A stretch of 28,358 nt of DNA from a virus. Under the pieces are notes generated by a model, which saw only the letters and a list, made by a program, of their open reading frames with translations, was not told the DNA's origin and did no database searches. The number at the start of each line of letters is the position of its first letter. Positions within the stretch are counted from its first letter, which is position 1. A program made the translations under genes and the position numbers. Location of the stretch: positions 1 through 28,358 of IMG/VR virus record IMGVR_UViG_3300027749_000405. One strand, given 5' to 3'. Below, in pieces: positions 1 to 28,358 of this stretch.

Positions 1-2
1 CG

Positions 3-509
3 TTTGAATCCCTAGATACCCGGGTAGCTGCTGCCTTGTCGGCGCTGTACGATACTGATTCAATACCTAGCGAAGTGTCCGAAGAGGACGCCAACCTATC
101 CCGGTCTATATTTGCGGGGCACCAAGATGCTTCGGATACGGACCTTTCCAAACCCGGTGTCATTGCACACCTAGGGGCGCTCCTGCAGGAGTACGACCAC
201 ATCGTCGTCAAATCAGCTGCTCAGCTGCGTACATACATAACCAACAAACTCATACTGGACAGCGACAATCCCGACCCGCGCATCCGGCTGAAGTCTTTGG
301 AAATGTTAGGCAAGATCAGTGACGTCGGGCTGTTTACGGACAAGACCGAAATTACTATGCGTCACCGGCCTACGGAAGAGTTGGAGCAGTTACTGCGGGA
401 GCGCCTCACCCGGGTGGTGGAGGCCGAAGCCTTTGACCCGGACAAAGGTAGGCAGCAGGTGGTAGATATTGAGTTCGATGTTGCCGAAGTAACCGGGGCA
501 CATACTTAA
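3..509 (+). CDS. Terminase small subunit, 5'-partial
   Basis: Probable DNA-recognition subunit of the packaging motor, which marks phage DNA for cutting by the large subunit encoded next. The frame is open from base 3 with no stop, so the gene very likely enters from upstream. The TTG at 36 is the only start-like codon early in the frame and has no Shine-Dalgarno sequence in front of it, so I treat it as internal. The segment with D-P-R-I-R-L-K-S-L-E-M-L-G-K (about codons 92-105 of the visible frame) followed by I-S-D-V-G-L-F-T is typical of small-terminase-like proteins encoded just before large terminases in aquatic phages. The protein is acidic with a helical C-terminal half. Its stop overlaps the next start by one base (TAATG), which implies translational coupling. 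Identification rests on context plus this segment; I cannot confirm a helix-turn-helix. Confidence 0.6.
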   Translation, partial: FESLDTRVAAALSALYDTDSIPSEVSEEDANLSRSIFAGHQDASDTDLSKPGVIAHLGALLQEYDHIVVKSAAQLRTYITNKLILDSDNPDPRIRLKSLEMLGKISDVGLFTDKTEITMRHRPTEELEQLLRERLTRVVEAEAFDPDKGRQQVVDIEFDVAEVTGAHT

Positions 510-2032
510 TGGACTTAGAACTAACCAGCGAGATGGTCGAACGGATCATCAAAAAACTGCCACGGACTGATGCGGCGGAATTGCTGGTCATGTTTGAGGA
601 GTTGGAGGAGCGCAAGCGGGTGCAGTTGGCCCAAAACGACTTCCTTGCGTTCATCGCTGCCGTAGATAGAACGTACAAGTTCGGTACACACCTGAAAAGA
701 CTGGGTTCGCTGCTCATGGACGTGGAGCAGAACATCAAAAACCGGATTGCCGTGAGCATGGCACCGCGTATGGGCAAGTCCCAGATGATTTCTATCTACT
801 ACCCGGCATGGTATTTGGGCAAACACCCGGACCACAAGGTGATTGTGGCATCCCACACAGCTGATTTGGCCTTGGTGATGGCCAGAAAAGTGCGAAATTT
901 GATTAATACGCCGGAATACAAGCGGATTTTCCCCCAAACTGCCATTGCTGCGGACGCAAAAGCCGCTGGACAGTGGAATACGACCAAGGGAGGCGAGTAT
1001 TTTTCCATTGGTGTGGGTGGTGCGCTGGCCGGACGGGGTGCCCACCTCATAATTGCCGACGATCCGCTGTCCGAACAGGACATTAAGTCGGGAAATACCA
1101 ACTCTTTAGACAATACCTACGAGTGGTTCAGCGCCGGTCTGCGTACGCGTCTCATGCCTGAAGGGAAAATCTGTGTTTTGCACACCCGTTGGCACCAGAG
1201 GGACTTAATTGGGCGTCTACTGAAAGATTCGGCCATGAACGAGGGGGGTGACGACTACGAAGCCTTCGAATTCCCGGCAATTTTGAACGAAAACACCGAA
1301 AACGAGAAGTCAATCTGGCCCGAACAGTGGTCAATAGAGTCCCTGCAGCAGACCCGGGCGGCTATGCACCACATTATGTGGCAGTGGTACGCACAGTACC
1401 AGCAGAACCCAACCGCCTCTGAAGCTGCCATTATCAAGCGGGAATGGATACGCTGGTGGGACAAGAAAGACCCGCCGCCCATAGATTTCATTGTGCAGTC
1501 GTATGACACGGCCCTAACTACTAAACAGCGGTCGGACTTCTCGGTCTGCCATACGTGGGGGGTGTGGACAAACGACGATGACGGCAGCACGAATGTGATC
1601 CTGCTCAACAAGATCAAGGGAAAGTACGAATTCCCTGAGCTCAAGGTCATGGCCCACGAGCAGTACAACGAGTGGCAGCCCGATAGCGTGATTGTTGAGG
1701 CCAAGGCCAGTGGCCAGCCGCTGATTGACGAGATGCGCCGGTCGGGGATATTCGTGCAGGACTTTAGCCCGGGCAAGGGGCAGGACAAAATCGCTCGTTT
1801 AAACTCCGTGTCAGACTTGTTTGCCTCTGGCCATGTGTGGTTCCCGGAGACTGCATGGGCTTCTGCCACGGTCGAAGAAATTTTGGCGTTTCCTGCAGGC
1901 GAACACGACGATGAGGTTGACACCATGACGCTGGCGCTTGCCCGCGTGCGAAACGGGGGGCTGTTGCGCATACGCACGGACCACGAGGATAATGAGGCCT
2001 TCCGGCCATCACGGCGGCAAGCGTACTATTAG
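509..2032 (+). CDS. terL: Terminase large subunit (packaging ATPase-nuclease)
   Basis: Motor protein that translocates DNA into the prohead through the portal and cuts the concatemer. The 507-residue length is normal for the family. The N-terminal ATPase shows a Walker A APRMGKSQ (residues 85-92), a Walker B HLIIADDP (179-186) and a coupling-type LHTRWH (224-229). The C-terminal RNase H-like nuclease shows its acidic residues in SYDTA (D333), VIVEAKASG (E397) and HDDEVDTM (D467, D468, D471). All expected catalytic elements are present, so the enzyme looks intact. ATG at 509 overlaps the upstream stop. The combination of one-piece ATPase and nuclease with a large P22-like portal downstream suggests headful packaging, but that is inference. 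Confidence 0.95.
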   Translation: MDLELTSEMVERIIKKLPRTDAAELLVMFEELEERKRVQLAQNDFLAFIAAVDRTYKFGTHLKRLGSLLMDVEQNIKNRIAVSMAPRMGKSQMISIYYPAWYLGKHPDHKVIVASHTADLALVMARKVRNLINTPEYKRIFPQTAIAADAKAAGQWNTTKGGEYFSIGVGGALAGRGAHLIIADDPLSEQDIKSGNTNSLDNTYEWFSAGLRTRLMPEGKICVLHTRWHQRDLIGRLLKDSAMNEGGDDYEAFEFPAILNENTENEKSIWPEQWSIESLQQTRAAMHHIMWQWYAQYQQNPTASEAAIIKREWIRWWDKKDPPPIDFIVQSYDTALTTKQRSDFSVCHTWGVWTNDDDGSTNVILLNKIKGKYEFPELKVMAHEQYNEWQPDSVIVEAKASGQPLIDEMRRSGIFVQDFSPGKGQDKIARLNSVSDLFASGHVWFPETAWASATVEEILAFPAGEHDDEVDTMTLALARVRNGGLLRIRTDHEDNEAFRPSRRQAYY

Positions 2033-2040
2033 GAATGCCT

Positions 2041-2307
2041 ATGACAACACAGAAATTTATGGGGGCCAACAGTTTGATCGACCGCTTAACTGCGCAGGTC
2101 GGCTCCCGTGAGACTGCGTTAAAGCTGTTGCGTAGTCGTGGCCAGATGAAAGAAGGGTCAGAAGAGCTGACCCCTGCGGGACTTGCGCGTAATTCCATGA
2201 CCGCTGAAGAACGAGCCAAAGATCGTGCCTCAAAGCTTTCGGGTAAGAAAGCCAGTGCGTACACGTACAACCCAGATACCAATAGAGCTACGCTCAAAAG
2301 GAAATAG
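2041..2307 (+). CDS. Small basic protein of unknown function
   Basis: An 88-residue protein between terminase and portal. Two in-frame ATGs exist, at 2035 and 2041. I prefer 2041 because AGGA at 2031-2034 lies six bases before it, while 2035 would have almost no spacer. The N-terminal half looks helical (S-L-I-D-R-L-T-A-Q-V then E-T-A-L-K-L-L-R). The C-terminal half is charged and Lys/Arg-rich and ends L-K-R-K. I see no catalytic motif, signal peptide or membrane segment. It sits one base before the portal start, so it is probably co-translated with the portal. Function not recognised. Confidence 0.7.
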   Translation: MTTQKFMGANSLIDRLTAQVGSRETALKLLRSRGQMKEGSEELTPAGLARNSMTAEERAKDRASKLSGKKASAYTYNPDTNRATLKRK

Positions 2308-2308
2308 T

Positions 2309-4894
2309 ATGGCAACGAGCAGTATGTTCCCCTCTATGTCACAGGCCCCGCTAGGGCTGCAGGACACCGAACTTCCCGATGCCCCAGACTTAGAGATTGA
2401 GATTGACAACCCCGATGCGGTAACCATGTCGGACGGCTCCATGGAGATTACTCTGGAGGCCGAAGACGCTGCTGCCAGTGATGATTTTGACGCTAACTTG
2501 GCTGAGGAGATGAGCGAGGGTGACCTGCAGACGGTAGCTAGCGACCTGATTGAGCTCATTGATGCTGACATCAATAGCCGCAAAGACTGGGTTGAGGCGT
2601 ACGTCAAGGGGCTGGAAGTGCTGGGCATGAAGTACGAAGAGCGTACTGAGCCGTGGACCGGGGCGTGCGGAGTGTTCAGCACGGTGCTGACCGAAGCTGC
2701 TGTACGGTTCCAGAGTGAAACGATTATTGAAACGTTCCCAGCGCAGGGCCCGGTCAAAACCGAGATCATTGGCGCAATCGACAAGTTAAAGGAAGAGGCT
2801 GGTGAGCGTGTCCGTGACGACATGAATTACCAGTTGACCGAGGTGATGAGCGAGTACCGGCCTGAGCATGAGCGGCTGCTGTACAACCTCGGCTTGGCGG
2901 GGGCTGCGTTCAAAAAGGTCTACTACGACCCGGGCATGGGCCGTCAGGTAGCGATGTTTATCCCTGCAGAGGACTTGATTATTCCTTATGGCGCGTCTAG
3001 CGTACGCACCTCGGAGCGGGTCACGCACGTCATGCGTAAGACCAAGAACGATCTGGCCAAACTTATAGCCGCTGGTTTTTACCGGGACATTGACCTTGGC
3101 GAGCCAACCACAATCCACACGGACATTGAAAAAGCCAAGGCTAAGGATCAGGGCTACTCCATTACTGACGATGAGCGCTACCAGATTCTGGAGGCGCACG
3201 TTGACTACGACATGCCCGGGTATGAGGATGAGGACGGCATCGCCCTGCCTTACGTTGTGACGATTGATCGGGCTACCAGCGAGGTGCTGGCCATCCGCCG
3301 TAACTGGGAGCCCGAAGACGAGAAGTGTCTCAAGCGCCAGCACTTTGTACAGTACACCTACATCCCCGGCTTTGGTGCCTACGGCCTTGGCCTAATTAAC
3401 TTGATCGGCGGCTACGCCCGCGCGGGTACATCTCTGATCCGTCAGCTGGTGGACGCAGGCACCCTCTCAAACCTGCCCGGTGGTATGAAGACTCGCGGTC
3501 TGCGGGTAAAAGGAGACGATACACCGATCGCCCCGGGCGAGTTCCGTGACGTTGATATTGCCAGTGGGGCCCTGCGTGACAACATCATGCCGCTCCCCTA
3601 CAAGGAGCCAAGTCAAGTTCTGCTGGCCCTGCTAAACCAGATCACCGATGAGGGTCGCCGTCTGGGGTCGATCGCGGACATGAACATCAGTGACATGGGT
3701 GCGAATGCTCCGGTAGGTACGACTCTCGCCTTGTTGGAGCGCCAACTTAAGACCATGAGCGCGGTTCAGGCTCGGGTGCACTACTCCATGAAGGAGGAGT
3801 TCCAGCTGTTGCGCGACATCATCCGTGACTACACGCCGGAGGAGTACAGCTTTGAGCCGTCGTCGGGTGACCGCAAGGCCAAACGTAGCGACTACGACAT
3901 GGTGGCCGTCATCCCGGTGTCGGACCCCAACAGTGCGACCATGGCACAAAGGATCATGCAGTACCAAGCTGTGATTCAGTTGTCCCAAGGCGCTCCCCAG
4001 ATTTATGACCTACCCCAGTTGCACCGCCAGATGATTGAGGTGCTGGGCATCAAGAACGCTGACAAGCTGGTGCCGATCGACGACGACATGAAGCCCCGCG
4101 ACCCTGTGTCCGAGAACATGGCGTTCCTCAACGGCAAGCCGACCAAGGCGTTTATCTACCAAGACCACGACGCCCACATCGCTGTGCACACTGCCATGAA
4201 GCAAGACCCCCTGCTCATGCAGCAGATTGGCCAGAACCCACAAGCCCAGAAGATGATGGCCGAGATTGACGCCCACGTTTCGGAGCACTTGGCCTACGCG
4301 TACCGCATGAAGATTGAGAAGCAGCTTGGCGTTCCCATGCCTGCACCAGACGAAGATATGCCAGAGGACCTTGAGGTGCAGTTGTCCCAGTTGGTGGCTC
4401 AGGCTGCTCAGCAGGTGTTGCAGGACAGCAAAGGTCAGGCAGATCAGGCTCAGGCACAGCAAGCTGCCCAAGACCCGCTGGTCCAGATTCAGCAGGCCGA
4501 GCTGGCCATCAAGAAGCAGGACGCTGAGACTAAGGCTAAGAAAGTCGACGGCGACTTGGCTATGAAAGAGTGGGAGCTGCGGATCAAGGAGAACCAAGCT
4601 ACCGGCGAGTCCCCTGAGATCATCATGGCCCGCCACCAGCAGGAGATGCAGCAGCAAGCCCAGCGCCACGCCATGGAGATGCAGCAGGCACAACAAGCTC
4701 AGCAGGCCCAAGCGGCACAAGCACAGCAGGCCCAGCAGATGAAGGGGGCACAAGCTGCGCAGGCTATGGCCCACGGTGGCGCGGTGCACTTGCAGAAGCT
4801 TAAGCATGCCGACCAAACCCATTTGCACAAGCTGCACACCGCAGCGGAGGCAGCCAAGATGCAGGCAAAACTGAAACCAAAAGGTGATAAATGA
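2309..4894 (+). CDS. Portal protein
   Basis: Dodecameric ring at the capsid vertex through which DNA enters and leaves; it docks terminase and later the neck. The open frame extends up to 2225, but ATG 2309 is the better start: it has AAGG ten bases upstream and does not overlap the preceding gene. This gives 861 residues, long like P22-type portals. Recognisable parts are the segment E-E-R-T-E-P-W-T-G-A-C-G near residue 110, then E-T-I-I-E-T-F-P-A-Q-G-P, and the stretch L-L-Y-N-L-G-L-A-G-A-A-F-K-K-V-Y-Y-D, which is typical of portals in this phage group. The N terminus is very acidic. From about residue 688 to the end it is Gln/Ala-rich and probably helical, like the extended barrel of some portals. 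The position between terminase and scaffold agrees. Confidence 0.88.
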   Translation: MATSSMFPSMSQAPLGLQDTELPDAPDLEIEIDNPDAVTMSDGSMEITLEAEDAAASDDFDANLAEEMSEGDLQTVASDLIELIDADINSRKDWVEAYVKGLEVLGMKYEERTEPWTGACGVFSTVLTEAAVRFQSETIIETFPAQGPVKTEIIGAIDKLKEEAGERVRDDMNYQLTEVMSEYRPEHERLLYNLGLAGAAFKKVYYDPGMGRQVAMFIPAEDLIIPYGASSVRTSERVTHVMRKTKNDLAKLIAAGFYRDIDLGEPTTIHTDIEKAKAKDQGYSITDDERYQILEAHVDYDMPGYEDEDGIALPYVVTIDRATSEVLAIRRNWEPEDEKCLKRQHFVQYTYIPGFGAYGLGLINLIGGYARAGTSLIRQLVDAGTLSNLPGGMKTRGLRVKGDDTPIAPGEFRDVDIASGALRDNIMPLPYKEPSQVLLALLNQITDEGRRLGSIADMNISDMGANAPVGTTLALLERQLKTMSAVQARVHYSMKEEFQLLRDIIRDYTPEEYSFEPSSGDRKAKRSDYDMVAVIPVSDPNSATMAQRIMQYQAVIQLSQGAPQIYDLPQLHRQMIEVLGIKNADKLVPIDDDMKPRDPVSENMAFLNGKPTKAFIYQDHDAHIAVHTAMKQDPLLMQQIGQNPQAQKMMAEIDAHVSEHLAYAYRMKIEKQLGVPMPAPDEDMPEDLEVQLSQLVAQAAQQVLQDSKGQADQAQAQQAAQDPLVQIQQAELAIKKQDAETKAKKVDGDLAMKEWELRIKENQATGESPEIIMARHQQEMQQQAQRHAMEMQQAQQAQQAQAAQAQQAQQMKGAQAAQAMAHGGAVHLQKLKHADQTHLHKLHTAAEAAKMQAKLKPKGDK

Positions 4895-5088
4895 ACGAAA
4901 TACAGGTACTTGAACACTTGAACGAGAAACTCGCTCAACGTCGAACTGAATTAGCTGAGTCTTTGGCAGAGGGGGGAGTCGCCGACTTTCCTGCTTACCG
5001 GGAACTGTGCGGAGTTATCCGAGGTCTCCTGACCGCACAGGTAGAAATAGGTGACCTCGTGCGTATCTTGAAAGCTAACCATGACTGA
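4891..5088 (+). CDS. Small helical protein of unknown function
   Basis: A 65-residue, probably all-helical protein (Leu/Glu/Arg-rich, with heptad-like spacing in residues 6-25). Its ATG overlaps the portal stop (ATGA at 4891) and its stop overlaps the next start (ATGACTGA), so it is locked into the portal/co-chaperonin operon by two coupling junctions. No catalytic motif, cysteine pair or membrane segment is visible. A short helical protein here could be a portal- or prohead-associated accessory, but that is only inferred from position. Confidence 0.75.
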   Translation: MNEIQVLEHLNEKLAQRRTELAESLAEGGVADFPAYRELCGVIRGLLTAQVEIGDLVRILKANHD

Positions 5089-5479
5089 CTTTGATGTTCA
5101 AGCCGTTGACCTGTCGGGGGTACTAAATACCACCGCTGAGCAAAAGGCAAGCCAAATCCCCGAGCCGGTGACGTATCACATCCTGTGTATGTTGCCTAAG
5201 GCAGATGAGGAGATTGGTAAGACCGGGTTGATTAAGACCTCGACCATGATGCACCATGAGGAGCTCCTGTCTCCCGTGTTGTTTGTGGCCAAGATCGGCC
5301 CCGACGCGTTTCCTAAAGACAAATTCCCCAACGGCCCTAGCTGCAAGGTGGGAGACTTTATCTTGACGCGGCCCAACACCGGTACCCGGATGAAAATCCA
5401 CGGCACCGAGTGGCGGCTCATTAACGACGATTCTGTTGAGGCGGTTGTGCAAGACCCTCGCGGTATCCAACGTCCTTAA
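5081..5479 (+). CDS. GroES-like (Cpn10-fold) co-chaperonin
   Basis: Probable phage co-chaperonin that caps host GroEL during folding of virion proteins, comparable in role to T4 gp31. The 132-residue protein follows the Cpn10 strand pattern: a Pro-containing first strand around residues 32-41, then K-T-G-L-I at 47-51 in the place where GroES has G-G-I, a polar 52-62 stretch where the GroEL-binding mobile loop would lie, V-L-F-V-A-K-I-G-P-D-A-F at 66-77 (GroES has V-V-A-V-G), C-K-V-G-D-F-I-L at 88-95 (GroES has V-K-x-G-D), and a final H-G-T-E-W-R-L-I-N-D-D-S-V-E-A-V-V at 107-123. It lies between portal and scaffold, overlapping its upstream neighbour by eight bases. No GroEL partner is in the window. 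The alternative is an unrelated beta-barrel structural protein. Confidence 0.68.
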   Translation: MTDFDVQAVDLSGVLNTTAEQKASQIPEPVTYHILCMLPKADEEIGKTGLIKTSTMMHHEELLSPVLFVAKIGPDAFPKDKFPNGPSCKVGDFILTRPNTGTRMKIHGTEWRLINDDSVEAVVQDPRGIQRP

Positions 5480-5489
5480 GGAGTAAATC

Positions 5490-6434
5490 ATGGCAACAGA
5501 ACAAACCACCTTTGAATTTCCTGACGAAGTTGAAGCCAAGCAGTCTAAAGCTAGAGGGCGACTCGTAGAGCCGGAAACTGAGATTGAGATCGTAGACGAC
5601 ACCCCGGCAGCAGACCGCAACCGTAAACCCATGGCTGACGCCCCCGCTGAAGTCACGGACGAGGAGCTGTCTAAGTACGACGCCAGTGTCCAGAGCCGCA
5701 TCAAGCACTTTTCCAAGGGCTACCACGAGGAGCGCCGAGCCAAAGAATCTGCACAGCGCGAGCGCGAGGAGGCTGTACGCCTTGCTAAGCAAGTAGTTGA
5801 GGAGAATAAGAAACTCAAAGGCTCTTTGCACGATGGCCAGACCGCCTTGGTAGAGCAGGCGAAGCGCGTAGCTGCCCATGATGTGGAGAAAGCCCGGGAG
5901 AGCTTTAAGCGAGCTTACGAGGCTGGGGACCCGGATGCGTTGGCCTCGGCACAGGAGGAGATGACCTCGGCGCGGTTAAAAGCCGACCGTGTGGCTAATT
6001 TTCGACCCGCCCCTGTACAAATCACTGAAGATAGTGTACAAACTACCCAACAGCCGCGATCAGCGGACATGGACCCCCAATTACGGGACTGGACCGAGCG
6101 TAATCCTTGGTTTGGAAACAAGAAGGGTATGACGGCGTATGCCGTAGGACTCCATGACGATGTTGTGGCCGAAGGATATACTGCGGGAAGCGCCAAATAC
6201 TACGAACGTATTGACGCCGAAATGCGGGAAAGATTCGCAGATGAATTCGAGTCTGCAAATCCTGCTGATGCGCCCCCTCAGCGGACGAGATCGAATGTTG
6301 TCTCACCGGCAACACGTAGTACTGCGCCCAAGAAAGTCGTACTTACCAAATCGCAGGTGGACCTTGCTAAGCGTCTTGGAGTTCCATTGGAACTTTATGC
6401 TCGGCAAGTAATAGCAGAACAGATGAGGAAATGA
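5490..6434 (+). CDS. Capsid scaffolding protein
   Basis: Probable internal scaffold that directs prohead assembly and leaves or is degraded before DNA packaging. The 314-residue protein is strongly charged. It begins with an acidic, disordered-looking 80 residues, followed by a long Glu/Lys/Arg helix or coiled coil (about residues 75-165: H-E-E-R-R-A-K-E-S-A-Q-R-E-R-E-E). A compact segment with D-W-T-E-R-N-P-W-F-G follows near 205, and a short basic helical C terminus (L-T-K-S-Q-V-D-L-A-K-R-L) of the kind that binds capsid protein in scaffolds. AAGGAG lies eight bases before the ATG. The portal, scaffold, capsid order is the classical one. No protease is seen nearby, so release rather than cleavage is likely. 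Confidence 0.82.
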   Translation: MATEQTTFEFPDEVEAKQSKARGRLVEPETEIEIVDDTPAADRNRKPMADAPAEVTDEELSKYDASVQSRIKHFSKGYHEERRAKESAQREREEAVRLAKQVVEENKKLKGSLHDGQTALVEQAKRVAAHDVEKARESFKRAYEAGDPDALASAQEEMTSARLKADRVANFRPAPVQITEDSVQTTQQPRSADMDPQLRDWTERNPWFGNKKGMTAYAVGLHDDVVAEGYTAGSAKYYERIDAEMRERFADEFESANPADAPPQRTRSNVVSPATRSTAPKKVVLTKSQVDLAKRLGVPLELYARQVIAEQMRK

Positions 6435-6889
6435 ATATGACTGAGACAATTCGTAAGAGCCGTGAATCCGAAACCCGTGCAGCAGCCGCTCGTCCAACGA
6501 AGTGGATGCCGCCCCAGCTTCTACCTGATCCCTTACCGGAAGAAGGTTATGCGTTCCGCTGGATTCGAGTTAGCACGCTCAATAAGGACGATCCCACCAA
6601 TCTTTCTTCTAAGCTCCGCGAGGGTTGGGAACCCGTAAAAGCTACAGATCACCCTGAGATTCGTTTGTTTGGTATGGCCTCCGGTCACTTTCCTGACAGC
6701 GTAGTCGTAGGTGGCTTGATGCTATGCAAAACCCCCGTGGAATTTACTGAACAACGTGACGCTCACTTCCGCCAACTGGCAGATCAGCAGATGAATTCAG
6801 TGGATAACACGTACATGCGAGAAAACGACCCCCGTATGCCGCTTTTCAAAGAGCGTAGTACTAAGGTTACTTTCGGTAGAGGTACCTAA
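6431..6889 (+). CDS. Conserved phage protein of unknown function, likely virion-associated
   Basis: A 152-residue protein between scaffold and the capsid proteins. ATG 6431 overlaps the scaffold stop (ATGA); a second ATG at 6437 is also possible. It has a basic N-terminal helix rich in Arg/Glu/Ala, a central W-I-R-V-S-T-L-N-K-D-D segment, then G-G-L-M-L-C-K-T-P near residue 97 and a C terminus with M-R-E-N-D-P-R-M-P-L-F-K-E-R. I have a general memory of this last pattern recurring in aquatic phages at the same locus without a known role. No enzymatic motif or membrane segment is seen. A head-completion or assembly role is inferred only from position. Confidence 0.72.
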   Translation: MNMTETIRKSRESETRAAAARPTKWMPPQLLPDPLPEEGYAFRWIRVSTLNKDDPTNLSSKLREGWEPVKATDHPEIRLFGMASGHFPDSVVVGGLMLCKTPVEFTEQRDAHFRQLADQQMNSVDNTYMRENDPRMPLFKERSTKVTFGRGT

Positions 6890-6907
6890 CTTTTTTGGAG
6901 TCCATTT

Positions 6908-7741
6908 ATGGCTTACCCTGTAGTTTCAGCGCCTTACGGGCTGCTGCCGCAGAATCTTATTGGAGGTCAAGTATTTGCTGGTTCTACCCGCATGTACAAC
7001 ATCCAGTACGGTTATGCGACCAACATCTTCTATGGTGACTTTGTTGTTCTATCCCGTGGCTTTGCCACACGCGCCTCAGTTGCTGCTGGCAGTGGTCTAA
7101 ACCAGACCGTCGGTATTTTCTTAGGTTGCACTTACACCAACCCCACGACTAAGCAAAAGTTGTTCTCTCAATATTGGCCCGCAAGCACCGCAGCAGGTGA
7201 TTGCCAAGCCTATGTTTATGATGACCCCGATGCTATTTTCAAAGCGGTTGTTTGCAATACCGGTACTACCGTTGCTTCCGGCGCTATGGCGATGATTGGC
7301 ACTAACCTGTCAGCTATCAACAACACCGGCAGCACCAATACCGGCAATTCTGCCAATGCTGTTCTGGCTCCTTCGGCTACTCCTGTTACCACCACTTTGC
7401 CTTTGCGCATGGTTGGTCTGGTTATGGAAACCGCAGTTTCTCTGGGTACTGCTACTTTTAGTTCGGGTACTACTACCCTGACCGTGAGCGCGCTGCCCTA
7501 CGCATTGCCAGTTGGTACGGACGTTTCTGTGTTGACCACCAGTGGGCAAGTTGCACAGACAGGTTCTTTTGTAAAAACCGCCGCTGCCGCCGGAGACACT
7601 TCTGTTGTTCTCGACCAAGCTGCCACTTTTACGCTGAACTCTGGTGTTTACACAGCGACTGTGGTTTTCACTCAGTATCCTGAAATCTTGGTCAAAATGA
7701 ACCAAGGTCTCCACGGGTACTACTCTGCCACTGGCGCATAA
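6908..7741 (+). CDS. Probable head decoration / virion protein
   Basis: A 277-residue Gly/Ser/Thr/Ala-rich, beta-rich protein directly before the major capsid gene. GGAG stands upstream of the ATG. The first 130 residues and the last 25 (I-L-V-K-M-N-Q-G-L-H-G-Y-Y) look like one domain, interrupted from about residue 175 to 250 by a low-complexity beta module with T-L-T-V-S-A-L-P and A-A-A-A-G-D-T-S-V-V-L repeats, a style frequent in capsid-surface proteins. The location between scaffold and capsid gene is where many phages keep head-stabilising decoration proteins. No signal peptide or catalytic residues are seen. Another virion role cannot be excluded. Confidence 0.6.
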   Translation: MAYPVVSAPYGLLPQNLIGGQVFAGSTRMYNIQYGYATNIFYGDFVVLSRGFATRASVAAGSGLNQTVGIFLGCTYTNPTTKQKLFSQYWPASTAAGDCQAYVYDDPDAIFKAVVCNTGTTVASGAMAMIGTNLSAINNTGSTNTGNSANAVLAPSATPVTTTLPLRMVGLVMETAVSLGTATFSSGTTTLTVSALPYALPVGTDVSVLTTSGQVAQTGSFVKTAAAAGDTSVVLDQAATFTLNSGVYTATVVFTQYPEILVKMNQGLHGYYSATGA

Positions 7742-7754
7742 GGAGTAAACTAAA

Positions 7755-8666
7755 ATGGCTATTTCACGCGCACAACTACTTAAAGAGTTGCTCCCCGGTC
7801 TGAATGCATTGTTCGGTCTGGAGTACGCCAAATACGGCGAAGAGCACAAGGAAATCTACGACACCGAAACTTCGGAACGTAGCTTTGAAGAGGAAACCAA
7901 GCTGTCTGGCTTCTCCGCCGCTCCGGTGAAGAACGAGGGCTCTGCCATTGCTTATGACAATGCGCAGGAAGCTTGGACTGCACGTTACAACCACGAAACC
8001 ATTGCGATGGGCTTTTCCATCACTGAGGAAGCTGTGGAAGATAACTTGTACGATAGCCTCTCCAGCCGCTACACCAAGGCTTTGGCCCGTGGTATGGCTT
8101 ACACCAAGCAAGTCAAGGCTGCTTACGTCCTGAACAACGCATTTGCATCAAACGTAACTTACGGTGATGGCGTTTCGTTGTGCTCGACTGCGCACCCCTT
8201 GGTTTCTGGTGGCACCAACAGCAACCGTCCATCTACCGGCGCTGACCTGAATGAAACCTCGTTGGAAAACGCTGTTATTCAGATCGCCGCTTGGACAGAC
8301 GAGCGCAGCTTGCTGATTGCAGCTAAGCCCAAGAAGCTGATTGTTCCCCCAAGCCTGATGTTCGTCGCTACCCGCCTGCTGGAAACAGAACTGCGCGTTG
8401 GTACCACCGACAACGACATCAATGCCTTGAAGAACAATGGCTCCATCCCTGAAGGTTACTCTGTCAACCACTTCTTGACCGACACAAACGGTTGGTTCCT
8501 GTTGACTGACGTACCTAACGGCTTGAAGCACTTTGTCCGTACTCCGCTGGCCAACAGTATGGACGGCGACTTCGATACCGGCAACGTCCGCTACAAGGCC
8601 CGCGAGCGTTACAGCTTCGGCGTGTCTGACCCACTAGGCATCTTCGGATCGCCCGGTTCGTCCTAA
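7755..8666 (+). CDS. Major capsid protein, Mu gpT-like (HK97 fold)
   Basis: Forms the icosahedral shell. The 303-residue protein resembles the gpT-type major head subunit of Mu-like phages: an N-terminal helical arm (A-Q-L-L-K-E-L-L-P-G-L-N-A-L-F), an E-loop-like acidic segment with E-T-S-E-R-S-F-E-E-E-T-K-L-S-G-F, then the family signature around residues 108-155 (A-L-A-R-G-M-A-Y-T-K-Q-V-K-A-A-Y-V-L-N-N-A-F followed by D-G-V-S-L-C-S-T-A-H-P-L) and L-I-V-P-P-S-L near 195. There is no separate protease domain. It has a strong AAGGAG-type site, and its codons look GC-rich and favoured, as expected for the most abundant protein. It is followed by the strongest terminator in the window, which closes the head operon. 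Confidence 0.9.
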   Translation: MAISRAQLLKELLPGLNALFGLEYAKYGEEHKEIYDTETSERSFEEETKLSGFSAAPVKNEGSAIAYDNAQEAWTARYNHETIAMGFSITEEAVEDNLYDSLSSRYTKALARGMAYTKQVKAAYVLNNAFASNVTYGDGVSLCSTAHPLVSGGTNSNRPSTGADLNETSLENAVIQIAAWTDERSLLIAAKPKKLIVPPSLMFVATRLLETELRVGTTDNDINALKNNGSIPEGYSVNHFLTDTNGWFLLTDVPNGLKHFVRTPLANSMDGDFDTGNVRYKARERYSFGVSDPLGIFGSPGSS

Positions 8667-8703
8667 TCGGATTCAGTAAGGTAGAGGTGACTGGCCTGCC
8701 ACT

Positions 8704-8727
8704 AGGGCTCCTTCGGGAGCCCTTTTT
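8704..8727 (+). terminator. Intrinsic terminator after the capsid gene
   Basis: A perfect 8-bp stem AGGGCTCC / GGAGCCCT closed by a very stable TTCG tetraloop (8712-8715), followed by a T run at 8723-8727. It lies 37 bases beyond the capsid stop, so it should end or strongly attenuate the head-operon transcript. Confidence 0.93.
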
Positions 8728-8729
8728 AT

Positions 8730-8758
8730 TTGCACAACCCTAAAAACCGTGATATATT
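8730..8758 (+). promoter_or_regulatory. Sigma70-type promoter
   Basis: TTGCAC (8730-8735) and TATATT (8753-8758) are separated by exactly 17 bases, close to the TTGACA/TATAAT consensus. The predicted transcription start is about 8764-8766. It sits directly after the capsid terminator and in front of the next structural genes, so it would restart transcription for the downstream block using host RNA polymerase. This is sequence evidence only; no start site has been measured. Confidence 0.72.
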
Positions 8759-8760
8759 GC

Positions 8761-8846
8761 AGCTAACCCGGGTTTTCCGGTGCATCAAACTGTCCCGGCA
8801 GACGACATACCGATTGATGCACTTCACTTGTATGTAAGGAATTATC
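8761..8846 (+). promoter_or_regulatory. Structured 5' leader with 9-bp inverted repeat
   Basis: Non-coding leader between the promoter and ATG 8847. GTGCATCAA (8780-8788) and TTGATGCAC (8814-8822) are perfect reverse complements around a 25-base loop. A palindrome AACCCGGGTT lies at 8765-8774, next to the predicted start site, and CCGG at 8768-8771 can also pair with CCGG at 8777-8780. The ribosome site AAGGA is at 8836-8840, outside the stem. It could be an RNA structure or an operator. Rfam holds a motif named Mu-gpT-DE, found downstream of gpT-type capsid genes; I recall the name and context only and cannot compare the sequences here. Confidence 0.5.
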
Positions 8847-9380
8847 ATGGGATTCGCAACTCACCTTGGCCCTTGGCTGCTTGGCACGGTCAAAAACACC
8901 ACCGGCACTACCGCTGGAACCCTCCAAAACACGGGTACTACCCTAGTCTCCCAGACTGAAAAAGTAGTCTATAACGGCGCTGTAGCCGCAGCCGCTGTTA
9001 CCACAACTCTGTTCACAATCCCTGCTGGCGCACAAATCGTCAATATTTTTATTGATACCTTGGTAGCATTTACTGGTTCTACCGCAGCCAACGTAGTGGT
9101 TGGTACTTCAGCTACTACCAATTTGTTTTGGGCGTCTTCGGACATTACCAGCCAAGGGCGTTTGGCTAACACTAACGCCGCCGCTAAGTTGGTTAATTGG
9201 GCAGGCGCAACAAGCACGGCATCCCCTAACGGTATTGGCGTTGGCCCCACGGACGTTACTATTCAAGCAGTACTAACCCCTACCGTTGCTGATGTAACTG
9301 TCGGCACTGTGCAGTACACCGTTGTGTATGCCGTAGCAAACTCGGACGGTTCGCAAGTTCCTGCTCCTAGCCAGCAGTAA
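8847..9380 (+). CDS. Beta-rich virion protein of unknown role
   Basis: A 177-residue Thr/Ala/Val-rich protein with an AAGGA ribosome site and its own promoter and leader, so it is probably made in quantity. Alternating hydrophobic/Thr strands (E-K-V-V-Y-N-G, T-T-T-L-F-T-I-P-A-G-A-Q-I-V-N-I-F-I-D, D-V-T-I-Q-A-V-L-T-P) suggest a beta-sandwich similar in style to capsid decoration or head-fibre proteins. No cysteine, signal peptide or catalytic motif is visible. The hairpin directly after its stop suggests partial termination before the next gene. Structural role inferred from composition and location. Confidence 0.65.
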   Translation: MGFATHLGPWLLGTVKNTTGTTAGTLQNTGTTLVSQTEKVVYNGAVAAAAVTTTLFTIPAGAQIVNIFIDTLVAFTGSTAANVVVGTSATTNLFWASSDITSQGRLANTNAAAKLVNWAGATSTASPNGIGVGPTDVTIQAVLTPTVADVTVGTVQYTVVYAVANSDGSQVPAPSQQ

Positions 9381-9381
9381 T

Positions 9382-9420
9382 TAATCTCAGGGGCTTTGGC
9401 CCCTCATTTTTAGGAGATTA
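9382..9420 (+). terminator. Terminator hairpin nested in an RBS-covering stem
   Basis: The inner stem AGGGGC (9389-9394) / GCCCCT (9399-9404) has a TTTG loop and five T at 9407-9411, an intrinsic-terminator layout. An outer perfect 7-bp stem, TAATCTC (9382-9388) with GAGATTA (9414-9420), takes in part of the AGGAG ribosome site (9412-9416) of the gene starting at 9424. If read through, the RNA could hide that site. Confidence 0.72.
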
Positions 9421-9423
9421 GTT

Positions 9424-9717
9424 ATGCAACAAACTGATGTAAAAAGTGCGCACTTGAGCACAGCGGGTTCTTATTATGTTGGGCGCGCACGCCTTAAAGG
9501 TATTGTGGTCAGTCCTAAAGCAAGCACGGCAGCAACATTTGAAATTAGAGATGGTAGCGCTACCGGAGCCATTCTGTACACAATGGATATAGCAAGCCTT
9601 GGAACCCCAAATACGGTTAGCATATTTGTTCCCGGTGAGGGCATCTTGGCTTCTACTGGGTTGTATTTAACAACAAGTGTTGGTACGGTAACAGGTATCA
9701 CAATATTCTATGGCTAA
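9424..9717 (+). CDS. Small beta-rich phage protein
   Basis: A 97-residue protein with an AGGAG site and ATG. Its strands (G-I-V-V-S-P-K, T-F-E-I-R-D-G, G-A-I-L-Y-T-M-D-I-A, T-V-S-I-F-V-P-G-E-G-I) suggest one small beta-sandwich of the kind used as decoration or fibre modules. Its last residues, T-T-S-V-G-T-V-T, are encoded by a 17-base stretch (9670-9686) that recurs exactly near the end of the zinc-ribbon gene at 13171-13187. Its 3' end overlaps the next gene by eight bases. Specific function not recognised. Confidence 0.65.
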   Translation: MQQTDVKSAHLSTAGSYYVGRARLKGIVVSPKASTAATFEIRDGSATGAILYTMDIASLGTPNTVSIFVPGEGILASTGLYLTTSVGTVTGITIFYG

Positions 9718-9967
9718 GAAAAAAGGCCCGGTTCTTTCGGTCGGTCGTGGCGAGAAGCTACCCGTCTCCAAAGGGGCGGGGTTGACTGCCAAGGGCCGTG
9801 CTAAGTACAACGCAGCAACAGGTAGTAATCTGAAAGCTCCCCAGCCGCAGGGCGGCGCACGCAAGAACTCATTTTGTGCGCGGATGTCTGGTATGCCGGG
9901 GCCGATGAAAGATGAAAAAGGTAAGCCCACCCGCAAGGCGGCTTCCTTAGCTAGATGGAAATGCTGA
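9710..9967 (+). CDS. Conserved small basic phage protein (DUF6321-like)
   Basis: An 85-residue, strongly basic protein with the pattern G-L-T-A-K-G-R-A-K-Y-N then N-L-K-A-P-Q, R-K-N-S-F-C-A-R-M-S-G-M, and a C terminus R-K-A-A-S-L-A-R-W-K-C. I recognise this order as a small uncharacterised family widespread in aquatic phages, which I associate with DUF6321; the domain number is from memory. The high Lys/Arg content suggests nucleic-acid contact or an internal head role, but no function is known to me. It ends in Cys, like the three other proteins of this cluster that end at 10653, 11354 and 11868. The start overlaps the preceding gene, and the stop is followed by the TGATATG junction also seen at 11352 and 11866. 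Confidence 0.72.
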   Translation: MAKKKGPVLSVGRGEKLPVSKGAGLTAKGRAKYNAATGSNLKAPQPQGGARKNSFCARMSGMPGPMKDEKGKPTRKAASLARWKC

Positions 9968-9968
9968 T

Positions 9969-10163
9969 ATGAACGACGCACACGACGCAAAAACAATGGC
10001 TGATGGCGCTGCCGTAATAATGGGCCTTGGTGGTTTTTTAGGATGGATGACTCCCGTGGTAACACTTATTGGCGGCGTTTTTACAATTATTTGGATGGGT
10101 ATTCGCATTTGGGAAACCGATACCGTACAGCGGTGGTTTAAAGACGATGCCATCGACAAGTAA
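9969..10163 (+). CDS. Small membrane protein, holin-like
   Basis: A 64-residue protein with one long hydrophobic region at about residues 16-43, possibly two short spans (I-M-G-L-G-G-F-L-G-W-M then T-L-I-G-G-V-F-T-I-I-W-M-G-I-R-I-W), and a polar C-terminal tail E-T-D-T-V-Q-R-W-F-K-D-D. This layout resembles small phage membrane proteins often called holins. It lies far from the endolysin at 21742, so a lysis role is uncertain; a head or entry role is also possible. The stop precedes the ATG by one base upstream, and its 3' end overlaps the next gene by 17 bases. Confidence 0.6.
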   Translation: MNDAHDAKTMADGAAVIMGLGGFLGWMTPVVTLIGGVFTIIWMGIRIWETDTVQRWFKDDAIDK

Positions 10164-10653
10164 AAAACAACACAATTTCATGGCGGCAATAGCGCACAGC
10201 CCTGCGTTTGCCAAAAAAGTAGGAGTTCCACAATCTGTGGGGCAAGACTTTAATACAGCCGACAAGGGCCGTAAATTTTCAAAAGGTGGAAGTATGGCTA
10301 CTAAAGGTGTAAACCCGTTTGCAAAATTCGAGAAGTCCGGTAAGGACGTAGAGAAAAAAGGCATGGGCAAAGAAGGCTCCAAGAAAGAGGAAGCCTTTGA
10401 CAAAACTCAAATGGGCATGAAACGTGGCGGCATGGCCAAAATGGCTGAAGGCGGCGCAACTGACATGGACCAAGACAAGGCCATGGTCAAGAAAGCGTTT
10501 AAGCAGCACGATATGCAAGAGCACAAAGGTGGCAAGGGCACGTCCTTGAAGTTGGCCAAAGGCGGCGCGTTCCGTTCCTCGGCTAACGGTATTGCCTCCA
10601 AAGGCAAGACCAAAGGCACCCAAATCGTCATGAAGAAAGGCGGGAAGTGCTAA
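10147..10653 (+). CDS. Basic Gly/Lys-rich conserved phage protein with GIAxKGKT tail
   Basis: A 168-residue protein. ATG 10147 is chosen because the N terminus M-P-S-T-S-K-K-Q-H-N-F-M-A-A-I-A-H-S-P is a pattern I recognise from related phage proteins; the frame is open further up to 10069, but that part only shadows the membrane gene. The N-terminal 45 residues (A-F-A-K-K-V-G-V-P-Q-S-V-G) look like a compact basic domain. The rest is low-complexity Lys/Gly/Met with several G-G pairs. Near the C terminus stands ANGIASKGKTKG (residues 146-157), a variant of the module shared with neighbouring genes, and the last residue is Cys. The stop overlaps the next ATG (TAATG). Function unknown; an internal-head or DNA-binding role is inferred from charge only. 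Confidence 0.72.
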   Translation: MPSTSKKQHNFMAAIAHSPAFAKKVGVPQSVGQDFNTADKGRKFSKGGSMATKGVNPFAKFEKSGKDVEKKGMGKEGSKKEEAFDKTQMGMKRGGMAKMAEGGATDMDQDKAMVKKAFKQHDMQEHKGGKGTSLKLAKGGAFRSSANGIASKGKTKGTQIVMKKGGKC

Positions 10654-11354
10654 TGTCTAAACACAAAGTCAAACGCTACGACGGCGAAGATGACTCCATG
10701 GTTGAGCCCGATGCTATGGAGCAAGCTAATCAAGGTGAAAACCTTGATACAGAAGCTGGCCCTAAAGCGGTAAACATGCCCCGCCGTCCCATTAGCCGCA
10801 CTCCTGTAGCAGCACCTCGTAAAGTTTCCCTTGATGACCGCGCTAAACGGCCTTCACTGGCGGGGGCTACCCGTACGTATGAAAACTACGGGAATGAAGG
10901 TCGCGGGTCTAAAGCACCTATGGTTGGTATTCGCTCATCTCAAGCAGATATGAACCGCGCGGTAGACGCAATAACCGGTGGAGCAGGTAGCGCAGCGGGT
11001 ATAGGTATTAAAGGCATTGCAGCCGCTGCTCGGAATTTAGCCCGTAGTGGCGCTAAAGAAGCCCCTCCCATGGTTAGCGCAGCCCGTGGTGCATTGGATC
11101 GCGCAATGTCTGCGGAACGGGCGTCACCAAAGACCGGCGATATGGCCAAATTTAGCGATGCTTTAAAAGCGGCTAAGAAAGGCCCCAAGGGCTCGCTAGG
11201 GCGTGAAGCTATCCTTAGAGGCGACACCATGGACGAATTTGGTAGCGCTATGAAGCGCGGCGGCTCGGTTAAGAAGATGGCTTCTGGCGGTTCAGTATCC
11301 AGTCGTGCTGATGGCATTGCCCAGCGTGGCAAAACCCGTGGAAAGATGTGCTGA
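10653..11354 (+). CDS. Unknown protein with C-terminal RADGIAQRGKTRGKMC module
   Basis: A 233-residue protein. I chose ATG 10653, which overlaps the previous stop, over the GTG six bases upstream. The N-terminal half is polar and disordered-looking, with acidic residues first and basic later. The middle (about residues 105-150) is Ala/Gly-rich and helical (A-G-S-A-A-G-I-G-I-K-G-I-A-A-A-A). The C terminus has K-R-G-G-S-V-K-K-M-A-S-G-G-S-V followed by SSRADGIAQRGKTRGKMC at 216-233. That last module is nearly identical to the end of the next protein. No enzyme motif was found. It belongs to a set of proteins with unrelated bodies and the same tail, suggesting the tail is a shared address or binding tag. 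Confidence 0.72.
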   Translation: MSKHKVKRYDGEDDSMVEPDAMEQANQGENLDTEAGPKAVNMPRRPISRTPVAAPRKVSLDDRAKRPSLAGATRTYENYGNEGRGSKAPMVGIRSSQADMNRAVDAITGGAGSAAGIGIKGIAAAARNLARSGAKEAPPMVSAARGALDRAMSAERASPKTGDMAKFSDALKAAKKGPKGSLGREAILRGDTMDEFGSAMKRGGSVKKMASGGSVSSRADGIAQRGKTRGKMC

Positions 11355-11358
11355 TATG
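11328..11358 (+). repeat. 31-bp direct repeat, copy 1
   Basis: Identical to 11842-11872. It covers the last codons of the 233-aa gene, its stop, and the start codon of the next gene. The two copies are 514 bases apart. Confidence 0.93.
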
Positions 11359-11868
11359 GCAAACTACAAACGCAAAATGGGCATTGAAGAGGATAAAGAC
11401 TCTTCAGCATATTGGCGGGAAAAAGACGCACGTCAATTTAATAAGCCGAGTAAGTACGACAGCATCCGTCCATCTGGTGAAGAAGCCCGTTTAAGCGACC
11501 AAAAAGTACGTGGACTAAAACAAGCGGCTGCGGGCGCAGCTATGGCTCCTGCTGGCGTTGCATTATCAACCCTCGCAGGTAGCAGCCGCGATGGCGCTAA
11601 CAAAGGGCCAATTGGCGCTGGCGTAGACTACCTTGCAGGTATGCCTTCTCGTGCAATAGATGCGGTAAAAGGCGCAGGTGAGTTTATTGGTAGTGGAGTT
11701 AGCCAATACAAAAAAGCTAAAGACGAAGAAGCAGATTTGGATCGGGAACTTGATAGCCAAACAAAACGTGAAGCTCGGGGCATGGCTAAAGGCGGAAAAG
11801 TATCCAGTGCGTCCAGCCGTGCTGACGGTATCGCATCGCGGGGCAAAACCCGTGGAAAGATGTGCTGA
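11356..11868 (+). CDS. Unknown protein with C-terminal RADGIASRGKTRGKMC module
   Basis: A 170-residue protein starting one base after the preceding stop. The frame is open upstream to 11305, but that part only shadows the previous gene. The N terminus is charged (K-R-K-M-G-I-E-E-D-K-D). Residues 50-85 contain an Ala/Gly-rich helical, possibly membrane-seeking stretch (A-A-A-G-A-A-M-A-P-A-G-V-A-L-S-T-L-A), then G-A-G-V-D-Y-L-A-G-M, then a charged helix. It ends with SSRADGIASRGKTRGKMC (153-170), differing from its neighbour's tail at one position. The whole gene is framed by the two 31-bp repeats, so it may be a gained or losable cassette. Function unknown. Confidence 0.72.
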   Translation: MANYKRKMGIEEDKDSSAYWREKDARQFNKPSKYDSIRPSGEEARLSDQKVRGLKQAAAGAAMAPAGVALSTLAGSSRDGANKGPIGAGVDYLAGMPSRAIDAVKGAGEFIGSGVSQYKKAKDEEADLDRELDSQTKREARGMAKGGKVSSASSRADGIASRGKTRGKMC

Positions 11869-11872
11869 TATG
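11842..11872 (+). repeat. 31-bp direct repeat, copy 2
   Basis: Second perfect copy of 11328-11358, again spanning the shared protein tail, the stop codon and the next gene's ATG. Recombination between the copies would remove exactly one gene and leave both neighbours in frame. Confidence 0.93.
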
Positions 11873-12103
11873 AGAGCAAGTCGCGGTATGGGGGCCATCA
11901 TGCCCTCCAAGATGCCTAGCGGTAGCCGCAAAGCACGCCGCGATGACACTAACTTCACGCAGTACGCTGAAGGCGGACAAGTAGGCCTGTACGCAAACAT
12001 CAACGCAAAGCGCAAGCGGGGCGCTAAAATGCGTAAAGCGGGGGCCAAAGGTGCTCCTACTGACCAAGCGTTTATTGACTCGGCCAAAACAGCAAAGAAG
12101 TAA
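11870..12103 (+). CDS. Small very basic conserved phage protein
   Basis: A 77-residue protein; the start is at 11870 after the preceding stop, not at the longer open frame from 11678. The pattern is M-R-A-S-R-G-M-G-A-I-M-P-S-K-M-P, R-R-D-D-T-N-F, E-G-G-Q-V-G-L-Y-A-N-I, K-R-K-R, and K-M-R-K-A-G-A-K-G-A-P-T-D-Q-A-F. I recognise this as a recurrent uncharacterised family in environmental phage genomes, always small and basic. It lacks the RGKTRG tail but shares the aromatic-E-G-G-x-V element with its neighbours. It precedes the neck adaptor. A nucleic-acid or capsid-interior role is possible from charge; nothing more can be said. Confidence 0.75.
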   Translation: MRASRGMGAIMPSKMPSGSRKARRDDTNFTQYAEGGQVGLYANINAKRKRGAKMRKAGAKGAPTDQAFIDSAKTAKK

Positions 12104-12106
12104 ACC

Positions 12107-12820
12107 ATGACCGTCTCCGGCACCACAGCTTTCAACCTTGACTTCACAGAGATTGCTGAAGAAGCGTTTGAGCGGGCGGGCCGGGAGATGCGTACCGGTT
12201 ACGACCTGCGTACTGCGCGTCGGTCATTCAACCTCATGACGATTGAGTGGCAGAACAAGGGCATAAACATGTGGACTATTGATGAGGGATACATCGACCT
12301 CATCCAAGGGCAAGCCACCTATGACCTGCCAGCAGACACTATTGACTTGTTGGAGCATGTGATTCGTACTGGCCAAGGCAGCGTATCTACGCAATCTGAC
12401 CTAACTATCACGCGTATCAGCGTCTCAACCTACGCCACAATCCCCAACAAGCTTCAACAAGCCCGCCCCATTCAAGTCTGGATTGAGCGTCTAAGGGATA
12501 ACCCTAGGATTACCGTGTGGCCAGTTCCCGAGCAAGGCACGGAGGCCAGCCCGTATTACATATTCAAATACTGGCGTCTGCGCCGCATTGATGATGCGGG
12601 TACTGGGGTGAACACCGCCGATATGAACTTCCGCTTCCTACCCGCCGCAACTGCGGGGTTGGCGTACCACATTGGGTTGAAGCTTCCTGAGGCTACGGAT
12701 CGAATTCCTATGCTCAAGCAGGTATATGACGAGTCCTTTGAGCTAGCCGCTGGAGAAGACCGCGAGAAAGCCGCCATTCGGTTTGTACCGCGTCAAATGT
12801 TTATTGGCGGGGGAACGTAA
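12107..12820 (+). CDS. Head-tail adaptor, P22 gp4-like
   Basis: A 237-residue protein likely to bind the portal ring after packaging and seal or extend the neck, like P22 gp4 (tail accessory factor) and T7 gp11. Supporting features are an N-terminal helical hairpin with E-I-A-E-E-A-F-E-R-A-G-R-E-M-R-T-G-Y-D-L, then R-R-S-F-N-L-M-T-I-E-W-Q-N-K-G-I-N-M-W-T, a beta part with Y-D-L-P-A-D-T-I-D-L-L-E, and a C-terminal helical part (L-A-Y-H-I-G-L-K-L-P). The length fits. Its stop overlaps the start of the zinc-ribbon gene (TAATG). Residual doubt concerns which neck layer it forms. Confidence 0.8.
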   Translation: MTVSGTTAFNLDFTEIAEEAFERAGREMRTGYDLRTARRSFNLMTIEWQNKGINMWTIDEGYIDLIQGQATYDLPADTIDLLEHVIRTGQGSVSTQSDLTITRISVSTYATIPNKLQQARPIQVWIERLRDNPRITVWPVPEQGTEASPYYIFKYWRLRRIDDAGTGVNTADMNFRFLPAATAGLAYHIGLKLPEATDRIPMLKQVYDESFELAAGEDREKAAIRFVPRQMFIGGGT

Positions 12821-13209
12821 TGAGCAACCGGTTCGCTTCCGGCAAAAACAGCATTGCGGAGTGCGACCGTTGCGGACAGCGGTACAAACTCAAGCAACTT
12901 CGCAAGGAAGTTAAGAAGACTAAGACGTACAATCTCTTGGTCTGCACGACGTGCTGGGACCCTGACCAGCCGCAGTTGCAACTAGGTATGTTTCCTGTGG
13001 ATGACCCACAAGCAGTGCGGGAACCGCGCAGGGACTCTACCTATGTGCAAGCTGGAGTTAATGTGGCGGGGTTTCCTACTGGGGGCTCCCGAGATATTCA
13101 ATGGGGATGGAGCCCGATTGGCGGGTCATCCAATTTTGATGCGGTACTTACCCCAAATTACTTGGTAGGTACAACAAGTGTTGGTACAGTAACCGTAACG
13201 GTTTCATAG
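12820..13209 (+). CDS. Zinc-ribbon phage protein
   Basis: A 129-residue protein with C15-x2-C18 (CDRC) and C42-x2-C45 (CTTC), 23 residues apart, an excellent four-Cys zinc ribbon. The linker is basic (K-L-K-Q-L-R-K-E-V-K-K-T-K). It continues with W-D-P-D-Q-P-Q-L-Q-L-G-M-F-P-V-D-D-P-Q, a pattern I recognise beside neck adaptors in other aquatic phages. The last 25 residues are a different, Thr/Val-rich beta tail ending near T-T-S-V-G-T-V-T, whose DNA matches the end of the gene at 9424 and may be a swapped module. It might be a structural neck or tail component stabilised by zinc, or bind nucleic acid; the sequence does not decide. Confidence 0.75.
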   Translation: MSNRFASGKNSIAECDRCGQRYKLKQLRKEVKKTKTYNLLVCTTCWDPDQPQLQLGMFPVDDPQAVREPRRDSTYVQAGVNVAGFPTGGSRDIQWGWSPIGGSSNFDAVLTPNYLVGTTSVGTVTVTVS

Positions 13210-13218
13210 GAGTTAATC

Positions 13219-13404
13219 ATGGCGTATACACAATCCGCAGACGGCGTTGCCAAAAAAGGTAAAACGGATGTCAAGGTCTTCCCTAACAGCGGCCCCACTG
13301 CGGGCTCAACTGCTGGGGGCAAGAAAACCTCTGGCGTCACTGGCCAAGCTATGCGCGCCGTTGGCCGTAACATGGCCCGCGTCATGAACCAAAAGCGAGG
13401 TTAA
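13219..13404 (+). CDS. Small basic protein with N-terminal ADGVAKKGKT module
   Basis: A 61-residue basic protein with an AGGAG site. Residues 7-16 read ADGVAKKGKT, clearly the same module as the C-terminal tails at 10582, 11298 and 11812, but here at the N terminus. Then come D-V-K-V-F-P-N-S-G, a Gly/Thr spacer and a basic helix (A-M-R-A-V-G-R-N-M-A-R-V-M-N-Q-K-R-G). The change of end suggests a portable interaction motif rather than a fixed domain. No known function. It lies one base before the next gene. Confidence 0.68.
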   Translation: MAYTQSADGVAKKGKTDVKVFPNSGPTAGSTAGGKKTSGVTGQAMRAVGRNMARVMNQKRG

Positions 13405-13405
13405 T

Positions 13406-13669
13406 ATGGCTTACAGCATGAAACAGGGTGGGAAAGAAGTCGGCCCCGCCAGCACCTACGCCAAGCCGCATACCATGTCCGGCAAGGCTGTAACGGTAGA
13501 AACCAATCCCGGTAAGGAACCAAACCGCAGCAAGGCGGACACCTACGATATGAGTGTTGGGGGCATCAGCAAATCTGCTGGTGACGAAGCTATCAAAACT
13601 GATGGCATCAAAGTCCGAGGTACTGGCGCGGCGACTAAAGGTTTGATGGCCCGAGGCCCGATGGCATAA
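13406..13669 (+). CDS. Small conserved phage protein ending RGTGAATKG-type
   Basis: An 87-residue protein. The first half is polar (M-K-Q-G-G-K-E-V-G-P-A-S-T-Y-A-K-P). The last 25 residues read I-K-T-D-G-I-K-V-R-G-T-G-A-A-T-K-G followed by L-M-A-R-G-P-M-A, a C-terminal pattern I recall from many small phage proteins. The D-G-I-K-V-R-G part is a looser version of the D-G-I-A-x-R-G module of the neighbours. Gly-rich and positively charged; no enzyme motif. It precedes the second adaptor. Function unknown. Confidence 0.7.
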   Translation: MAYSMKQGGKEVGPASTYAKPHTMSGKAVTVETNPGKEPNRSKADTYDMSVGGISKSAGDEAIKTDGIKVRGTGAATKGLMARGPMA

Positions 13670-13672
13670 GCT

Positions 13673-14323
13673 ATGAACTACACTGAGCTGTGCACTAACA
13701 TCGCTGACATCTGTGAAAACACGTTCACGGCGGATGAGTACGCCATGTTCACAAAACAGACTGAGCAGCGTATATACAACTCGGTTCAGCTAGCTAACTT
13801 GCGCAAAAACCAGACTGGGGTGCTTACAGCCAACAACAAGTACTTGTCTTGCCCCGATGATTTCCTGTCAACCTACTCCCTTGCGGTCGTTGACGCTTCT
13901 GGCAACTACTCGTACCCGTTGAACAAGGACGTGAACTTCATACGTGAAGCGTACCCCAACCCAACGTCTACCGGGCTGCCTAAGCACTATGCTATTTTTG
14001 GCCCTCAATCGTCGGTGGTAACGGAATTATCGTTTATCTTGGGCCCCACGCCCGATACTACCTATACGGTAGAGCTGCACTATTACTACTACCCAGAGTC
14101 CATTGTGACGGCAGGTACTACATGGCTCGGGGATAACTTTGACTCGGCGCTACTGAATGGTGCCTTGGTTGAAGCCATCCGGTTCATGAAAGGTGAGCAG
14201 GACTTGGTTGCGTTGTACCAAAACATGTACGTACAAGCGATTGCACTTCTTAAGAATTTGGGTGACGGCAAGCAACGTATGGACGCGTACCGTGACGGTC
14301 AAGTTAGGACGGCGGTTGCATGA
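13673..14323 (+). CDS. Neck / tail adaptor protein
   Basis: A 216-residue protein resembling the phage adaptor family found after gp4-like proteins. It has an N-terminal helical pair (Y-T-E-L-C-T-N-I-A-D-I-C-E-N, then T-E-Q-R-I-Y-N-S-V-Q-L-A-N-L-R-K-N), a beta part with Y-L-S-C-P-D-D-F-L-S-T-Y-S-L-A-V-V-D, the segment N-K-D-V-N-F-I-R-E-A-Y-P, V-E-L-H-Y-Y-Y-Y-P-E-S-I near 142, and a C-terminal helix (L-V-E-A-I-R-F-M-K-G). This architecture matches neck connector proteins that join the portal/adaptor ring to the tail hub. The exact layer is inferred. Its stop overlaps the next ATG (ATGA). Confidence 0.7.
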   Translation: MNYTELCTNIADICENTFTADEYAMFTKQTEQRIYNSVQLANLRKNQTGVLTANNKYLSCPDDFLSTYSLAVVDASGNYSYPLNKDVNFIREAYPNPTSTGLPKHYAIFGPQSSVVTELSFILGPTPDTTYTVELHYYYYPESIVTAGTTWLGDNFDSALLNGALVEAIRFMKGEQDLVALYQNMYVQAIALLKNLGDGKQRMDAYRDGQVRTAVA

Positions 14324-14736
14324 GCATAGTCCAAACCCAAACTACCAGCTTCAAAAAGGAGTTGTACCAAGCCGTCCACAACCTGTCAACAGACACAATC
14401 AAAATTGCGCTGTACACGGGCAATGCCGACTTAAACGAAGCGACTACGGTTTACAGCGCTACCAATGAAGTGGCGGCTACTGGCTACACGGCTGGTGGGC
14501 AAACTATGACCGGAGTGGCAATCAATTCGTCTGGCTCTGTAGCCTACGTAAATTGGAGCAATGTGTCTTGGTCTGGGGCAATTACCGCCCGGTGCGCTTT
14601 GATGTACAACGTCACTCAGGGCAACAAATCAATTGCTGTTTTGGACTTTGGGTCTGATAAAACATCGACTACCACGTTTACAATCACGATGCCCGCAAAT
14701 ACATCAACCACCGCGCTTATTAGGAGTTCAAATTGA
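14320..14736 (+). CDS. Beta-rich virion protein, paralogue A
   Basis: A 138-residue protein sharing its scheme with the protein at 14934: T-D-T-I-K-I-A-L-Y near residue 24, T-T-V-Y-S-A-T-N-E-V, G-Y-T-A-G-G, a central strand pair, then L-M-Y-N-V-T-Q-G-N-K-S-I-A-V, and a Thr-rich end with T-I-T-M-P-A-N-T-S-T-T-A-L-I-R. The pair therefore arose by duplication and divergence. A secreted signal is absent, and the fold looks like a beta-sandwich. Similar proteins occur among phage tail and neck genes with no proven role. It overlaps its upstream gene by four bases and carries the strong ribosome site for the following TTG-start gene in its last codons. Confidence 0.68.
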   Translation: MSIVQTQTTSFKKELYQAVHNLSTDTIKIALYTGNADLNEATTVYSATNEVAATGYTAGGQTMTGVAINSSGSVAYVNWSNVSWSGAITARCALMYNVTQGNKSIAVLDFGSDKTSTTTFTITMPANTSTTALIRSSN

Positions 14737-14924
14737 TCGTTACCACTACCAAAGGTGATATGGATGCATCCTTGTTGGAGCACCGTACTGGCGAAGTTGA
14801 CAATGAGAATGAGCATACAGTTTGGGATGAATACTGGTTGGACGGAGAGCTTGTTCACCGGTCTGCCCATATTACGTTGAAAAAAATGCCTACCTTTGCT
14901 GGTGGCGAAACCGCTTTCTTTTAA
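14733..14924 (+). CDS. Small acidic conserved phage protein, TTG start
   Basis: A 63-residue protein. TTG 14733 is accepted as the real start because AGGAG (14722-14726) lies six bases before it, it overlaps the preceding stop (TTGA), and the N terminus I-V-T-T-T-K-G-D-M-D fits a pattern I recall for this family. Features are S-L-L-E-H-R-T-G-E, a strongly acidic middle, W-D-E-Y-W-L-D-G-E-L-V-H-R-S and a short C terminus. It forms a small beta-type domain by appearance. No catalytic motif. It sits between two paralogous virion proteins, so it could be an accessory to them. The rarer TTG start with termination-reinitiation may set a low dose. Confidence 0.75.
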   Translation: MIVTTTKGDMDASLLEHRTGEVDNENEHTVWDEYWLDGELVHRSAHITLKKMPTFAGGETAFF

Positions 14925-14933
14925 GGAAATATC

Positions 14934-15425
14934 ATGGCAAATACCCAATCAATGTGTACCTCGTTCCTTGGTGAACTGATGCTGGGCCAGCACCAACTTG
15001 GTACTGCAACGCTTGTTTCGCGCACCAGTTTGACCGCGCCTACTACCGACACGGTAAAAGCGGCGTTGTACTTGGCTTCTGCTACAAAAGATGCTAGTAC
15101 TACTGTTTACAACACAACTGGTGAAGTATCTGGAACTAACTACACTGCTGGAGGCGTGACGGTGACCAACGCGACTGCGCCTACTTCCACCAACTCGTCT
15201 TCCACGGCGGGCGTGGGGTATTGGACGCCTTCGGCAAGCATTGTGTACACAACCGTGACGTTGAGCACTTCGTTTGACTGTGTACTGATCTACAACTCTA
15301 CCCAGAGCAACAAGGCTATTAGTGTCCACACTTTCACCGCGCAGACTATCACTGCCGGTACGCTGACATTGACTATGCCTTCCAACACCACAACTACTGC
15401 GCTGGTTCGTTTGGCAACAACCTAA
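14934..15425 (+). CDS. Beta-rich virion protein, paralogue B
   Basis: A 163-residue Thr/Ser-rich relative of the protein at 14320: T-D-T-V-K-A-A-L-Y, T-T-V-Y-N-T-T-G-E-V, N-Y-T-A-G-G-V, then L-I-Y-N-S-T-Q-S-N-K-A-I-S-V and L-T-M-P-S-N-T-T-T-T-A-L-V-R align in the same order. It has a longer N terminus and a longer Ser/Thr insertion in the middle. AAGGA upstream of ATG. Probably an outer virion module, but the attachment site on the particle is unknown. It is followed by a short hairpin and a 53-residue gene. Confidence 0.68.
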   Translation: MANTQSMCTSFLGELMLGQHQLGTATLVSRTSLTAPTTDTVKAALYLASATKDASTTVYNTTGEVSGTNYTAGGVTVTNATAPTSTNSSSTAGVGYWTPSASIVYTTVTLSTSFDCVLIYNSTQSNKAISVHTFTAQTITAGTLTLTMPSNTTTTALVRLATT

Positions 15426-15433
15426 TAGCGGGG

Positions 15434-15450
15434 CGCGGCTATATGCCGCG
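15434..15450 (+). promoter_or_regulatory. GC-rich hairpin in front of a small gene
   Basis: CGCGGC and GCCGCG form a perfect 6-bp stem around the loop TATAT. There is no T run, so it is unlikely to be an intrinsic terminator. It ends six bases before ATG 15457, where a ribosome site would be expected, and may affect initiation or protect an mRNA end. Confidence 0.6.
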
Positions 15451-15456
15451 TAGATC

Positions 15457-15618
15457 ATGGTAAGCATTGAATTTGAATTCGATACGCCCTATGGCACTTT
15501 CCGTGATGCGTTAGTGCTACCAGCCGATCATGGCCTAACTGATGCTGAGTTAGAAGCCATGAAACAACAACGTCTGGACAACTGGATCGCCATCATTACA
15601 ACTCCTCCTGCGGAGTAA
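15457..15618 (+). CDS. 53-residue acidic conserved phage protein
   Basis: A short gene filling the gap between 15425 and 15622. It reads M-V-S-I-E-F-E-F-D-T-P-Y-G-T-F-R-D-A-L-V, then L-T-D-A-E-L-E-A-M-K-Q-Q-R-L-D-N-W, ending P-P-A-E before TAA. This is one beta hairpin followed by a helix, a sensible small fold. I recognise the E-A-M-K-Q-Q-R-L-D-N-W helix from small proteins near fibre genes in other phages. No good Shine-Dalgarno is seen; the hairpin at 15434-15450 occupies that place. The next gene starts three bases after the stop. Function unknown. Confidence 0.72.
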   Translation: MVSIEFEFDTPYGTFRDALVLPADHGLTDAELEAMKQQRLDNWIAIITTPPAE

Positions 15619-15621
15619 AGC

Positions 15622-18600
15622 ATGGCAGATCGTTATTGGGTTGGTGGTGCGGGTACATGGGATACCACCACTACTACTAGCTGGTCAGCATCGTCTGGCG
15701 GGGCTAGTGGCGCGTCTGTTCCTACAGCAACAGACTCTGTTTTCTTTGACCAAGCTGGAACTTATACCGTAACTTGTACGGGGGCATTGACCTGCCTTGA
15801 TATAACTGTATCCGCAGGCACAGTCACTTTTGCTAACGGCACAGCTCCAACTTTTGCAATTAGCGGAAGCATGAGTTTGGTTTCGGGGACTATTTGGTCA
15901 TCTAGCGGGGATATTACATTTAACGCTACCTCCACAGGTAAAACTATTACCACTAATGGTACTTCATTAGGGGTTAGCGCGTCTATTAATTTTAACGGTA
16001 CTGGTGGTGGCTGGACGCTGGGCAGCGCGTTTACTTCAACTTTAAATGTTGACTTTACTGCCGGATCGTTTAACACAAATAATTTTGCTTGCTCAAGTTC
16101 ATATTGGACAACATCAGGTAGTACGACTAGATCAGTTTCTTTGGGAAATTCTACTATTACCTTGTCTTCAAGCGGGGTTGGTTGGAGTTTTGGAAGTACA
16201 ACAAGCTTAACATTTAATGCTGGAACATCAACAATAAATTTTACTGGCACTAGCCCGTCATTTACTGGGGGAGGTTTTGCTTACAGTACCGTTAGTTTTA
16301 CTGCTACCGGAGCAAATAACCCATCTATTATTGATGCAAATGCTTTTTACAATTTAAATATTTCCGCACCTACATTAGGAGTTAAAACTTTAACCCTTGG
16401 CGGCAGCCAAACGGTTGTTGGCGCTCTTACTGCAAATGACGGCGCGTACACCGCAAGAGTCTTTTTTGCTTCAGATATAGCAGGGACTGGCCGCACAATT
16501 ACAGCGGCTACAGTTGCGCTTGCGTATTGTGATTTTCAAGACATTACAGGGGCTGGTGCGGGCAGTTGGACGGGCACCTCATTTGGCGATTGCTACGGTA
16601 ATTCAGGTATTACTTTTAGTGCCGCAAAAACTGTTTATTGGAACTTAGCTGGCGCGCAACAATGGTCTGCTACAGGATGGGCTACAACTTCGGGCGGCAC
16701 ACCTGCGGCTGTTAACTTCCCCTTAGCGCAAGATACTGTGGTGTTTGACAACACAGGGAGTGTTACTGGCACAATAACAACGGGGCAGGCGTGGAATATT
16801 GGCACGCTAAACATGTCCGCGCGAACAAGCGCAATGACGTTAACCGCTTCTGGTAGTATTAATGTCTATGGTTCTTGGTTAAACGGTACTGGGTTAACCC
16901 TTACTAGTACTACAGTAGTTATTACTTTTTCTGGTAGAACAACACAACAACTAACTAGTAATGGTGTTGCGTTTACTCAGCCAATTACCGTTAATAATTT
17001 TAACGGGACAGTTCAGCTACAAGACGCATTAACTACAGGGACTACACGTACCGTAACCCTTACAACTGGTACGCTTGACCTCAATGGTAAAACTTTAACC
17101 ACTGGGTTATTTAGTTCAACCAATTCAAATACACGCACGCTTGCATTTGGCGTAGGTAATATTATTTGTGCGGGTACAAGTAGTGTTTGGACTACTCAAA
17201 CTGTTACAGGATTAACAGTAACAGGAACTCCTGTCGTAAACGTAACTAGCGCTGGCGCTACATCAATTTTCGTTGGCCCCGGCGCTCTATCAGAAACAAA
17301 CTCCATAAGTTTTAACTTCACTGGTGGCACTTATTCGCTAAACTTTCTTGGAGGGTCGGGTTATTCAGCAAAAAACGTAAATTTTACTGGGTATGCGGGT
17401 ACATGGGGTGCAATTTCTGGGGTTACTATTTACGGTAATTTAACGTTATCTACTGGGATGACGCTTACTGCGGGTCTCAGCGCAATGGCGTTTGGCGCTA
17501 CCAGTGGAACGCAAACACTCACCAGTAACACTAAGACAATGGATTTCCCCATTACAAAAAGTGGGGCTGGAACTTTAATTGGCGCTGACGCACTAACACT
17601 TGGATCAACCCGTGCTTTAACATTTGCGCTGGGTACGATACAGCTAAAAGCAGGAGCTACTAGCACTGTTGGTTCGTTTGTTACGTCAGGCACAACTCCA
17701 AAGTATTTATTAAGTACAACTGCTGGAACGCAAGCAACCCTATCGGACGCAAGCGGAACAAACTCCCCAACGTATTTATATATCAAAGACTCTGCGGCAA
17801 CGGGCGGGGCAACATGGAGTGCTGCGGGTACAAACGTTGTAAATGGGGGAAATAATACCGGGTGGACAAGTCTCCCCACTCAAGCCCCGTTCCTAATAGG
17901 CGTTTTAGCCGCAGGTAGCGCAGGCACGGTTACCGCATCCCAAACAGTTTCAAATGCATTGACAGGCGTATCAACCGCTGGCGGCGTTGGAAAAATAGTA
18001 CCAGCGCTTGGGACTGTAAAAATACTTTCAGGTGTAGCAGCCGCTGGGAGCGTAGGTACGGTTACCACTTCCCAAGCAGTTTCAAGAGCACTTACCGGCG
18101 TATCAGCCACGGGTAGTGTAGGCGCATTTGCCCCACTTTCAGGTGTATCGGCCACAGGCAGCGTAGGTACGGTTACAGCTACACAAACTTTTGCGATTAC
18201 AGGTGTATCAGCCGCTGGTGGGGTTGGAAAAATAGTACCAGCGCTTGGGACTGTAAAAATACTTTCAGGTGTGCAAGCCTCCGGCGCAGTAGGTACAGTT
18301 TCACCTACACAATTTGTTACGCTTACAGGCGTATCAGCTACAGGTAGTGTAGGCGCATTTGCCCCACTTTCAGGTGTATCGGCCACAGGCGGCGTAGGCA
18401 CAGTTACAACGTCTCAAACATTTTTCCAAGCAATTACTGGCGTAGAAGCTGCGGGCAATGTTGGTACCGTTACTGCCGTTCCATCGTACGCGCTTACAGG
18501 AGTTTCTGCTTCCGGCGCAGTGGGGACAATTACAACTATCCAAGGTACGGTAGTAGAACTTCCAAGCGTTTTTGCTTCTGGTGCAGTAGGCACAGTAGCA

Positions 18601-18801
18601 ACTTCTCAGGACTTTGTACAAGCCTTGACGAGCGTAAGCGCCTCGGGTACTCTTGGCACTGTTATTTTGGTTGGTTGGTTTGATATCAACAACGCTCAGA
18701 CTGCCAACTGGGGGATAATCAACAATACCCAAACAGGCGCTTGGGCACCTGTTGACAACACCCAAACCACTACATGGCAGCCTGTTAACACGATGCCTTA
18801 G
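15622..18801 (+). CDS. Large repetitive fibre- or adhesin-like virion protein
   Basis: A 1059-residue Gly/Ser/Thr-rich protein with few charged residues. Residues 4-54 (R-Y-W-V-G-G-A-G-T-W-D, later D-S-V-F-F-D) and about 337-388 (V-Y-W-N-L-A-G-A-Q-Q-W, later D-T-V-V-F-D) are two copies of one domain, each followed by long runs of short Thr/Ser/Asn strands that suggest a beta-helix or stacked beta structure. From about residue 760 to 1015 come tandem repeats of the type L-[ST]-G-V-x-A-x-G-x-V-G-T-V-T. The end has three units like I-N-N-x-Q-T-x-x-W. Such proteins usually form fibres or host-surface adhesins; an autotransporter-like secretion signal is absent, so a virion part is more likely. 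Sampled bases are AT-richer than the head genes (25 of 60 G+C at 16141-16200, against 36 of 60 at 3481-3540). Confidence 0.62.
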   Translation: MADRYWVGGAGTWDTTTTTSWSASSGGASGASVPTATDSVFFDQAGTYTVTCTGALTCLDITVSAGTVTFANGTAPTFAISGSMSLVSGTIWSSSGDITFNATSTGKTITTNGTSLGVSASINFNGTGGGWTLGSAFTSTLNVDFTAGSFNTNNFACSSSYWTTSGSTTRSVSLGNSTITLSSSGVGWSFGSTTSLTFNAGTSTINFTGTSPSFTGGGFAYSTVSFTATGANNPSIIDANAFYNLNISAPTLGVKTLTLGGSQTVVGALTANDGAYTARVFFASDIAGTGRTITAATVALAYCDFQDITGAGAGSWTGTSFGDCYGNSGITFSAAKTVYWNLAGAQQWSATGWATTSGGTPAAVNFPLAQDTVVFDNTGSVTGTITTGQAWNIGTLNMSARTSAMTLTASGSINVYGSWLNGTGLTLTSTTVVITFSGRTTQQLTSNGVAFTQPITVNNFNGTVQLQDALTTGTTRTVTLTTGTLDLNGKTLTTGLFSSTNSNTRTLAFGVGNIICAGTSSVWTTQTVTGLTVTGTPVVNVTSAGATSIFVGPGALSETNSISFNFTGGTYSLNFLGGSGYSAKNVNFTGYAGTWGAISGVTIYGNLTLSTGMTLTAGLSAMAFGATSGTQTLTSNTKTMDFPITKSGAGTLIGADALTLGSTRALTFALGTIQLKAGATSTVGSFVTSGTTPKYLLSTTAGTQATLSDASGTNSPTYLYIKDSAATGGATWSAAGTNVVNGGNNTGWTSLPTQAPFLIGVLAAGSAGTVTASQTVSNALTGVSTAGGVGKIVPALGTVKILSGVAAAGSVGTVTTSQAVSRALTGVSATGSVGAFAPLSGVSATGSVGTVTATQTFAITGVSAAGGVGKIVPALGTVKILSGVQASGAVGTVSPTQFVTLTGVSATGSVGAFAPLSGVSATGGVGTVTTSQTFFQAITGVEAAGNVGTVTAVPSYALTGVSASGAVGTITTIQGTVVELPSVFASGAVGTVATSQDFVQALTSVSASGTLGTVILVGWFDINNAQTANWGIINNTQTGAWAPVDNTQTTTWQPVNTMP
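17986..18390 (+). repeat. Imperfect ~235-bp internal duplication
   Basis: Two perfect segments recur in order: 17986-18035 equals 18223-18272 (50 bases, offset 237), and 18112-18159 equals 18343-18390 (48 bases, offset 231). The block thus duplicated with a 6-bp length change and in-frame spacing. It encodes the GVSATGSVG-type repeats of the large fibre-like protein. Confidence 0.88.
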
Positions 18802-18823
18802 TATTTACTAGAAAGAACCTACC

Positions 18824-20653
18824 ATGACATTTAGCGCAACAACCAACCTTAGTTTGCCGGTTATCACTACAGGTACGGAATCTGGTACTTGGGGGGACGT
18901 CCTTGACAACGGCTTGACCGCTTACTTGGACATCGCCATTGCTGGCGGCTTGGCAGTCCCCATCACCACTACGGATGTGACCCTTGCAAATACGGCGGGC
19001 ACAAGTTCCGCTACAGGCATTGTCTCAACCACAGCGCAATACGCCATCCTAAACATTTCGGGGGCTAAAACTGCAACGCGTAACCTGAACTTGCCGGTCA
19101 CCAGTAAGTGGTACGTCATCAACAACGCGGGTACCGGCGGTTTTGCGCTTACCGTGCGCGGCGTAACCCCTACTACGGGCATTACGTTAGTAGATGGCGA
19201 AAAAGCCATCATTGCTTGGAGCGCCGCAGCAACGGACTACGTAAAAATTACGTCCAGCGTAGTATCTAACTTGACAGGAACCTTGGCGGCTACCAATGGC
19301 GGTACGGGCCAGTCTAGCTATGCAGTTGGTGATGTGCTGTATGCCTCCACCACCACGGCCCTGTCAAAGCTGGCTGATGTAGCCACAGGTAACGCCCTTA
19401 TCTCTGGTGGTGTAGGCGTAGCCCCCAGCTACGGCAAGATTGGCCTGACCACTCATGTTTCCGGTACGCTTCCTATTGCCAACGGCGGAACTAACTCCAC
19501 GGCTACCGCTACAAATGGCGGCGTGGGCTATGGCACAGGCACTGCGCATGCGTATTCCGCTGCGGGCACTTCAGGTCAAGTTTTAATCAGCGCAGGCGCA
19601 GCCGCACCAACATGGAGTTCTGGCACAGGCACAGGATCAGTGGTCAGAGCTATAAGCCCCGCCATTACAGGTAACGACACCACTATCGAAGGTTTGGTTG
19701 TTGGACTTGGTAATGGGGCTGTAGCCACCAATACCGCGTATGGCGTTGCCGCATTGAACGCTAACGTAACAGGAGCCCAAAACACTGCTATTGGTAATGG
19801 GGCATTACAGTTAAATACTAACGATCAAAATACTGCTGTTGGCAATTTAGCTTTATATGCAAATGTAGGCGGGTATAGCAATACCGCAGTAGGCACTACC
19901 GCATTGACTAATAACACCAGTGGAAATAATAATACTGCCGTAGGAAACGTAGCGGGGCAATCCAATTCTACTGGTATATATAACACAGCCGTCGGGGCTT
20001 CCGCCTTAGCTTCAAACACTATTGGTAACTTCAACACCGCTGTTGGGCAAGGAGCCATAGCAGGTGGTAATGGCGGCTCAGGTAGCACAGCTATCGGCTA
20101 TTCGGCAGGGTCAACGGTTTATGGCGACTACAACACTTTCATAGGCTATCAGTCTGGTAGCGGGGTTACTTCTGGCGGTAAAAACGTTATTATCGGTAGC
20201 TATCAAGGCGCTATTGCCCCTATTTCTGGAACAGGTAGCAACTGGATTGTTTTGAGCGATGCGGATACTAATATCCGCCAAGTCATTGACCCCTCAGGTA
20301 ACGCCACGTTTGGTACAGGCGCTGTAGTGGTTTATGCCCCGGCTCCTGCTTCAATCACTACCACTGCTACGCTGACCAACGCAAACTTGCAAGCGCAGAT
20401 TATTAGCACAACTGGTACTTCCTACACGGTGACAATGCCTTTGGGCAGCACGATGGATACTTTGGTTACTTGGTACAAAGTGGATGTAGGGTACGACTTC
20501 TCAGTAATTAACACTGCGTCTGGCACAATTACGATGGCTGTGAATACTGGGGTAACAAGTCTGGGCGCGTTGACGATTACCACTGGTACATCTGCGCAGT
20601 TCCGTATTCGCCGCACCGCTGCCAGCACCTACGTGCTGTACCGTCTGTCTTAA
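18824..20653 (+). CDS. Tail fibre with YadA-head-like repeats
   Basis: A 609-residue protein. The N terminus (N-L-S-L-P-V-I-T-T-G-T-E-S-G-T-W-G, D-N-G-L-T-A-Y-L-D) is typical of phage fibre attachment regions. A Gly/Ala/Thr-rich shaft follows with G-T-L-A-A-T-N-G-G-T-G and G-T-L-P-I-A-N-G-G-T-N-S, a repeat common in fibres. Residues 303-436 hold eight 16-17-residue repeats of the NTAVGxxAL type, like the left-handed beta-roll head of trimeric autotransporter adhesins. The C terminus (about 500-609) is a separate beta domain that could be the receptor-binding tip. Trimer assembly and host recognition are inferred from family knowledge. It lies just before the lysis genes. No chaperone is evident next to it. 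Confidence 0.8.
   Translation: MTFSATTNLSLPVITTGTESGTWGDVLDNGLTAYLDIAIAGGLAVPITTTDVTLANTAGTSSATGIVSTTAQYAILNISGAKTATRNLNLPVTSKWYVINNAGTGGFALTVRGVTPTTGITLVDGEKAIIAWSAAATDYVKITSSVVSNLTGTLAATNGGTGQSSYAVGDVLYASTTTALSKLADVATGNALISGGVGVAPSYGKIGLTTHVSGTLPIANGGTNSTATATNGGVGYGTGTAHAYSAAGTSGQVLISAGAAAPTWSSGTGTGSVVRAISPAITGNDTTIEGLVVGLGNGAVATNTAYGVAALNANVTGAQNTAIGNGALQLNTNDQNTAVGNLALYANVGGYSNTAVGTTALTNNTSGNNNTAVGNVAGQSNSTGIYNTAVGASALASNTIGNFNTAVGQGAIAGGNGGSGSTAIGYSAGSTVYGDYNTFIGYQSGSGVTSGGKNVIIGSYQGAIAPISGTGSNWIVLSDADTNIRQVIDPSGNATFGTGAVVVYAPAPASITTTATLTNANLQAQIISTTGTSYTVTMPLGSTMDTLVTWYKVDVGYDFSVINTASGTITMAVNTGVTSLGALTITTGTSAQFRIRRTAASTYVLYRLS
19730..20164 (+). repeat. YadA-head-like 16-17-residue repeats
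   Basis: Eight in-frame units, each beginning N-T-A-x-G or a close variant with A-L a few residues later, and ending in a partial N-T-F-I-G unit. The DNA of the units has diverged, so this is an old protein repeat rather than a recent DNA tandem repeat. Confidence 0.82.
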
Positions 20654-20683
20654 TGTTTAAGTAAAACAGGATGCTGCCCATGT

Positions 20684-21007
20684 ATGCGTTTTTTTGTACT
20701 ATGCTTTTTGGTGCTGTTCACCGTATCTTCGGCAGAGGACAGGTTAATTCTGTCTACAGAACTCCCGCCTCCGGTACCCAAAAAACCACCGCTCAAGCCA
20801 AGCTGCGCCATACAAGAGCTATACGTTATTGGTTTCACGATTCACGACCCGGCAGACCGGCACAAAGCTATTCTGGAATGGCTGGATAGAACAAAGTGCA
20901 GCATAGATGATTACGTCTTAATTTGGAATGCCCTACCGGAATGGGCAGGTACTTCAGACAGTCCTTTGTTAAGAGCCAAGATCATGGAAAAAGTGAGGCA
21001 AAAATGA
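20684..21007 (+). CDS. Secreted Pro-rich protein of the lysis region
   Basis: A 107-residue protein with a clear export signal: M-R, a hydrophobic core F-F-V-L-C-F-L-V-L-F-T-V, and a likely signal-peptidase I site S-S-A|E-D after residue 17. A Pro-rich segment L-P-P-P-V-P-K-K-P-P-L-K-P follows, then a helical domain with H-D-P-A-D-R-H-K-A-I-L-E-W-L and I-W-N-A-L-P-E-W-A-G-T. The mature part should act in the periplasm. Its place before two membrane proteins and the endolysin suggests a lysis accessory; the Pro-rich part recalls Rz1 spanins, but the Cys at residue 7 is inside the hydrophobic core and no lipobox is seen. A run of seven T at 20689-20695 lies near the start. The stop overlaps the next ATG (ATGA). 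Confidence 0.7.
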   Translation: MRFFVLCFLVLFTVSSAEDRLILSTELPPPVPKKPPLKPSCAIQELYVIGFTIHDPADRHKAILEWLDRTKCSIDDYVLIWNALPEWAGTSDSPLLRAKIMEKVRQK

Positions 21008-21249
21008 ACAGTAAAGACAAGTTGGTAAACGTAGTCACATATATGGTCACCGCTACCTTGTGCGCTGTCGTGCTATCCTTAATCTGGGCGCTGATTCACG
21101 GCCTGTTTGTCAAGGAAGTAGACAACACCAAAATTTTTGAAATCATTGGCCCGGCATTTCAGACCATCATCGGTGGCTTGATCGGGTGGTTATCGGGCCT
21201 TAAAGTAGGCGCAAATAAAGAAGACAAACCCGAATGCAAAAAGGACTGA
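21004..21249 (+). CDS. Two-TM membrane protein, candidate holin or lysis regulator
   Basis: An 81-residue protein starting at ATG 21004, overlapping the previous stop; the longer open frame from 20923 is a shadow. There are two membrane spans, about residues 13-35 (T-A-T-L-C-A-V-V-L-S-L-I-W-A-L-I) and 46-65 (I-I-G-P-A-F-Q-T-I-I-G-G-L-I-G-W-L), with the charged link V-K-E-V-D-N-T-K and a Lys/Glu tail. This is compatible with a small holin or antiholin. It is encoded directly before a second membrane protein and the muramidase. Which of the two makes the lethal hole cannot be decided from sequence. Confidence 0.7.
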   Translation: MNSKDKLVNVVTYMVTATLCAVVLSLIWALIHGLFVKEVDNTKIFEIIGPAFQTIIGGLIGWLSGLKVGANKEDKPECKKD

Positions 21250-21250
21250 T

Positions 21251-21745
21251 ATGTTTGAAATGATTGGTGGCGGTATCTTTGGCTCCCTGCTTGGGGGAAT
21301 TTTCCGTTTAGCTCCTGAAGTCCTAAAGTGGATGGACAAGAAGAATGAACGCGCCCATGAGTTGAAGATGTTTGAACAGCAGTGCCAACTGGAAACCCTG
21401 CGCGGTAACCAGAAGCTGGCTGAGATCGGGGCGCAACGCGAGGCCACGGTAGACGCTGGAGTTATGGATGCCTTCAACAGCGCCATTGAACAGCAGACAG
21501 AAATGGTCAAGATGGCCGGTGGATGGGTAGCCAGCCTGTCCGCATCCGTGCGTCCCGTGGCAACCTATTGGATTTTACTGCTGTGGAGTTTTGCACACAT
21601 CTGGTTTGCTTGGACTGCTTGGGCGGCTGGCGCACCCCCAGAGGCGGTGTTCAAGCTCATCATGTCGGCTGACTTTGCTGCGTTGGTGTCCGGTACGCTT
21701 AACTACTGGTTCCTTGACCGGACGCTGGCAAAGCGTGGGATATGA
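21251..21745 (+). CDS. Holin, GTA three-TM family-like
   Basis: A 164-residue membrane protein. It has a Gly-rich N-terminal segment (I-G-G-G-I-F-G-S-L-L-G-G-I-F), then a long charged amphipathic helix (E-R-A-H-E-L-K-M-F-E-Q-Q, about residues 33-80), then S-V-R-P-V-A-T-Y-W followed by the span I-L-L-L-W-S-F-A-H-I-W-F-A-W, and a last segment F-A-A-L-V-S-G-T-L-N-Y-W-F-L-D-R. The S-x-R-P and Y-W-F-x-D-R signatures fit the holin family known from gene transfer agents (GTA_holin_3TM). It would permeabilise the inner membrane so that the muramidase reaches the wall. Stop and endolysin start overlap (ATGA), supporting a lysis pair. Confidence 0.75.
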   Translation: MFEMIGGGIFGSLLGGIFRLAPEVLKWMDKKNERAHELKMFEQQCQLETLRGNQKLAEIGAQREATVDAGVMDAFNSAIEQQTEMVKMAGGWVASLSASVRPVATYWILLLWSFAHIWFAWTAWAAGAPPEAVFKLIMSADFAALVSGTLNYWFLDRTLAKRGI

Positions 21746-22185
21746 AGCTAGAAATAGCCGCAGCACTGTGCAAACAATTTGAGGGGTATAGGGGTAAACC
21801 CTATCTCTGCCCTGCGGGTATTCCCACGATTGGCTACGGAAGCACCTACTACGCTGACGGGCGCAAGGTGGCTTTGACCGACCCACCAATGTCTGAGCCG
21901 GATGCAACAGTGTTGTTGCTACAAGAGCTTCACCACACCTATTTACCCGCTGTTTTGCGTCATTGCCCGGTGCTGCTGACTGACGAGAAAAAGTGCAACG
22001 CAATCGTAGATTTCGCCTACAATTTGGGCACGGGCCGTTTGCAAACCAGCACCCTTAAGCGCAAGATTAATACATCCGATTGGGAGGGCGCAAAAGAGCA
22101 GTTAATGCTCTGGACAAAAGGCGGTGGACGAGTCTTGCCGGGATTACTCAAACGCAGAACTGCGGAATGTCAATTACTGGATTAA
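21742..22185 (+). CDS. Endolysin, T4-type muramidase (GH24)
   Basis: A 147-residue lysozyme that cuts the MurNAc-GlcNAc bond of peptidoglycan at the end of infection. The catalytic spacing is exactly that of T4 lysozyme: E14 in F-E-G, then nine residues on C23 in Y-L-C-P-A-G, then six on T29 in P-T-I-G-Y-G. T4 has Glu, Asp, Thr in these places; here Cys replaces Asp, a variation known in phage GH24 enzymes and tolerated in a T4 mutant. The C-terminal lobe includes A-I-V-D-F-A-Y-N-L-G-T-G and a final R-R-T-A-E motif typical of the family. No N-terminal signal sequence or signal anchor is evident, so export depends on a holin. Overlaps the holin-like gene. Confidence 0.92.
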   Translation: MKLEIAAALCKQFEGYRGKPYLCPAGIPTIGYGSTYYADGRKVALTDPPMSEPDATVLLLQELHHTYLPAVLRHCPVLLTDEKKCNAIVDFAYNLGTGRLQTSTLKRKINTSDWEGAKEQLMLWTKGGGRVLPGLLKRRTAECQLLD

Positions 22186-22188
22186 CGT

Positions 22189-24321
22189 ATGCCTTTAAAA
22201 AAACTCCAACTTAAGCCGGGGGTTAACCGGGAAAACACTCGGTACACCAACGAAGGCGGCTACTACGAGTCCGATAAAGTGCGGTTTCGTCAAGGTACCC
22301 CTGAAAAAATTGGCGGCTGGATGCAGTTGTCAACCAACACCTTTTTAGGCTATTGCCGTTCCCTATGGAATTGGGTTACTTTGGCCGGGGCCAATCTGGT
22401 TGGGGTAGGAAGTGAAACTAAGTTTTACATTGAGCAAACTGGGGCGTACTACGACATAACTCCTATAACGTACACCAGCACGCTTGGGGCAAGCCCGGTT
22501 ACTACTGTTAACCTTTCAGCTACGGTAACGGTTACTGATAGCTCGTACCATCCCTCTGTAGGGGACTATGTAATCTTCTCCGGTATGGCCACGTTTAACA
22601 ACGTCACGCTCAATGGGCAGTATCAGGTAGTTTCTTTGCCTTCGGGCAGTACCTACACAGTGACAGCCACCACAATAGCTAATGCTAACGGTTCGGGTGG
22701 CGGGTCGGTAGCCTTTGCATCTTACTTACTCAACGTGGGCGCTAATATCTCCAACAGCTTCTTAGGCTGGGGCGCAAGCACTTGGGGGTCAGGTACTTGG
22801 GGAGGAGTTGGCCAAGTTGTTGGTGTGACCGGCCTTAAACTGTGGACGCAGTACAACTTTGGCGAAGACTTACTACTGGGCCCCAAAAGAGGAGCCATGT
22901 ATAAATGGAGCGCTACTGTAGCCCCCACGCTGGCAACCCCCACTACCGTAACAATATCCAATGGGGCATCTGCGGTTGTAACCCTTACGTCCAATACAAC
23001 AACAGCACTGCCTGACAACACGGCGTTTATGTTTGAGACTACGGGGGCGTTACCGCTATCGTTAAAACCTTTTACGGTGTACTACGTAAAGAACTTTAGC
23101 GGCACTACATTCAACATTTCGCTTACCGCTGGCGGCGCAGCCATTACTACCTCATCCGCTGGGTCTGGCACGCATACGCTATCTATCCGCGCCATACCGG
23201 TATCTTCTTTGTCAGGGGCCAACGGGGTTCCCCTAAGCCAAAACACACTTATCGTATCGGATACCAGCCGGTTTACTTTGGTTTTTGGTACCAATGAGTA
23301 CCTGAGCACAACGTACGACCCTATGCTAATTCGCTGGTCCGACCAAGAAAGTGTGGTGGAGTGGGCCCCTTCTGCCACTACCAAGGCGGGTAGCGTACGC
23401 TTATCTCATGGCTCGGACATTAAAGCGGTGCTGCAAGCGCGTCAAGAGATTTTGGTCTTCACGGACGCGGCCCTGTATTCCTTGCAGTTCCTTGGGGCTC
23501 CGGCCTACTGGGGCACACAACTGCTTGGGGATAACATTTCGATTACCAGCCTAAATGCTGCTTCGTACTCTAACGGAACCGCCTACTGGATGGGGCAAGA
23601 CAAGTTCTACAAATACGATGGTCGGGTTCAGCCGCTACGTTGTGACTTGCGCCAATTTGTCTACGGCGACATTAACCGAGCCCAATTTGCTCAAATTTTT
23701 TCTGGCACCAATGAGGGCTTTAATGAGGTGTGGTGGTTCTACTGCACGCAAAACAGCACGGTCATTGACCGGTACGTGGTATACAACTACGCTGAAGATG
23801 TTTGGTATTACGGGGCTATGGGCCGTACGGCATGGCTTGACTCGTCGCTAAGGGATTACCCTATGGCGGCTACGTACTCAAACAACTTGGTTTACCATGA
23901 GCTTGGCGTAGACGATGGGGTTACGCTGCCAATTACAGCCATAACTGCGTCCATCACAACTTCGCAGTTTGACATTGATGACGGGCACAACTTTGCGTTT
24001 GTGTGGCGTATGCTGCCTGACTTGACATTCCGGGGGTCCACGGACGGCACTACCCCAAGCTTGACCATACAACTGCAGCCTTTGAAAAGCTCGGGCTCCG
24101 GGTACAACGTGCCTAAATCTGTAGGCGGTACCAGCACGGACGCTACACAACCCGTCACGGCTACCCAGACGTATCCGATCGACCTTGATACTTTTACTGG
24201 CCAGTTGAACATTCGGGTACGTGGACGCCAGATGTCCATGAAGATTGAGTCAACTGCCGTAGGTACGCAGTGGCAACTGGGAAGCCCCCGTATTGACATT
24301 CGCTCGGATGGACGGCGGTAG
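22189..24321 (+). CDS. Tail hub / nozzle protein, P22 gp10-like
   Basis: A 710-residue protein of the short-tail hub, functionally like P22 gp10 or T7 gp12. The N terminus K-P-G-V-N-R-E-N-T-R-Y, E-G-G-Y-Y-E-S-D-K-V-R-F-R and K-I-G-G-W is the signature for this group in aquatic podoviruses. Two Thr/Ser-rich beta insertions are visible, about residues 103-180 (V-T-D-S-S-Y-H-P-S-V-G-D-Y-V-I-F-S-G) and 240-335 (Y-Y-V-K-N-F-S-G-T-T-F-N-I-S). The remainder carries beta-propeller-like strands with W-S-D-Q-E-S-V-V-E-W and Y-W-M-G-Q-D-K-F-Y-K-Y-D-G. It likely sits under the adaptor rings and holds fibres. Its separation from the adaptors by fibre and lysis genes is a notable gene order. Confidence 0.84.
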   Translation: MPLKKLQLKPGVNRENTRYTNEGGYYESDKVRFRQGTPEKIGGWMQLSTNTFLGYCRSLWNWVTLAGANLVGVGSETKFYIEQTGAYYDITPITYTSTLGASPVTTVNLSATVTVTDSSYHPSVGDYVIFSGMATFNNVTLNGQYQVVSLPSGSTYTVTATTIANANGSGGGSVAFASYLLNVGANISNSFLGWGASTWGSGTWGGVGQVVGVTGLKLWTQYNFGEDLLLGPKRGAMYKWSATVAPTLATPTTVTISNGASAVVTLTSNTTTALPDNTAFMFETTGALPLSLKPFTVYYVKNFSGTTFNISLTAGGAAITTSSAGSGTHTLSIRAIPVSSLSGANGVPLSQNTLIVSDTSRFTLVFGTNEYLSTTYDPMLIRWSDQESVVEWAPSATTKAGSVRLSHGSDIKAVLQARQEILVFTDAALYSLQFLGAPAYWGTQLLGDNISITSLNAASYSNGTAYWMGQDKFYKYDGRVQPLRCDLRQFVYGDINRAQFAQIFSGTNEGFNEVWWFYCTQNSTVIDRYVVYNYAEDVWYYGAMGRTAWLDSSLRDYPMAATYSNNLVYHELGVDDGVTLPITAITASITTSQFDIDDGHNFAFVWRMLPDLTFRGSTDGTTPSLTIQLQPLKSSGSGYNVPKSVGGTSTDATQPVTATQTYPIDLDTFTGQLNIRVRGRQMSMKIESTAVGTQWQLGSPRIDIRSDGRR

Positions 24322-24323
24322 CC

Positions 24324-24953
24324 ATGCAACAGATTAACGTAGTAGCCCCACGGCTACCCAATGCCACAACCCAGTACAACCAGCAGATGGTTGACGAGCT
24401 GCTAAATATTCTGCGGCTGTACTTTAACCGGCTGGACAACTTTACCCAGTTGATTGGAGCCACAGGAGGTGGCCAGTACTTGAGCAACCCTTACGGGGCG
24501 TTTTCCAGTGGCCAGAGCCAGTCAACAACAGCAAACACAGCCACGCTGATGACGCTGAACACTACGGACTTTTCCAATGGTGTAAGTATTGCAAGCTCCA
24601 AGATCACGGTAGCAGCCGCTGGGATATACAACCTTCAGTTCAGCGCGCAGATACAAAATTTGGATAGCGCTCCGCAAGATATGTTTATATGGCTTAAACA
24701 AAATGGTACGGACATTCCGGGCTCTACAGGTAAGGTTGGCATACCAGCTCGTAAAAGCGTAGGGGTTCCATCCTACGACATTAAAGGGTGGAACTACTTT
24801 GTTTCCATGGCAGCAAATGACTATATAGAAATCTACTGGTCGCCCACAATTGCTACTCTAACTATTGAGTTCTACGCAGCATCCGGTACACCAACTAAAC
24901 CGTCTACCCAATCTGTGGTAGCCACAATGTCGTTTGTTTCAGCGCTACCATAA
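24324..24953 (+). CDS. Virion protein with C1q/TNF-like jelly-roll domain
   Basis: A 209-residue protein. The first 50 residues form a helix (Y-N-Q-Q-M-V-D-E-L-L-N-I-L-R-L-Y-F-N-R-L) that could trimerise or attach to the hub. From about residue 85 the order I-T-V-A-A-A-G-I-Y-N-L-Q-F-S-A-Q-I-Q-N, F-I-W-L-K-Q-N-G-T-D-I, W-N-Y-F-V-S-M-A-A-N-D-Y-I-E-I-Y-W and a final strand is characteristic of C1q/TNF-like jelly rolls used as fibre tips. It follows the hub gene by two bases. A receptor-binding or fibre-tip role is inferred from fold and neighbours. Confidence 0.7.
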   Translation: MQQINVVAPRLPNATTQYNQQMVDELLNILRLYFNRLDNFTQLIGATGGGQYLSNPYGAFSSGQSQSTTANTATLMTLNTTDFSNGVSIASSKITVAAAGIYNLQFSAQIQNLDSAPQDMFIWLKQNGTDIPGSTGKVGIPARKSVGVPSYDIKGWNYFVSMAANDYIEIYWSPTIATLTIEFYAASGTPTKPSTQSVVATMSFVSALP

Positions 24954-24963
24954 AGAGATACCC

Positions 24964-25401
24964 ATGACCGCTTCTACAGTAAAACAGCCAAATGAAGTTG
25001 TGCAAATCATGTACGACCATTTTATGGAGCAATACCACGACAACAATAAAGCTATTGCGGCTATCAATTACATGGCGGAAAAAGTGCAAGAGCAAGGGTG
25101 CAAACTTGTTCACCTTGGAAAGCTCGTGTTTTTAATCACGGTGTCAGGCCCTCACATGGTTGAGATGCACGCCATGATTGATACGCATTTGTCTGAAAAT
25201 GAAAAGCTTAAAGAGTTGGATAAACAATTAGACCCGCTAATGGATATTTTAAGGAAAGCAGATGTAAAGGTGTTGTACACCTATATGCCAGTAAAAGATA
25301 AATCAAAGTACGAAAAGATTCTTCGTGAATATAAGTTTAAAGAAAACAAGATTGAAGGGCCAGACGGTAACCCTTACATTGCTTTTTATATAGAGGTATG
25401 A
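24964..25401 (+). CDS. GNAT-like protein near the ejection genes
   Basis: A 145-residue protein; ATG 24964 lies just after the previous stop and is preferred to the longer frame at 24934. The protein has helices and strands in the order of acetyltransferase folds: a first helical pair, strand K-L-V-F-L-I-T-V, a strand with M-V-E-M-H-A-M-I-D, a long helix (E-N-E-K-L-K-E-L-D-K-Q-L), then V-K-V-L-Y-T-Y-M-P and K-Y-E-K-I-L-R-E-Y-K-F. No clear acetyl-CoA P-loop (R/Q-x-x-G-x-G/A) is visible, so it may be non-enzymatic. T7 gp13, an internal virion protein, has a comparable acetyltransferase-like appearance. Function remains open. Confidence 0.5.
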   Translation: MTASTVKQPNEVVQIMYDHFMEQYHDNNKAIAAINYMAEKVQEQGCKLVHLGKLVFLITVSGPHMVEMHAMIDTHLSENEKLKELDKQLDPLMDILRKADVKVLYTYMPVKDKSKYEKILREYKFKENKIEGPDGNPYIAFYIEV

Positions 25402-25402
25402 A

Positions 25403-25963
25403 ATGTTACTTAACCTTGATGTAAACGAGCTTAGTAAATTTGAAGACCTTAGTTCTTCTATGCCTGATGCATCTACACTTGACAAAAACCACTTGCAAAA
25501 AGTACAAGCACGGGAAACCATAAATAATTTTCAAAACGAGTACGTTAAGGCGTTTGATGCTGGAGACCTTACTCCTTCTGAATACAGCTACAAGCACCAC
25601 TTTACACAAATGCACGATGAGTTTGGATGCGCTATGTATGGCCGTGAAATGACATTAGCAAAAGGCGCAATTGTTGTTGGGAAAATACACAAACACCCAG
25701 TAATCAATGTGTTGCTCAAAGGCAAACTGGCAGTTGTATCTGAAAATGGTCGGCGTGTAGTTGAAGCGCCTTGTGTCTATGTTTCGGAGCCAAACGTCAA
25801 GCGCGTTGGCTATGTGCTGGAAGACTGTGTGTGGCTTAACGTATTAATGACCAAACAAGTAGGAGAAGAGAACTTAGACGACATCACTGATTTTCATACC
25901 GCTAAAACGTATGAAGAGGTTAATCTTATTGACTCAACCAATAAGTTGCTGGAGATAAACTAG
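25403..25963 (+). CDS. Cupin-fold phage protein
   Basis: A 186-residue protein. The first 75 residues are helical and acidic. From about residue 78 a single cupin barrel is visible: Y-G-R-E-M-T-L-A-K-G-A-I-V-V-G, the possible metal pair H96-K-H98, N-V-L-L-K-G-K-L-A-V-V, a turn at S-E-N-G-R-R, E-A-P-C-V-Y-V-S-E-P and G-Y-V-L-E-D-C-V-W-L-N-V. The strand order and Gly positions fit, but only two of the usual metal-binding residues are certain, so enzyme activity is doubtful. It follows the GNAT-like gene by one base and precedes the giant protein, so it may assist or be part of the ejection apparatus. Confidence 0.62.
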   Translation: MLLNLDVNELSKFEDLSSSMPDASTLDKNHLQKVQARETINNFQNEYVKAFDAGDLTPSEYSYKHHFTQMHDEFGCAMYGREMTLAKGAIVVGKIHKHPVINVLLKGKLAVVSENGRRVVEAPCVYVSEPNVKRVGYVLEDCVWLNVLMTKQVGEENLDDITDFHTAKTYEEVNLIDSTNKLLEIN

Positions 25964-25964
25964 T

Positions 25965-28358
25965 ATGGCTTTTTTTATTATTACTCCAGCGGCAATAACT
26001 TATTTTGGCGCAGAAGCGGTTGGTGCTGGAATTGTTAGTCTTTTTACTACTACTACTGTAAGCTCAGTAGCCGCTACGGCCATTGGCGCGGCGACCATTG
26101 GGGCTACTTTTTCTGCAATACATGGGGATAAGCCAGAAGACATACTTAAAAATGCAGTGTTAGGCGGCATTACTTCGTATGTTGGCGGAACCATTGGCGC
26201 AAAAATTTCACAGTCAGTTACTACGAACGTTGCGCAGTCATTAGTTACAAGCGGCGTAAGTCAAAGCACTGCAACTGCAATGGCGAAAGTGCTTGGGTCC
26301 GCATCTTCAGCAGCACTTACCAGTGGCACATCAGCATTACTGCAAGGTAAAAACCCGATAGAAGCAATGCTTAAGACAGGGTTGACCGCCACATTATCTG
26401 GGGGCGTCGGATTAGCTGTAGACCAAGTTACAAGCCGTATACCGGGGTTTAGCGATCTATCTTCTTCTGCAGGAGGTGCAGCGTTTGTTAGAGCTACTAA
26501 TAGCGCTATTGCAACTTCAATTGTTGGTGGCGATGTTGGCCAAGCAATTGGAAGCTCTTTAGTTCATTCGTTTTGGGAAGCTAAGGGTGCTGATATAAAG
26601 CAGTCGCTTAAAGACATGGGCGGGGCGCTTAAAGACGCCGCAACAGGGATTACGGCTTCAGAAACAAATATTAACAACACTGTTTCAGAACAGCAACGAC
26701 TTGCGGCTGAATACAACAAAATAGTAGCGCCTGTTAAAGAAGATCAAGCTGCTGCGCAAACGCTTATTGACAAGTACAACAGCTTAAAAGACAAGTATGA
26801 CAACTTTAGCGACGATTATTCCTTTAGACCGGCACGAGGAGGAGGAAGAGGGAGTGACGCCTTAAACTTATATAGGGATAACGAAACCGGCGAACTTTTA
26901 CAGTCAAAAGAGTCGTTGATTGCCCGAATTAATGATGTAGCTAATCAAGCCAATACTGCGATAGAAAAAGTCAACACAAGCTATGCTGCCGTAAAAGAAA
27001 AACTTGGTGATCTTGATTTTCAATATACTGCAAATCAAAACAGGTACGACCTTCTAAAAAAAGACTATGACGAACAAGCTAAGCCTACTTTTGATAAGGC
27101 ACTTCAACAGTTTACTGATGCAGAAGTTCAAAACTCAGCCGTAGTTACTGAAAAACTGCAAAACTATAAAACAGCAACTGATAAGTACAAAGAGCTTTAC
27201 GGCAAAGAGCCCACCGCTGATGACATGAAAGGCATCCTTAATAAAGAAGGTGCTAGCACTGACTATGTAGAGGCCGTAACAACCGCGTACAACAACACGC
27301 AAGATGCCGCACATACCGATGTTTCTGAAGCTCAAGCAATATGGAAATCAGTTTACGGAACTGACCCAACAACTGCGGATATTGCATCCTATCTTGGCAA
27401 ACCAGAAGCTGACGTACGGACCGCGCTTACAAACGAACATACTGCAGCCGCTGCGGGTTTTCCTGACTACGCCGCCTACACCGAATACAACGGAAGGCTA
27501 GACAACTACACGCGGGATACTTTGTCTAACGATCTTGAAGACCATGGTTTCAATATTGTTGATGACGAAACGCAGCTTGCTGCAGGGGAAGGGTATACCG
27601 GGGGCGCTGGTCCTAAAAACCCGCCTAAAGTTGGGGTGCCTAACTTCAACCCAAAAACGGGTGAAACAACAATACGTGTAATTTTGGCTAATGGCACAGC
27701 CCGTGATCTACCTGTGCGTATTGTTGAAGCTACAGGCGAATTTGTGGCTAAAAATCCTGCGGATGCTGCAGAAGTATTGCGCGTTAGCGAATCTATACCA
27801 AGGGTAAGTAAGCAAGGGGTGATGGCCTTTTTAAGTGCCATTGATAAATTAAACGGAACGTCTTACTACACCAACCCAGCTAATTGGGTTGGCAAATTAC
27901 CTAGTAGTGTCGTAACCGATGCCGAACTAAGAGCGTTGGCAAACCCAGAACTAATAAAAGATATATCCCCCGAAGCTAAAGTTGTGGCAGCGGGGCTTAG
28001 CGCTACCAGTATGGCCGGAAAAGCAATGGCGTTCCTTGCCAAGCTCAACCCAACCCTAACATTTTTAGACTTGATGACTAGATCATCAGATTTAAATACC
28101 GGTGAAGAAGAAGAGCTTGCCAGACGTTGGGATACCAAAAACTTTACGATGCCCCAGCGCCCTGTAACGCCTACGCCGACTACGCCTGCTCCAGATACGC
28201 CTACGCCTAAACCGGTAATAACCCCAATCCCAACTACCCCCACTGATATTACGGATTTAGGTCCGCTTGAGCCCACACCTACGGACGAAGAAGTTACACC
28301 CACACCCGAGCCAACACCCGAGCCAACACCCGAGCCAACACCCGAGCCAACACCCGAG
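25965..28358 (+). CDS. Giant internal/ejection-type protein, 3'-partial
   Basis: The frame from ATG 25965 stays open to the last base, giving at least 798 residues. Residues 1-200 are hydrophobic and rich in Gly-x3-Gly or Ala-Gly patterns (A-I-G-A-A-T-I-G-A-T-F, V-G-G-T-I-G-A-K-I), which look membrane-active. Residues 210-420 are a charged coiled-coil-like region, followed by two related motifs, Y-G-K-E-P-T-A-D-D and Y-G-T-D-P-T-T-A-D, near 410 and 460. A mixed domain follows, then a Pro/Thr linker (T-P-T-P-T-T-P) and T-P-E-P repeats at the edge. Large size, location after tail hub and fibre genes, and membrane-like N terminus suggest a protein ejected with DNA or held inside the head. GGAG stands ten bases before the ATG. 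No lytic-enzyme motif is visible in this part. Confidence 0.75.
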   Translation, partial: MAFFIITPAAITYFGAEAVGAGIVSLFTTTTVSSVAATAIGAATIGATFSAIHGDKPEDILKNAVLGGITSYVGGTIGAKISQSVTTNVAQSLVTSGVSQSTATAMAKVLGSASSAALTSGTSALLQGKNPIEAMLKTGLTATLSGGVGLAVDQVTSRIPGFSDLSSSAGGAAFVRATNSAIATSIVGGDVGQAIGSSLVHSFWEAKGADIKQSLKDMGGALKDAATGITASETNINNTVSEQQRLAAEYNKIVAPVKEDQAAAQTLIDKYNSLKDKYDNFSDDYSFRPARGGGRGSDALNLYRDNETGELLQSKESLIARINDVANQANTAIEKVNTSYAAVKEKLGDLDFQYTANQNRYDLLKKDYDEQAKPTFDKALQQFTDAEVQNSAVVTEKLQNYKTATDKYKELYGKEPTADDMKGILNKEGASTDYVEAVTTAYNNTQDAAHTDVSEAQAIWKSVYGTDPTTADIASYLGKPEADVRTALTNEHTAAAAGFPDYAAYTEYNGRLDNYTRDTLSNDLEDHGFNIVDDETQLAAGEGYTGGAGPKNPPKVGVPNFNPKTGETTIRVILANGTARDLPVRIVEATGEFVAKNPADAAEVLRVSESIPRVSKQGVMAFLSAIDKLNGTSYYTNPANWVGKLPSSVVTDAELRALANPELIKDISPEAKVVAAGLSATSMAGKAMAFLAKLNPTLTFLDLMTRSSDLNTGEEEELARRWDTKNFTMPQRPVTPTPTTPAPDTPTPKPVITPIPTTPTDITDLGPLEPTPTDEEVTPTPEPTPEPTPEPTPEPTPE
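28302..28358 (+). repeat. 12-bp tandem repeat encoding T-P-E-P, cut by window end
   Basis: The unit ACACCCGAGCCA repeats perfectly at 28302, 28314, 28326 and 28338, with nine further bases to the last position. It keeps the frame and encodes Thr-Pro-Glu-Pro units, a likely extended spacer. The true copy number is unknown because the window ends here. Confidence 0.95.

Follow-up and report, generated by a model that had tools for sequence, protein, structure and literature searches.

The window analysed here, a virus fragment of 28,358 bases from IMG/VR, carries genes for a terminase, a portal, a GroES-like protein, a protein in the scaffold position, a capsid protein and two SU10-type adaptors. 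Judged by capsid and adaptor, its closest named phages are Planktothrix phage Pag-Yong1, Pelagibacter phage HTVC023P, the metagenome-assembled phage DSL-LC04 and Roseobacter phages CRP-901 and CRP-902. The GroES-like co-chaperonin gene (5081-5479) lies amid the head genes. From the capsid gene to the second adaptor the window contains the following features:

7755..8666, forward strand: major capsid protein, the upstream border of the cassette
9710..9967, forward strand: DUF6321 protein, untagged in the window; the same domain is tagged in some relatives (e.g. L115)
10147..10653, forward strand: ORF A, 168 amino acids, net charge +21, with an N-terminal module (phiKZ gp165.1-like, phrog_16759), a basic low-complexity middle and a long-form tag near the C terminus; homologues stand at the equivalent place in most related loci
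10582..10650, forward strand: long-form tag of ORF A, ANGIASKGKTKGTQIVMKKGGKC, followed by the stop codon
10653..11354, forward strand: ORF B, 233 amino acids, net charge +16; its ATG overlaps the stop codon of ORF A
11298..11351, forward strand: short-form tag of ORF B, SSRADGIAQRGKTRGKMC, followed by the stop codon
11356..11868, forward strand: ORF C, 170 amino acids, net charge +9, a helical body with a glycine-rich hydrophobic stretch
11812..11865, forward strand: short-form tag of ORF C, SSRADGIASRGKTRGKMC, followed by the stop codon
11870..12103, forward strand: p3, 77 amino acids, basic, untagged, phrog_16028-like; the last cassette gene in most loci
12107..12820, forward strand: neck adaptor 1 (SU10_adaptor), the downstream border of the cassette
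13219..13404, forward strand: ORF D, 61 amino acids, with an N-terminal tag copy, ADGVAKKGKT, at 13237-13266
13406..13669, forward strand: ORF E, 87 amino acids, with a conserved C terminus, TDGIKVRGTGAATKGLMARGPMA, that resembles the second tag allele
13673..14323, forward strand: neck adaptor 2 (SU10_adaptor)

This order recurs among relatives with some variation, as capsid, (cement-like), DUF6321, ORF A type, one to four tagged genes and p3, followed downstream by adaptor 1, a zinc protein, ORF D, ORF E and adaptor 2. The p3 protein, another common small basic phage protein, starts with MRASRGMGAIMPSKMP, which is recurrent in relatives, and often ends in GQWSARKAQLLAKKYKAxGGGYKD. The protein between the adaptors (12820-13209) is zinc-ribbon-like (CDRC...CTTC), and its HTVC023P counterpart has the cysteines replaced (SDRSG). 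Sequences related to the DUF6321 protein occur in 262 phage records, mainly of cyanophages, and a literature search did not find DUF6321. Comparison of the capsid, adaptor and g8847 proteins with solved structures gave no match, and a search for RNA families was negative.

The initial annotation had proposed that one short module is reused on five neighbouring small proteins, and all five of the strings it named are present at their coordinates. The strict motif matches the DNA of the window at three places (10588, 11313 and 11827), where shuffles predict 0.01, and none of 100 shuffles reached three. ORFs B and C stop exactly three residues past the tag core. The copy in ORF A does not stand at the extreme end, since 11 residues (TQIVMKKGGKC) trail the core; it belongs to a recurrent 'long' subclass. 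At the N terminus of ORF D the copy seems to be a genuine homologue, as relatives begin MAxTKSADGIAKKGKT, and in one related locus (L118) the same KGKTKGKNLGDSG string lies inside a tag near the C terminus. ORF E, in contrast, carries a different string; its conserved C terminus, T[ST]GIK[IV]RGTGAATKGxMARGPMA, resembles the RGxGxAxKG of the second allele.

The string G-I-A-Q-R-G-K-T also matches GxxxxGK[ST], the pattern of a Walker A nucleotide-binding loop, although only about five residues follow it. We rejected this P-loop reading, which is almost certainly wrong: the string is coil in both of the models described below, with no strand or helix predicted around it, Pag-Yong1 has GRT and others GHT at this place, and the second allele lacks the string altogether.

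A degenerate DNA pattern for the tag matched at least 120 viral contigs. More than 100 related contigs are tagged, with one to five copies each, nearly always at the extreme C terminus and just upstream of the first neck-adaptor gene. Across this large family of aquatic phages the tag is 15-20 residues long and nearly identical from one protein to the next. Among the matches listed there are 236 motif occurrences in complete ORFs, of which 154 end exactly three residues past the core, and almost all the remainder lie 6-38 residues ahead of the stop. Since this sample was picked by tag DNA, the conservation of residues within it is partly by construction, while the position of the tag is unaffected. 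A second sample, in which a few contigs overlap the first, was therefore chosen via the adaptor protein; here the tag is present in 33 of the 53 loci having enough upstream DNA, and for 71 of 72 motifs the stop is no more than 28 residues away. Thus the tail is C-terminal in nearly all cases, ORF D-type proteins being the N-terminal exception, and it stays near the head and neck genes: among the matches listed, all 199 tagged genes share the strand of the adaptor and 194 of the 199 lie upstream of it. In 25 whole contigs of 15-87 kb all matches fall in one cluster, with none elsewhere, and a reversed control pattern gives none.

Outside viral contigs, a collection of 84,980 species genomes yielded two matching stretches, both from metagenome bins with the same phage genes on the contigs. 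Among isolates, Planktothrix phage Pag-Yong1 encodes one tagged protein, UMO75986.1, which ends in RDGCAKRGRTKGRFI; it was found by reading the interval and was missed by tblastn. A tblastn search of 50,697 phage records with the tag alone returned nothing, a negative that means little because the query is short and of low complexity, and no isolate turned up with P0002, P0003 or P0005 as queries. Several relatives (e.g. CRP-901 and HTVC027P) are without any such cassette, which is therefore accessory. In a literature search we did not find the tag strings in a phage context and met no description of the tag.

The initial annotation had described the tagged bodies as mutually unlike, which is correct within the window, while across relatives some short modules are held in common. 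The 146 class I bodies fall into 79 BLAST clusters, and not one of 64 within-genome pairs shares a cluster; in an unguided alignment of 75 diverse tagged proteins the tag alone stays conserved. Pfam, PHROGs, NCBIfam and PADLOC searches with these 75 proteins found no family running through the tag, only DUF6321 bodies, which occur both with and without the tag, and isolated weak matches. No recognisable host-takeover domain was found in the tagged bodies by family libraries. A mini-module, SFxxAFxxARxxGxxTFxWxGKxYTT, is common to many bodies (L015:410-994, L009:3890-4474); it is predicted as a helix and a beta hairpin (pLDDT of about 88), and in one model no other part is predicted with confidence. 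Of the 79 cluster representatives, 18 have a mildly hydrophobic stretch rich in Gly/Ala. In the two predicted models (pTM 0.45 and 0.22) the tag is coil of low confidence, and it is thus predicted to be disordered and to lie outside any folded domain, which goes against its being part of one ordinary folded domain.

The tag exists in two forms. The first allele has the consensus SxxRADGIAx[KR]GKT[KR]G[KR]MV-stop, preceded by a [K/R]GG linker. In relatives without this motif, proteins at the equivalent operon position end in GGKVRGxG[IM]AxKGVRPxKMR or GGKVRGYGMARGGKVCKMR, giving a second allele with the consensus KGGKVRGxGIAxKGVRPxKMR-stop. A scan for the second allele matched at least 120 loci, 118 of the 120 listed having the same-lineage markers, and the tag is again C-terminal, in short and long versions. 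Intermediate forms also exist, such as GGKVRGDGIAKKGKTRGKFV in L323. Among the matches listed, 145 of 149 multi-tag loci hold one allele only, against a shuffled mean of 96 and maximum of 108, and four are mixed, L206 and L069 included. Mapped on the adaptor tree, the allele tracks it with some six changes; the coherence is thus in part ancestry and largely goes with phylogeny. The bodies within one genome are nevertheless unrelated, and homologous bodies occur with either allele, as in L006 versus L206 (53% over 155 residues) and in L007 and L021 versus L069, and ORF A-type bodies do so in unmixed loci (L315 and L195). A search for a receptor by way of protein columns that vary with the allele was confounded by lineage and pointed to no receptor.

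These observations bear on the possibility that the tag is a nucleic-acid-binding tail, which would condense the packaged genome or ride with the DNA and would need no protein receptor. Such a role would be consistent with the strongly basic character of tags and bodies. However, the D, G, A and T positions recur and K and R exchange freely only at some positions, while the coherence of one allele per genome and the presence of either allele on the same body would not be expected of nonspecific binding. The tag is also restricted to one small gene cluster. We regard this explanation as quite unlikely.

Conservation of the tag appears to act on the protein. Tag identity is 0.746 within genomes and 0.670 between genomes (0 of 1000 permutations), and at identical tag residues of the same genome codons agree at 0.476 compared with 0.378 expected from codon usage. 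Agreement so near to chance argues for selection on the protein and against recent copying. The last glycine codon is the exception to this freedom of codon choice, being GGA or GGG in 93 of 128 class I tags (L004-L123) when the next ATG is at most 6 nt away, as against 7 of 25 with a distant next ATG, 6 of 79 long-form tags and 27 of 308 at the other two glycine positions. The tag end thus probably serves at the same time as Shine-Dalgarno sequence for the next gene; in the window (11298-11357), GGAAAG in the ORF B tag is probably that of ORF C. This accounts for the choice of codon at the last glycine and leaves the protein motif unexplained. The same bias could recommend another view, in which it is the nucleic acid that is conserved at the gene ends, as a module for ribosome binding and recombination that allows small genes to be reshuffled and yet remain translationally coupled. 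That view covers only a synonymous choice at the last codons, whereas long-form tags distant from the next gene keep the protein motif too, codon choice elsewhere is almost unconstrained and the alleles differ in sequence along their whole length; we consider it improbable.

A connection with virions comes from the body of ORF A, not from its tag. The N-terminal module matches phiKZ gp165.1 (74% over 43 residues). In its first 43-65 residues ORF A also matches the N terminus of CBB gp322, a protein detected by mass spectrometry in phage CBB virions with 30 peptides (PMC5259590); the families concerned are phrog_16759 and phrog_22033. The likeness to both proteins, of some 43-65 homologous residues, is thus confined to the module and separate from the C-terminal tag. 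In addition, the portal is strongly acidic, with a net charge of -47, and the tag carries about +4.7. These data may be consistent with a tag that attaches proteins to the surface of the neck, portal or capsid, where they would stay for good as minor structural components, such as plugs, cement or neck fillers, and would not be internal cargo. The position of the genes next to the capsid gene and a pair of SU10-like adaptors also fits this idea. Against it, bodies, copy number and presence differ widely among close relatives, and relatives like CRP-901 do without them, a variation that makes a fixed structural role unlikely.

The initial annotation had suggested that the tag looks like an address signal, and this is well supported by its terminal position, its independence of the bodies that carry it, its confinement to a single locus beside head and neck genes, the coherence of alleles within genomes, its predicted disorder and its conservation at the protein level; prohead loading or binding to portal, scaffold or DNA, its examples of such a role, are putative. 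We hypothesise, at about even confidence, that the tag is a docking signal at the C terminus, recognised by a single structural virion component, through which basic accessory proteins are captured in head assembly. A variable cassette of small, basic and mostly disordered accessory proteins would be made together with the capsid and neck proteins; a common receptor, which may be the capsid interior, the scaffold or the strongly acidic portal, would capture them during head assembly and so package them; and, once packaged, they would probably be delivered with the DNA, like the internal proteins of T4. To bring variable basic cargo into the virion seems the likeliest function of the tag. Recognition of the tag by a protein, loading into the virion and delivery into the host are steps that we infer, and the tag itself is apparently uncleaved. 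More tentatively, the system could amount to a dedicated cargo code of tailed phages: the loading tag at the C terminus, with alleles specific to each lineage and a receptor to match, would let unrelated host-takeover proteins be fitted into the virion as interchangeable cassettes, and would have a built-in ribosome-binding site for the next gene.

In T4 the internal proteins IPI-IPIII and Alt bear an N-terminal capsid targeting sequence (CTS), of which the first 10 residues of IPIII suffice and which is cut by gp21 (PMC9026906), and some of these proteins counter host defences (PMC9026906, PMC9391042). As in T4, a short terminal peptide linked to head assembly is common to small basic proteins with divergent bodies (PMC9026906), and the proteins are accessory and vary among relatives. 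The T4 peptide, however, is N-terminal and cleaved, whereas here it is C-terminal in nearly all cases, with two alleles and long and short forms. The S78 head protease (PF04586) was absent from 11 contigs, which may be incomplete, in a search with a working control; a search for the S77 protease (PF03420) was uninformative, its control giving no signal. We take the tag to work like the T4 CTS but, as it is C-terminal and S78 was not found in these contigs, not to be a member of that system. Encapsulin cargo-loading peptides are likewise short, conserved and C-terminal, on unrelated proteins encoded beside an HK97-type shell gene (PMC7355545), and the putative cargo here is also unrelated, with a shell gene nearby; the shell in this case is a tailed-phage capsid amid terminase, portal and adaptor genes, and the tag differs in sequence and is basic. 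In P1, the first 30 residues of DarB direct the protein or a reporter into the phage head (PMC9024508), a terminal peptide as head address, as is putatively the case here, although the DarB peptide is N-terminal on a 250 kDa protein and is not common to a set of small proteins.

Should the tag load cargo, it would single out hundreds of unannotated small proteins in abundant aquatic phages as candidate injected effectors, recognisable by sequence alone, and foreign proteins could be brought into phage particles with it as a compact C-terminal handle. It would also show that cargo addressing of the T4 style exists, in a different form, in a lineage of phages that is unrelated. Pag-Yong1, as an isolate with one tagged protein, allows the idea to be tested directly.

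Two further kinds of protein were seen in or beside the tagged set. An EF-hand/dockerin-like string (DLTGDGKITRADVLKGRG or DKNKDGKISGEDF) is present in tagged or adjacent small proteins (L048:6843-7208, L128:7644-8009 and L185 near 4372). At L320:10335-11537, L177:1029-2231 and L327:2988-4202 there are tagged proteins some 400 residues long whose N terminus is hydrophobic and rich in Ala, and these could be membrane-active ejection proteins.
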